Part shown: piece by piece, positions 1 to 51,113 of the stretch
Numbering within the stretch: position 1 is the first letter of the stretch
Layout: every line of letters begins with the position of its first letter
Origin: Gammaproteobacteria bacterium
GTDB lineage: Bacteria; Pseudomonadota; Gammaproteobacteria; JACQPQ01
Reading direction: 5' to 3'
Length of the DNA stretch: 51,113 nucleotides
NCBI GenBank assembly: GCA_016207405.1
Contig: JACQPQ010000025.1
Coordinates: forward strand, 1-51,113
The notes under the pieces: generated by a model
Seen by the model: only the letters and a program-made list of their open reading frames with translations
The model's database searches: none
What the model was told of the DNA's origin: nothing
Program-made: the position numbers and the translations under genes

Positions 1-636
1 TGACCAGGTCGTTTCTATACTTCCCACACATAAAGCGCCCACCATAATAATAGCCATGGGGCCCATTTCTGTTTCAAACATACTGACGAGCCTTTCATTC
101 CTTGCAAAAAGGCGAGGAATTTTTTGTGTGGAAAGTGTGTTGACTGAGAATAGTTTTCCAGGGATGTAAAACATTTCTTGCAGTTTTCCCGAAAGGGGCA
201 TATGAACGCGGTGATAGTCACGAGGAGATAAGTAAAAGGTTAAAAAGTGTCCTTCGCGGAATAAAGGTGCGCGGGGAGGATAGTTTCCAAGAAGCGCCGC
301 CAGTGTAAAAGAATGTCCTTTCGCCTGAAGAAGCGTAAGGTCGCTTATCTTTCCTTGTGAGATCAGCCTACCGGATATGGGAGATAAAAGTGTGCGAGGG
401 GTATATTTTGGTAGAGCTTCTGGAATTAAGCGTCGTGTAAAAAAATCGTTAAACGTTGTGAATTCATTTGGAGTTTTCTTTTCACAGAGACTCATGTCAA
501 CTGCATAGTGGTGCATAAACCACCGAATGAACCTGTTCTTCCACCAGGGCCAGCGAAGATTCGCTAAAAAGCCTACTAGGGAAGAGAGGGCATGGTGGGG
601 AAGACAGTGCTGAAACCAAATAAAAAAATATGACAT
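1..636 (-). CDS. psd: Phosphatidylserine decarboxylase (partial, C-terminus outside window)
   Basis: This enzyme makes phosphatidylethanolamine from phosphatidylserine at the inner membrane, using a pyruvoyl group formed by self-cleavage. The frame is open from the ATG at 636 to the window edge (212 codons). It reads like the E. coli enzyme: VDMSLCEKK and FNDFFTRRL near the N-terminus, then LQAKGHSFTL, the very conserved SPRDYHRVHMP, PGKLFSVN, LFARNERLVSMFET and MVGALCVGSIETTW. The C-terminal part with the LGST self-cleavage site lies beyond position 1, so activity cannot be judged. It lies 21 bp downstream of phhB on the same strand and may be co-transcribed with it and purB. Confidence 0.93.
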   Translation of the reverse strand, partial: MSYFFIWFQHCLPHHALSSLVGFLANLRWPWWKNRFIRWFMHHYAVDMSLCEKKTPNEFTTFNDFFTRRLIPEALPKYTPRTLLSPISGRLISQGKISDLTLLQAKGHSFTLAALLGNYPPRAPLFREGHFLTFYLSPRDYHRVHMPLSGKLQEMFYIPGKLFSVNTLSTQKIPRLFARNERLVSMFETEMGPMAIIMVGALCVGSIETTWS

Positions 637-657
637 GGGTAATCCTTAAAGAAGTGG

Positions 658-993
658 TTAGTGACTAACCACTAAAGCCTCTATTTTGGCCGCCAGAATA
701 AAATCATTTTTGGTAAGCCCTTGAACCGCATGAGTAGAGAGTGCAACTACACAGCGGTTAAAGGTAACCGTCAAGTCAGGATGATGGTTTTCTTGGATAG
801 CTATCCAGGCAACCGCATTTACAAAGGCCATGGTGTGAAAATAATTTTTAAATGGAAACGTGCGTGCGAGCACTTTTCCATTTTGTTCCACTTGCCAACC
901 GGTAACCTCCACAAGTAACTCCTGAACTTGTTCGGGAGTCAAAGGGTGAACCAAACCTTCACAGGCTTGGCATTTTTGTGTTATGAGGGCCAT
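658..993 (-). CDS. phhB: Pterin-4a-carbinolamine dehydratase
   Basis: Small dehydratase (111 aa, the usual family length) that recycles 4a-hydroxytetrahydrobiopterin and is also known in bacteria without phenylalanine hydroxylase. The family signature is clear: an L-x-P-E-Q-V start after a short Cys-containing leader (CQACEG), W-Q-V-E, then ENHHPDLTVTFNRC with the catalytic HHP, and a C-terminal THAVQGLTKNDFILA segment. The start overlaps the 3' end of purB by 13 bp, so it is probably translated from the same message. No phenylalanine hydroxylase gene is visible here, so the physiological substrate is uncertain. Confidence 0.92.
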   Translation of the reverse strand: MALITQKCQACEGLVHPLTPEQVQELLVEVTGWQVEQNGKVLARTFPFKNYFHTMAFVNAVAWIAIQENHHPDLTVTFNRCVVALSTHAVQGLTKNDFILAAKIEALVVSH

Positions 994-2375
994 GATTTAT
1001 ATTTTCCCATCTTAGCTAGTTTCGGAGCATATCCCACATAAGAGCTTGGAGTCAGTGTCTTCAATTGTTTTTTTGCGTCTTTGGGAATAGTCAGAGTATC
1101 GATAAATTGATGCAACATTTTGCGAGTCATCTTTTTCCCCCTTGTAAAAGCTTTGAGTGTTTCATAGGCGTCTGGGATCTTATACCGGCGCATAACCGTT
1201 TGAATGGGTTCTGCCAACACTTCCCAGGAGGATTCTAAATCTTGATTCATAATAGGCGCATTCACCTCAAGTTTATGGAGCCCTTGTAAACACATATCGA
1301 CTGCCAATAGACTGTGCCCAAAGGCCACTCCGATATTGCGTAAACGGGTAGAATCCGTTAAATCACGCTGCCATCTGGAAATGGGTAATGTCCTTGCCAA
1401 ATGTTGGAAAAGTGCATTTGCTATTCCACAATTTCCTTCGGAGTTTTCAAAGGCTATAGGGTTGACCTTATGCGGCATGGTGGATGAGCCCACTTCTTTT
1501 TTCTTAATCTTTTGTTTGAAGTACCCTAAGCTCGTATATCCCCAAAAGTCTCGATTGAGATCAATCAGAATGGTGTTCTGTCGACTTAAGGCATCAAACC
1601 ATTCAGCCATAAAGTCATGGGGTTCAATTTGAGTCGTATAAGGGTTAAAGGTAAAGCCAAAACTTTCTACGAATGTTTGTGAAAGTTCTGGCCAGTTGAT
1701 GTTGGGGTAAGCCACAGACATAGCATTGTAATTCCCAACGGCACCATTCATTTTGCCTAAAATGGGAAGCGCGCTGATTTGTGCCCTCTGACGGTCCAAT
1801 CGCGCAACAAAATTAGCCAGTTCTTTACCGAGCGTAGTTGGGGTCGCTACTTGCCCATGTGTACGAGACACCATAGGCTCCCCAGCAAATTGATAAGCCA
1901 ATTGTTGTAGGTCGCCTATCAGCTGTTCTATTTTGGGAAGGAGCGCATGCGCTCGGATATCCTTCAGCATTAAACCATAAGCCAGGTTGTTAATATCCTC
2001 TGAAGTACACCCAAAATGAATGAAAGAAACTGCTTGTTTTAATTCAGGGTTGTTGCTGGCTAAACATTTCTCTTGCAAATAGTATTCAACGGCTTTGACA
2101 TCATGGTGCGTGGTTTGTTCAATGGCTTTTACGCGCTCGGCTTCTTTTTCATTGAATGTTTGGATAAGACCTTCTAAAATTCCGACTGCCTTTTTGGAAA
2201 AAGGGGAGAGGGGGACGACAAGCGGATGCATGGCAAGCGCTTTTAACCATTCCATTTCAACCCGCAGGCGGTATTGGATGAGCGCATGTTCACTACAAAA
2301 CGACTGCAGATTTTTGACTTTTTCAAAGTATCGTCCATCTAAAGGGGAAAGGAGAGAAAGAGGTGTGATGGTCAT
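981..2375 (-). CDS. purB: Adenylosuccinate lyase
   Basis: Fumarate-releasing lyase acting twice in purine synthesis (SAICAR to AICAR, adenylosuccinate to AMP). At 464 aa it is close to the E. coli enzyme (456 aa). Visible motifs are SPLDGRY at the N-terminus, TTHHDVKAVEYYL, FGCTSEDINNLAY and the signature GSSTMPHKVNPI. The start is supported by the conserved N-terminus (TPLSLLSPLDGRY). No SD precedes the ATG. Instead a perfect TATAAT lies 6 bp upstream, which suggests a leaderless mRNA. It is divergent from pdhA, with only 25 bp between the two starts. Confidence 0.97.
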   Translation of the reverse strand: MTITPLSLLSPLDGRYFEKVKNLQSFCSEHALIQYRLRVEMEWLKALAMHPLVVPLSPFSKKAVGILEGLIQTFNEKEAERVKAIEQTTHHDVKAVEYYLQEKCLASNNPELKQAVSFIHFGCTSEDINNLAYGLMLKDIRAHALLPKIEQLIGDLQQLAYQFAGEPMVSRTHGQVATPTTLGKELANFVARLDRQRAQISALPILGKMNGAVGNYNAMSVAYPNINWPELSQTFVESFGFTFNPYTTQIEPHDFMAEWFDALSRQNTILIDLNRDFWGYTSLGYFKQKIKKKEVGSSTMPHKVNPIAFENSEGNCGIANALFQHLARTLPISRWQRDLTDSTRLRNIGVAFGHSLLAVDMCLQGLHKLEVNAPIMNQDLESSWEVLAEPIQTVMRRYKIPDAYETLKAFTRGKKMTRKMLHQFIDTLTIPKDAKKQLKTLTPSSYVGYAPKLAKMGKYKSWPS

Positions 2376-2381
2376 CGTTCG

Positions 2382-2410
2382 ATTATAAGGAGAAAAACTC
2401 TTGCAACCAA
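2382..2410 (-). promoter_or_regulatory. Candidate sigma70 promoter of purB (leaderless)
   Basis: Read on the minus strand, TTGGTT (2410-2405), a 17-bp spacer and a perfect TATAAT (2387-2382) end 6 bp before the purB ATG. A start site at the usual distance from the -10 box falls on or next to the A of the ATG. The promoter lies over the SD and first codons of the divergent pdhA, so the two genes could interfere with each other. The -35 match is only 3 of 6; the -10 box is the strong evidence. Confidence 0.5.
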
Positions 2411-3471
2411 TAGCCCACTTCGAGATCTATTCCCATCAGTTCTTAAATAGCGCGGGAGACTTAACTTTACCCTTGCCGCCTCCTTTTCACTCGCCGCGAG
2501 ATTTATTAAAACCCTATCAGCACATGCTTCGCATTCGAGCTTTTGATAGCAAGGCGGTAGCGCTTCAGCGAACCGGACAAATCGGGACGTTTCCTTCTTC
2601 AGAGGGGGAGGAAGCCTCTATGGCAGGCATCGCATTCGCGATGCAGGCGGAGGACGTGTTTCTCCCTTCTTATCGAGAGCATGGGGTATTATTTGCGCGG
2701 GGCGTTTCGATGGAGGAGGTTCTACTTTACTGGGGGGGGGATGAACGAGGCAGTAATTATGCCAATGCCCGCCAAGACTTTCCTATTGCAGTTCCCATTG
2801 CAACACAAGTTTTGCATGCAGTAGGCGTTGCGACGGCTTTCAAACTCAAAGGGGAGAAAAAAGTAGCGGTAACAACCTGTGGGGATGGGGGCTCTTCGCG
2901 GGCTGATTTTAATGAGGGGTTAAATTTTGCAGGGGTATGGCAGATCCCACTCGTTGTTGTAGTGGTTAATAATCAATGGGCCATTTCGGTTCCTCGTTCT
3001 TCTCAGTCCAAAGCAGCCACCTTCGCACAAAAAGCCATTGCAGCGGGAATGGAAGGGATCCAAGTGGATGGGAATGATCTGATTGCTATGACGCATGTGT
3101 GCCGCCAAGCGGTTGATAAAGCAAGGACCGGCGCCGGCCCCACTTTAATTGAAGCGGTGACTTATCGAATGGCTCCCCACACGACGGCAGATGATGCGAG
3201 TCGCTATCGAGGACAAGAGGAAGTGAACTCCGCAAAAGCTCTTGATCCCATCCTAAGACTTAAAACGTTTTTAATGCGTGAAAAAGTATGGAGCCTTGAT
3301 GAAGAGGAAGCGTTTAAACAAAAGCTTCAAGAAGAAGTGAATGAAGCGGCAAAAGCGTATCAAGCGATGTCTCCTCAACCCATTGAATCTATTTTTGATT
3401 ATTTGTATGCAAAACTGCCTCGCGCACTAGAAGAGCAAAAAGCACAAGCGGTAGAAAGGAGCGAGTTATGA
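2401..3471 (+). CDS. pdhA: 2-Oxoacid (pyruvate) dehydrogenase E1 component, alpha subunit
   Basis: ThDP-dependent decarboxylase subunit of a pyruvate or branched-chain 2-oxoacid dehydrogenase complex. The 356-aa protein has the alpha-subunit ThDP/Mg motif from GDGGSS (residue 161) to VVNN (191). It also has RTGQIGTFPSSEGEEA, PSYREHGVL and the phosphorylation-loop-like region around YRMAPHTTADDASRYR. Translation starts at TTG: AAGGAG at 2387-2392 is 8 bp upstream and no ATG fits. The stop overlaps pdhB by 4 bp (ATGA). Gammaproteobacteria more often use a single-chain AceE; the alpha/beta type is known in Coxiella and Legionella. Substrate (pyruvate versus branched-chain keto acids) cannot be fixed from sequence alone. 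Confidence 0.93.
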   Translation: MQPIAHFEIYSHQFLNSAGDLTLPLPPPFHSPRDLLKPYQHMLRIRAFDSKAVALQRTGQIGTFPSSEGEEASMAGIAFAMQAEDVFLPSYREHGVLFARGVSMEEVLLYWGGDERGSNYANARQDFPIAVPIATQVLHAVGVATAFKLKGEKKVAVTTCGDGGSSRADFNEGLNFAGVWQIPLVVVVVNNQWAISVPRSSQSKAATFAQKAIAAGMEGIQVDGNDLIAMTHVCRQAVDKARTGAGPTLIEAVTYRMAPHTTADDASRYRGQEEVNSAKALDPILRLKTFLMREKVWSLDEEEAFKQKLQEEVNEAAKAYQAMSPQPIESIFDYLYAKLPRALEEQKAQAVERSEL

Positions 3472-4448
3472 CGATGATAACTATTGTAGAAGCCGTTAAT
3501 CGTGCGCTCGCTTATGAACTAGAAGCCGATCCTTCGGTCGTGTTGCTTGGGGAGGATATTGGTGTAAATGGGGGCGTCTTTCGAGCAACAGATGGCTTAC
3601 AGGCGCAATTTGGAAAAACAAGAGTAATAGATACCCCTTTGGCTGAAATTGCGATCTCGGGTGTTTCGGTAGGCTTGGCAACTCAAGGGCTAAAACCGGT
3701 TTCAGAAATTCAGTTTATGGGGTTTATTTATGCCACCATGGAACAGCTTATTAGCCATGCGGCTCGCATGCGTAACCGGACACGAGGGCGCTTGACGTGT
3801 CCGATGGTGGTGCGTGCCCCTTATGGGGCGGGCATTCATGCGCCCGAGCACCACTCTGAAAGCACAGAGGCTTTGTTTGTACATATTCCGGGATTAAAAG
3901 TTGTGATCCCTTCTACACCTCGTCGAACATATGGGCTGCTTTTGGCTGCCATTCGAGATCCCGATCCCGTCATATTTTTGGAACCCGAACGGATCTACCG
4001 CCTTATCAAGCAAGATGTGGAAGAAGACGGCGTAGCATTGCCGCTTGAAAAATGTTTTATAGAAAGAGAAGGATCTGATCTCACTTTAATCAGCTGGGGG
4101 GCTTCCATGCATGAAGCGCGGCAAGCGGTTGCATCGCTTGAAGCAAAGGGTGTTGGGGTTGACCTGATTGATGTGGCGACTTTAAGCCCCCTAGACAGTG
4201 AAACGATCCTCGCTTCTGTTGAAAAAACAGGTCGATGTTTGATTGTGCATGAAGCGCCCAAGACGGGTGGAATGGGTGCGGAAATTGCAGCGAGGATCTG
4301 TGAGAAGGCGCTTTTATCGCTTAAAGCACCAGTCAAACGAGTGACAGGATATGACATCATTGTTCCACTTTACAAATTAGAAAAGCATTATTTACCGAGC
4401 GTAAAGGTTATTCTTCAAGCCGCACAAGAAATTTTGGAGTTTGCATGA
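3468..4448 (+). CDS. pdhB: 2-Oxoacid (pyruvate) dehydrogenase E1 component, beta subunit
   Basis: Partner of PdhA in the E1 heterotetramer. The 326-aa length is normal. Typical beta-subunit motifs are LGEDIGVNGGVFRATDGL, the TPLAEIAISGVSVGLA segment, EIQFMGF, AHPAARMRNR-like HAARMRNRTRGR, the GAGIHAPEHHSESTEALF loop and the C-terminal transketolase domain with DLIDVATLSPLD and VHEAPKTGGMGAEIA. The ATG sits in an ATGA overlap with pdhA, with AGGAG at 3457-3461, so the subunits are translationally coupled. Confidence 0.94.
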   Translation: MTMITIVEAVNRALAYELEADPSVVLLGEDIGVNGGVFRATDGLQAQFGKTRVIDTPLAEIAISGVSVGLATQGLKPVSEIQFMGFIYATMEQLISHAARMRNRTRGRLTCPMVVRAPYGAGIHAPEHHSESTEALFVHIPGLKVVIPSTPRRTYGLLLAAIRDPDPVIFLEPERIYRLIKQDVEEDGVALPLEKCFIEREGSDLTLISWGASMHEARQAVASLEAKGVGVDLIDVATLSPLDSETILASVEKTGRCLIVHEAPKTGGMGAEIAARICEKALLSLKAPVKRVTGYDIIVPLYKLEKHYLPSVKVILQAAQEILEFA

Positions 4449-4469
4449 TTTTAGGGTGAGTAGATTTTA

Positions 4470-4504
4470 GGGTGGACTTGCGCGAGCGCAGCAAGCAGTC
4501 CACC
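4470..4504. repeat. GTGGAC-type REP-like palindrome
   Basis: GGGTGGAC at the left pairs with GTCCACC at the right around a GC-rich centre (GCGCGAGCGCAGC). It lies between pdhB and pdhC. It is the first of the family seen also at 22757, 22949, 31390, 31438, 39423 and 40364. Confidence 0.8.
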
Positions 4505-4509
4505 ATAAT

Positions 4510-4529
4510 GTAGGGTGCGCTTGCGCACC
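4510..4529. repeat. GTGCGC-type REP-like palindrome with GTAG head
   Basis: GTAG at 4510-4513 is followed by GGTGCGC, a TT loop and GCGCACC, a perfect 7-bp stem. A related but less perfect copy lies at 22733-22748, again next to a GTGGAC element, so the two stem types tend to travel as neighbours. Confidence 0.7.
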
Positions 4530-4551
4530 GCTTTTTTAACGGGATGAAGGC

Positions 4552-5727
4552 ATGATTAAAACATTTCATTTACCAGATTTAGGGGAAGGCTTAGCCGAAG
4601 CGGAAATCCTTCGCTGGAAAGTCAGCATTGGGGAAGTCGTCAAAGTCGACCAACCCATGTTAGAGGTTGAAAATGCAAAAGCCGTAATGGAGGTACCTGC
4701 TCCTTTTTCAGGGAAAATCCTTAAGTTTTATGCAAAGCCAGGGGACACGGTAGAAACCCACAAACCTTTGGTAGACATCGAAACCGAAGAAGCTGAAGAG
4801 GAAAAGCTCATGACTGTCATGCCAGCGGCCTCTGGCATCCAGCCTAAAAAAGATGCCGGGAGTGTGGTGGGATCGGTTTTAGAAGGTACCGAAATTATTC
4901 ATGAAAGGGTAGGGCAGGATAAGGGCAAGGATACACCCCGAAAAAATATTAAGGCGACCCCTGCGGTTCGGGCCCTTGCTCAAAAAATGGGTGTGGATTT
5001 AACGCTTGTCTTGCCTTCTGGACGTGATGGACACATCACGCCAGCGGATGTAGAACAGTTTTCTAAGCAACTGGGCGCGTCAGGAGACTGGGAAGAGGTG
5101 CCGCTTAAAGGGTCGCGTCGAACGATGGCTTTAGCTATGGCGGCTGCCCATGCAGAAGTGGTTCCTGCCTCACTGGTTGAAGATGCTGATATAGAAGCAT
5201 GGCCCTCAGATCAGATACCTATGCTTCGCCTTATTTCCGCTATGATTGTTGCTTGCAAAGTGTGCCCTGCTTTAAATGCTTGGTACGATAGCAAAACCCT
5301 CTCTCGAAAAATATTCAAGACGGTAAACCTTGGGATTGCGATGGATTTAGGAGAGGAAGGTCTTTTTGTTCCCGTTCTTCATCATGTGGACCGCTTAAAG
5401 GGGGATGCCTTAAAAAAGGCATATGAACAACTGAAAATCGATATGAAGGCAAGGACTTTGCCGTCTGAATCATTACGAGGGTATACGATTGTCTTATCCA
5501 ATTTTGGATCGATCTCTGGGCGATATGCTTCTCCGGTTGTCTTACCGCCAACCGTAGCTATTTTAGCGGCGGGGAGGGTACGCCAAGAGGGGGTGTCCGA
5601 AAGGGACGGGATCGCTATCCATCGCATTCTGCCTTTATCTTTAACCTTTGACCATCGCGCAGTCACGGGGGGGGAAGCCGCTCGCTTTTTGGCAGCAGTG
5701 TGTGTGGAATTGGGAAAGACCCGTTAG
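4552..5727 (+). CDS. pdhC: 2-Oxoacid dehydrogenase E2 component (dihydrolipoyl acyltransferase)
   Basis: Core acyltransferase of the complex, 391 aa. One lipoyl domain spans about 1-77 with the modified lysine at K43 in ENAKAVMEVPAP. A peripheral-subunit-binding domain lies at about 134-170 (ATPAVRALAQKMG to GRDGHITPADV), and a catalytic domain from about 180 to the end. The active-site motif reads DHRAVTGG: the catalytic His is present (H368), but Thr occupies the Asp position of the classic HxxxDG. I recall this VTGG variant from related E2 proteins, so loss of function is not implied. It is separated from pdhB by 103 bp with two palindromes. No E3 (lpd) gene is in the window. Confidence 0.92.
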   Translation: MIKTFHLPDLGEGLAEAEILRWKVSIGEVVKVDQPMLEVENAKAVMEVPAPFSGKILKFYAKPGDTVETHKPLVDIETEEAEEEKLMTVMPAASGIQPKKDAGSVVGSVLEGTEIIHERVGQDKGKDTPRKNIKATPAVRALAQKMGVDLTLVLPSGRDGHITPADVEQFSKQLGASGDWEEVPLKGSRRTMALAMAAAHAEVVPASLVEDADIEAWPSDQIPMLRLISAMIVACKVCPALNAWYDSKTLSRKIFKTVNLGIAMDLGEEGLFVPVLHHVDRLKGDALKKAYEQLKIDMKARTLPSESLRGYTIVLSNFGSISGRYASPVVLPPTVAILAAGRVRQEGVSERDGIAIHRILPLSLTFDHRAVTGGEAARFLAAVCVELGKTR

Positions 5728-5796
5728 ATTTAATTTGAGCCAAACAGAACCTTTCACGTAATCCCTGCAAGAGTTACATTTCTAATTGGATGGCTC

Positions 5797-5852
5797 GCAC
5801 TTATCCACAATCGCTGGACCTTTTTAAGGGTCCTGCTCATATGGATAAGTGC
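5797..5852. repeat. Nested inverted repeat downstream of pdhC
   Basis: A perfect 11-bp inverted repeat, GCACTTATCCA (5797-5807) and TGGATAAGTGC (5842-5852), encloses a second hairpin GGACC/GGTCC (5816-5833). No T-run follows, so it is not a classic intrinsic terminator. It could be a repeat element or RNA structure. The surrounding stretch 5728-5922 holds no gene I can recognise. Confidence 0.6.
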
Positions 5853-5922
5853 TCGCTTTAAAGTACTGGGCTTACCCACTTATAATTCAAAAGAGGCGTG
5901 GGCAGAATGTCACCGGAAAGAA

Positions 5923-6192
5923 TTGCGCAAAAATTGGCAAAATCTTAAAGATGTACTTTTTAACGATAAGAGCCGTGGAATTGTTGATCTAGAACTTGTC
6001 GTCAGAAAAGATCACCGTCCAATCATTAAAGAGCTTATAGATTTGAAAAAGTTTAGAGATTTCCGTGTTGATATGGATACAGTAGTATGGAATAACGGGT
6101 TTGATTTAGCCCCTGAATTTTTATATTCCCATCTTCAAAAGCCTAAACACTTGCAAAAAAAGAAAAAAACAAGGACACGAATAGCAAAATAG
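5923..6192 (+). CDS. DUF2442 family protein (5' end uncertain, possibly truncated)
   Basis: Small protein (89 aa from the TTG at 5923) matching the DUF2442 fold: a strand ending in SRGIVDLE, then ELIDLKKFRDFRVDMDTVVWNNGFDLAPEFLY, with the usual VVW-x-NG-x-DLAPE box, and a Lys-rich tail. The usual N-terminal strand pair is poorly recognisable, and the frame stays open upstream to 5734 without an ATG. The 5' end may therefore be eroded. Members often sit beside DUF4160 genes in toxin-antitoxin-like pairs, but no partner is visible. It lies in a decayed accessory patch. Confidence 0.55.
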   Translation: MRKNWQNLKDVLFNDKSRGIVDLELVVRKDHRPIIKELIDLKKFRDFRVDMDTVVWNNGFDLAPEFLYSHLQKPKHLQKKKKTRTRIAK

Positions 6193-6214
6193 GGGGTCAG
6201 GTCTTGTCTTTTTT

Positions 6215-6247
6215 TTCTCGTTCCCACGCTCTGCGTGGGAACGAGAA
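6215..6247. repeat. CGTTCCCACGC palindrome, perfect 15-bp stem
   Basis: TTCTCGTTCCCACGC, a TCT loop, then its exact complement ending in CGAGAA. Other copies of the same core lie at 28180, 29974 and 30018. To its right (6248-6290) are two degenerate copies of its right arm (GTGTGGAAATGAGAAA and GCGTGGAAACAAGAAA), so it sits in a small decayed array. Confidence 0.85.
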
Positions 6248-6325
6248 ACGTGTGGAAATGAGAAAACAAAAGCGTGGAAACAAGAAAACTTGCCCAAAAC
6301 ATACCCTAAGTTCTACAATTAAGAC

Positions 6326-6538
6326 ATGTCAATTTCAGAACTTATTTTTCAACAAACCAAACAACTCCCTCCTGAAGCCCAGGGAGAGGTGCTGGATTTC
6401 GTGATTTTCCTGAAGAAGAAAAATTAGCAAGAATCTGAAGAAGTAGAATGGAGTAAGCTCTCTGTGACCTTTGCTTTAAAAGGCATGGAAGATGAAATAT
6501 TTCCTTACTCGTTCAAAGATGTGAAGGAAAAGTTTTAA
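6326..6538 (+). pseudogene. DUF2281-type antitoxin, interrupted by an in-frame TAG
   Basis: Reading from the ATG at 6326 gives SISELIFQQTKQLPPEAQGE and VLDFVIFLKKKN, then TAG at 6425-6427. The same frame continues with VEWSKLSVTFALKGMEDEIF and SFKDVKEKF to TAA at 6536. The two halves together match a complete DUF2281 antitoxin (LPPEAQGEVLDFV, EWSKLS, GMEDE, DVKE). The amber codon most likely inactivates it, unless a suppressor tRNA exists. Its stop overlaps the start of the toxin remnant (TAATG). Confidence 0.75.
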
Positions 6539-6684
6539 TGGGTAAAAAACCAGGCCAAGTCGTTTTGTTTTCCTTCCCTAAAACCAATTTGAAATCAGGG
6601 AAGTTACGACCAGCATTATTAATTGAAAAGCTGCCAGGTCCTCATGATGACTGGTTAATCTGTATGATAACTTCTCGTTTCTAA
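6538..6684 (+). pseudogene. PemK/MazF-like toxin, truncated after 48 residues
   Basis: The frame starts in a TAATG overlap with the antitoxin remnant and reads MGKKPGQVVLFSFPKTNLKS, GKLRPALLIEKLPG and DDWLICMITSRF, then stops. This is the N-terminal half of a PemK/MazF-type endoribonuclease (GQVVLFSFP, SGKLRPALLI, DDWLICMI). The C-terminal half of the fold, about 60 residues, is missing, and the next gene starts 14 bp later. Together with the interrupted antitoxin this is a dead toxin-antitoxin locus. Confidence 0.75.
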
Positions 6685-6698
6685 GCGTATCCATTTAC

Positions 6699-7952
6699 AT
6701 GCATCCATCCAGTATTGAGATTATTGGCGTCGGTTTATTTACCATTGCGGTCATTCATACTTTTTCGACTAAATTATTCGAGCACCTTGCACACATGCGC
6801 CCGCGACATGCTGGAATGTTTCACCTGTTGGGTGAAGTAGAAGTAGTTTTTGGCTTCTGGGCTATGGTATTGATTTTCTTGATGATGGGGATAAGTGGGA
6901 AACAAGCTACCCTATACTATCTGGATAGCCAAAATTTCACAGAGCCCTTGTTCGTGTTTGCAATTATGGTCGTTGCAGGCAGTAAACCCATCCTAGAATT
7001 GTCTCTGCTGTTTGTGCGAAGTATTGCACGGCTTATTCCACTGCCAGGTGGGTGTCGTTTTTACTTTGCGACCCTCTGTTTTATTCCACTTCTCGGTTCT
7101 TTTATTACAGAGCCTGCGGCCATGACCTTGGGCGCATTGATTCTACGTGACCACTATTACACTCAATCACTGTCGACAAGGCTTAAGTACATTACTTTGG
7201 GCGTCTTGTTTGTGAATGTCTCTATTGGCGGTACCCTAACACCCTTTGCTGCACCCCCTGTGTTAATGGTGGCCCATAAATGGGGGTGGGATCTCGGATT
7301 TATGTTCACAACTTTTGGTTGGAGAACCATACTCGCTGTGATGATGAATGCGCTTTTGGCTACCTGGGTGTTTCAGCGTGAATTTCTGGGCCCCAAAGAC
7401 AACGGACCAGTCGAGCACACATCGGTTCCCTTTACCATTATGATGGTGCATCTCTTATTTCTCATTGGGATAGTAATTTTTTCACATCACCCTGTTTTCT
7501 TTATAGGTCTTTTACTATTTTTTCTAGGATTTGCACAGGCTTATCCGCATTATCAAAGTCGGCTCATCTTACGTGAAGGACTGCTCGTGGCTTTCTTCTT
7601 GGCAGGGCTTGTTGTCTTAGGTGGGCAACAGAAGTGGTGGTTGCAAGAAGTGCTTTCTGGCATGAATGTCAATACGGTCTATTTTGGGGCTACCCTACTG
7701 ACTGCCATTACTGATAACGCGTTGCTAACCTATTTGGGTTCGTTGGTGGAAGGATTAAGTGCAGATTTTAAATATGCATTGGTCTCTGGGGCTGTAACAG
7801 GAGGGGGCCTCACCATCATTGCCAATGCACCTAATCCTGCAGGGTTTTCTATTTTACGAGGTCGATTTAACGAAGGGACGATCAATCCTATTGGTCTTTT
7901 GCTCGCAGCGCTTCTACCGACTGCTATTGCTATGCTGGCTTTTAGAATTTAG
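6699..7952 (+). CDS. Putative Na+/H+ antiporter (inner membrane)
   Basis: Polytopic membrane protein of 417 aa with about ten hydrophobic segments. It resembles the 'putative Na+/H+ antiporter' family found in Coxiella, Legionella and Chlamydia. Conserved-looking loops are HAGMFHLLGEVEVVFGFWA, GSFITEPAAMTLGALIL, NVSIGGTLTPFAAPPVL, TAITDNALLTYLGSL and NAPNPAGFSIL. The TEPAAMT and TDNALLTY segments resemble the half-helix ion-site loops of the IT/NhaD superfamily. It stands alone between the toxin-antitoxin remnant and convergent hisC, so context adds little. Transport substrate is inferred from family only. Confidence 0.75.
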   Translation: MHPSSIEIIGVGLFTIAVIHTFSTKLFEHLAHMRPRHAGMFHLLGEVEVVFGFWAMVLIFLMMGISGKQATLYYLDSQNFTEPLFVFAIMVVAGSKPILELSLLFVRSIARLIPLPGGCRFYFATLCFIPLLGSFITEPAAMTLGALILRDHYYTQSLSTRLKYITLGVLFVNVSIGGTLTPFAAPPVLMVAHKWGWDLGFMFTTFGWRTILAVMMNALLATWVFQREFLGPKDNGPVEHTSVPFTIMMVHLLFLIGIVIFSHHPVFFIGLLLFFLGFAQAYPHYQSRLILREGLLVAFFLAGLVVLGGQQKWWLQEVLSGMNVNTVYFGATLLTAITDNALLTYLGSLVEGLSADFKYALVSGAVTGGGLTIIANAPNPAGFSILRGRFNEGTINPIGLLLAALLPTAIAMLAFRI

Positions 7953-8161
7953 GCTTTTAGCAATAAAACTCTATGTATATGACAAAAATTTTGGTCATTC
8001 GCTCTTTTGACCATTCATTCTTTAATGGGTGCTAAATAGATACAAAATCAATTCATTAAAACCTCAAATTATGCCCGCGCGCAGTATATATGAGCTAAAG
8101 TATTGTGATAATTTTAATACAACCGGAGACAGCCCTGGGGGGGAGCAGTTACCATATTTCC

Positions 8162-9232
8162 TTACAAAAGAGTCTTCAAAATTTCAAGAAAGCGATGATT
8201 TTCGATTTCCGTTCCAACACTTACTCGTAAAACATCTTGTAACAAAGGATGCGTCCCGTCCAAGCACTTTATAAAAATGTTGTTTTTTTTAAGACTTTCA
8301 AAAATGGTTAGAGCTCGCCCGGCAGGGGTACGGAGCACAATAAAATTAGCTTCGCTCGGCCATACGGTTAATCCAGGGAGCGCTTGAAGCGCTTGATATA
8401 ACACTTCCCTGTTTTGGACAATTTTTCCCACTTGCGCTTTAAAAACGTCTTCATGCCGGATGGCAAATCGTGCAATGCTTTGGGTAATCGCATTAAGGTT
8501 ATAAGGAAGCCGTACTTTATTTAAAAGAGCAATTATTTTTGAGTTGCCAACGGCATACCCAAGACGCAATCCCGCAAGCCCCATTTTAGAAAATGAACGC
8601 AGTATCAAAAGGTTAGGGAACTGTTCGAGTTCCGTTATAAAAGTTTTTTGAGAGAACGGATAATAGGCTTCATCCAAGACAACCATCCCAGGTGCTGCTT
8701 CCAGCAGGAGACGAATGTCCGCTTCGCTAAAGCAAGAAGCGGTGGGATTATTCGGATAGGACAACACGATTAAGGCGGGTTGTACTTTTCGGATAGTTGC
8801 GAGGCACTTTTCTCGGTCTAAGGTAAAGTTAGGATCCAGAGGCTCCGAATGATAGGGCAACCCCACAACAGTTGCGATGGTTTTATACATGACAAAAGTG
8901 GGTTCTATCGTGAAGAGTCCTCTTTCTGAATTCTGAAAGGTGAGAAAGAGGATCTGTAAACATTCATCCGATCCATTGCCCAATAGGATATCCAGATGAT
9001 TGGGTAATCCTAGGCTTTGCCTCAGCTCGGTTTTCAGTAAATCTGCTTCGCCATCGGGGTAGCGATTAAGAGAAAGTGTGGAAAGTTCTGTCAGTAGAGC
9101 CGTTTTGAGATCTATAGGCCAGTCATAGGGGTTTTCCATGGCGTGAAGGAGAATGCCCTTAGTTGGGTGTGCCGTTGAATACGCCTGCAAATCTAAAATA
9201 TCTTTGCGAACAAAGGAGGAAAAAGTATTCAT
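8162..9232 (-). CDS. hisC: Histidinol-phosphate aminotransferase
   Basis: PLP-dependent fold-type I aminotransferase of 356 aa, converting imidazole-acetol phosphate to histidinol phosphate. Motifs are NRYPDGEADLLK, LGNGSDECLQ (phosphate-contact loop), SYPNNPTA, VLDEAYYPF (PLP-ring Asp) and RSFSKMGLAGLRLGY with the PLP lysine at K216. No other his gene is in the window, so a role with another amino acid remains possible. Upstream lies a 34-bp fragment of pdxA (9239-9272); the sequence just before the hisC ATG is therefore derived from pdxA, and no good SD is seen. Confidence 0.9.
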   Translation of the reverse strand: MNTFSSFVRKDILDLQAYSTAHPTKGILLHAMENPYDWPIDLKTALLTELSTLSLNRYPDGEADLLKTELRQSLGLPNHLDILLGNGSDECLQILFLTFQNSERGLFTIEPTFVMYKTIATVVGLPYHSEPLDPNFTLDREKCLATIRKVQPALIVLSYPNNPTASCFSEADIRLLLEAAPGMVVLDEAYYPFSQKTFITELEQFPNLLILRSFSKMGLAGLRLGYAVGNSKIIALLNKVRLPYNLNAITQSIARFAIRHEDVFKAQVGKIVQNREVLYQALQALPGLTVWPSEANFIVLRTPAGRALTIFESLKKNNIFIKCLDGTHPLLQDVLRVSVGTEIENHRFLEILKTLL

Positions 9233-9238
9233 AGGTCG

Positions 9239-9272
9239 TCATGGTACATCGCTAAAATAACATCGGCAACGG
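9239..9272 (-). repeat. Duplicated 34-bp fragment of pdxA
   Basis: These bases match 10735-10768 inside pdxA at 33 of 34 positions. In the minus frame both encode VADVILAMYHD. The two copies bracket the AAA/DUF4143 ATPase gene, and similarity fades on both sides. This looks like a scar from the rearrangement that placed the ATPase gene between pdxA and hisC. Confidence 0.85.
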
Positions 9273-9353
9273 CTAGTCTCTTCCCCTCTCTTGCCAATGT
9301 AAGCGAGACACTTTTTGGACCCCCATCACGCATCAGTTTAATTTGAGTGTCTG

Positions 9354-9387
9354 GTATACTCGACAATATGTAATTGTCGAGTATACT
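9354..9387 (+). promoter_or_regulatory. Palindromic operator-promoter of the ATPase gene
   Basis: GTATACTCGACAA (9354-9366) and TTGTCGAGTATAC (9374-9386) form a perfect 13-bp inverted repeat with a 7-bp centre. It contains TCGACA (9360-9365, 5/6 to the -35 consensus), a 16-bp spacer and TATACT (9382-9387, 5/6 to the -10 consensus). The ATG at 9395 follows 7 bp later. A symmetric DNA-binding protein on this site would cover both promoter boxes. The regulator is unknown; autoregulation is possible but not shown. Confidence 0.6.
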
Positions 9388-9394
9388 CGTCATT

Positions 9395-10582
9395 ATGGAC
9401 ACAACCTCACTCACGACTATCCTCTCAGATTGGAGCTATTGGGACAAACCTATACCCAAAGCTGTTCCAAGAATCGTTCATTTGCCTAAGCGCTTATCTT
9501 CAGACTTAGTACTTGTGATACAGGGTGTGCGTCGATGTGGTAAATCCACTTTCCTCCGACAATTGATTAAACATTATCAACTCGATCCGCAAGTCTGCAC
9601 GGTAGCTAATTTTGAAGATCCGAGACTTGCAGCACATTTAACACATGAGCTTTTGCAAAAAATCGTTGAAGTCGCACATGTGCGCCAACCCAAAGCTAAA
9701 AAATATTACTTTTTCTTTGATGAAATTCAGAATGTAGAGCTTTGGGAAAAATGGTTGCATGCTGAACTTGAACGGCCTAAAAATCATTATTTTGTTATCA
9801 CAGGGTCAAATGCCACGTTATTATCCGGTGAATTGGGGACGGCGCTTACAGGAAGGCATTTGACCGTTCCACTGTTTCCTTTTAATTTTCAGGAAGTGCA
9901 ACAAGTTTACCCAAAGGCTTCTTTCGTGGAGTATTTAGAAAAAGGCGGATTTCCAAGAGTATTGCTAGACAAAGAGGGAGTTCAATTATTGCCAGAATAC
10001 TTTAATGATATTGTAGAGCGTGATATTCGTGAACGTGTGCGAGCGCGTTCGAGCCAATCCATAAAACAGCTTTTGCAGATGGTCTTTGAAGCATGTGGTT
10101 CAGAAGTGAGCTTACGAAAATTGGCAGGGGCTTGCGGTTTAACGGCGGATACCGTAAGTATTTATTTAAATGTGTCTGAAAGTGCCTATTTGATTGGATC
10201 TTGCCCGTTTTTTGCTTATTCAGAGCGACAACAGCTCGTTCGAAATAAAAAATATTATCCTATTGATTCCGCTTTGCGCACTTCCGTCATTACACCAACG
10301 GGGTTAGATAAAGGGAAGAGCTTAGAAATCGCTGTTTTTTGGCATTTGTTAAAGCATTTTAAGGCAGTTTATTATTGGCGTGGAAAGGGAGAAGTTGATT
10401 TTATAGTACGCGGGAAAGATGGCATAACACCTCATCAAGTGAGTTTGGATGGTATCAAGCCAAGGCACGAAGCGGCACTTGAGGATTTTTACACACATCA
10501 CAAGAATGCCAACGAAGCAGTTTTTGTAACGAGCGAAAATGCAGAGTCTTTTTTTATAAGGCCATCTGTACGGCAAGCATAA
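9395..10582 (+). CDS. AAA ATPase with DUF4143 domain
   Basis: Predicted P-loop ATPase of 395 aa. The AAA_14-type domain has Walker A GVRRCGKST at about 44-52, Walker B YYFFFDEIQNVE, sensor-1 VITGSN and an arginine-rich GRHLTVPLFPFN segment. A DUF4143 domain follows, with a PD-(D/E)XK-like C-terminal part (YYWRGKGEVDFIV). Such proteins are common in variable regions; their function is unknown. I chose the ATG at 9395 over the in-frame TTG at 9374, which lies inside the palindrome. The last codons run 29 bp antisense into the 3' end of pdxA, so the C-terminal PSVRQA is borrowed sequence. Confidence 0.85.
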   Translation: MDTTSLTTILSDWSYWDKPIPKAVPRIVHLPKRLSSDLVLVIQGVRRCGKSTFLRQLIKHYQLDPQVCTVANFEDPRLAAHLTHELLQKIVEVAHVRQPKAKKYYFFFDEIQNVELWEKWLHAELERPKNHYFVITGSNATLLSGELGTALTGRHLTVPLFPFNFQEVQQVYPKASFVEYLEKGGFPRVLLDKEGVQLLPEYFNDIVERDIRERVRARSSQSIKQLLQMVFEACGSEVSLRKLAGACGLTADTVSIYLNVSESAYLIGSCPFFAYSERQQLVRNKKYYPIDSALRTSVITPTGLDKGKSLEIAVFWHLLKHFKAVYYWRGKGEVDFIVRGKDGITPHQVSLDGIKPRHEAALEDFYTHHKNANEAVFVTSENAESFFIRPSVRQA

Positions 10583-11540
10583 GCGCCTGTCGGAAACTGG
10601 AAGAAGACGCCTGTCCCGTACCGGCTAATTCTAATGCGGTTCCATGGTCAACAGAAGTTCTGATGATGGGTAATCCAAGGGTCACGTTTACGGCCTCGCC
10701 AAACCCCTGGTATTTTAATACAGGCAACCCTTGGTCATGGTACATCGCTAAAATTACATCGGCAACGGTTCTTCCCAGGGGTTTAAACACGGTGTCTGCT
10801 GGATAAGGACCCGAAACCAACATGCCCATTTTTTGGCAGTACTTTATAACCGGCTGAATCACTTCGATTTCTTCTCTTCCGAGCGCACCCCCTTCTCCCG
10901 CATGGGGATTTAAACCACAGACGTCGATATGAGGGTGTGGAATGCCCCACTCCTCTTTGAGCGCCTGATGCAGAATTTCGAGTGTTTTTTGAAGTTTTTG
11001 TGGTTTTATATGACTGGCAACATGACGAAGGGGTAGATGAGTAGTTGCAAGCGCAACTCGGAGGTTTGGACTTGCGAGCATCATGACAACGTCCCGCGTT
11101 TTGCACAGTTTAGCCAAGAATTCCGTTTGACCTATAAAGGGAATACCCGCTTGATGAAATATACTTTTTTGTACAGGCCCTGTCACCAGAGCAGAAAAAG
11201 TATGATTTAAACACCCTATCCCCCCTTGTTTTAAACACTCAAGGACATAAGGAGCATTGTGATGGGTTAGCTTCCCAGGCATACAGGATGCCAGTAGAGG
11301 AACCGGAAGTATTGTGAGCGCCCCTGCAACCTTTGGTTTTGGGGGGGCAGCCCGATCAAAGTTTTTAAGGCATATTTTTTTACGCAGGCGCTTTGCACGT
11401 GCTTGGAGAAGTTTTGGATCATCGATGGCAACCAGTTCGTGAGGAAACGGCTCTTCTGCGAGTTCAACGAGAAGATCAGGCCCTATGCCAGCAGGCTCCC
11501 CGGATGTCAGGGCAATTCGCAAACAAGGAATGGAACTCAT
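10554..11540 (-). CDS. pdxA: 4-Hydroxythreonine-4-phosphate dehydrogenase
   Basis: NAD-dependent dehydrogenase of the DXP-dependent vitamin B6 pathway. At 328 aa it is almost identical in length to the E. coli enzyme. Motifs are TSGEPAGIGPD, VTGPVQKSIFHQAG, GLNPHAGEGGALG (metal His), AMYHDQGLPVLKYQGFG and TSVDHGTALELAG. The start is set by an ATGA overlap with the surA stop; an upstream in-frame extension inside surA is not credible. Although another gene abuts the 3' end, the C-terminus is intact. With pdxH in the same block, B6 synthesis and lipopolysaccharide assembly genes share a transcription unit. Confidence 0.95.
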   Translation of the reverse strand: MSSIPCLRIALTSGEPAGIGPDLLVELAEEPFPHELVAIDDPKLLQARAKRLRKKICLKNFDRAAPPKPKVAGALTILPVPLLASCMPGKLTHHNAPYVLECLKQGGIGCLNHTFSALVTGPVQKSIFHQAGIPFIGQTEFLAKLCKTRDVVMMLASPNLRVALATTHLPLRHVASHIKPQKLQKTLEILHQALKEEWGIPHPHIDVCGLNPHAGEGGALGREEIEVIQPVIKYCQKMGMLVSGPYPADTVFKPLGRTVADVILAMYHDQGLPVLKYQGFGEAVNVTLGLPIIRTSVDHGTALELAGTGQASSSSFRQALMLAVQMAL

Positions 11541-12856
11541 AACCGAATTTCTACAAACGCCTGATCGCGGATCTCTATTAGCCAATTTTGGGCAGCCTCG
11601 TCAAATTTTTTTCTTCGAATGAGATCTAGAGCTTGCTCACGGCGATAAGCTAAGGTTAAATCTTCTGTTTTTGAGGCAATGAGTTGTGCAATATGCCAGC
11701 CCTGCTCTGTGGAAAAGGGTTGGCTAATCTCCCCAGGACGCAATGTCGCAATGGCTTTTGCAAAGGAAGGTCCGAGGGAAGCAGGCTGTACCCACTTAAG
11801 GTCCCCTCCTTCTCGAACCGTTAAAATATCTTCTGAGTAAAGTTTTGCAAGTTCAGAAAAAGATTCTCCTGCAAGCACACGCCCGCGGAGGTGGAGCAAT
11901 TCTTGTTGAACCGCTGATTCGCTTCGCATTAAATTGGGTTTTAAAAGGATATGACGTACATTCACCTGTTGTACAAGGTAAGGGGTACTCGTACTCGCCT
12001 TTTTGAGTTGTAAAATATACCAATGGTTTTCGCCTTTGATGGGAGAGGAAAATTCCCCATGATTCATTTCTAAAATTTTCTGTGCAAAGAGCGTGGGTAA
12101 TTCAGAAAGCGCATGAGCGCTTTGAAGGGTCCACTGCAAAGGGTGACCCATGGTTTTAAAAAGGGTTTGAACAATTGCAATATCCGCGAGTGTTTTACCG
12201 GCTTTAAGCTCTTCAACTATTTCTAAAACATGGGATTCAGAAAAAGGGGTTACCGGTTCTATTTTTGCAGTAAGTGGTATAGCAAGATAAGCAATTTCGT
12301 ATTGAAGGTTTTCTAAATGCTTTGGGTTTGCAAGCAAAGCATTGGTAATCTCTTGCTCTGCAACAGAAACTTGACGCAAAAGATGCTTTTGGCGTACCTC
12401 GGCCGCAAGCCATTCCCTTTGGACTTGCTTTTGAAGAGAAGAAAAATCCAACCCTTTTTGTTTTAAATCTTCTTTGAATTGTTCAAAAGTCTTTCCTTTG
12501 GATTTTGCAATGTTCTGAAGAGTGGTATAAACCGTTTGATCGTCTATTTTAACCCCTAAGCGTTCTGCCATTTGGGTTTGAATGCTTTCTCGGATCATGG
12601 CTTCCAGAACTTCTCTTTCTGCTTCCCCTTGGGGCAAGGCTTCGAGCGCATGTTCGGTCCATTCTACTTTTATCCATTTAAGCCTTTCGTTTAGTTCACT
12701 ACGAGTAATAACGTCATTATTCACAACGGCCACGATGGTATCTATAGGAAAAGAAGGGGACGGAAGCCCTTCTCCATGTACGAAGAAGGAGAGGCTAATA
12801 AAGAAAATGCCCCACTTTTTTAATCCGCAGTTCAAAATCCGCACTCTGCAATTCAT
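11537..12856 (-). CDS. surA: Periplasmic chaperone/peptidyl-prolyl isomerase SurA
   Basis: Chaperone for outer-membrane beta-barrel proteins, 439 aa against 428 in E. coli. A signal peptide (GLKKWGIFFISLSFFVHGEG) is followed by the SurA N-domain (DTIVAVVNNDVITRSEL), a degenerate first parvulin domain (about 215-325) and a well-conserved second one (VRHILLKP, FSELAKLYSED, GGDLKWV, FSTEQGWHIAQL). The ATG forms a TAATG overlap with lptD. The longer frame upstream lies within lptD and is not used. It ends in an ATGA overlap with pdxA. Confidence 0.94.
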   Translation of the reverse strand: MNCRVRILNCGLKKWGIFFISLSFFVHGEGLPSPSFPIDTIVAVVNNDVITRSELNERLKWIKVEWTEHALEALPQGEAEREVLEAMIRESIQTQMAERLGVKIDDQTVYTTLQNIAKSKGKTFEQFKEDLKQKGLDFSSLQKQVQREWLAAEVRQKHLLRQVSVAEQEITNALLANPKHLENLQYEIAYLAIPLTAKIEPVTPFSESHVLEIVEELKAGKTLADIAIVQTLFKTMGHPLQWTLQSAHALSELPTLFAQKILEMNHGEFSSPIKGENHWYILQLKKASTSTPYLVQQVNVRHILLKPNLMRSESAVQQELLHLRGRVLAGESFSELAKLYSEDILTVREGGDLKWVQPASLGPSFAKAIATLRPGEISQPFSTEQGWHIAQLIASKTEDLTLAYRREQALDLIRRKKFDEAAQNWLIEIRDQAFVEIRL

Positions 12857-15174
12857 TAAAACCCCACTAAACGATGTCCTCCCAGTGTGTCTCGATACCC
12901 CGTGATAGAAGATTCTAACAACTGGCCGACTTTTTTCCCAACCCCTGTGAAGCCTTTTAATTCCAACTGCACCCACAGAGCAGTATCATAAGCCACACCT
13001 TCCAAACGTGTTTTATCTTGTCGCTCGATTTGTTTTCGGTTGAGCACACGAATGGCCCAGCAACAACTGGCGTATTCTACACCATAAAAATACTCTAATG
13101 CGTGTCCTGATTTTAAATCATAATAATAACGACCAAAGGCTCGCCATGCGCTTCCAATAGGAAAAGCAACAGAGCCATCGAGTTGATTTTGATTGGGATC
13201 TCGAAACTGATAATACAGATTGGCAATATGGTTGTGGGGGCCCTGATAGTTCACCCCCAGAGCGTGTCTTAAGAAATTATCTTTCTCATAATCCCACTGG
13301 CTGGTGGCCATTATCGTAAAGCGGTTTTTTAAATTGACAGTGAGTTCGCCAATCAAAGGAGAAGTGTGCGCGGTTTCTTTGGGGACTCCCTCGTCCAGTG
13401 TCACCTTCCGGTCTCTCAAGAAAAAAGCCTGTCCCAGTTGAATTTGAAAAGCCTGTTGTCCGGTTGCTTGATTCAGCATTCTGGAGGAAAGCGCAACGGT
13501 CACATGATGGTCATCTCCAATACGGTCTAACCCTGAAAAACGAACCGTTCGAAATAACTGAAGAAAATTTAAGGTAGTGGCGCTACTATCAAAAATAGGA
13601 ATGTCATCCTGGGAACGTTCTGGAACATAAAGGTAAAAGACGCGGGGCTCTAAAGTTTGTATAAAAGGAGTGGAAAAAAATGAGTGTTGCCTTTCCAAAA
13701 ATAAGCGGCCATCCATACTGAATGTGGGGATCCCACGGTCAAGCGTTTTAGGTCCACCCGGCGATACCGGTTGGTCTAAATCATAGTAGGTAAAAAGATA
13801 GGACAAAGAAGGAACCAACCGACCAAACTCGTTTTGGATAAGCCAACTCAAGTTGGGTTGAATGCTGGCTCTCACCGCTTGATCAGTGATGGGGCTTGTC
13901 GTATCTCGCCTAAAATAGACAAGCTCTGTTTTAGATGAGAGCGTCAGGCCATTTCGAAAAGGATGATAAGTCGTCGTCAATAATCTGGGAAGCTGTTCGA
14001 AAGGCCTGTTCTGATCAGCAATGTCTCGGTCTAGCGTTTGGAACCCTTGTATGTGGAATAACGAATTTACCGGGTCACTTTGATATAAAAATGTTGCACT
14101 CTGTTCTAAATGACTTAAGCTCGCCAGGCTTAAGTTATCGCCGAGATCTTCAAAGTAATCTTTATCCGAGGTACGCGTTGCGTTGATGCGGAGTTGGGTA
14201 TGAGGGCTCCACTTCGTGTTCTGCATGAGCTTTACAAGGTTTCGATTGCTTGTGTCTTCTTGCAATTTATCATGGGGCAACCACTCGACGTTGAGCTCGC
14301 CTTCTGTAGTTTGAGTCAGATAGCGGAACTCCGTTTGAAGCTGTAAGCCTCTATCCGAAAGAAAACGAGGGGTGAGTGTGGCATCAAGATTAGAAGCTAT
14401 GTTCCAATAAAAAGGGAGAATGATTTCTTTTCCCCTCTTACTGGAATATCCAAAAGCAGGGGGTAAAAAACCCGTGTGCCGTCGGTCGTCTATCGGAAAC
14501 TTAAAACGGGGAACATAGAGAACGGGAATGTTTTTAATCTTTAAAACAGAATTTTTAGCGACTCCAAAACCCGTTTTAGGGTTTAAAGTTAAATGCCCCG
14601 TTTTAAATTCCCAAGTGTTGGATTGTGGCCAGCAGGTGGTGTACGTAGCGTGCTTCAGCGTAAGAATATTGTTCTCATCCACTTTCAGTTCTTCTGCCAT
14701 ACCGCTTGCATATAAAGGATCTAAAAAATATTGAAGGGTTTTGAGGATGAGAGTGTTTTCCGACAAATCTGCTGTGGCTTGATCTCCGATAACTCCCAGT
14801 CCTCCGCTTTTATACTGAAATCCTTTCTCTAGCGTTAGAATGCGGCTTGTCGACTGATACGTTGCCCGTGCAGCTTCTAATTGCTGCTCACCTTGTTGGA
14901 TGTTTACTTTGCCTTCCAGAATAGAAAGCCCTGCTTCTGTAAGCTGACTCTGTTCGGCTTCGAACGAAATAGGTAAGTCGCCTTTTAATGAAAATTTGTG
15001 AGAGGAAAGAGGAGGCCCTAGATAAGGATCGTGACACCCGCGAAGAGGGCGTAAACACTCGCACTGGGTAGTTTTTATGTCAGGGCATAAGGGGGTTGCA
15101 CTTACAACACCTTGAAGGGTTAGTCCCCAAAAAAGCCATGCGTATATTAGGGGTAGAGAAGTTTTTTTATCCAT
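12856..15174 (-). CDS. lptD: LPS-assembly outer-membrane protein LptD
   Basis: Outer-membrane barrel that inserts lipopolysaccharide into the outer leaflet, 772 aa. It has a signal peptide, a Cys-rich N-terminus (CPDIKTTQCECLRPLRGC), an OstA/LptA-like jellyroll (about 70-190) and a long beta-barrel. Disulfide cysteines expected for oxidised LptD are visible: N-terminal Cys, TTC at about 180 and the adjacent pair in YASCCWAIR (704-705). Its chaperone surA follows immediately. The start overlaps the end of pdxH by 28 bp. Confidence 0.94.
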   Translation of the reverse strand: MDKKTSLPLIYAWLFWGLTLQGVVSATPLCPDIKTTQCECLRPLRGCHDPYLGPPLSSHKFSLKGDLPISFEAEQSQLTEAGLSILEGKVNIQQGEQQLEAARATYQSTSRILTLEKGFQYKSGGLGVIGDQATADLSENTLILKTLQYFLDPLYASGMAEELKVDENNILTLKHATYTTCWPQSNTWEFKTGHLTLNPKTGFGVAKNSVLKIKNIPVLYVPRFKFPIDDRRHTGFLPPAFGYSSKRGKEIILPFYWNIASNLDATLTPRFLSDRGLQLQTEFRYLTQTTEGELNVEWLPHDKLQEDTSNRNLVKLMQNTKWSPHTQLRINATRTSDKDYFEDLGDNLSLASLSHLEQSATFLYQSDPVNSLFHIQGFQTLDRDIADQNRPFEQLPRLLTTTYHPFRNGLTLSSKTELVYFRRDTTSPITDQAVRASIQPNLSWLIQNEFGRLVPSLSYLFTYYDLDQPVSPGGPKTLDRGIPTFSMDGRLFLERQHSFFSTPFIQTLEPRVFYLYVPERSQDDIPIFDSSATTLNFLQLFRTVRFSGLDRIGDDHHVTVALSSRMLNQATGQQAFQIQLGQAFFLRDRKVTLDEGVPKETAHTSPLIGELTVNLKNRFTIMATSQWDYEKDNFLRHALGVNYQGPHNHIANLYYQFRDPNQNQLDGSVAFPIGSAWRAFGRYYYDLKSGHALEYFYGVEYASCCWAIRVLNRKQIERQDKTRLEGVAYDTALWVQLELKGFTGVGKKVGQLLESSITGYRDTLGGHRLVGF

Positions 15175-15740
15175 CCTTCTTTTGAACGTGAATACTGAAC
15201 TCTGGTATGTAACCGTGCATCCCCAGCTTGCCAGAATTCAAAGGAGTCTGGCACCACTCGAAAACCCGACCAAAAAGGAGGGCGGGGGACTGGCTTTCCA
15301 CTGAATTTTTCATTGTAGTGTATCACGTGTTTTGCTAAGGCTTCATCGTCTTCCATAGGATGCGATTGATGAGAAGCCCAGGCGCCAATTTGGCTCGCGC
15401 GAGGCCGCGTTTTGAAATACGCATCGGCTTCCTCGCCACTCACGGCTTCTGTTTTGCCTTCTATTCGGATCATCTTATTCAGAGTATGCCAATAAAAGCA
15501 CAAGGCGGCATAAGGATTTTCTTGGAGCTGCCTTGCTTTTAGGCTGCCCAGGTTTGTATAAAACACAAATCCTTCTGCGTCGTACTGTTTTAGCAAAACA
15601 ATTCTAAGACTCGGTTTACAATTTTTACCTACTGTCGCCAAGTGACCTATGTTGGGATCTTTTTCTTTTTGGGTAGCTTCCAAAAACCACTGCTCAAAAA
15701 AAATCATGGGATCGATAGGCAAAGAGGATAAATGGGGCAT
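15147..15740 (-). CDS. pdxH: Pyridoxamine/pyridoxine 5'-phosphate oxidase
   Basis: FMN enzyme for the last step of PLP synthesis and for salvage. At 197 aa it is slightly short of the E. coli length (218 aa); the N-terminal arm is reduced. Motifs are FVFYTNLGSLKARQLQENP, ALCFYWHTLNKMIRIEG, SQIGAWASHQS, the RPPFWSGFRVVPDSFEFWQ segment, RLHTRVQYSR and the typical C-terminal LLYP. It is first in the pdxH-lptD-surA-pdxA run and overlaps lptD by 28 bp. Confidence 0.95.
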   Translation of the reverse strand: MPHLSSLPIDPMIFFEQWFLEATQKEKDPNIGHLATVGKNCKPSLRIVLLKQYDAEGFVFYTNLGSLKARQLQENPYAALCFYWHTLNKMIRIEGKTEAVSGEEADAYFKTRPRASQIGAWASHQSHPMEDDEALAKHVIHYNEKFSGKPVPRPPFWSGFRVVPDSFEFWQAGDARLHTRVQYSRSKEGWIKKLLYP

Positions 15741-15886
15741 GAACTTATTCTAAGAGGGATTGATGATAATCAGCAAGCGTAGTTTGGTAGGTCAGATCAA
15801 GTATTTTTTATTGGACTTTAAATAAAAATGAGTCATACTTTATATGTTTTTAATATTCTTAAACTAATTAAAAGGAGAACACAGTT

Positions 15887-16375
15887 ATGGAGACAAGAAA
15901 CTTGAGTTTTGGGATGACAGGGATTGCTTTAGCTTTAATTGCTTGTAGTTATTTGGCAGTGGCCAAAGTACCCCAATCCCCAGCACAAGAACAAAAAATA
16001 TGTAAAGCAGCGGTGCAGTCAATCCAAGCTGATTTGGCACTAGTGGAATCGCTTCTGGAAGCAACATCGCCAGTCCTTACTAAAGAGTTTGGGCTTTCGG
16101 AGTTGATCTCAGAGACAAAGAAATTAAAGGGTGAGCTACCAATCTTTTTTGACTGCAAAGAAGGGAGTTTAGACAGCAAGGCACTTGAAGAAGCACTTAA
16201 AATATTTGGAGACGACATTAGTGGTTTACAAGTGAGTGCAGCCGAAGCGGATGTCAAACCGGGGCAGGAAACCGCATTAGATAAGCTAATAAGCGCCGTA
16301 GATACGGTTAAAACAATACTCAATACCGTAAAAATGTTAGGTTTAGACAAGTTTTTAATGCCTAAACCTGCTTAG
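15887..16375 (+). CDS. Small exported protein of unknown function
   Basis: 162-aa protein that I do not recognise. The N-terminus is a signal sequence (GMTGIALALIACSYLAVAKV). It could be cut after AVA by signal peptidase I, or processed as a lipoprotein because LIAC fits a lipobox at Cys20. The mature part is acidic and helical, with two further Cys (about 39 and 86) and a C-terminal amphipathic repeat (LDKLISAVDTVKTILNTVKM). An excellent SD (AAGGAG) precedes the ATG, preceded by an AT-rich 140-bp leader region. It is monocistronic and followed by two hairpins. Confidence 0.7.
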   Translation: METRNLSFGMTGIALALIACSYLAVAKVPQSPAQEQKICKAAVQSIQADLALVESLLEATSPVLTKEFGLSELISETKKLKGELPIFFDCKEGSLDSKALEEALKIFGDDISGLQVSAAEADVKPGQETALDKLISAVDTVKTILNTVKMLGLDKFLMPKPA

Positions 16376-16388
16376 GAAACTGAGCTGA

Positions 16389-16417
16389 GTAGGTTGGGCA
16401 CGTTTTTTGTGCCCAAC
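16389..16417 (+). terminator. GTAG-headed hairpin, REP-like or terminator
   Basis: GTAG (16389-16392) is followed by GTTGGGCAC, a GTTTTTT loop and GTGCCCAAC, a perfect 9-bp stem, then a T-rich tail (GATTTATTTTG). It could terminate the small exported-protein gene. The GTAG head and T6 loop also match the GTGGAC elements at 22757 and 22949, so it may be a member of the REP-like superfamily. Confidence 0.55.
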
Positions 16418-16431
16418 GATTTATTTTGTTG

Positions 16432-16456
16432 GGGTGCCTCCTAGACGGAGGCACCC
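16432..16456. repeat. Perfect 10-bp stem hairpin between convergent genes
   Basis: GGGTGCCTCC, TAGAC loop, GGAGGCACCC. No T-run follows on either strand, so a factor-independent terminator is doubtful. It lies between the exported-protein gene and the CDF transporter, which converge here. Confidence 0.6.
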
Positions 16457-16483
16457 GTTTAAAAAAGTTACATTGCTATTGCA

Positions 16484-17077
16484 TTACGCTTCGGCTTCGA
16501 GATGTTCTTTTTTGGAAGCCATCCACACTTCTCTGGCTGCGCCAATATTGACCGCGGCAATGGAAAGACCCACGATTAAATCTGGCCATGCTGATAGAGT
16601 ATAGGCGGTTACGAGTCCTGCGCCCACAATGGCCACATTCGCAAAGACGTCATTACGCGCAGATAGAAATGCAGCTTTCGTCAGGCTACTCGCATGATGC
16701 CGATAGCGGACTAAGAGAAAAGCTGAGATGAGATTGACCGTAAATGCTCCAGCTCCTGTGAGTGACAGCGATATCGCCTCAGGAGGTACTAACGTCGTAA
16801 ATTTCTGCCATGCTGTCCACAGCGTTGCAATCCCTGGAACCATAATCAACCCTGCAAGCACTTGACCCACACGTGCGCGCCTTCTCGCGCTCCAGCCTAA
16901 GGCCAAAAGGATTAAGAGATTGATAGACGTATCTTCCAGAAAGTCGATACTGTCCGCGAATAACGATACGGAGCCGATAGCAACGGCCACCATAAATTCA
17001 ATACCAAAATAAGCCATATTCAGAATAGCGACCCATCGAATGGCTCTACGAAGAGCGAGATCAGAAGTTAGATTCAT
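16484..17077 (-). CDS. Cation diffusion facilitator-like transporter (short form)
   Basis: Membrane protein of 197 aa with about six hydrophobic segments and the CDF metal-site region [19 protein letters not shown] (D-x3-D in helix 2), plus [13 protein letters not shown] in helix 5, where the second HxxxD-like site is SARND. It lacks the cytoplasmic C-terminal domain of full CDF exporters, as in other short 'cation transporter' proteins. The start is taken at the ATGA overlap with ubiD. Substrate (Zn, Co, Mn or other) is not predictable. Confidence 0.75.
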
Positions 17078-18537
17078 AAGTTTAAATACTGCCAAATTTC
17101 ATCGATACGTTTTTTAGTATTGTCATCCATCGTGATAGGAATTCCCCAGGTGCGAGAAGTTTCTGATCCAACCTTATGAGTTGCATCAAAACCGATCTTT
17201 CCTCCTAAGTTTGGCACGGGGGAAGCGAAGTCTAAATAATCGATAGGGGTGTTTTCAAGAATGACGGTGTCTCGTGCGGGATCCATCCGCGTACTCATTG
17301 CCCAAATGACATCTTTCCAGTTGCGTGCATCGATATCCGAATCTGTGATGATAATAAATTTGATATAGTTAAATTGATTGAGGAAAGACCAAATGCCCAT
17401 CATGATGCGTTTGGCGTGCCCCGGATAGCGCTTCCGTATCGTAACGATTGCAAAGCGATAAGAACACGCTTCAGGAGGTAGATAAAAATCGACGACTTCT
17501 GGATACTGTTTTTGAACGAGTGGAATAACAATTTCATTCAGTGCTGAAGCTAAAACAGCAGGTTCATCCATGGGGCGTCCCATGTAGGTGCTATGGTAAA
17601 TTGGGTTGTATCGTTCTGTGATTTTTTCAATCGTAAAAACAGGAAATTTTTCAACCGAATTATAATAACCGGTATGGTCGCCAAAAGGCCCTTCTTCTTT
17701 TTCTTCTTTAGGATAAAGGTAACCTTCTAAGATGATTTCAGCATGGGCGGGAACGTACAAGTCATGCAACTGGCATTTTACGACCGGAGTTCGAGCTCCC
17801 CGATAAAACCCTGCAAAAGCAAATTCAGAAAGGGTATTGGGGATAGGAGTCACTGCCGCAAGTAAGGTCGCCGGATCGGCCCCAATCACAACAGCAAGCG
17901 GGAATTTTTCGTCCGGATGCACTTTTTGCCACTCCAAGTAATCGAGGGCACCGCCGCGATGAGCCAGCCAGCGCATAATGACTTTATTTTTGTCTATGAC
18001 TTGCTGGCGATAAATGCCAATATTCTGTCTCGGATGATTCGGCCCTTTTGTGACCACTAACCCCCACGTAATCAAGCGGCCTGCATCGCCTGGCCAGCAG
18101 GTGGCAATGGGGTAGCGGGATAAATCGATCGCCTCTTTTTCTATCACGACTTCTTGGCAGGGTGCTTGTGAGATCACTTTGGGGGATGCATAGAGCACAT
18201 TTTTATAAAGCGGTATGCGCTTGATAAGTTCTCGAAAGTGCTGGGGAGGTTCTGGTGAGCGAAAAGAAGCGAGTATTTTCCCAATGTTTCTTAACCCTTC
18301 TTTATCGGAAACCCCCATCGCTAAAGCAATGCGTTTAAAATCTCCAAAAAGATTTCCTAAGAGAGGAATAGTATGGCCCTTGGTTTTTTCAAAAAGTAAA
18401 GCAGGCCCTTGTTTTTGGAGCGTTCGATAACAAATTTCGGTGACTTCAAGGTACGGATCGACTTCGAGGGAAATACGTTTTAATTCTCCGGTTTCTTCCA
18501 GGTGGGTGATAAAATCTCGTAAGGAAAGATATTTCAT
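17074..18537 (-). CDS. ubiD: 3-Octaprenyl-4-hydroxybenzoate carboxy-lyase (UbiD)
   Basis: Prenylated-FMN-dependent decarboxylase of aerobic ubiquinone synthesis, 487 aa (E. coli 497). The N-terminus [18 protein letters not shown] and the core [45 protein letters not shown] (active-site Glu region) and [21 protein letters not shown] are typical. Its prFMN-supplying partner ubiX is not in the window. It is translationally coupled to the downstream CDF gene and 3 bp downstream of hemN. Confidence 0.95.
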
Positions 18538-18540
18538 AAA

Positions 18541-19926
18541 TTAAATCGCTTTTGAATATTTCCCAGATTGGTTTTTTTGAAGGTAAATATCAAATCCCGC
18601 ACAAATGTTCCGAATAAAGATTTTACCAAGTTCAGAGACTTTTATTTGAGAGCCGTCTGAGGTAATAAGGTTTTGTTGTGATGAGGCTTCTATATGGGGA
18701 TGTGCTTCGCGGAAGTAATCATCAAAATTTACTTTAAAATTTTTATAGAATTCTTTCTTATCTATAGAAAAATAACACATTAACTGTTGGATAACCCACT
18801 GCCTTATGATGTCATCTTGGGTCAAGGACTTAACTCGTTCAACCGGTAATATCCCCTCGCTCAATTTTTGAGTGTAGGTTTTTAAATGATGGTGATTTTG
18901 AAAGTAGGTGTTGCCCAAAGATCCAATCGACGACACTCCCAGCCCCAAATAATTTTTAAAGGTTCCTGTGGTATATCCCATGCAATTACGATGTAAATAA
19001 CCTCCTTTGTAAGCTTTGACCAGTGCATCATTAGGAAGTGCAAAATGGTCCATTCCAATGGGTTCATATCCTGCATCAAAAAATGCCTGCCGTGCGAAGA
19101 GGAAAAGGTTTAGCTTCTCATAGGGGGAGGGGAGGGCATGGGTGTCGATCAGCTTTTGATGTTTCTTCATCCAAGGAACATGAGCATAACTAAAAAGTGC
19201 AATGCGATCCGGCTTCAACTGAATGACGCGCTCAATAGTTTTTGCAAAACTCGTTTGAGATTGATGTGGCAAGCCATATACCAGGTCAAAGTTGATCGAG
19301 TCAAACGCAAGGGTTCTACATTCCTGATAGAGAGTTTCGACGAGTGTAAAGGGTTGGATCCGGTGAATGGCCTTTTGGACGTTTGGGTCAAAATCTTGAA
19401 TACCAAAAGAAATACGGTTAAAACCTAATTGTTTGAATAAAGCGAGCTTTGAAGAGGTTGCTAACCGCGGATCACATTCGATAGCCATTTCGAACGAGGG
19501 CGCCAGACTGAAAGCAGAATTCAGTTTTTCAATCAGTTTTTTGATCTGCGTTTCTGTTAGAAAATTTGGGCTTCCCCCTCCTAAATGGAGTTGAGTAATA
19601 GATTTTTTCCCCCCTAAATATGGGTGAATACAGTCGATTTCTTTAAAAATGGAGGACAAATAAACTTCCGAAGCAGGGCTTGCGAGTGTGCGAATAACAG
19701 TATGACAGCCACAGTAATAGCAAAGGGAATGGCAAAAAGGGATGTGGATATAAAGTGCAAGGCTGTGATCTGACGTGCGGAGTTTAGAAATTTCTGTTGG
19801 GTAGCGTTCGGTATCGGTGAGCAGATCCCAGGCAGGAACCATGGGATAGACGGTGTAGCGTGGTATTGCAATATCGTACTGCCGTGCGAGATCTGGAGTG
19901 ATGGGGGGTGATGGGGGGTTAGTCAA
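18541..19926 (-). CDS. hemN: Oxygen-independent coproporphyrinogen III oxidase
   Basis: Radical SAM enzyme converting coproporphyrinogen III to protoporphyrinogen IX without oxygen. At 461 aa it is a true HemN rather than a shorter HemW. The cluster motif is HIPFCHSLCYYCGCH (C65, C69, C72 bind the 4Fe-4S, C74 follows). Other motifs are LHLGGGSPNFL, RISFGIQDFDPNVQKAIHR, FDLVYGLPHQS and ALPNDALVKAYKGG. It lies immediately upstream of ubiD, linking heme and quinone synthesis. Confidence 0.94.
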   Translation of the reverse strand: MTNPPSPPITPDLARQYDIAIPRYTVYPMVPAWDLLTDTERYPTEISKLRTSDHSLALYIHIPFCHSLCYYCGCHTVIRTLASPASEVYLSSIFKEIDCIHPYLGGKKSITQLHLGGGSPNFLTETQIKKLIEKLNSAFSLAPSFEMAIECDPRLATSSKLALFKQLGFNRISFGIQDFDPNVQKAIHRIQPFTLVETLYQECRTLAFDSINFDLVYGLPHQSQTSFAKTIERVIQLKPDRIALFSYAHVPWMKKHQKLIDTHALPSPYEKLNLFLFARQAFFDAGYEPIGMDHFALPNDALVKAYKGGYLHRNCMGYTTGTFKNYLGLGVSSIGSLGNTYFQNHHHLKTYTQKLSEGILPVERVKSLTQDDIIRQWVIQQLMCYFSIDKKEFYKNFKVNFDDYFREAHPHIEASSQQNLITSDGSQIKVSELGKIFIRNICAGFDIYLQKNQSGKYSKAI

Positions 19927-19931
19927 GTGAG

Positions 19932-20513
19932 CTAATGAAAAACATGAAGCGTGTGATCGGTGGCTACCGCATCGAGTGGAATATCCCAGTCTTCTTCTGG
20001 AAGCGTTATCACATGCTGGAATTCATAAGCAAGACCAATAAGCCGTGGTCGACCAGAGGTTTCGAGCGATTTAAATTGAGCCAACAGGCGGTCGTAATAG
20101 CCTCCCCCCATACCGAGTCGATAGCCACGCTTATCAAAGGCAACCACAGGTAAGAGAATTAAATCTAACTCGTCTACGGTGATATTTTTTTGATGTGCTT
20201 TAGGCTCTAAAATTCCCAAGGAATTCGGGAGTAAAGGATCGCACGGTTCGTACCGTACAAAATGCATTCGGTTTTGTTTGATACAGTCGATGACGGGAAG
20301 GTAGCATTGTTTCCCGAGCGTCCAGGCTTTTTCTAAAATGGGAGCGGGACTTACTTCTCCGTCATGGGGAAAGTAAGCAGCAATATGTTGACTGGCGGTG
20401 AAAAAGTGAGAGTGGATCACACCATCCGCTAAAGTGCGAGAAGCTTCAATCCGTTCGTCCAGGACAAGGCGTTGACGTTGGCTTCGAAGGGATTGTCGGA
20501 TAGTATTACGCAT
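19932..20513 (-). CDS. fau: 5-Formyltetrahydrofolate cyclo-ligase
   Basis: ATP-dependent enzyme returning 5-formyl-THF to the folate pool, 193 aa. Conserved parts are YFPHDGEVSPAPIL and the nucleotide/folate loop LLPVVAFDKRGYRLGMGGGYYDRLL. The position directly downstream of 6S RNA is the classic gammaproteobacterial ssrS-fau (ygfA) arrangement. The ATG is 12 bp after the predicted 6S 3' end, so it is probably expressed from ssrS read-through. Confidence 0.93.
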   Translation of the reverse strand: MRNTIRQSLRSQRQRLVLDERIEASRTLADGVIHSHFFTASQHIAAYFPHDGEVSPAPILEKAWTLGKQCYLPVIDCIKQNRMHFVRYEPCDPLLPNSLGILEPKAHQKNITVDELDLILLPVVAFDKRGYRLGMGGGYYDRLLAQFKSLETSGRPRLIGLAYEFQHVITLPEEDWDIPLDAVATDHTLHVFH

Positions 20514-20524
20514 AAAAATAAAAA

Positions 20525-20714
20525 GGCATCAACCACCTGTGCCGGCGCAAGCATCAACCCTGAACCAGTGCGTTCAGGTGGGGGCGTGCGTAAAATGCTT
20601 TTAGGCTTCCCACATTAAAGTGGGCATGCGCACGAGCATCTTGCTTGGCTCCCAGTACACATTATTTAGGCTCAGATGTCTCTTTGCTTGCTACCGAACA
20701 CTGCAGTCGATGCC
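20525..20714 (-). ncRNA. ssrS: 6S RNA
   Basis: RNA polymerase-binding regulatory RNA, predicted about 190 nt (E. coli 184). On the minus strand the 5' end GGCATCGACTGC pairs, with G-U wobbles, with the 3' end GTGGTTGATGCC to form the closing stem. Inside are GAGCC-TAAATAATG, the central-bubble flanks and the TGAAC...GGTTCA hairpin near the 3' side, as in other gammaproteobacterial 6S RNAs. A T-rich stretch (CCTTTTTATTTTT) follows. Synteny, between zapA and fau, is the strongest support. Exact ends are approximate. Confidence 0.82.
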
Positions 20715-20726
20715 AAAAATCTGTAA

Positions 20727-21068
20727 TTAATCTCGTTTATTGCGAGCCACTGCACTCTTTATTTTATTGTGCAAAACTTGTAGGTGTTTGTCCAGTTTTT
20801 GGTGGTCGGCAGATTGCTGTTTTTGCGTGTTTTCGCCCACTTGCTTTTTAAGGGCCAGTAGTTCATGGACGATATTAAGCGCTGCCATGATGGTAATTTT
20901 CTCCACGCCCACAATGCGCCCGGATGCTTGAATTTGGCGCATTTTGCCGTCCAAATATTCTGCGGATCGATACAGTGCATCCTGTTCGTCTTCTTTGCAC
21001 GAAAATGGATATGCCTTATTGAGAATGTTGACTGAAAAGGCGGGAGAGACATCAACGTTAACATTCAT
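20727..21068 (-). CDS. zapA: Cell division protein ZapA
   Basis: FtsZ-ring crosslinking protein of 113 aa. The N-terminal domain has the family pattern VNILNKAYPFSCKEDEQDAL, AEYLDGKMRQIQASGRIVG and EKITIMAALNIVHELLALK. A charged coiled coil fills the C-terminal third, and the Gln-rich stretch at about 80-90 is unremarkable. It lies upstream of 6S RNA and 6 bp after the small coiled-coil gene, as in many gammaproteobacteria. Confidence 0.93.
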   Translation of the reverse strand: MNVNVDVSPAFSVNILNKAYPFSCKEDEQDALYRSAEYLDGKMRQIQASGRIVGVEKITIMAALNIVHELLALKKQVGENTQKQQSADHQKLDKHLQVLHNKIKSAVARNKRD

Positions 21069-21074
21069 ACGGGT

Positions 21075-21278
21075 TCATCCTTGTTCCGTTTTTAGCTTGA
21101 GCAAAAGAGATTCCAGCTTAGCTTGGGCAGTGTGTTGTTTTCCTAACAACTTTGAATGTTTCGACTCTGCCTTTTTCTGCATCTGGCGTAACGTATAATT
21201 TTCTTTTCTCAAAGTTTCGCATGTTTGAATGAGGTCATCGATACTCTGATTAATTTGTTGTATCATCGATTCATTCAT
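21075..21278 (-). CDS. Small coiled-coil protein, TIGR02449-like (ZapB-like)
   Basis: 67-aa protein made almost entirely of heptad-like helix (IQQINQSIDDLIQTCETLRK, ENYTLRQMQKKAESKHSKLL). It matches the short coiled-coil proteins (TIGR02449 family) that sit next to zapA in Pseudomonas and relatives. By position and shape it may act with ZapA at the division septum; this is inference. Confidence 0.78.
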   Translation of the reverse strand: MNESMIQQINQSIDDLIQTCETLRKENYTLRQMQKKAESKHSKLLGKQHTAQAKLESLLLKLKTEQG

Positions 21279-21386
21279 AGTGTCATCCTGATGTTTACAT
21301 TTACTATAAAACCCTTATTGGGGTAGGTCAACTTTAAATTCCATGGATGGAATTTTATATCCATAGATCAGAAAGGACAGTTGAGT

Positions 21387-22700
21387 ATGAATATGCGTTG
21401 TTTTTCTGAACGACGTTCTCGTTTCATGGAAGAAATGAAACCCAACAGCCTTGCATTGATCCCGGCAGGAAGTGAGCAGTTGCGTGATAGGGATATCCAC
21501 TATGTTTTTCATCAGAATAGTGATTTCCACTATTTAACAGGATACCCAGAGCCGCAAGCACTCGCTCTCTTCCAGAAAGGAAAAGGCAAAAACGAAACCG
21601 GGCGGTGGATCTTATTTAATCTTAAAAAAGATGAAGTCATCGAGCGCTGGACAGGCACTCGGATAGGTCAAGAGAAAGCCTGTAGTTTTTATGGCGCAGA
21701 TGAAGCTCATGCGATAGAAGACCAAGATGAAGAGATCCCAAAGCTTATGGCAGGGTGTCAAACCCTGTACTACCCCATCGGCGTTTCCGAACCCTTTGAC
21801 CGCCGAGTGAATGGGTGGGTTCATACTGTGGAAAAGCAGGTTCGAACGGGCCTTAGTGCCCCATCGGTCCGAATCGCTTTGTCGAGCATACTGCATGAAA
21901 TGCGGCTCATCAAAACTGCACCTGAACTTGCGTGCATGCAAAAGGCAGTCGGTGTGTCTTGCTTGGCCCATGAGAGAGCGATGCGAGTTTGTCAGTCGGC
22001 TACTTCTGAATTCCAGATTCACGCAGAGTTGATGCGTGTATTTATGGAATCGGGTTGCCGGCATGTGGCATACGAGCCTATTGTGGCAAGTGGAGAGAAT
22101 GCCTGTATTTTGCACTACACGGAAAACACAGGGCCTCTAAAATCGGGAGAACTGCTGTTGGTTGATGCGGGAGTTGAGTTTGAGGGTTATGCGAGTGACA
22201 TTACGCGAACATATCCTACAAACGGCAAGTTTTCGCCTGAGCAGAAGGCTTTGTATGAAGTGGTACTTGAGGCCCAGCAGGCAGGCATTGCGGCTGTCAA
22301 GCCAGGCAATCATTGGAATCAACCCCATGAAGTGGTTATTCGGGTATTAACCGAAGGGCTGGTGGATTTGAAAATTCTTCAGGGGAGTGTGGATACTTTG
22401 ATCGAACAAAAAAGCTATGAAAAATTTTATCCACACCAAACGGGCCATTGGTTGGGCTTGAATGTGCATGATGTGGGTGCATACAAAGTAGATGAGGCTT
22501 GGCGAATCTTTAAGGCGGGAATGACCTTAACGGTGGAGCCGGGGCTTTACGTTAAATGCGAGCCAGAGGTCCTACCGAAGTGGTGGAACATTGGTATTCG
22601 CATCGAAGACGATGTTCTGGTAACGGAAACTGGGGCTTTGGTGATGAGTGAGGCGCTTCCCAAAAAGGTCGCCGATATAGAAAGCTTTATGCGAGGGTAG
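21387..22700 (+). CDS. pepP: Xaa-Pro aminopeptidase P (PepP, M24B)
   Basis: Two-manganese aminopeptidase removing N-terminal residues before proline, 437 aa (E. coli 441). An N-terminal creatinase-like domain precedes the pita-bread domain. Metal ligands are visible: VDAGVEFEGYASDITRTYP (two Asp), HQTGHWLGLNVHD (His), LTVEPGLYV (Glu) and GIRIEDDVLV (Glu). The ATG at 21387 is preferred: AAGGA at 21373-21377 is 9 bp away, while the in-frame TTG at 21381 is too close. In many gammaproteobacteria pepP lies upstream of ubiH, as here. Confidence 0.94.
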   Translation: MNMRCFSERRSRFMEEMKPNSLALIPAGSEQLRDRDIHYVFHQNSDFHYLTGYPEPQALALFQKGKGKNETGRWILFNLKKDEVIERWTGTRIGQEKACSFYGADEAHAIEDQDEEIPKLMAGCQTLYYPIGVSEPFDRRVNGWVHTVEKQVRTGLSAPSVRIALSSILHEMRLIKTAPELACMQKAVGVSCLAHERAMRVCQSATSEFQIHAELMRVFMESGCRHVAYEPIVASGENACILHYTENTGPLKSGELLLVDAGVEFEGYASDITRTYPTNGKFSPEQKALYEVVLEAQQAGIAAVKPGNHWNQPHEVVIRVLTEGLVDLKILQGSVDTLIEQKSYEKFYPHQTGHWLGLNVHDVGAYKVDEAWRIFKAGMTLTVEPGLYVKCEPEVLPKWWNIGIRIEDDVLVTETGALVMSEALPKKVADIESFMRG

Positions 22701-22732
22701 GCATTTCGAAATGCAGAGTGTGTGTGTGTAAG

Positions 22733-22748
22733 GGTGCGCTTCTGCACC
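22733..22748. repeat. GTGCGC-type REP-like hairpin
   Basis: GGTGC and GCACC flank a 6-bp centre (GCTTCT), preceded by GTAAG. It is the degenerate sister of the perfect palindrome at 4514-4529 and, like it, neighbours a GTGGAC element. Confidence 0.5.
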
Positions 22749-22756
22749 GATTGTAA

Positions 22757-22795
22757 GGTGGACTTGCACTCGCGTTTTTTTGCGAGCGGTCCACC
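22757..22795. repeat. GTGGAC-type REP-like palindrome between pepP and ubiH
   Basis: GGTGGAC...GTCCACC with an inner CTCGCG/GCGAG stem around a T7 loop. The right end is extended by CGGTTTTAGTCCACCGGTTTTAG, a direct repeat of its own right flank. It is nearly identical to the copy inside the ubiH coding region at 22949-22985, only about 150 bp away. The SD of ubiH lies just after it. Confidence 0.85.
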
Positions 22796-22829
22796 GGTTT
22801 TAGTCCACCGGTTTTAGTAGGAGTACAAA

Positions 22830-24068
22830 TTGAATTCGGCTGTGCGTCTTGATTATGATGTCGTTATCGTTGGCGGTGGTTTAGTTGGAATGAGTTTAGC
22901 GCTGGCGCTTGCACCTTATCCCCTTAAAATTGCTCTCCTTGAAAGTAGGGTGGACAAAGCTCGCGTTTTTTGCGAGCGGTCCACCGGTTTTCTAAAACCC
23001 CTCGTCTTATCCGAAAGCAGTCGACGCTTTTTTGAAAGTGTTGGTGTTTGGAAGGAACTCAAGCCGTATGCGGTTCCCATTGAAAGCATTCATGTTTCTG
23101 AAGAGGGACATTGGGGGGTGGCCCGTTTTAAAGCCGAACACCAAAAACTGCCTGCCTTTGGATATGTGATTGAATCTGCATTACTAGAACAAAAATTGAA
23201 GGAGCGATTAGAGGCAGAGGCAAAATCTATTACTTTTTTTTGTCCCATCGAAAATCTTGAATGTGAACCTCAAGACAACATTCTTCTTCGTATCACGCAT
23301 GCAGGCATCGTTAAAGAGCTGCGAGCTCGATGTGTCGTGGGTGCAGATGGAACGTATTCCACTGTGCGAAAGTTAATGAACATTCCGGTTATCAGACAAG
23401 ATTTTCCCGAAGCGGCTCTTGTTGGAATACTGACAGTAGGCAAACCAAAACCGTACACTGCTTTTGAGCGTTTTTTAAAGCGGGGCGTTCTTGCGGTTCT
23501 GCCTTTTTCTGATAATCGGTTTGCTTTTGTTTACACAAGACCAAAGGAAGAGATCACCCATTGGATGTCTGTCAGTGATGTGGTTTTTTTGGAGCATATC
23601 CAGGTTCAATTGGGTTATCGTCTAGGAAGAATACAAGCTGTACAAAGAAGTGCAACCTATCCGCTGGCGCACGTTCTGGCTGAAAAGTGGCGAGTTTCAA
23701 ATGCGGTTTTATTAGGGAATGCCGCGCATACGTTGCATCCGATTGGTGCGCAAGGGTTTAATTTGGCTCTCAGAGATCTTGCACTGCTTGCAGAGTACCT
23801 GGTGAGGGATTATCAAAAAGAGGGAACTTTAACTTTGCAGTGGATGTCGGATTACGTGTCGGAACGTCAAAACGCTCAAAAACAGGTTGTGCGATGGATA
23901 GATTTTTTAACTCGATCCTTTTCCGTACGGTTGCCGGGATCAGGAAGTTTGCGGAGCCTCGCTTTATTTGGTATCGATTCCTTCCTGTTTCTTAAAGCGC
24001 CGCTATTGAGGTTTGCTTCTGGGCTTTCTGATATTCGCCCCCGTTTACTTCGGGGGCTGTCTAGCTGA
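22830..24068 (+). CDS. ubiH: UbiH/UbiF-family FAD-dependent ubiquinone hydroxylase
   Basis: Flavoprotein monooxygenase of ubiquinone synthesis, 412 aa. It shows the Rossmann motif VVIVGGGLVGMSLALAL, the DG motif VVGADGTYSTVRKL and the FAD-ribityl motif LLGNAAHTLHPIGAQGFNLALRD. Translation begins at TTG, with AGGAG at 22819-22823 six bp upstream. Residues about 40-53 (RVDKARVFCERSTG) are encoded by an in-frame palindromic element (22949-22985). It stands just before KPLVLS, the equivalent of the conserved R-x-IALS of UbiH proteins, so the protein carries a foreign insert next to the FAD domain. UbiH versus UbiF is not certain. Confidence 0.88.
   Translation: MNSAVRLDYDVVIVGGGLVGMSLALALAPYPLKIALLESRVDKARVFCERSTGFLKPLVLSESSRRFFESVGVWKELKPYAVPIESIHVSEEGHWGVARFKAEHQKLPAFGYVIESALLEQKLKERLEAEAKSITFFCPIENLECEPQDNILLRITHAGIVKELRARCVVGADGTYSTVRKLMNIPVIRQDFPEAALVGILTVGKPKPYTAFERFLKRGVLAVLPFSDNRFAFVYTRPKEEITHWMSVSDVVFLEHIQVQLGYRLGRIQAVQRSATYPLAHVLAEKWRVSNAVLLGNAAHTLHPIGAQGFNLALRDLALLAEYLVRDYQKEGTLTLQWMSDYVSERQNAQKQVVRWIDFLTRSFSVRLPGSGSLRSLALFGIDSFLFLKAPLLRFASGLSDIRPRLLRGLSS
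22949..22985 (+). repeat. GTGGAC-type palindrome inserted in frame within ubiH
   Basis: GTAG (22945-22948) heads GGTGGAC, an inner CTCGCG...GCGAG stem with a T6 loop and GTCCACC, followed by CGGTTTT as in the intergenic copy at 22757. The frame reads through it without a stop, adding about 13 residues to UbiH. Confidence 0.88.
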
Positions 24069-24071
24069 TTT

Positions 24072-26348
24072 TCAATAACCCACTACAGTGATCTCAGGCT
24101 CTACTAATAACTGCTGCGGTATGAATACTTCAACGTCAGTGAGCCAGCCACCTCTCCCTTTCGAGAGGTTTTCTATTGAAAATGCAAGACCATTCTGGAT
24201 GGAAATATTGTACGTCGTCAGTTGTTCTTTCAGTTGTTCTTTTATAAATTTACCTTTGCTTTTAAAAAAATATTTCACATAGATGTCTTTCTTGTCAGAA
24301 GGGAAATTTGAGCCCAAAAAACTGATGCGGAAATAGTTCGCCCTATACGGAATCTTAGGAAACATAAACCCTGTTACTTGGATTGTTTTTCCTCCTGTCT
24401 TGAGCTCTCTTCCTTGGCCTTTTATTCCTATAATGACTGTTTCCAGAGAAGGTGCACATTGAGAAGAGAGTCCTTTTATGTACAAACTCATTTGTTCCCA
24501 TTGTTGGTATTTTGTAAATTCATCAAGTTTCGCAATTTCTCCCATGCATGTGGGAGGAAATTTTATTGCGGCATTGGAACCTCCTCTCTGTGCTAGGGCA
24601 CGAGCATATTCATTTAGTTTTTTTTCACGGAATCCACTGCCTTCAGCCACAAAACCTCGTCCTCTCCCCGGTGGTTTATCAAATTGGCTGAGTGGTATAA
24701 CGTCACTCTCAGAACTCTGTGCAGCAACATCAGGCTTTTCGTAGGAACACCACGCGCCTTTTTGTATATCTCTGGCCTGATAGCTTCGGGCAATTTCTAT
24801 GCGAGCGTTTCCTCTGTCACCCCATAGACCACCATTATGTGCACGGAGATGAAAGCAGTAAGGATCATGCCGAATGGGCGTGTCAACATACTGATCCAGC
24901 AAATCAGAACCTTCACCTATTATCATTTTCTCAGTTTTATCCATGACGACATTCATGACTAAATTCAAACCTTTTCTTGTATAATTTTCCAGCTTTGACT
25001 CATTGTTCGCCTCAATAGTTTTCTTAAGGCTGTCTCTTAATTTAACTTGACGAATTTCAGATTCATCCCAATCATATTCATAAAATTGTACGACTGCGCC
25101 TAGCCTTTCTAATGGTTCGTTTACACGGGGGTCCGTTTTTCCAGACCAATACGCCTTTGCCCACTCAACTGCGTCTTTATAATAGTTCCCAAGTATTGCG
25201 GCAAAACCCATCCACGCAAATACTGCTAAGGGGGCAACGGCCGGTTCGATGTCGTCTGCAGCTTGAAGTGACGAAGTATAGGGTTGATTGAGTTCTTTTG
25301 ATTTTGAAATACAATGCCAATTTACTAGAACGGGAGGTCTTTCGAATACTCTTTCTGTAGATTTATCCCAGTAACCTTTGGGAGCATAAACCGTATTGTC
25401 TTTATCTACTTCTGGAAGCTCTATCATATACACTTGTTCATTAATGTCGTAGTAGTGTTGATCTTTAAATACAACTCCCGAAATGAGGGCAAAAATTTCA
25501 GCATTATTACCAATAAAAGGGATGCTACTAAAAATTTCTTTAACGTCCTTAAAATAAATCGTATCAATAAAATCGTGTTGTCCAGCGAAGTTCTTTGCAC
25601 AGTTAGAACCCACAAATTCTTGCGGCGCTAGAGATTCTCTCGTTGAAAAATCCTTTGGAGGGGAGGCAAGTTGTTCCCCTTCATCATTAAATGTATTGAC
25701 AAATGTTTGCATCATTCTGGGTTCATCTAGGTGTATACCGAGTGCCAACTCTCCACCACTCAATTTGTTTTCATTGAAAGCAACTTTTTGCCCTTTTTGA
25801 TTAAAGGCGTGTAGTGGTTGATTTAAAACAGACTGAACTGCAACGAGCACAGTGGCATCTGATTTGCCTTGAACTCCTAAGTGAGAAAGTGTTTTTGGAG
25901 CAGCAATCGTGAGTTGAATGAGGTTAGATATTTCGGGTAGATGAGCATAGGTTGTTATTTGTTCGCTTAATGATTGCACTGAATTTTCACCTGTGCTCAA
26001 CGCTGATAATCTTGGTTCTTCGGGTAATGTATTCAATACACCCTCAAGAGGGATGACCGTTACTTTACGCTCTTGCTTTTTGTCATCCATGGAGTTGGCC
26101 GGTAAAACGGTTGCTGGTTCTACAGCGTTGACTTGTAAAATCTTTTTGAGTACATCAGGGTTTTGGGTTGATAACGCGAGGTTTCTGGCAACTTCATCTA
26201 AATGATTTTGTATGGCTACTAATTCTTGATACCGAGCGGGATTTTTTATTCTTAGTTTTCCCACATCTCTTGCTGCGTTTGTACTCTGGGTAAAAAAAAC
26301 CAAAAGAGGTATTCCAATGAAGGTAAATATGCGAAAAAGTGTTGTCAT
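24072..26348 (-). CDS. Large exported protein of unknown function (DUF3103-like, tentative)
   Basis: 758-aa protein with a clear signal peptide (FIGIPLLVFFTQSTNA, cut likely after TNA) and a good SD (AAGGAG, 8 bp). Residues about 40-70 (LDEVARNLALSTQNPDVLKK) resemble the start of the third exported protein of this cluster (YRDIAREIAHQLGDPTFRNL), and both continue with an LI-x-L then VLVA/VLFS pattern. This suggests distant paralogy. The N-terminal pattern recalls DUF3103 proteins, with low certainty. Cys pairs in the C-terminal half (YCFHL, WCSYE, CMGE, CAPS) fit a periplasmic or secreted location. The 16-bp gap to the next gene suggests an operon. Confidence 0.7.
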   Translation of the reverse strand: MTTLFRIFTFIGIPLLVFFTQSTNAARDVGKLRIKNPARYQELVAIQNHLDEVARNLALSTQNPDVLKKILQVNAVEPATVLPANSMDDKKQERKVTVIPLEGVLNTLPEEPRLSALSTGENSVQSLSEQITTYAHLPEISNLIQLTIAAPKTLSHLGVQGKSDATVLVAVQSVLNQPLHAFNQKGQKVAFNENKLSGGELALGIHLDEPRMMQTFVNTFNDEGEQLASPPKDFSTRESLAPQEFVGSNCAKNFAGQHDFIDTIYFKDVKEIFSSIPFIGNNAEIFALISGVVFKDQHYYDINEQVYMIELPEVDKDNTVYAPKGYWDKSTERVFERPPVLVNWHCISKSKELNQPYTSSLQAADDIEPAVAPLAVFAWMGFAAILGNYYKDAVEWAKAYWSGKTDPRVNEPLERLGAVVQFYEYDWDESEIRQVKLRDSLKKTIEANNESKLENYTRKGLNLVMNVVMDKTEKMIIGEGSDLLDQYVDTPIRHDPYCFHLRAHNGGLWGDRGNARIEIARSYQARDIQKGAWCSYEKPDVAAQSSESDVIPLSQFDKPPGRGRGFVAEGSGFREKKLNEYARALAQRGGSNAAIKFPPTCMGEIAKLDEFTKYQQWEQMSLYIKGLSSQCAPSLETVIIGIKGQGRELKTGGKTIQVTGFMFPKIPYRANYFRISFLGSNFPSDKKDIYVKYFFKSKGKFIKEQLKEQLTTYNISIQNGLAFSIENLSKGRGGWLTDVEVFIPQQLLVEPEITVVGY

Positions 26349-26364
26349 AGAAGTAACTCCTTTT

Positions 26365-28137
26365 TTATTGAGTGACCAGAATATCAGGAAATCCTCGCCA
26401 AGATTGATCGTTCTTAAGAACGACGTCGTCTCCCATCGAGCGAATCATTGCAGAAAGAATATAATTTCCAGGCTTTATACCCGGCGGAATGGTCAAAACA
26501 GATTGATCCAGTTCATTTGCAATAAATGTTGATTGAAAGGCAGGTAAGTTATGGTGTGTACTCTTCTCACTTTTGTTCAATAACGGAATGAGGAGATCAC
26601 GCCGCGAAAGCGGCGAATACAAAGAGGCCAATGCCCAAAAAACCTCAACGGAGGCATCTTGCGACCCTAAATTTTCGAGTGTGAAATCTTTTATAACAAT
26701 CTTATCTCCCCCGTTAACCCAAAGGCGACCTTTGGGATTGAAATCTTTAATAGAATCGCCCTGTCTTTGAACAACGGTGTCATAATATACCGTTTCACCT
26801 TGATAGGTGTCAGCCATATAAAGAGAAATGTGTACGTCCTGTGTATTTTTGAACAACAGAGGATACTTTTTCTTGGCTCTTTTAATATCTGCCAAATATA
26901 ATCGATCGAAAGCTTGGTATCTGTTTGTATATTTAACGTCTTTTTTATGAGTTCCTCTTGTTTGAGGATAAGGTTGGTGAAAGACGCTGAGTTCGCCCTT
27001 GGCATCGTAAGGATAAAGAAGCTGTAAGGAAGGCGATATATTTTTTTTACCTTCACCTAAAAGAGCAGTGGTTAAGGCGCTTAAAATGGTGGAGGCAAGA
27101 TTGTAGTGTGTATCGCTAAAATAAGCCTTCTCATTATCGATGGTCCATCGGTCTCTAGAATCTCCCATGATGCGGGGGTTAATAATAATATCGATATCAT
27201 TTTTGGTTTGAATAACCGCATACATTTTTTGCGGAGTAGTCGCCCCAAGATAATTTTTATCTTCCTCGGAACTGGCAAACCCAATTTCGTTTTGGAAGTT
27301 TCCATGTGTCAAAGATGCATCAAGAGAGCGTTGAAGGGCAGGTTGGTAAAAAAAATCCGCATACTGGTTCCAGTAGTCCATTTGACCTCTGACTGTCCTA
27401 AAAAACAGTTCTTCTATTTTCTGAGAACGAAGCTCGGTTGGAGTATCGCGTGTCAATACTGTAAATGAAATGGGAGGGGTTGTTGTACGACTAGCAAACT
27501 TTGAAGCGAAAGTTTTTGAAATTGCATGTATCTCTTTTTTTACACCTACAATGCCGTAAAGCTGGAAGGTATTGTTTTTATAAGAGAGAAGTGGTGCACC
27601 GGTTATGGGAACCTGAAACCTGAACCATTCTGTTTCATCAAAAGATGTTTTGTTAAGCGTTTTCAGGGCTTTAGATAGTGTAGCGTAATCGCTTGGAGAT
27701 TCCTTCTGTTCGTCCCAACCCATGTCATACCATGCGACAGTGGTTTGCTCCCCAGGCGAGGGTGGTTTCGAAGATATGACGATAGGGATTGGTTTTGTAA
27801 ATTCTTTTCTGAATGAGACCAAAGCAAGGTTTTCAAAAAACGTCACGGTTTTTATATCTTCCCTATCGGATGTTTTAAATTTTTCATTAATCTGGAAGGT
27901 GATACCTTTTTTAATAGGTTTATTCGATTTAAGTGGCACAAAACAACTTTCTGCAGTGAGTGCGGAGGAGGGTGAGATGAATATACCCGAACACCTTCCA
28001 GCGGGAGTGACGATATAAACAATGAGATCGTAAAGTTTATCTTTGGGGATGTCCTCTGCAAAGGCATGACCATTCAAGAAAATGCAGAGGAGCACAAATT
28101 TCACGGCCGTTTTTAATATAGGGTGCATAGGTAACAT
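26365..28137 (-). CDS. Exported trypsin-fold pseudoprotease with CARDB-like C-terminal domain
   Basis: 590-aa protein with a signal peptide (VLLCIFLNGHAFA, cut before EDI). Residues 40-200 follow the trypsin-like layout: RCSGIFISPSSALTAESC, FENLALVSF and PITGAPLLSY...YGIVGV. These correspond to CSG-x-LI-x-LTAAHC, DIAL and GDSGGPL...GIVS. All three catalytic positions are changed: His to Ser64, Asp to Asn103, Ser to Thr179. The last ~130 residues look like an immunoglobulin-like CARDB adhesion domain (NLGSQDASVEVFWALAS, IPPGIKPGNYIL, ILV). Probably a binding or scaffold protein rather than an enzyme. ATG 28137 or 28128 could be the start. Confidence 0.72.
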   Translation of the reverse strand: MLPMHPILKTAVKFVLLCIFLNGHAFAEDIPKDKLYDLIVYIVTPAGRCSGIFISPSSALTAESCFVPLKSNKPIKKGITFQINEKFKTSDREDIKTVTFFENLALVSFRKEFTKPIPIVISSKPPSPGEQTTVAWYDMGWDEQKESPSDYATLSKALKTLNKTSFDETEWFRFQVPITGAPLLSYKNNTFQLYGIVGVKKEIHAISKTFASKFASRTTTPPISFTVLTRDTPTELRSQKIEELFFRTVRGQMDYWNQYADFFYQPALQRSLDASLTHGNFQNEIGFASSEEDKNYLGATTPQKMYAVIQTKNDIDIIINPRIMGDSRDRWTIDNEKAYFSDTHYNLASTILSALTTALLGEGKKNISPSLQLLYPYDAKGELSVFHQPYPQTRGTHKKDVKYTNRYQAFDRLYLADIKRAKKKYPLLFKNTQDVHISLYMADTYQGETVYYDTVVQRQGDSIKDFNPKGRLWVNGGDKIVIKDFTLENLGSQDASVEVFWALASLYSPLSRRDLLIPLLNKSEKSTHHNLPAFQSTFIANELDQSVLTIPPGIKPGNYILSAMIRSMGDDVVLKNDQSWRGFPDILVTQ

Positions 28138-28179
28138 TTTTATTTATTTTAAGTTCCGAATCAGTCCATTTCTTTTCTC

Positions 28180-28202
28180 GTTCCCACGCTCTGCGTGGGA
28201 AC
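28180..28202. repeat. CGTTCCCACGC palindrome between two exported-protein genes
   Basis: GTTCCCACGC, TCT loop, GCGTGGGAAC: the same core as at 6215, 29974 and 30018. Downstream (28203-28250) is a GGGGA/TCCCC mini-hairpin. It splits the three-gene exported-protein cluster in the 133-bp gap and could form an RNA hairpin there. Confidence 0.85.
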
Positions 28203-28270
28203 GTCAGTTGCAACGCGAGAGCGCCGGGGATTGTGTGTCCCCACACAGAATGTTGGCACAACAAGAGAAA

Positions 28271-29845
28271 CTAGACACGAGGTTTGCATAGAGTGGGAAG
28301 GACCGACTTCCCTCTATCTTTACCACTAGAAATAATCTTTTCCCGATCATGTAGAGTAATTCCCATGTTTTTTGTTGTCCCAATCAACGTGGTATAAGTA
28401 CGTCCTTGTGCATTTGGGGCAACCTTTTGAATAATTTCGAAGCTCTCTAATAGATCATCATCATCCGTAAGCCAAGCGTCTGGTATCTGTGCCACGATTT
28501 TGCGAGCCACGGCAGAAGCAAGAGCTGCGCCCGGAACACCTATACTCCCTGCAAGGCCAACCAATATATCAATCCACTGCTTATGGTTTGTGTTATCTTT
28601 TTCCATGACAACCATGCTAAGCGAGTCATTAATATTCGCGTCATAGTAGCTCCAAATAATTGCTATTGGTGCGTCGTTTAGAACAGTCCAGTTATTCGTT
28701 GTTCCTTTGATAAAGTCTAATGGTATTGAACCTTCAGGATAATTGTTGTCTTCAGGTGCAGGAATGCGGATATTTAAAAGTTTCATATGTTTCTTCTTCA
28801 TTAGACAATGCCCCTCCTCGTTTTCATCGGGCGACTCCTCACTACAAAAACCATTAATAAAGGCATAGGGTTCAGGGACACCCTTGAACCAGGGTTCCTG
28901 AACATCTTTTATGTCATATCGGGCAAACCCCTGTACTTCTAAACAGTTATACAGATTCGAAGCCTCTTGATTCTTGGCGAAGGCGGAAGAAATTGGCATA
29001 AAAAATGGAGTTGCTTGGGAAGTTGTGCGCCCTTTCCCCCCATGTTTCTTCTGTGCCTTGTGCCGCTGTTGTTTTAGTAGTGTATTTACTTTCCACAAAG
29101 TTGAACGCATCTCCTTTCTTTCGTCGCGGTCGACGATAAGTACATTTTTCTCTTTCGGTTTTTTATCCTTATTCAGTTTTATCGACCGACCGACTTGATC
29201 AAAGGCCTCAACAAAAGTAGAAGTCGGCCCTCGATAATTTTTGTCTCCTTTTTTGCAGGAAAGGCCAGGATTTGGATTTTTCTCGGTTGAGATGCATTTT
29301 TTAACATCTTCTCCAGGAGGGGGATAAGCCACTAAAAACTCATCCCAGTTATCGGTGCTTGAAAAGAGAACAGCGCTTGCTTGTTGGAGAGTTTGGTTTT
29401 CAGCGGGTTCTCCCATTATCAAATGAAGCGACAAAAGGTCTTGGGTTAAATCTTGAAGTCCCTGCAGTTTTAAAATATTTGAGTCTAAACTTTCTACAAC
29501 TTGAGATAATGCGATTGTTTCTGTTAATGCAACGGGGTTATCTGAGGAAGCGCCAGAAAGTTTGGTTAGTGCTTGTTGGTATTCTTTGAGGAGAGGAGCG
29601 AGGGCAACAATGAGTTCAGGAGGTTCTTCCCCCGCTCTTGCAGCACTCGCCACTTGTTGCTCAGAAAATTTACTGAGTAAGAGATTTCTAAAAGTGGGAT
29701 CACCCAACTGGTGCGCAATTTCGCGAGCAATGTCTCGATAGTGGTTGGGTAACTCTTGTAGGGTGAATACTTCGCCTGCCGCGCCAACTGCTATGTTCCA
29801 AAATCCAAATAGCAATAGAGTTAATAGGTGAGAAAATTTTCTCAT
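28271..29845 (-). CDS. Exported protein of unknown function, paralog-like to the 758-aa neighbour
   Basis: 524-aa protein with a signal peptide (FSHLLTLLLFGFWNIAVGAA, cut before GEV). GGAGG at the proper 9-bp distance selects the ATG at 29845; the ATG at 29854 touches the SD and is excluded. The N-terminal YRDIAREIAHQLGDPTFRNL matches the first protein of the cluster. Two Cys pairs (KKCIST...LSCKK, FCSEE...HCLMKK) lie in the middle. Residues 390-450 hold a hydrophobic Gly/Ala-rich stretch (LVGLAGSIGVPGAALASAV) that could be a membrane or amphipathic segment. First gene of the minus-strand cluster. Function unknown. Confidence 0.7.
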   Translation of the reverse strand: MRKFSHLLTLLLFGFWNIAVGAAGEVFTLQELPNHYRDIAREIAHQLGDPTFRNLLLSKFSEQQVASAARAGEEPPELIVALAPLLKEYQQALTKLSGASSDNPVALTETIALSQVVESLDSNILKLQGLQDLTQDLLSLHLIMGEPAENQTLQQASAVLFSSTDNWDEFLVAYPPPGEDVKKCISTEKNPNPGLSCKKGDKNYRGPTSTFVEAFDQVGRSIKLNKDKKPKEKNVLIVDRDERKEMRSTLWKVNTLLKQQRHKAQKKHGGKGRTTSQATPFFMPISSAFAKNQEASNLYNCLEVQGFARYDIKDVQEPWFKGVPEPYAFINGFCSEESPDENEEGHCLMKKKHMKLLNIRIPAPEDNNYPEGSIPLDFIKGTTNNWTVLNDAPIAIIWSYYDANINDSLSMVVMEKDNTNHKQWIDILVGLAGSIGVPGAALASAVARKIVAQIPDAWLTDDDDLLESFEIIQKVAPNAQGRTYTTLIGTTKNMGITLHDREKIISSGKDRGKSVLPTLCKPRV

Positions 29846-29973
29846 TGTTGACATCCTCCATGAAAATCATCCGATAGATGTATTTGCACACAAACTGACT
29901 AAACTAACTATAGTAGTGTATGTTTTAATTTGTCAATTCAATATTTTGCGTTCCCGGGTAAAACCGTTCTCTT

Positions 29974-30040
29974 GTTCCCACGCTCTGCGTGGGAACATTG
30001 TATAAGTTATGTTTCTCGTTTCCACGCTCTGCGTGTGAAC
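29974..30040. repeat. Tandem pair of CGTTCCCACGC palindromes upstream of icd
   Basis: Copy 1 (29974-29996) is perfect; copy 2 (30018-30040) has GTTTCCACGC and GCGTGTGAAC. Each is followed by a near-identical tail, CATTGTATAAGTTATGTT or CATCGTATAAGTTATGTT, so the repeated unit is about 44 bp. It lies in the divergent region before icd. The region 29888-30114 otherwise holds only AT-rich sequence. Confidence 0.85.
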
Positions 30041-30114
30041 ATCGTATAAGTTATGTTAGTATACCCGCGATTTCGTTTTTAACACGGTCAAATTTCTCAT
30101 CTCACTATGTCACT

Positions 30115-31386
30115 ATGATTTATCAAAAAATAAAACTTCCACAACAAGGCGAACGCATTGTCGTTCAAAATGGTCGTTGGGTGATCCCTTCTGTCCCCAT
30201 CATTCCTTTTATTGAAGGCGATGGAATTGGTTCTGATATTACGCCGGTCATGCAAAGGGTGATCAATCAGGCGGTTGACGTGGCATATGGTGCCAAGCGA
30301 CGCATCGAGTGGCTTGAAATTTATGCAGGCGAAAAAGCCAATCGAGTGTATGGCGATCCCAATCTCTGGTTGCCTGAAGAAACTTTTGACGCCTTAAAAG
30401 AATTTAAGGTGGCGATTAAGGGGCCATTAACGACTCCGGTTGGAGGAGGCATTCGTTCTTTGAACGTCGCGTTAAGACAAAAGCTCGATCTGTACATTTG
30501 TATCCGGCCTATTCGCTATTTTCCAGGGACGCCCAGTCCTTTACGAGAACCTTATCTAACGGACATGGTGGTATTCCGTGAAAACTCAGAAGACATTTAT
30601 GCAGGGATTGAATGGCAGGCAGGGAGCAAAGAAGCTCAGAAGATTATTCAGTTTTTACAACAGGAATTAAACGTTTCGGCCATTCGATTCCCCGAGCAGT
30701 GTGGGATTGGCGTAAAGCCTGTTTCAAAGGAAGGTTCCCAGCGGTTGATAGCTAAAGCTATTTTGTATGCTATCGACCATGACCGCTCTTCTGTAACATT
30801 AGTTCACAAGGGCAACATTATGAAGTTTACAGAAGGCGCTTTTCGCGACTGGGGATACGAAGTGGCGCGAAAGCAGTTTTCTGCCAAACCGCTGGATGGG
30901 GGGCCTTGGCATCTCATCAAAAATCCCAAAACAGGGCGTGATATTGTTGTGAATGATGTGATTGCCGATAATTTTTTTCAGCAGATCCTCCTCCGGCCGC
31001 AGGATTATAGTGTCATTGCCACTCTTAACTTAAATGGAGATTATTTATCCGATGCTCTGGCTGCAGAAGTAGGGGGCATTGGGATTGCGCCGGGCGCGAA
31101 TCTTTCGGATGAGGTCGCTTTATTTGAAGCAACCCATGGGACGGCTCCAAAATATGCTGGGCAGAATAAAGCCAATCCCAGTTCTTTGATACTGTCCGCT
31201 GAAATGATGTTAAGACACTTAGGGTGGGTGGAAGCGGCTGAACTCGTCATTCGTGGTATAGGTAAAGCTATTCAAGCGAAAACGGTCACTTATGATTTTG
31301 CTCGCCAAATGGAAGGGTCTACCTTACTCAGTTGTTCCGAATTTGGGGAAGCGGTGATTCGCTCTTTCCTAAATCCTAAATCCTAA
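30115..31386 (+). CDS. icd: Isocitrate dehydrogenase (NADP)
   Basis: TCA-cycle enzyme of 423 aa (E. coli 416). Motifs are [37 protein letters not shown] with the substrate-binding Ser, [45 protein letters not shown] and [14 protein letters not shown] start it at ATG 30115, where homology begins; the open frame upstream encodes repeat DNA. No SD is visible. The last codons (LNPKS and stop) are made of an AAATCCT heptamer run that belongs to the adjacent repeat array, so the C-terminus appears to have been altered by it. Confidence 0.95.
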
Positions 31387-31485
31387 TAAGGTGGACCGCT
31401 CGCTACGCTCGCTTTGTCCACCCTACAAAACTAATAAGGTGGACCGCTCGCTTTGTCCACCCTACAAAACTCCCGCCAGCGGGAG
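31371..31485. repeat. Array: heptamers, two GTGGAC palindromes and a CTCCCGC hairpin
   Basis: AAATCCT repeats (31371-31386) lead into palindrome 1 (31390-31422) and palindrome 2 (31438-31461), each followed by CTACAAAACT (reverse complement of the GTAG head and its leader). Copy 2 lacks 9 bp of the centre (GCTACGCTC) present in copy 1. A further perfect hairpin, CTCCCGC-CA-GCGGGAG, sits at 31470-31485. The remaining bases to 31552 hold nothing I recognise. Confidence 0.85.
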
Positions 31486-31552
31486 AGGTGAGTAAATGTA
31501 GGCCGTTTAAGAGGAGGGGTCCATTTCATTGGCCTAAGCGTAGCGTGGCCGG

Positions 31553-32257
31553 CTATCTGCTAAAGTAATCCAGGAGCTGATGCATGATCTCCCGTGTACG
31601 GTCAAATCGGGTGAGATCTCTCACCATTTCTTCTGGCGATTGGATATAAGGCCCCTTTTGTCGCCATTCTTCTTCCCCTTGTTCTATCCAGGATTGGACG
31701 TTGGTCAGAGTGACTTCACAATGGAACTGAAGCGCTATTGTTTGGTCTTGATAAAGAAACCCTTGATTCTGACAAGCCTCGCTTTTTGCTAAGGGTAAAG
31801 TCGAGAGCGGTATTTCAAAGGTATCACTATGCCAATGAAATGCTTCAAATTGAGAAGGGAAGATTGTCGCAAGCGGGTGCAAGGGGGATAGGCACCGCTC
31901 GACTTTAAACCAGCCAATTTCTCGATACGGATTTTTCGTAACGCGCCCGCCCAATACTTCTCCTATGAGTTGCGCCCCCAAGCAGATCCCCAGAACTTTT
32001 TTGCGCGCACGAATACACGCTTCAATAAAATGTTTTTCTTTGGTCAACCAGGGATACAGATGGGTTTCTTGAACACTCATGGGGCCACCCAGCACGATAA
32101 TCCAATCTAGGGTGTTTAGATCTGGGAAATGATCAGTTTGATAAGTCCGCGTGAAGGTGACTTTATGCTTTTTATCTTTTAGCCAATGTTGGATAACACC
32201 TAGATCTTCATGAGGGATGTGGCTAATCGTATGAATGCGAAATGGGGGAGAGCTCAC
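31553..32257 (-). CDS. Class I glutamine amidotransferase (GMP synthase-like)
   Basis: Stand-alone GATase1-fold protein of 234 aa. The catalytic triad is visible: Cys92 in GICLGAQLIGEVLGG, and His-Glu in LQFHCEVT, with the oxyanion-loop motif VLGGPMSVQE. Such free-standing proteins are annotated as GMP synthase-like or gamma-glutamyl hydrolases; the true substrate is unknown. It starts at GTG, 3 bp after gpmI, so it is coupled to it. It ends next to the repeat array. Confidence 0.88.
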   Translation of the reverse strand: MSSPPFRIHTISHIPHEDLGVIQHWLKDKKHKVTFTRTYQTDHFPDLNTLDWIIVLGGPMSVQETHLYPWLTKEKHFIEACIRARKKVLGICLGAQLIGEVLGGRVTKNPYREIGWFKVERCLSPLHPLATIFPSQFEAFHWHSDTFEIPLSTLPLAKSEACQNQGFLYQDQTIALQFHCEVTLTNVQSWIEQGEEEWRQKGPYIQSPEEMVRDLTRFDRTREIMHQLLDYFSR

Positions 32258-32260
32258 CCA

Positions 32261-33781
32261 TTAGATAATAAGCGATTGCCCGGTCATTTCAAGCGGTTTT
32301 TCTATTGAGAGGAGTTCAAGGAGGGTGGGTGCAAGATCGGAGAGCTTTCCATCGCTTCTAAAACGAAGGGAACGTTTGCCTATATAAAGGAGTGGAACCG
32401 GGGATAGGGTATGCGCCGTATGTTTAGTGCGCGTATTGAGATCCACCATCTTTTCTGCATTGCCATGGTCGGCGGTAATGAGGGCTTCGCCTCCTACGTT
32501 TAAGAGAGGAGGAATAATTTTAGAAAGGCAAGTATCTAAGGTTTCGATGGCAGAAACGCTTGCAGAAAAATTCCCTGTATGGCCCACCATATCGGCATTT
32601 GCAAAATTGCAAATAATCACATCATGCGTTTGATTTTTGATTGTTTGTAGAAGAGTGTCTGTGATGAGCGGTGCACTCATAGCAGGGGCTTGATCGTAAG
32701 TTGAAACTTTAGGGGAGGGGATGAGGATCCGGTCTTCTCCTTCTACAGGCGTTTCTTTTCCGCCGTTAAAGAAAAAAGTCACATGGGCATATTTTTCTGT
32801 TTCGGCAAGCCGAAGTTGCTTCATGTGTTTTTCGGCAAAGACGTCGGTCAAAATGTTAACCAAAGGGATGGGGGGGAAAAGGCAGGGAATGGGCCATTCT
32901 TTAGAATACTGGGTCAGCGTAACAAACCGAATATTTGAGAGATTGGGTTCGAACAAGGCTTGCGTAAGCTGGCGGGCTCTGTCCGCTCGAAAATTCATAA
33001 AAAAAACGGTGTCGCCAGAGTGAAGCGTATAAGGAGGACTGGATGGAGAATGGATGGTGGTAGGTTTGATAAATTCATCGGTTTCGCCTCTTGCATAGGC
33101 CATGTTTAAAGCTTCAATAGCAGAGGAAGCCGTATAGGGGGCATGGCCTCTCACGATGACATCATAAGCGGCTTGGGTGCGGTTCCATCGGTTGTCTCGG
33201 TCCATGGCATAGTAGCGCCCGGTGAGGGAAGCCACCTGTCCTTTTCCTAGTTTTTTAAACAAATTTTCGATTGTATTAAGCGAGGCAAGTGCGCTTTGAG
33301 GCGGGAGATCGCGCCCATCACAAAAAACATGACAGTAAATTTGAGAAATGCCTTTCTGTGCAGCACATTCAATGAGTGCATGAATGTGCCTTTCGTGGCT
33401 GTGCACGCCACCGGGGGAAAGAAGACCTAGTATATGCAGTGCCTTTTGTTGAGAGCGAGTGGCTTCTAATGTTTGGAGGAGTGTAGGGTTTTGAAAGAAG
33501 GTTTTGTCTTCAATCGCTTTATGAATACGGGTGAGATCTTGGGTAAGGACGCGCCCCGCGCCTATTGTGAGATGCCCCACCTCGGAATTTCCCATTTGAC
33601 CTTCAGGGAGTCCAACGGCAAGGCCGGAGCAATAGAGTGTCGTATGGGGATAAGTCGCCCACAGAGTATCCCATGTGGGCTTGGCAGCCGAATGAATGGC
33701 ATTTTCTTTTTCAGATTCGGAATATCCCCAGCCGTCTAAAATAATAAGAAGAAATGGCTTAGGGCGAAGAACAAAAGCCAT
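32261..33781 (-). CDS. gpmI: 2,3-Bisphosphoglycerate-independent phosphoglycerate mutase
   Basis: Manganese-dependent glycolytic mutase of 506 aa (E. coli GpmM 514). It has the alkaline-phosphatase-superfamily motifs: LIILDGWGYS at the N-terminus, MGNSEVGHLTIGAGRV with the catalytic Ser, VFCDGRDLPPQSAL, GRYYAMDRDNRWNRTQ, NFRADRARQLTQAL, NADMVGHTGNF and TADHGNAEKM with metal ligands. No SD is visible. Upstream DUF2147 ends 4 bp before its start. Confidence 0.96.
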   Translation of the reverse strand: MAFVLRPKPFLLIILDGWGYSESEKENAIHSAAKPTWDTLWATYPHTTLYCSGLAVGLPEGQMGNSEVGHLTIGAGRVLTQDLTRIHKAIEDKTFFQNPTLLQTLEATRSQQKALHILGLLSPGGVHSHERHIHALIECAAQKGISQIYCHVFCDGRDLPPQSALASLNTIENLFKKLGKGQVASLTGRYYAMDRDNRWNRTQAAYDVIVRGHAPYTASSAIEALNMAYARGETDEFIKPTTIHSPSSPPYTLHSGDTVFFMNFRADRARQLTQALFEPNLSNIRFVTLTQYSKEWPIPCLFPPIPLVNILTDVFAEKHMKQLRLAETEKYAHVTFFFNGGKETPVEGEDRILIPSPKVSTYDQAPAMSAPLITDTLLQTIKNQTHDVIICNFANADMVGHTGNFSASVSAIETLDTCLSKIIPPLLNVGGEALITADHGNAEKMVDLNTRTKHTAHTLSPVPLLYIGKRSLRFRSDGKLSDLAPTLLELLSIEKPLEMTGQSLII

Positions 33782-33785
33782 TCAA

Positions 33786-34265
33786 TTAGAGAATAGGTTT
33801 AGGTTCTTCCAGTTTTGCTCTTTGCCAAATTTGGGTTCTGCCTAATAAAGATATTCCGATATACCCTCTTACTTTAAGTTTTTGAGGGGTTTCAGAGCCG
33901 AACAGGGTTAGATAACTTGTATACACTTTCCCGTTTTTTGGATCGAGGATGCGGCCATCTGTCCACTTCCCGGGTTCCTTGCTTGCTTTGAAATCCCATA
34001 GAATTTTCATGCCTTCGATAGGCTTCCCTTTAAGGTCTCCCTCGCAGGCCGTGCAGAGTTTGCCGGGTTCAAGCAGCAAAGTTTTGACCACGCCTACCAA
34101 CTGGCCGTTTTCTTCTTTAATTTCGACGATACTTTTTTGTTGGCCAGTTTTATCATCAATGGTGATCCAATTTCCTATGGGGGAGGGTGCTTCTTCTGCA
34201 AGAGCGGCTTCTCCTCCGACCATAACCCAAAGCCCACAAATGATTATTCGAAAAAAATGGTTCAT
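33786..34265 (-). CDS. Exported DUF2147 protein
   Basis: 159-aa exported protein with a signal peptide (FFRIIICGLWVMVGGEAALA). The DUF2147 core is easily seen: GNWITIDDKTGQQKSIVEI, NGQLVGVVKTLL, LCTACEGDLKGKPIEGMKIL, KWTDGRILDPKNGKVYTSYL and LKVRGYIGISLLGRTQIW. CTAC is the conserved Cys pair. AAGGAGG, 9 bp upstream, fixes the start at 34265; the longer frame is not used. Function of the family is unknown; a role in the cell envelope or in ligand binding is often guessed. Confidence 0.88.
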   Translation of the reverse strand: MNHFFRIIICGLWVMVGGEAALAEEAPSPIGNWITIDDKTGQQKSIVEIKEENGQLVGVVKTLLLEPGKLCTACEGDLKGKPIEGMKILWDFKASKEPGKWTDGRILDPKNGKVYTSYLTLFGSETPQKLKVRGYIGISLLGRTQIWQRAKLEEPKPIL

Positions 34266-34287
34266 GTTTTTTATCCTCCTTGCACCG

Positions 34288-34293
34288 TATAAT
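34288..34293 (+). promoter_or_regulatory. Candidate -10 box of the BepA-like gene
   Basis: A perfect TATAAT lies 8 bp before the ATG at 34302. With the usual start-site distance the mRNA would begin within 1-2 nt of that ATG, a leaderless arrangement like purB. No good -35 is visible; the upstream bases are the SD and start of the divergent DUF2147 gene. Confidence 0.4.
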
Positions 34294-34301
34294 ACGATGA
34301 T

Positions 34302-35816
34302 ATGAAGCGATTGACTATCTTTCTGAGTTCCCGAATTATTTTTATGCTTAGGTTTATTAAGAAATATTTTCTTATCCTCGGATTTTTTTTGGGGGTCGTT
34401 TTTACATCTTTGAGCATGGCGAGCGGTGAGACACTTCCAGAGCTCGGTGCTTCTGAACGTAAGTGGTTCAGTGAAAGCGAAGAAAAGAAAATGCGGGATG
34501 AATTTCTCCGCGTTATTCGGGATTCGACTAAACCGGTTCATGATCCACTCGTTCAAAACTACATTGAAGAATTGGGGTATGCCTTAGTTTCTAAAATTCC
34601 TAGTAAAGGCGGAGATCTTCTGCGGGACCGATTTACTTTTTTTATGATTGAAGATAGAACCATCAATGCCGTATCGGGGCCATCCGGTTATATTGGTATT
34701 CATTCTGGGCTTCTTTTAGAAACTTCCACAGAGCATGAGATGGCCTCCGTGCTCGCGCATGAAATGGCTCACTATTCGCAAAGGCATATTGGTCGGATGG
34801 TAGAGTCTGCGCAAAGGTTATCTATTCCCACGTTGGCGGCTCTTTTAGCTTCGATGGCGCTTGCGACGCAAAATCAGGAAGCCGGTACGGCAGCCATGGC
34901 TTCTACTTTGGGGAGTCGCGTACAGTGGGAGCTCAATCGAAGCCGAGAATATGAAAAAGAGGCAGATCGGGTAGGGATGCAAATTCTAGAAAGTGGAGGG
35001 TTTGACCCACTCAGCATGCCTAAGTTTTTTGAGCGTTTGCAAGCAGCCAACCGGTTTAATACCACCCAGTTACCGGCGTTCCTCTCCACACACCCCGTGA
35101 CTGAAGACAGAATTGCCGATGCCATGGGTCGAGCGCTCAAATACCCCCGGAAGTCTTATGACAGTCACTTAGCCTATTATTTAGCACAAGCGCGGTTACG
35201 GGTACTGACCGATCCCGACGAGAAGTCGCTCCTCACCACCTTTAAAGAAAAGAGTGTCGAAACACACGCATCGATTCCAAACCTTGCCGCGGCACATCAA
35301 TATGGGTATGCGTTGGCGCTTCTTAAATCCCATCAAATTCCGCTGGCGCGTCAATGGGGGGAGCGTTTGTTTCGGAAAGATCCCACCAACCGCTTTTACC
35401 GAATACTTCTTGCGGAGATTGAACAAAAAGAAGGGCATGCAGTTATGGCGGCGCGTCTATTAAAAGAGGGGCTTCTCCTTTTTCCGACGGATTATGCTCT
35501 GACGCTTGAATATGTTGGTGCTTTATTGGGAGCTGGGGAACCCAAAACAGCACAGGAAGCGCTGCAGAGCTACATGAGAAACGTGAGGCCAAACGATCCT
35601 TATCTTCTTACGCGGTATTCCGAAGTGCAGGGTAAATTGGGAGATACGGTTGGAGTATTACAGTCTCGGGCAGAGATTTTATATTGGTATGGGGATTTAA
35701 AACCCGCGATTGAACAATTAGAGTATGCGTTAAAAATACCCGGCATTCATGCAACGCTTACGGCTCAAATTCAGGCAAAGATAGACCTTTGGAAAGGGTT
35801 ATTGAAGGATGCCTAA
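34302..35816 (+). CDS. bepA: BepA-like M48 metalloprotease with TPR domain
   Basis: Periplasmic zinc protease/chaperone for outer-membrane assembly (LptD quality control in E. coli), 504 aa against 487. The N-terminus is a signal or anchor (FIKKYFLILGFFLGVVFTSL). The zinc motif is LAHEMAHYSQRH (H153, E154, H157), with the third ligand in SREYEKEADRVG. TPR-like helices fill residues ~310-500. The start is uncertain: ATG 34302 follows TATAAT closely, while ATG 34344 gives a shorter signal peptide; neither has an SD. It overlaps aroE by 8 bp. The symbol is by similarity of architecture (BepA/YfgC). Confidence 0.88.
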   Translation: MKRLTIFLSSRIIFMLRFIKKYFLILGFFLGVVFTSLSMASGETLPELGASERKWFSESEEKKMRDEFLRVIRDSTKPVHDPLVQNYIEELGYALVSKIPSKGGDLLRDRFTFFMIEDRTINAVSGPSGYIGIHSGLLLETSTEHEMASVLAHEMAHYSQRHIGRMVESAQRLSIPTLAALLASMALATQNQEAGTAAMASTLGSRVQWELNRSREYEKEADRVGMQILESGGFDPLSMPKFFERLQAANRFNTTQLPAFLSTHPVTEDRIADAMGRALKYPRKSYDSHLAYYLAQARLRVLTDPDEKSLLTTFKEKSVETHASIPNLAAAHQYGYALALLKSHQIPLARQWGERLFRKDPTNRFYRILLAEIEQKEGHAVMAARLLKEGLLLFPTDYALTLEYVGALLGAGEPKTAQEALQSYMRNVRPNDPYLLTRYSEVQGKLGDTVGVLQSRAEILYWYGDLKPAIEQLEYALKIPGIHATLTAQIQAKIDLWKGLLKDA

Positions 35817-36660
35817 AAACCTATCTCCTTGTCGCCTGGCGCTCATAGGCAATCCTGTTGCGCACAGCCTTTCTCCCCTTATCCACCGTGAATTTGCTAG
35901 GCAAACGGGGCAAGCGGTGACTTATGAAGTGCGATGTGTCCCTCTTAAGTGTTTTGTAGAAGGGGTTCAAGCATTTGTGGATGAGGGAGGCGTGGGATTT
36001 AACGTCACGATACCTTTTAAAGAAGAAGCCTATCGGTGGGTTACCCGTTTAACAGAACGGGCAAGAATAGCCCAAGCGGTGAACACAGTGTTTTTGAAGG
36101 ATGGCCTGTGGTGGGGAGATAACACGGATGGAGTGGGATTCGTTCGAGATCTGGCTTATGTCGGTATTTCGATTTGCAACCAACGGGTTTTAATTTTAGG
36201 GGCAGGGGGTGCGGCAAGAGGCATTATCAGTGCTTTGTTACTAGAAAATCCTAAAGAAATTGTGATTGCAAATAGAACGTTTGAAAAAGGAGAAGCGCTG
36301 GCCGTTTATTTTCAAAGGATGAAAGGAGCGTGTTCCATAAGGGCGGTAGCGATTTCTAAAAACCCTCTCATAGCAGATCTCATTATCCATGCGACTTCTC
36401 AAGAGTTACCGCTGCTTGCGCCTAAAAGTTGCAGGGGAACGGGGTGTTATGATTTGGCGTACAGCACACAAGAGACGCCCTTTCAAAAATGGGCGGTTCA
36501 AAATGGAGCAGCGAATGCTTTGAATGGTCTTGGGATGTTGGTGGAGCAAGCGGCTGAATCGTTTTTTATTTGGACAGGCGTCCGGCCGAAAGATACGAGA
36601 AGTATGATAGCGAGGCTACTGACTATGCCATCTCCACAGCTGAAGAATAACTCGATGTAA
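35809..36660 (+). CDS. aroE: Shikimate dehydrogenase
   Basis: NADP-dependent reductase of the shikimate pathway, 283 aa. Motifs are IGNPVAHSLSPLIHREF, GVGFNVTIPFKEEAY with the catalytic Lys, AQAVNTVF, GDNTDGVGF, the Rossmann motif VLILGAGGAARGIISAL, IANRTFEKGE (NADP specificity) and GLGMLVEQAAESFFIWTG. The start overlaps the protease stop by 8 bp and AAGG lies just upstream, so the two are coupled. The 3' end overlaps convergent dnaB by 38 bp. Confidence 0.95.
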   Translation: MPKNLSPCRLALIGNPVAHSLSPLIHREFARQTGQAVTYEVRCVPLKCFVEGVQAFVDEGGVGFNVTIPFKEEAYRWVTRLTERARIAQAVNTVFLKDGLWWGDNTDGVGFVRDLAYVGISICNQRVLILGAGGAARGIISALLLENPKEIVIANRTFEKGEALAVYFQRMKGACSIRAVAISKNPLIADLIIHATSQELPLLAPKSCRGTGCYDLAYSTQETPFQKWAVQNGAANALNGLGMLVEQAAESFFIWTGVRPKDTRSMIARLLTMPSPQLKNNSM

Positions 36661-38026
36661 AGTTCTCAAACCGCGTATATTTACCCACAAAGGTCAGCCG
36701 AGTAGTGCCAATAGGGCCATTACGTTGTTTTCCAATGATAATTTCAGCGATGCCTTTGTCGGGACTGTCTTCGTGGTAAACCTCATCGCGATACACAAAT
36801 AAAATATTATCCGCATCTTGTTCTATTGCGCCGGATTCTCGGAGATCAGACATAATTGGGCGTTTGTTGGGGCGTTGTTCCAGCCCGCGGTTAAGTTGAG
36901 ACAGTGCCAGCACGGGGACATTAAATTCTCTCGATATATTTTTTAAAGATCTAGAAATTTCAGATATTTCTCCGACACGGCCTTCTCTATAACCTGGGAT
37001 ATGCATCAACTGAATGTAATCGATGATGATAAGCCCAAGTTCGCCGTGCTCCCGAATAATGCGTCGCGTTCGAGAGCGAAGTTCTTGGGGAGACAAGCCA
37101 ACCATATCATCGATAAACATAGGCGCTTCGGATAAGAGGCCAACGGCCGATGTTAGACGAGGCCAGTCGTCATTTTTGAGCTGCCCCGTTTTTACTTTAT
37201 GCTGGTCAATTCGGCCAATAGAAGAAAGGAGACGCATCGCTAAGGATTCCGCAGGCATCTCCATACTGAAAATAAGAATGGACTTTTTAGATTTAACCGC
37301 CACATGTTCGGCAACATTCATAGCAAAAGAAGTTTTACCCATAGAGGGCCGCCCGGCGACAACGGTCATCTCGCCTTTCTGAAGACCGGATGTCATCGCG
37401 TCGAGATCAGAAAACCCCATAGGAGTGCCCGTAATGGGACTATCCTGTTGGAATAAGAGATCAATGCGGTTTAAAGCCGCTGTCACGAGCTGCTTAAGAG
37501 GTTGTGGGCCTGTTGTGTTGGCATCCCTTTTTTTTTCTGCGATTTCGAATATCAATTGCTCTGCAGCATTGAGGAGTTCACTCGCTGCCCTTCCTTCAGG
37601 ATGGAAGGCGTGATCAGCAATGGTTTGTGCGACATGGATGAGTTTTCGCAAAGTCGCGCGTTCTTGGACAATATCCGCATACGCTTTAATATTCGCTGCG
37701 CTGGGCGTGTTTTTAGCTAATTCCCCTAGGTAGGCAAGCCCGCCTGCGTTTTCCAGTTCCCCTGTGCTGTCTAAATGTTCGGATAGGGTGACGACATCAA
37801 ATGGTTTATTTTTTTCAGACAGGCCGAGGATGGCTTTATAGATCAGTTGATGGGAAGGAGAGTAGAAGTCTCCCTCAATTAATTTTCCGATGACGGTTTC
37901 AAAAGCGGTGTTATCCAGCATAATGCCGCCCAGCACCGATTGTTCGGCTTCTATGGAGTGAGGCGGCGTCTTGATGGCTTCGATTTCTTTATCGACGGTT
38001 TTTTTAAGTTTGTTTTTGACTGTCAT
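36623..38026 (-). CDS. dnaB: Replicative DNA helicase DnaB
   Basis: Hexameric 5'-3' helicase of the replication fork, 467 aa (E. coli 471). An N-terminal primase-interaction domain (SIEAEQSVLGGIMLDN, LGELAKNTPSAANI) precedes a RecA-like domain. The latter has Walker A AGRPSMGKTSFAMN (K231), the EMPAESLAMRLLSSIGRID segment, Walker B LIIIDYIQLM, ALSQLNRGLEQRPNKRP and the arginine-finger region. There is no intein. The start has no SD. A short palindrome (38036-38058) lies immediately upstream. Confidence 0.97.
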   Translation of the reverse strand: MTVKNKLKKTVDKEIEAIKTPPHSIEAEQSVLGGIMLDNTAFETVIGKLIEGDFYSPSHQLIYKAILGLSEKNKPFDVVTLSEHLDSTGELENAGGLAYLGELAKNTPSAANIKAYADIVQERATLRKLIHVAQTIADHAFHPEGRAASELLNAAEQLIFEIAEKKRDANTTGPQPLKQLVTAALNRIDLLFQQDSPITGTPMGFSDLDAMTSGLQKGEMTVVAGRPSMGKTSFAMNVAEHVAVKSKKSILIFSMEMPAESLAMRLLSSIGRIDQHKVKTGQLKNDDWPRLTSAVGLLSEAPMFIDDMVGLSPQELRSRTRRIIREHGELGLIIIDYIQLMHIPGYREGRVGEISEISRSLKNISREFNVPVLALSQLNRGLEQRPNKRPIMSDLRESGAIEQDADNILFVYRDEVYHEDSPDKGIAEIIIGKQRNGPIGTTRLTFVGKYTRFENFTSSYSSAVEMA

Positions 38027-38035
38027 ACGTGTGTC

Positions 38036-38058
38036 ATACCGCGGCTTGACCGCGGTAT
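38036..38058. repeat. ATACCGCGG palindrome upstream of dnaB
   Basis: ATACCGCGG, CTTGA loop, CCGCGGTAT: a perfect 9-bp stem, preceded by GTC and followed by CCAG. It resembles the short dispersed CCGCGG palindromes of several intracellular bacteria, but only one copy is in this window. It lies in the divergent dnaB-ispG intergenic region. Confidence 0.7.
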
Positions 38059-38171
38059 CCAGGTTTAACTTTGCTAGTGAGACATTACTCCAAAATCTTG
38101 AAACGTGTTCAGTATAGAAGGTTCATTCTGGTAGAATTAACAGAATATTATCCTTGGAGTTTACGCAAATT

Positions 38172-39404
38172 ATGTTGAATGAACAATCGCATCAGAATAG
38201 ACGGCAATCGAAGGCGGTAAAAATTGGAGCTGTGACGGTGGGGGCGGGGGTGCCGATTGTCGTACAGTCTATGACGGATACGGATACTTCAGATCTTGAG
38301 GCAACTTTTCGTCAGGTGGTAGAACTTGTCGAGGCAGGCTCAGAGTTGGTACGGGTAACCGTGAACACCGAAGAGGCCGCTAAAGTTGTTCCTTTCTTGC
38401 GTGACCGTTTGGATGGCCAAGGGTGTACGGTTCCCTTGATAGGCGACTTTCATTACAACGGCCATGGTTTACTTACAAAATATCCGGAGTGTGCAAAAGC
38501 CTTAGCTAAATATCGGGTTAATCCCGGTAATGTAGGGTTTGGTCGCAAAAAGGATATTCAGTTCGCGCTCATCGTAGAAGCGGCTTTAAAACACAATAAA
38601 CCTTTACGGATTGGTGTAAATTGGGGGAGTTTGGACCAGACGCTCCTCACGCATTTAATGGACGAAAATGCGAAAACAGGATCCAAGCGGTCGACTCGCT
38701 CGGTGATGCAACAGGCTTTAATTTTGTCCGCACTAGAAAGCGCCGAGTATGCGGAAAAGTTAGGTTTGGCAAGCGATCGTATTATCCTGTCTTGTAAAGT
38801 GAGTCATGTTCCCGATTTGATTTCCATTTACCGCCGCCTGGCGTCTCAATGCACCTATCCTTTGCACCTCGGTTTAACAGAAGCCGGGATGGGAACACAA
38901 GGACTCATCTCTTCAGCACTTGGCATTGGAATTTTATTAGAAGAGGGGATTGGGGATACGATTCGGACTTCTTTAACGCCAGCGCCAGGGGCTTCTAGAA
39001 CAGAAGAAGTTCGCGCTTGTCAGTGGATATTGCAGCTTTTAGGGCTTCGTTCTTTTATGCCTTCTGTTACGGCATGCCCAGGGTGCGGGCGCACCACGAG
39101 TCTATTTTTCCGGGAACTGGCGAGCCGCATTCAAACCACTCTTCATAAGCAAATGCCACTTTGGCGAGAGCAGTATCCAGGGGTTGAAAACATGAATTTA
39201 GCTGTGATGGGATGTATTGTGAATGGTCCTGGGGAAAGCAAGCATGCCAACATTGGAATTAGCTTGCCTGGAACTGGCGAGTCGCCTGCAGCCCCTGTAT
39301 TTATAGACGGCAAAAAAGTAAAAACTCTTAGAGGAGATCACATCGCCGAAGAGTTCCAACAAATGGTAGAAGAGTATGTGGTAACGCATTACCCTAGGAG
39401 TTAG
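38172..39404 (+). CDS. ispG: 4-Hydroxy-3-methylbut-2-enyl diphosphate synthase
   Basis: 4Fe-4S reductase of the MEP isoprenoid pathway, 410 aa. The TIM-barrel part begins with [20 protein letters not shown] and [10 protein letters not shown], and contains [23 protein letters not shown] and GVNWGSLD. Cluster ligands are ACPGCGRT and [11 protein letters not shown]. The protein is longer than E. coli IspG (372 aa), as in several other gammaproteobacteria. ATG 38172 is chosen; GGAG lies 12 bp upstream. An in-frame TTG at 38154 overlaps that SD and is unlikely. Confidence 0.94.
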
Positions 39405-39457
39405 GAGTTAGGAGTTTTTGTAGGGTGGACAAAGCGAGCGTAGCGAGCGGTCCACCC
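39395..39457. repeat. Heptamer run plus GTAG-headed GTGGAC palindrome
   Basis: Three tandem TAGGAGT units, the first overlapping the ispG stop, are followed by TTTTTGTAG and the palindrome GGGTGGAC...GTCCACCC (39423-39457, centre AAAGCGAGCGTAGCGAGCG). This is the cleanest example of the composite element (heptamers, GTAG head, stem). It lies between convergent ispG and parB and could also act as a bidirectional terminator. Confidence 0.85.
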
Positions 39458-39459
39458 AT

Positions 39460-40347
39460 TTATAAACCAAAATATTGAAGTATCGTTTCAAGTTCATCCA
39501 GGGAGTAGTAGGGGATAGTCAACACGCCCTTACCGTTTTTCTGGGGTGTAAGGGTCACTCGGGTGCCTAGCTTTTCAGAAAGTTTTTGCTCGAGGCTCTG
39601 AACATTTGGATCTTTTGGAGACACCTCTTTCTCGAGAGCTGGAGAGAGTAATTTTTTGATTAAAGACTCTGTTTGTCGAACCGAAAGTCCATTGCTGATG
39701 ATAATGCGAGCGGCTTCAAGCTGCTCAGTCGCGGGAAGGCCAAGAAGGGCTCGCGCGTGTCCCATTTCGATGCTATGACTGGCCAGGAAGGTTTTGACTT
39801 CTTCATTTAAGGTCATCAGCCTTAAAGTGTTGGTAATTGCCGTTCTGGATTTGCCAACGGAATCGGCGATTTGCTGATGGGTCATTTTAAACTCTTCAGA
39901 AAGCCGGGATAGGGCAATGGCTTCTTCAATCACATTTAAATCTTCGCGCTGAATGTTTTCAATGAGTGCAAGAGCGGAGGCATTTTGATCGGACGTCGTT
40001 TTAATTAAAGCGGGAATTTCTGAGAGGCCGGCCCGTTGGGATGCACGCCACCGTCTTTCACCTGCGATAATTTGATAGCGTTTTTCGGAAACTTTTCTCA
40101 CCACAATCGGTTGCAGGATACCGTGCTGACGAATGGAGTTTGCGAGTTCTTCCAAATTTTCAGAGTTAAAATCTTGCCGAGGTTGATGCGGATTGGGTTC
40201 AATCCATTCGATGGGTAAATGTTGAAGTGCCTGATCGGATGAACTATCCTTTTTTCCTTGTTCAGAATTATCGGAATCCAGATATGCTGTGGATGATAAA
40301 AGTGCGCCGAGCCCTCTTCCTAAGCCTCTTTTTTTTTCAGTCATCAT
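39460..40347 (-). CDS. parB: Chromosome-partitioning protein ParB
   Basis: parS-binding CTPase, 295 aa. Motifs are the N-terminal RGLGRGLGALL, box I PNPHQPRQDF, box II IIAGERRWRASQRAGL (CTP-binding GERR), the helix-turn-helix region MTHQQIADSVGKSRTAITNTLRL and a C-terminal dimer domain. The ATG at 40347 has AGGAG 7 bp upstream (40355-40359); the ATG at 40353 is too close. The SD lies directly after the palindrome that ends parA. Confidence 0.95.
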   Translation of the reverse strand: MMTEKKRGLGRGLGALLSSTAYLDSDNSEQGKKDSSSDQALQHLPIEWIEPNPHQPRQDFNSENLEELANSIRQHGILQPIVVRKVSEKRYQIIAGERRWRASQRAGLSEIPALIKTTSDQNASALALIENIQREDLNVIEEAIALSRLSEEFKMTHQQIADSVGKSRTAITNTLRLMTLNEEVKTFLASHSIEMGHARALLGLPATEQLEAARIIISNGLSVRQTESLIKKLLSPALEKEVSPKDPNVQSLEQKLSEKLGTRVTLTPQKNGKGVLTIPYYSLDELETILQYFGL

Positions 40348-40359
40348 ATGCATTCTCCT

Positions 40360-41184
40360 TTATGGTGGACCGCTCGCTGCGGGAGCAAAGTCCACCCTAC
40401 AAACTAACTCCTCCCCCTGCTCTTCTCGCCTTAAAATTTCTCCCGCTAGCGTTAAGTAACCAATAGATCCCCGTGAGTATCGGTCATATTGGATAGCAGG
40501 TAAACCATGGCTTGGCGCTTCGGCTAAGCGGGTATTGCGAGGGATGACGGTTCTGTAGACTTTATCTCCGAAGTGCTCGATGAGTTGTCTGGCGACTTCT
40601 ACGGCAAGACGGTTGCGAGGGTCAAACATGGTTCGGAGGATCCCTTGTATAGCGAGCTTTGGGTTATATATTTTTTTAATTTCGGCAATGGTAGACAGAA
40701 GGCCCGTTAGTCCTTCCAAAGCAAAGTATTCGCACTGCATGGGGATGAGGACACTGTCTGCAGCAACTAACGCGTTGACAGTGAGCATATTCAAAGAGGG
40801 GGGACAGTCGATCAAAATATAATGATATTGGGAGGAAAGGCTAGAGAGCGCCTTAGCCAATTTCTTTTCTCTTTCGGGGGAAGAGAGGAGTTCTATTTCA
40901 GCCGCGGTGAGATCGCTATTGGCTGGGATAATGTCATATCCTGTGTTGGGGCAAGAGGATATCACCTCTCTTGCGGGCGCTTCATCCATCACAACCTCGT
41001 AGGCAGAAAGAGACAGCTGATGTTTGTCGAGTCCACTTCCCATAGTTGCATTGCCTTGTGGGTCAAAATCGACGAGCAAAATACGTCTTTGGGTTGCTGC
41101 AAGCGACGCGCCTAAGTTAATGCAGGAAGTGGTTTTGCCCACCCCTCCTTTTTGATTAGCAAATGCAATGATTTGAGCTCTCAT
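40360..41184 (-). CDS. parA: Chromosome-partitioning ATPase ParA (Soj)
   Basis: Deviant Walker ATPase that moves ParB-parS complexes, 274 aa. It begins AQIIAFANQKGGVGKTTSCI (deviant Walker A), then LLVDFDPQGNAT, ILIDCPPSLNMLTVNAL and EYFALEGLTGLL. The natural C-terminus is near LAGEILRREEQG. The last ~16 residues (ELVCRVDFAPAASGPP) and the stop codon are encoded by a GTGGAC palindrome (40364-40396) and its flanks. The start has no SD. parB follows 12 bp later. Confidence 0.95.
   Translation of the reverse strand: MRAQIIAFANQKGGVGKTTSCINLGASLAATQRRILLVDFDPQGNATMGSGLDKHQLSLSAYEVVMDEAPAREVISSCPNTGYDIIPANSDLTAAEIELLSSPEREKKLAKALSSLSSQYHYILIDCPPSLNMLTVNALVAADSVLIPMQCEYFALEGLTGLLSTIAEIKKIYNPKLAIQGILRTMFDPRNRLAVEVARQLIEHFGDKVYRTVIPRNTRLAEAPSHGLPAIQYDRYSRGSIGYLTLAGEILRREEQGEELVCRVDFAPAASGPP
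40364..40396 (-). repeat. GTGGAC-type palindrome forming the 3' end of parA
   Basis: GGTGGAC...GTCCACC with the reverse-complemented GTAG head (CTAC) at 40397-40400 and a heptamer-like AACTCCT beyond. On the minus strand it is read in frame as the last codons of parA, followed at once by TAA. It sits between two essential-type genes without breaking either. Confidence 0.87.
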
Positions 41185-41214
41185 GCGTTAAACAGAATGA
41201 ATCCTTGAAGAGTC

Positions 41215-41298
41215 CTATGATGGGCGCAAAAATTTAGGAGAGTCAAGTTTAAGTTTTATATCAAAACCGCGGGGGCGGTGTGGAGTTATGGTTTTCAT
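41215..41298 (-). CDS. Possible 27-residue ORF between the SMR gene and parA
   Basis: ATG at 41298 is preceded by GAAGGAG at a 6-bp spacing, the best SD in this neighbourhood. It encodes a basic peptide, MKTITPHRPRGFDIKLKLDS followed by PKFLRPS. I know no relative. It could be a leader peptide or simply chance; the SD overlaps the end of the SMR gene and half of a long-range inverted repeat (41269/41323). Confidence 0.3.
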   Translation of the reverse strand: MKTITPHRPRGFDIKLKLDSPKFLRPS

Positions 41299-41301
41299 GG
41301 A

Positions 41302-41634
41302 CTACTCCTTCAGGAGAATAAACGCCCCCGCTATAATTAACCCCATCCCAATACATTTGGTTGGGGTAATGGGTTCGGAAAACAAGCACCGGCCCAATAT
41401 GACCGACGCGGTGCAGCCCACTCCTGTCCAGATAAGATAGGCCAGGCTGATGTCTATTTTTTTGAGCGCCTCGAAGTGAAAGCGCTGTAAAAACGGATAG
41501 ACAATAAACAGCAAGCCTAAGAGGAGTGGGATTTTATGGTGGATAGTTTCATCCACGGCCAATTTTTTTAAAGACATGGCCGCGAAAAGTTCCACCACAA
41601 TCGCTACGCCCAAACAAGCCCAGTAAAACAGCAT
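41302..41634 (-). CDS. Small multidrug resistance (SMR) family transporter
   Basis: Four-helix inner-membrane proton-coupled exporter of 110 aa. Helix 1 carries the essential Glu (VELFAAMSLKKL). Helix 2 (HKIPLLLGLLFIVYPFLQ), ISLAYLIWTGVGCTASVILG (SMR signature AYAIW-like) and a C-terminal IGMGLIIAGAFILL complete the family pattern. SugE-, EmrE- or MdtI-type specificity cannot be told. It does not belong functionally to the par genes that follow. Confidence 0.85.
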   Translation of the reverse strand: MLFYWACLGVAIVVELFAAMSLKKLAVDETIHHKIPLLLGLLFIVYPFLQRFHFEALKKIDISLAYLIWTGVGCTASVILGRCLFSEPITPTKCIGMGLIIAGAFILLKE

Positions 41635-41741
41635 GGGCGGCTCCTTTCAAAAGGGAAAAGGGGAGAAACTCCCGGTAAATGAATACATTCCCACCTTAAT
41701 GAGTGGTGACGTTGGGTTTTCTAAAAGTCGAATTTCATTTC

Positions 41742-41797
41742 GTCGGATTCTGCGCTTACGCTTGAATCCGACCTACAAAACTAAATCCTAAATCCTA
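41742..41797. repeat. GTAG-headed GTCGGATTC palindrome with heptamer run
   Basis: GTCGGATTC (41742-41750) and GAATCCGAC (41764-41772) flank a centre with GCG/CGC. On the minus strand the order is TAGGATT heptamers, TTTAGTTTTGTAG and the stem. The leader is shared with the GTGGAC elements, but the stem sequence is unrelated. It lies just downstream of recG. Confidence 0.82.
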
Positions 41798-41801
41798 TCC
41801 C

Positions 41802-43910
41802 TCACACCAAACTGTACTTCTCCCGCCCTCCCACCCATCTTCTAATGAGGGGATCTACGGCTCCCGGATACTTAAGAGACAACCATTGGGCCGTTTGTTC
41901 TGCCTTGGGGAGTAAGGCGCGATCTCGAATAAAATCTGCAATTTTGAAGGAAAGCGCGCCGGATTGACGAGTGCCCAACCAATCGCCAGGGCCGCGGAGT
42001 TCGAGATCTTTTTCTGCCAAGGCAAAACCATCTTGACATGCACGAACAGTTTGCAACCTTGCTTTCGCGATTACAGAAAGAGGGGGTTGATAGAGCAGTA
42101 CACAAAAACTTTTTTCGGAGCCGCGCCCGACACGGCCTCGTAATTGATGAAGCTGAGAAAGGCCCAAACGCTCTGAATTCTCGATGACCATTAAACAAGC
42201 ACTCGTCACGTCCACGCCGACTTCAATCACAGTAGTTGCGACGAGTATTTGAAGTTGTTTTGCCTTAAACGCCGTCATAATACGATTGCGTTCATTGCTT
42301 TTAATGCGACTGTGCAAAAGAGCGATGGGCAAATCAGGGAGTTGTCCCGTCAGCATGTGGTAGGCTTTTTCTGCCGCCTGAGCTTGTAATTCTTCAGAAT
42401 CTTCAATGAGTGTGCATATCCAGTACACTTGTTCGCCCTGTGTGCAAACCGTTCGAATGCGTTCAATAACTTCTTGGCGCCTCGCATTGGGTAAAACTAC
42501 CGTTGTAATTGGTTTTCGCCCCGGGGGAGATTCATCCAAAATAGAATGGGAAAGAGACGCATAGGCCACCATGGTTAAACTCCTCGGAATGGGCGTTGCG
42601 GTCATGATCAACTGATGGGGCAAGCGCCCTTGTTGCAGGCCCTTTTGGCGGAGCGCCAATCGTTGATGGACACCAAATCGATGTTGTTCGTCGATAACAA
42701 TGAGTGCTAAATTTTTAAAGCAAACTTCCGGTTGAAAAAGGGCGTGAGTGCCCACCACGATTTGAATTTTGCCACTCTGAAGTTCTTGGAGAATGGTTTT
42801 TTTTTGGGAAAGACTTCCGTGACGGAAGCAGGAAATCTGAACGCCCAAAGGCTCTAACCACGTGGAGAGCACCGCATAATGCTGTTCGGCGAGAATGGCT
42901 AAAGGAGCCATCAGGGCGGCCTGGTAGCCATTTTCGACGGCTTGTAAAAGAGATAAAACCGCAATGAGTGTTTTCCCCGATCCGACATCGCCTTGCAAAA
43001 GGCGAGACATGGGTTTTCCGCTCGCCAAATCGTTTGAGATTTCTAGCGCAACTCTCTCTTGAGCGGCGGTGAGGCGAAAAGGTAAATTTTTGATGAGTAA
43101 AGTTCTTAAGGAGCTTGGATTTTTATGGAGTGAGGGCGCAGCATTTACTCGCTCTTTTTGACGAGTGTTCATAAAACATAACGTATGGGCAACCAGCTCT
43201 TCAAAAGCCAGACGTTGTTGAGAAGGGTGTGTTCCTTGGAGCAAAAGCGATTGATTGGCATTCCGAGGAGGCTGATGGCAAAAATAAAGGGCGTCTCGCA
43301 AAGAAGGGAAGGGGTGTTTGGGAATAGCGAGTGGAGGTAAGTATTCGGGTAAATGAGCAGGGGTTAAAGAGGAAAGCGCTTGGTTGAGAAGTGTTCGTAG
43401 ACGGGCTTGAGAAAGTCCCTGACAAGCCGGATAGAAAGGTGTTAAGCACTGTTCTAAAGGCATGCTCTCTCCGGAGGCAATAATTTTATATTCCGGGTGA
43501 ACGATTTCTAATCCGTAAGGGCCCCATCGCACTTCTCCAAAACAGCGTACGGTAGGAAGAGTTAACAAACGCTCCAGTTGTGTTTTATAAAAGTGGAAAA
43601 AACGAAGGTGTAGTGTGCCGGACTGATCACGCAGTTGGCATATTAAACTTTTCCGTTTACCTTCTTTGCCTTCGACGTGGATGATCTGCCCTTCAACGGT
43701 TACGAAACTTCCTGCGCTTACCGTGCGAATAGGGAAAAGCCGAGTTCTATCCTGATAGTTTCTGGGTAAGTGAAAGAGTAAATCTTGGAGGGTAACAATT
43801 CCGAGTTTATTCAGAGTGTTTGCGGTTATTTTTCCAACCCCTTTGAGTTTTGTGATTGGAGTTTCTTCAGGACGGTCCATTGTGAGCGAGGTGTTTTTCA
43901 GTGATTTCAT
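41802..43910 (-). CDS. recG: ATP-dependent DNA helicase RecG
   Basis: Branch-migration helicase for stalled forks, 702 aa (E. coli 693). It has a wedge/OB domain (LKGVGKITANTLNKLGI, LLFHLPRNYQDRT), then helicase motifs: RLLQGDVGSGKTLIAVL (I), MAPLAILAEQHY (Ia), VIDEQHRFGV (II), TATPIPRSL (III), ATTVIEVGVDV (V) and QLRGRVGRG (VI). ATG 43910 is weakly supported by AGGTG; M11 at 43880 is an alternative. It overlaps the end of hemY by 44 bp. Confidence 0.95.
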   Translation of the reverse strand: MKSLKNTSLTMDRPEETPITKLKGVGKITANTLNKLGIVTLQDLLFHLPRNYQDRTRLFPIRTVSAGSFVTVEGQIIHVEGKEGKRKSLICQLRDQSGTLHLRFFHFYKTQLERLLTLPTVRCFGEVRWGPYGLEIVHPEYKIIASGESMPLEQCLTPFYPACQGLSQARLRTLLNQALSSLTPAHLPEYLPPLAIPKHPFPSLRDALYFCHQPPRNANQSLLLQGTHPSQQRLAFEELVAHTLCFMNTRQKERVNAAPSLHKNPSSLRTLLIKNLPFRLTAAQERVALEISNDLASGKPMSRLLQGDVGSGKTLIAVLSLLQAVENGYQAALMAPLAILAEQHYAVLSTWLEPLGVQISCFRHGSLSQKKTILQELQSGKIQIVVGTHALFQPEVCFKNLALIVIDEQHRFGVHQRLALRQKGLQQGRLPHQLIMTATPIPRSLTMVAYASLSHSILDESPPGRKPITTVVLPNARRQEVIERIRTVCTQGEQVYWICTLIEDSEELQAQAAEKAYHMLTGQLPDLPIALLHSRIKSNERNRIMTAFKAKQLQILVATTVIEVGVDVTSACLMVIENSERLGLSQLHQLRGRVGRGSEKSFCVLLYQPPLSVIAKARLQTVRACQDGFALAEKDLELRGPGDWLGTRQSGALSFKIADFIRDRALLPKAEQTAQWLSLKYPGAVDPLIRRWVGGREKYSLV

Positions 43911-44478
43911 GCACCTTTTTTTGGAAAGCGGAAGGGACTTCTCCTACACGGACTTGTTGTAAAGAGCGCCTCGCATCAAAGGTTTCACCATTGGCATACT
44001 GACACTTGGCCAGGAATAGATAAAGCGTCGATTTTAAAAAAGGATATTCTGTGACGAGCGCTTGAAAATAATGCTCTTGTTGTTCAGAGTCCTTTTTCTG
44101 ATAGGCCGCATATAAATGCCCGAGGTGAGCAAAAAAGCTTAAATCGGGTGGGTGATTATTGAATAGGGAGATGGCCTTTTCCCACTCTTCTGCCACCAGG
44201 CGTGCAAACCCTTGGAGTAATCGATATTGAGCTGCTTTATTCCGTTTTTCAGTTCTCCAGGCGTGAAATGAAGTTTTGAGTGCACGGACCGCCTTGACGC
44301 CCTTTCCTAAAAGGACAGTGAGTAACCCTGTTGCTACAATGCCGCCCAAGGTAATCCACACCGGTACTTGGAGCAGCCATTTTCCATACGATATAGAAAG
44401 TACGCTGTGTTCTTTGTAGAGCAAGAAAGTTGCAACTCCTATGACAACCAGAAAGAGAAGAAAGAGTATTCGTTTCAT
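43867..44478 (-). CDS. hemY: HemY-like membrane protein, short form
   Basis: 203-aa inner-membrane protein with two N-terminal transmembrane segments (LFLLFLVVIGVATFLLY and ITLGGIVATGLLTVLL), a basic loop and a few TPR-like helices. Position after hemD-hemX and the N-terminal layout match HemY, but E. coli HemY has about 400 aa. The C-terminal TPR half is therefore missing or the family is shorter in this lineage. The next gene, recG, starts inside its end. HemY's biochemical role is unclear even in E. coli. Confidence 0.72.
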   Translation of the reverse strand: MKRILFLLFLVVIGVATFLLYKEHSVLSISYGKWLLQVPVWITLGGIVATGLLTVLLGKGVKAVRALKTSFHAWRTEKRNKAAQYRLLQGFARLVAEEWEKAISLFNNHPPDLSFFAHLGHLYAAYQKKDSEQQEHYFQALVTEYPFLKSTLYLFLAKCQYANGETFDARRSLQQVRVGEVPSAFQKKVHEITEKHLAHNGPS

Positions 44479-44506
44479 AGTGAACCACCCATCAGTGAGA
44501 GATTAC

Positions 44507-46246
44507 TCATAGTGCCTTTTGCTGGTTAAGAATAGCGGTTGCAAGGAGTGCAGTAAGGGGGGAAAGATCGGGAACCGCTGGCATCACCCAACCATTCAGT
44601 TTTTGGAGTTGTTCTAAAACGGCTGCAACGGGTGGGGTTTTTTCTTGGAAGTATGTTCGTAGCCATTCCTCACATCGGGTGAGCTCGGCTTGATAAGCAA
44701 GGTCATCACGTCTTAAAAATGCTAACTTGGCCTGCTCTACCCGGTTAACCAGCGTGTAAACTGCAAGCTCAAAAGAAGGAGAAGCGATAATTTTCTCGTC
44801 CATTTTTCTGATTTGAATACTCGCTTTGATTTGCTTCCACCAGGATGCGAGGAGGCGCCTCCATTGTGGTAAATCGTCTTCGGGTTGTTCTGATCTGGGT
44901 GAAGGCGCGGGAAGAAGGATGTGTGACTGAAAACTTTGTTCTGGAAGTTGCTCAATGTATTGAATGAGGCTATTTAAAAGGGGGATCACCTCAGGAATTT
45001 CTTCTTTAAACTTTTTAACTTCTTGGAGTTTGTTTTCTACCTCTTGATGAATGAAGTAAAGATCAGGTTCTTTCGTGTTCAGGAGGAGTGCATCCAACTC
45101 TGCGAGTAGAAGTTCTGCCGTTTTAAAATCCTGCTCATAGAACAATTTACGGTGGGCGATTCGAGAAAGGTAAGCGGCTTCTCCCAACTGCCAAACTAAG
45201 CGTTGCTTGGGCGGAACCAAGGAAAAAAAGGAAGGTTCGCCTTCTAAGACATCGATTCTATTTCGAAGCGCGCCTTGTTGTTCATCCAGGGCCCGTGTTT
45301 TTTCTTTAAGCGTAGCCAACTCGGTTTGGGCTGTGGACTGATATTCTAAAAGGGGATGAGTTTTTGTGATAAGCGCTTGGTTTAAGCGAGTGGTTTGATA
45401 ATAGGACAAACCAATGGCCGCTCCGCCAAGCATGAAAGATAAAAAGAGCAAAAATCCTATCCACGCGATTCCTTTATTCATTTCGAGTTTCCCTAATCCA
45501 TTTCTACCATACCATTTTTGCAATGCCGAGAGACAAGCCAAGGGTTCTATTTGCTCTGAACAAACGACGTTCTGAAATCCCCATTCACAAGCGATAGTTT
45601 GCATTCGCTGGCTGATAACAACAAGTGGAATTTTTTGAAGCGATTTTCGAAGGTTAGTGGGCGTTAGGTGATACAGATTTTTAAGAAGCTCTCCACTCGT
45701 TGTAAAAATCGCATCAGGAGTATGGCAAGACCACATTCTCGTTATTTCTTGATGCGATAGGGTAGGGACCTTACGGACATAAGTTTCAACATATTCTACG
45801 ATTCCTCCCCGCTCTCGTAAAATTTTTTTGAGCCATTCACGTCCTTCACTTCCCCGAAAGATAAGAATTTTTTTGCCTTGTATTTGTTGAAGTTCAGGAA
45901 GATCTAACAAGGCTTCGCTATGCGTTTCTTTTTTAGGATAACTGAACTCTGAAATGCCACAGGCTTTTAAAGCCTCTGCAGTTGCTTCTCCTATGGCAAA
46001 CCATTTCAGGGCTGCTGGAGCTTTTACCAGTAAAGACGCAACTGCTTGAACAGCATGCTTACTCACAAAGATAGCGAGATCGGTCGTCGCCAATTGGGCA
46101 ATGGCATGTTTCAATTCTTCACGTTTGGGCGTAGGGGTGATCTCAATTGTCGGAATTGAAATGGCTCGTGCCCCTGTCTTTTGAATAACTTTACACCAGG
46201 CTTCTCCTTCTGGGTTAGGGCGAGTCACCCAAATCGTTAGGGACAT
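44507..46246 (-). CDS. hemD: Fused uroporphyrinogen-III synthase (HemD) - HemX membrane protein
   Basis: 579-aa two-domain protein. Residues 1-245 are HemD (VTRPNPEGEAWCKVIQ, FVSKHAVQAV, FAIGEATAEAL, ILIFRGSEGREWL, DAIFTTSGEL). This domain closes hydroxymethylbilane with D-ring inversion. A transmembrane helix (258-283) and a coiled coil (about 300-335, ELATLKEKTRALDEQQGALR) with the HemX domain follow. The fusion anchors the synthase to the inner membrane. M256 (MNKGIAWIGF) is where a separate HemX would begin, but no strong SD precedes it. Such fusions are known in some gammaproteobacteria. It overlaps hemC by 10 bp. Confidence 0.92.
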   Translation of the reverse strand: MSLTIWVTRPNPEGEAWCKVIQKTGARAISIPTIEITPTPKREELKHAIAQLATTDLAIFVSKHAVQAVASLLVKAPAALKWFAIGEATAEALKACGISEFSYPKKETHSEALLDLPELQQIQGKKILIFRGSEGREWLKKILRERGGIVEYVETYVRKVPTLSHQEITRMWSCHTPDAIFTTSGELLKNLYHLTPTNLRKSLQKIPLVVISQRMQTIACEWGFQNVVCSEQIEPLACLSALQKWYGRNGLGKLEMNKGIAWIGFLLFLSFMLGGAAIGLSYYQTTRLNQALITKTHPLLEYQSTAQTELATLKEKTRALDEQQGALRNRIDVLEGEPSFFSLVPPKQRLVWQLGEAAYLSRIAHRKLFYEQDFKTAELLLAELDALLLNTKEPDLYFIHQEVENKLQEVKKFKEEIPEVIPLLNSLIQYIEQLPEQSFQSHILLPAPSPRSEQPEDDLPQWRRLLASWWKQIKASIQIRKMDEKIIASPSFELAVYTLVNRVEQAKLAFLRRDDLAYQAELTRCEEWLRTYFQEKTPPVAAVLEQLQKLNGWVMPAVPDLSPLTALLATAILNQQKAL

Positions 46247-47151
46247 AAAAGAGCGCGTGCACCTTGTTGAAGGAGATCTTCGGCGACTGCTCGGCCAAGT
46301 TCTTCTGCTTCTGTTGTCGTCGGGATCTCTTTCGTTTTTAATTTTCTTTCGGCTTGCAAATGGCCAATACCTCCCTTCAGGCAGAAGGTTTTGTTTTCAA
46401 AAAAAGCGAAAGCAGCCAAAGGAACCTGGCATCCACCGCCTAAATGGCGGCTTAAGCTTCGTTCTGCAAGTATCGAACAAGCACTTTTAGGATCCTGTAA
46501 TGGAGTGATCAGCGTTTGGGTTTTGATGTCGTCCGCTCTACATTCTATTCCAATTGCGCCTTGTCCGGGTGCAGGTAAAAGGATATTGAGTGGAATGAGT
46601 TGAATGGGATAATCGTTTTCTATTCCGAGGCGCTTTAATCCAGCATAGGCTAATATCAGCGCGTCACAAGTACCTTTTTGAAGTTTTAAGAGACGAGTTC
46701 CTACGTTTCCGTGAAGTGAAATAAAAGTGAGATCGGAGCGATAGGATTTTAATTGAGACTGGCGGCGTAAACTGGATGTCCCGATACGCGTATTGGGTGG
46801 ACACGCTTCTATAGACGGGTAACGGTGCGAAACATAAACATCTCGTGGATCTTCCCTTGCGAGAATGACCGCAAGCTTTAAATCAGAAGGTAAGTCACCT
46901 GGCAAGTCTTTAACCGAGTGAACCGCAATATCCGCTTTCTTCTTTAAAAGTGCGCCTTCGAGTTCTTTCGTAAAGAGTCCTTTGCCACTTTCTTCCGCGT
47001 AACGGGGGGCTAATTTTTTGTCGCCTTGAGTTTGTATAGGGACGAGAGTGATAGCAAGTTTAGGATAAAAATTTTTGAGTGCTTGGGCCACAAACTGGGT
47101 TTGCCATAGCGCAAGGGGGCTTCGACGGGTTGCAATGCGAAGAGAATTCAT
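46237..47151 (-). CDS. hemC: Porphobilinogen deaminase (hydroxymethylbilane synthase)
   Basis: Cytosolic enzyme polymerising four porphobilinogens, 304 aa. Motifs are RIATRRSPLALWQ, IQTQGDKK, GKGLFTKELEGALL, DIAVHSVKDLP, IGTSSLRRQSQL, LHGNVGTRL, LPAPGQGAIGIE and HLGGGCQVPLAAF, where the Cys carries the dipyrromethane cofactor. First gene of the hemC-hemDX-hemY-recG run. No SD is seen before the ATG. Confidence 0.96.
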   Translation of the reverse strand: MNSLRIATRRSPLALWQTQFVAQALKNFYPKLAITLVPIQTQGDKKLAPRYAEESGKGLFTKELEGALLKKKADIAVHSVKDLPGDLPSDLKLAVILAREDPRDVYVSHRYPSIEACPPNTRIGTSSLRRQSQLKSYRSDLTFISLHGNVGTRLLKLQKGTCDALILAYAGLKRLGIENDYPIQLIPLNILLPAPGQGAIGIECRADDIKTQTLITPLQDPKSACSILAERSLSRHLGGGCQVPLAAFAFFENKTFCLKGGIGHLQAERKLKTKEIPTTTEAEELGRAVAEDLLQQGARALLCP

Positions 47152-47216
47152 GTTCTATTTCGTTAGAATACATTATTATAAACTTATAGATAGGATGTAA
47201 CAGGGTTTTAGTCTTT

Positions 47217-47308
47217 TTCAATTATAAAAAAAGGAGAAACATATGTTCAAAAAACACACTGGAAAAGTGGTTGGGATTATTATGGGGTGGGCTTTAGGGA
47301 GGATCTAA
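47217..47308 (+). pseudogene. Truncated duplicate of the 5' end of the exported-protein gene at 48257
   Basis: SD and first 18 codons (54 bp) are identical to 48257-48310; upstream AT-rich bases also match with a small length change. After WAL the copies diverge and this one stops at once (GRI, TAA at 47306-47308), giving a 21-residue signal-like peptide MFKKHTGKVVGIIMGWALGR. The two copies bracket the BrnT/BrnA module. Confidence 0.85.
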
Positions 47309-47422
47309 CCGCCAATTTATTAAACTCGCGCTAGCATGAACGAATTACCCCATTTTCAGGCTCATGTTGTATTGGAATAGACTAATAATTAACATATTTA
47401 TGTTTTGTATTTACAATTAATT

Positions 47423-47716
47423 ATGAGATTTGAGTGGAATGAGATAAAAAGGATTTCTAATTTAGACAAACACGATATGGATTTTGTCGATGCTGCCGAG
47501 ATGTTTGAAGGCCCAATGCTTGTCCGGCAAGACACGCGAAAAACTTATGGAGAGGAACGTTTTATAGGATTTGGGTTTATTCAAAAAAGGCTGATGGCTG
47601 TGGTTTATGCATCCAGAAAACCAGACATTATTCGCATTATCTCTTTGAGAAAGGCAAACAAACGTGAACAAGAACGCTTTAAAAATGAAATCGAAGACAA
47701 ACTGGAAAAAGATTGA
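47423..47716 (+). CDS. brnT: BrnT family toxin (DUF497)
   Basis: Predicted ribonuclease toxin of 97 aa with a RelE-like fold. The sequence is typical: MRFEWNEIKRISNLDKHDMD, FVDAAEMFEGPML, DTRKTYGEERFIGFGFI, LMAVVYASRKPDIIRIISLR and KANKREQERF. ATG 47423 is used; an in-frame TTG at 47405 gives a nonhomologous extension. It overlaps brnA by 32 bp, the usual toxin-first order. The preceding 114 bp are AT-rich and presumably hold the autoregulated promoter. Confidence 0.9.
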   Translation: MRFEWNEIKRISNLDKHDMDFVDAAEMFEGPMLVRQDTRKTYGEERFIGFGFIQKRLMAVVYASRKPDIIRIISLRKANKREQERFKNEIEDKLEKD

Positions 47717-47948
47717 CGCCAAACGGGATAAAGATATTGATTATTCTGATATCCCAGAACAAGGCGGTGATTTTTTCAAAAAAGCCGTGTTAAAAATGCC
47801 ACAAAAGAAAACCATCATTACTATTCGCATAGAAAATGACGTTCTTGAATGGTTTAAGTCCCAAGGACGTGGATATCAAACAAGGATTGGGGCACTGCTT
47901 CGCGCCTACAAGGAAGCGCACAGCCGAACATCGCACCACAGAGCTTGA
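47685..47948 (+). CDS. brnA: BrnA family antitoxin
   Basis: 87-aa antitoxin. An N-terminal toxin-binding part (TNWKKIDAKRDKDIDYSDIP) is followed by a ribbon-helix-helix DNA-binding domain (KKTIITIRIENDVLEWFKSQ, GRGYQTRIGALLRAYKEAH). It should neutralise BrnT and repress the operon. Both proteins look complete, so the module may be active. Start ATG 47685 rather than the in-frame GTG at 47664. Confidence 0.9.
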   Translation: MKSKTNWKKIDAKRDKDIDYSDIPEQGGDFFKKAVLKMPQKKTIITIRIENDVLEWFKSQGRGYQTRIGALLRAYKEAHSRTSHHRA

Positions 47949-48028
47949 AATTGAAATGCTGGCAAGTCTCATTCCCAGGCGAAAAGTTTTCGGCGAAATC
48001 TTAGAGAGTAGGTCGTAAATGGCAAAGT

Positions 48029-48106
48029 AGAGGGGATCTTCTTATCAGATAAAGGACTCGCAGTGCCAGCAGCTCTGTAACCAAATAAGTAGAGTGCAAC
48101 TACGCC
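48029..48106 (-). pseudogene. Remnant of a MNT-type nucleotidyltransferase
   Basis: The minus frame reads VVALYLFGYRAAGTASPLSD and KKI, close to the nucleotidyltransferase core (LFGS-x-ARG-x-A-x-P-x-SD-x-D). The key Ser is Tyr and the second Asp is Lys; no full domain surrounds it. It is probably a decayed MntA-like antitoxin fragment inside the 308-bp gap 47949-48256, which otherwise holds nothing recognisable. Confidence 0.45.
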
Positions 48107-48256
48107 TTGTGTTTTAAGTTTTCTTTTGTGTTGTGGCTTTAGAGGTTTAGGGCTTAACATGAGGGTATTGAAAACGACTTAGGTGGGTGTTGTTAATGCG
48201 ATTTCACCGTGGGTTATAGGGTTGAGTGTCACTTTCAATTATTAAAGGAGAAACAT

Positions 48257-48877
48257 ATGTTCAAAAAACACACTGGAAAAGTGGTTGGGATTATTATGGG
48301 GTGGGCTTTATTGTTTGGGAATAGCATGGGGGGGCCATGGTATCAGTCGGAAGCGCGTTCAAACGGAATGGTAAGTCGGCTCAGCACTGATCCAGAGATG
48401 CAGTCCCAACGCGCATTTGAAAATTTTAATTTTGAAACAGTGGAAAGGCATGGAAGCCGCGAGACAGGCGCAATTGCGCTGAAATCGCAATATGTCATTC
48501 GTGTATGCCATCCGAACGCGGCAGGAAATTATTGTGAATTTACGGCAAATTTTGCGAGCAAAAGGCATACAAAAATGGATACATATCCTGTCACCTTCCA
48601 TGATATTTATCACACGTTTAAGTTGAAAACATTTCCCGAGAATTCCATAAAATCATTGGGGGAATTTTGCGAGCGTTATGACCGCACTCAACTGAGAAGC
48701 ATTCTTAGCTTCACATTGACAAAAGATACTAAACTCGAAGAACCCGACGCGATACTTGAGCGCAATTTTATTCCCGTAGATCCTGATTTAGGTTTACAGA
48801 TTTCTGAAAAACTAAGACGGGTTTCTCCTGAAGAGGCGAGCTGTCCGCAGTTTCTTAATGAGGAGCCAAGACGATAA
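48257..48877 (+). CDS. Exported protein of unknown function
   Basis: 206-aa protein with a short basic N-terminus and hydrophobic segment (KVVGIIMGWALLFGNSMGGP) that acts as a signal sequence or anchor. Four Cys in the mature part (RVCHP, YCEFT, FCERY, SCPQF) suggest disulfides outside the cytoplasm. I do not recognise a domain. AAAGGAG precedes the ATG at 48257 by 6 bp; an upstream in-frame start lacks an SD. Its 5' end is duplicated at 47217. The stop TAA overlaps ATA, the possible start of the PP-loop gene. Confidence 0.7.
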   Translation: MFKKHTGKVVGIIMGWALLFGNSMGGPWYQSEARSNGMVSRLSTDPEMQSQRAFENFNFETVERHGSRETGAIALKSQYVIRVCHPNAAGNYCEFTANFASKRHTKMDTYPVTFHDIYHTFKLKTFPENSIKSLGEFCERYDRTQLRSILSFTLTKDTKLEEPDAILERNFIPVDPDLGLQISEKLRRVSPEEASCPQFLNEEPRR

Positions 48878-48897
48878 CCACTCATCCAGTAAAAGCA

Positions 48898-49920
48898 GTG
48901 GCCCTTATCTCTGGCGGTTTAGATTCCATGTTGGCTGCAAAGTTAATACTCGAGCAGGGCATTGTCGTTGAAGGGCTTAATTTTTTTACTGGGTTTTGTG
49001 TAGAAGGGCACACGCATGCGATTCGTCGTCAGAGGGCAGGGAGACTCAAGCGAAATAACGCGCTGTGGGTTGCAGAACAATTAGGCATCAAGCTACACAT
49101 TATTGATGTTGTGGAAGAATATAAAACGGTTGTTTTAAATCCAAAACATGGGTATGGGGCACATCTGAATCCCTGTCTTGACTGTAAAGTATTTATGGTC
49201 AAGAAAGCCAAGAATTGGATGGAGCAGCATGGATTTGATTTTATTGTAACCGGAGAGGTTGTTGGGCAAAGGCCCATGTCCCAAAGGAAAGAAACTATGC
49301 CTATTGTGGCAAAGGAGTCGGGTGCTGACGATAGGCTTCTTCGGCCTCTATGTGCAGAGCATTTGCCGAAAACTTTGCCAGAACGAGAAGGGTGGGTAGA
49401 CCGGAGCAAACTCCCTGGTTTTTCAGGGCGTGGACGAAAGCCCCAAATTGAACTGGCGCATAGCTTTGGGTTTAAGGAATACAGTCAGCCTGCAGGCGGG
49501 TGTTGTTTTTTAACGAATGAACACTATACGACAAAGTTATTAGATTTGTGGAACCATAAGGGCAAGCGGGATTACGAACTCGATGACATTATGTTACTTA
49601 AAGTAGGGAGACACTTAAGGCCCCGGCCTCATTTTAAAATGATCATAGGACGGGAAGAAGGCGAAAATAATTTTTTACAAGGCTATCGAGACCGTTTTAC
49701 CCATTGTTATCCTTTGTCCCATAAGGGGCCTTTTGCTTTAGTGGCAGGAGAAATCAGCGAGGAAGACGTCGCTTTAGCTGCCGGTGTGACGGCTCGGTAT
49801 TCGGATGCAAAAGCAGAAGAAAGGGTAGAGGTTCACGTGGCGCATTTGGATGGCCGTTCAGCTTCTTCCGTCGTCAAGCCTTTATTGCCTGAAGATATTC
49901 TGCCCAGTTGGTATGTTTAA
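48898..49920 (+). CDS. PP-loop ATPase, MnmA/ThiI-like tRNA-thiolation family
   Basis: ATP-pyrophosphatase-type protein of 340 aa from GTG 48898. It has the PP-loop SGGLDSMLAA at the N-terminus, a CxxC pair (NPCLDCKVFM, C93/C96), a second Cys pair (GGCCFLTNE, C202/C203) and a C-terminal segment like NFACT-R (LKVGRHLRPRP, IIGREEGENNFL). It probably adenylates a tRNA base for sulfur transfer. The adjacent TusA-like gene would be a sulfur donor. The GTG has no SD, and the beta-1 strand would be cut short. AGGAG at 48861 is 8 bp before ATA 48874, in frame, which adds ITTHPVKA; that AUA may be the true start. Confidence 0.8.
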   Translation: MALISGGLDSMLAAKLILEQGIVVEGLNFFTGFCVEGHTHAIRRQRAGRLKRNNALWVAEQLGIKLHIIDVVEEYKTVVLNPKHGYGAHLNPCLDCKVFMVKKAKNWMEQHGFDFIVTGEVVGQRPMSQRKETMPIVAKESGADDRLLRPLCAEHLPKTLPEREGWVDRSKLPGFSGRGRKPQIELAHSFGFKEYSQPAGGCCFLTNEHYTTKLLDLWNHKGKRDYELDDIMLLKVGRHLRPRPHFKMIIGREEGENNFLQGYRDRFTHCYPLSHKGPFALVAGEISEEDVALAAGVTARYSDAKAEERVEVHVAHLDGRSASSVVKPLLPEDILPSWYV

Positions 49921-50141
49921 TGAAAAAAAATATTGATGCGCGCCATTTACTGTGTCCTTTGCCGGTGATTCGGCTTGCAGAGACAATTTCTACGTGTCAG
50001 CCCAAAGATGAAATTGAAATGCTCTGTAATGATCCAGGGGTATTGCAAGACATTCCAGCCTGGTGTCGGGTGCACGGGCATAGAATAACGGCCATTGAAC
50101 AAAATCCCCTTCCTATTCGAATCACTGTTTTAGTTGCATGA
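49920..50141 (+). CDS. TusA-like sulfur-carrier protein
   Basis: 73-aa TusA/SirA-fold protein. Near the N-terminus is the persulfide motif ARHLLCPLPVIRL (CPxP, Cys as sulfur carrier), then DEIEMLCNDPGVLQDIPAWC, as in other family members. It starts in a TAATG overlap with the PP-loop gene and ends in an ATGA overlap with queE, so all three are coupled. It most likely delivers sulfur to the neighbouring PP-loop enzyme; this is inference from fold and position. Confidence 0.88.
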   Translation: MKKNIDARHLLCPLPVIRLAETISTCQPKDEIEMLCNDPGVLQDIPAWCRVHGHRITAIEQNPLPIRITVLVA

Positions 50142-50788
50142 AGCAAAGCTCTCTTCTTCGTATCACTGAAATTTTTTATTCCTTGCAAGGCGAAACGAGA
50201 CGAGTGGGTATCCCAACGGTTTTTATCCGTTTAACCGGCTGTCCTTTAAGGTGCCGCTATTGTGATACTGCCTATGCTTTCAAAGGGGGCACCGTGATGA
50301 CCTTTTGCGATATTCTAGACAGAGTTCAGGCGTATGCTTGTCAAACCGTAACGGTAACCGGTGGTGAGCCATTGGCACAAAAACCTTGTATTCCTTTTCT
50401 TTCTGAACTTTGTGATTTGGGTTATAAAGTTTCTTTAGAAACGAGCGGTGCGCTCGATATGGGGGAAGTGGATAAACGGGTTATAAAGATCATGGACCTT
50501 AAAACGCCTTCATCTGGTGAAGCCCATCGCAATCATTGGGCCAATTTAAACTATCTTCAAAAACAAGACGAGATTAAATGTGTGATAGGAAGTAGGGAAG
50601 ACTATCAATGGGCGAAAGCGATAGTGTCAAAACAACACTTACCGGAACTTTGCGAGGTGTTATTTTCTCCCAGTTATCAAGAACTCCCTGCTAGTCAGTT
50701 AGCGGATTGGATTTTGGAAGACAAACTTCCTGTTCGGTTTCAAATTCAGTTGCATAAAATTTTATGGGGAGATGTTCCGGGGAAATAG
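50138..50788 (+). CDS. queE: 7-Carboxy-7-deazaguanine synthase
   Basis: Radical SAM enzyme making CDG on the way to queuosine, 216 aa. The cluster motif is GCPLRCRYCDTAYAF (C35, C39, C42). Other motifs are EIFYSLQGETRRVGIPTVFI, VTVTGGEPLAQ, SLETSGAL and MDLKTPSSGE. The ATG overlaps the TusA-like stop (ATGA). queC and queD are not in the window. A tRNA thiolation enzyme next to a queuosine gene groups two tRNA wobble or core modification functions. Confidence 0.94.
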   Translation: MKQSSLLRITEIFYSLQGETRRVGIPTVFIRLTGCPLRCRYCDTAYAFKGGTVMTFCDILDRVQAYACQTVTVTGGEPLAQKPCIPFLSELCDLGYKVSLETSGALDMGEVDKRVIKIMDLKTPSSGEAHRNHWANLNYLQKQDEIKCVIGSREDYQWAKAIVSKQHLPELCEVLFSPSYQELPASQLADWILEDKLPVRFQIQLHKILWGDVPGK

Positions 50789-50844
50789 GAAAATTTGTTT
50801 GGTTTCCGCGAGCAAAGGTCACTACAAACTAACCACTCTTTATT

Positions 50845-51113
50845 ATGTACACCAGAGATGACCACATCGATATTCTAAGAGGCATTGCCATCTTCACTAT
50901 GGTAGCCGCCAACTGGGCGGCGCTTATTCTTGCAGAGCCGCATCCTTTTTGGCTTAGAGCCTATGGAAGTATTGCTGCTCCTCTTTTTGTGTTCATTGCA
51001 GGGATGATGGTTGCGCTCACAGAAAAAAAACATCACCGCACGTTTAAATATTTCACACATCGCGGCGCATAACTTATGGTGATAGGTGCGGCGCTCGATA
51101 TGTATATTTATCA
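50845..51113 (+). pseudogene. Membrane acyltransferase (HGSNAT/DUF1624-like), in-frame stop, cut by window end
   Basis: From ATG 50845 the frame reads HIDILRGIAIFTMVAANWAA, FWLRAYGSIAAPLFVFIAG and KYFTHRGA, then TAA at 51070-51072. The same frame continues LMVIGAALDMYIY to the window edge. In relatives this region runs on (RGA-x-LMVIGAALDMYI), so TAA probably replaced TTA (Leu). The product belongs to the heparan-alpha-glucosaminide N-acetyltransferase-like (acyltransferase 3 superfamily) membrane enzymes. Either it is a nonsense mutant or the base is a sequencing error. No SD is seen. Confidence 0.72.

Follow-up and report, generated by a model that had tools for sequence, protein, structure and literature searches.

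A GTAG REP element read in frame in the ubiH gene of a gammaproteobacterium, in the place of a loop of the FAD domain

REPs of the GTAG superfamily are described in the available text of Di Nocera et al. 2013 (PMC3733652) as palindromes of 20-40 bp with an unpaired GTAG head, occurring in tens of copies that are mostly intergenic, and copies located inside genes were already published there. In REPtrons (Nunvar et al. 2010, PMC2817692), a RAYT gene lies between two inverted GTAG palindromes. A different group of palindromes, the RPEs of Rickettsia, measures 105-146 bp (PMC2229807), and the RPE-bearing guanylate kinase of Rickettsia is still active with a changed substrate affinity (PMC2229807). 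As for the enzyme class concerned here, group A monooxygenases including UbiI possess a variable NAD(P)H loop that is disordered in some cases and on which Arg44 of p-hydroxybenzoate hydroxylase (PHBH) is marked (PMC6315137), and both Arg42 and Arg44 of PHBH have been linked to NADPH binding and to the position of the flavin (PMC3546652).

The window analysed is the whole stretch of 51,113 nucleotides of contig JACQPQ010000025.1 (assembly GCA_016207405.1, Gammaproteobacteria bacterium). It carries a ubiH open reading frame with a TTG start (22830..24068, + strand, 412 amino acids) that is read through a REP element. With the NCBIfam collection, two UbiH models rank first (314 bits), under their equivalog cut-offs of 384 and 392, and the frame exceeds the cut-off of the Ubi-OHases subfamily TIGR01988. 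Upstream is found pepP, coding for a Xaa-Pro aminopeptidase (21381..22700, + strand; PF00557, PF05195, NF008131), and between the two genes there is an intergenic REP copy (22753..22801, + strand) that has its CTCGCG arm and GGTTTT tail in common with the copy in ubiH. At this intergenic copy the 14-mer GTCCACCGGTTTTA is duplicated in tandem (22789-22816). A 6S RNA (Rfam RF00013, 87 bits) is also present in this region on the minus strand at 20526-20712.

The element in ubiH is 41 bases long (22945..22985, + strand), with the GTAG head starting at 22945 and a palindrome at 22949-22985 composed of an outer stem GGTGGAC/GTCCACC, an inner stem GCTCGCG/GCGAGCG and a T-rich loop. The GGTTTT tail that follows (22986..22991, + strand) is common to the upstream copy and may have been transferred along with the core. 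An earlier note on this DNA had reported such a palindrome with its GTAG head and a tail to 22991, read through in frame by ubiH, and both observations hold: the element is present, and its translation in the ubiH frame, RVDKARVFCERST, lies within the 412-residue frame. Since only one of the six reading frames in the 41-bp form contains a stop codon, reading in frame mainly needs the right net length.

This palindrome is a true dispersed repeat, far above chance. In the 1.45-Mb genome, the palindrome pattern was matched at 21 forward and 26 reverse places, while the reversed control pattern gave no match in either orientation, and a looser symmetric pattern gave 62 matches per strand genome-wide versus 3 for its control. 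About 64 full copies were extracted, taken from the sequence stretches read around the pattern matches, and the overall number is estimated at about 60-70. Among the 64 copies, GTAG stands exactly outside the stem in 61, lengths are mainly 28, 37, 38 and 41 bases, and conservation outside the element drops off within a few bases. By an approximate census of open reading frames, few copies lie within frames matching Pfam, against about 89% of the window being in open reading frames. Genes clearly contain fewer copies than their share of the sequence would predict, which is what the removal of most intragenic insertions would be expected to produce. Across the class, the GTAGGGTGGAC pattern was matched in 6 of 369 genomes, its own included, and the copies listed for the other five have different loops. 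The exact 21-base element was absent from every other genome in two scans of genome contigs, the viral contigs searched for the REP gave none, and Rfam has no entry for it.

This dispersal bears on the idea that the hairpin within ubiH is a selected device, tuning translation of ubiH at the mRNA level or retuning the coenzyme preference of the protein. Taken alone, the element is predicted to form a very stable RNA hairpin (-25.2 kcal/mol, z -4.8), a stability reached by 0 of 200 shuffles, and what the REP replaced is the coenzyme-specificity loop (PMC6315137). However, its sequence is generic and dispersed over unrelated genes and intergenic gaps, and the fold of 141 bases of context around it is unremarkable (z -1.5), which leaves a selected device very improbable.

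The ubiH element belongs to the GTAG superfamily of REPs and is not a Rickettsia-type RPE, because its GTAG head is unpaired, its palindrome measures about 20-40 bp in many copies and its tens of copies are mostly intergenic. The earlier note had likened it to the Rickettsia elements. The likeness stands in so far as a palindrome is read in frame in conserved genes (here ubiH and a Host_attach gene), but the family is a different one: RPEs of 105-146 bp contrast with the 41 bp and GTAG head of the ubiH element, and even the short RPE-4 and RPE-6 belong to the CGTC superfamily according to the available text of PMC3733652. With the intragenic GTAG REPs of that same source, as far as its available text describes them, the present family shares that some copies are read in frame in genes. 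On the other hand, in ubiH a single element replaced most of the loop, whereas more than half of the inserts described in that text are dimers or groups, and GGTGGAC/GTCCACC was matched to none of the 24 families of the article in a comparison made with its available text, without its consensus figure.

A RAYT gene was found on contig 19 (L116, 1409-2036; NF047646, E 1e-47) between a pair of inverted GTAG palindromes with a sister sequence, GTAGGGTGCGC...GCGCACC, as in the REPtrons of Nunvar et al. 2010 (PMC2817692). The flanks of this RAYT are of the GTAGGGTGCGC type and the ubiH element is of the GTAGGGTGGAC type. The pattern of the sister palindrome was matched only three times in the genome, and this assembly, which is about 94% complete, gave no RAYT with GTAGGGTGGAC-type palindromes on its flanks. 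The RAYT is placed among pilin-like genes. Partial IS200-like transposase genes are also present on contigs 21 (L115) and 64 (L117), having the same sequence where they overlap, and one of them is cut at a contig end.

The consequences for the protein were established by comparison with 29 UbiH proteins, all from other families, the loop being measured as the stretch between the end of strand 2 and the [IL]-A-L segment. Here codons 40-57 (22947..23000, + strand) encode an 18-residue loop, RVDKARVFCERSTGFLKP, in place of the native one, and the REP with its tail encodes about 15 of these 18 residues. Among the homologs, 25 have a loop of 15 residues, while lengths of 16 and 17 residues each occur in two. 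Consequently, the clean insertion of 13 extra residues proposed in the earlier note is ruled out by loop length; the net gain is 1-3 residues, with about 12 native residues (about 36 bases) probably lost, as judged from the alignment. Rather than a surface peptide having been added, as was also proposed, most of the native loop was replaced. The residues encoded by the REP were looked for in the 29 homologs, in view of the alternative that the palindrome was born of coding constraint, and were found in none, and that origin was rejected on this ground. No related UbiH was found in two scans of genome contigs.

The same alignment displays the loss of a motif at the end of the loop. D-x-R, which is near-universal among these 29 homologs (D in 29, R in 28) without being a formal definition of the UbiH family, reads F-L-K here. 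The statement that the protein keeps all FAD motifs is therefore correct for GxGxxG, DG and GNAxHxxHP and not for D-x-R. In alignments, the lysine of F-L-K, K56, faces the conserved arginine of UbiH 7mwa and of UbiI 4k22, and through UbiI its position would correspond to Arg44 of PHBH. The PHBH Arg42 and Arg44 mutants (PMC3546652, PMC6315137) are engineered changes of single residues, in contrast to the whole loop overwritten naturally in UbiH. A single-sequence structure prediction of UbiH had a mean pLDDT of 34 and was left unused.

A disabled UbiH, the open frame being that of a recent pseudogene or of a gene losing function after the REP insertion, has to be weighed at this point. Besides the missing D-x-R, UbiH keeps 61 of 77 strongly conserved columns, a share of 0.79 that is the lowest of 30 proteins, compared with 0.88 (fifth lowest of 24) for UbiI of the same genome. 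Yet the frame runs over 412 codons with neither stop nor frameshift and the main FAD motifs are intact, ubiG was found in the genome, so that ubiquinone is probably still made, and a lysine at the conserved arginine position occurs naturally in one homolog (L025). On balance, loss of function is unlikely, and the reading favoured from these comparisons is that UbiH most likely works, perhaps in altered form. The nearest tested precedent for a UbiH with such an insert would be, by analogy, the guanylate kinase of Rickettsia bearing an RPE (PMC2229807). The more specific proposal that a still-working UbiH had its NAD(P)H-contact loop overwritten by the REP, with a resulting change in its affinity or preference for the coenzyme, is considered a long shot.

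With regard to the origin of the insert, the ubiH and upstream copies start about 190 bp apart and had been called nearly identical. They do share 26 identical bases and a separate 12-base match, but the closest copy is the one on contig 11, to which the 41-base core in ubiH is identical (41/41). Two rare traits are nonetheless common to the two neighbours: a GGTT tail, present in 4 of the 64 copies, and a CTCGCG arm, present in 6 of them. Because both are shared 190 bases apart, they suggest local copying or conversion from the upstream copy, which could also account for replacement instead of plain insertion.

A false join of the assembly at repeated sequence was considered as well, given that the genome is in 73 contigs, some of which end at REP copies. 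The longest exact match of the ubiH copy to another copy found is 41 bases, as against a 47-base overlap at a REP between the ends of contig 33 (L084) and contig 6 (L057), and so the assembler was able to distinguish copies of this sort. Moreover, pepP is upstream and UbiH similarity is found on both sides of the REP in one frame, which makes a false join unlikely; an artefact is given next to no credence. At the ends of contigs 33 and 6, a 16-base stretch, ACACGATAAAAGCATC, occurs on both sides of the REP, which suggests a local duplication around it.

Taken together, the best explanation would be that ubiH acquired a GTAG REP, a small non-autonomous mobile hairpin of a class believed to be mobilised by RAYT transposases. 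It would have entered the reading frame at the loop that follows strand 2 of the FAD domain, either by insertion or by local copying from the upstream element some 190 bp away, together with a loss of about 36 native bases. Tolerance of the insert would be due to the preserved frame and to the variable, flexible nature of this loop in the enzyme class; UbiH would most likely still be produced and working, with its NAD(P)H affinity possibly altered, and the insert would have no selected function of its own. This explanation, from replacement of the loop to its tolerance in a working enzyme with an unselected insert, is considered likely as a whole.

Other copies show where else these elements reside. 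The window also holds two tandem copies in an intergenic gap (31390..31465, - strand), a copy in the gap between convergent open reading frames (39420..39456, + strand) and a copy that encodes the C-terminal end of a ParA-type ATPase (40364..40400, - strand). Elsewhere in the genome, the gene of a Host_attach (PF10116) protein contains a degenerate REP within its reading frame (L060, 1188-1230; contig 11, about 9787-9829); this REP matches a known subtype at 31 of 37 positions with one gap, and the protein has about 12 residues more than its homologs at this place, making this a cleaner RPE-like case of insertion than ubiH. A REP cluster is read in frame just past the CM_2 domain of a chorismate mutase frame (L077, 1200-1300; contig 26, about 20800-20900), and RuvC (L098) and an IspA-family septation protein (L071) end in residues encoded by REPs. 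A nucleoside-recognition (Gate) protein shows a weak match in the linker that joins its two halves, a linker whose length varies among homologs anyway. When ten further REP-containing frames were compared with Pfam, nine had no family match and the tenth matched domains downstream of the REP. In L098, a single open frame spans yebC and ruvC, uninterrupted by a stop codon. Short repeats, namely TTTAGGATTTAGGA, AAGGGATAAGGGGTAAGGG and runs of GAGTGCGGAGTGCGGA, adjoin many REPs, for example in L065, L069, L076 and L102.

The ubiH case is a well-supported intragenic GTAG REP, of a kind already known from a few other bacteria, and what is unusual in it is the replacement of a functional loop together with the disappearance of a nearly invariant motif. 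In-frame REPs are a route by which selfish hairpins can give proteins new peptide segments. Published in-frame REPs have mostly been argued to be neutral, being located in linkers, loops or termini, whereas the REP in ubiH occupies a loop whose role is known. If UbiH does work with an altered use of its coenzyme, a mobile hairpin would here have recast a functional loop, and not simply decorated the protein surface.
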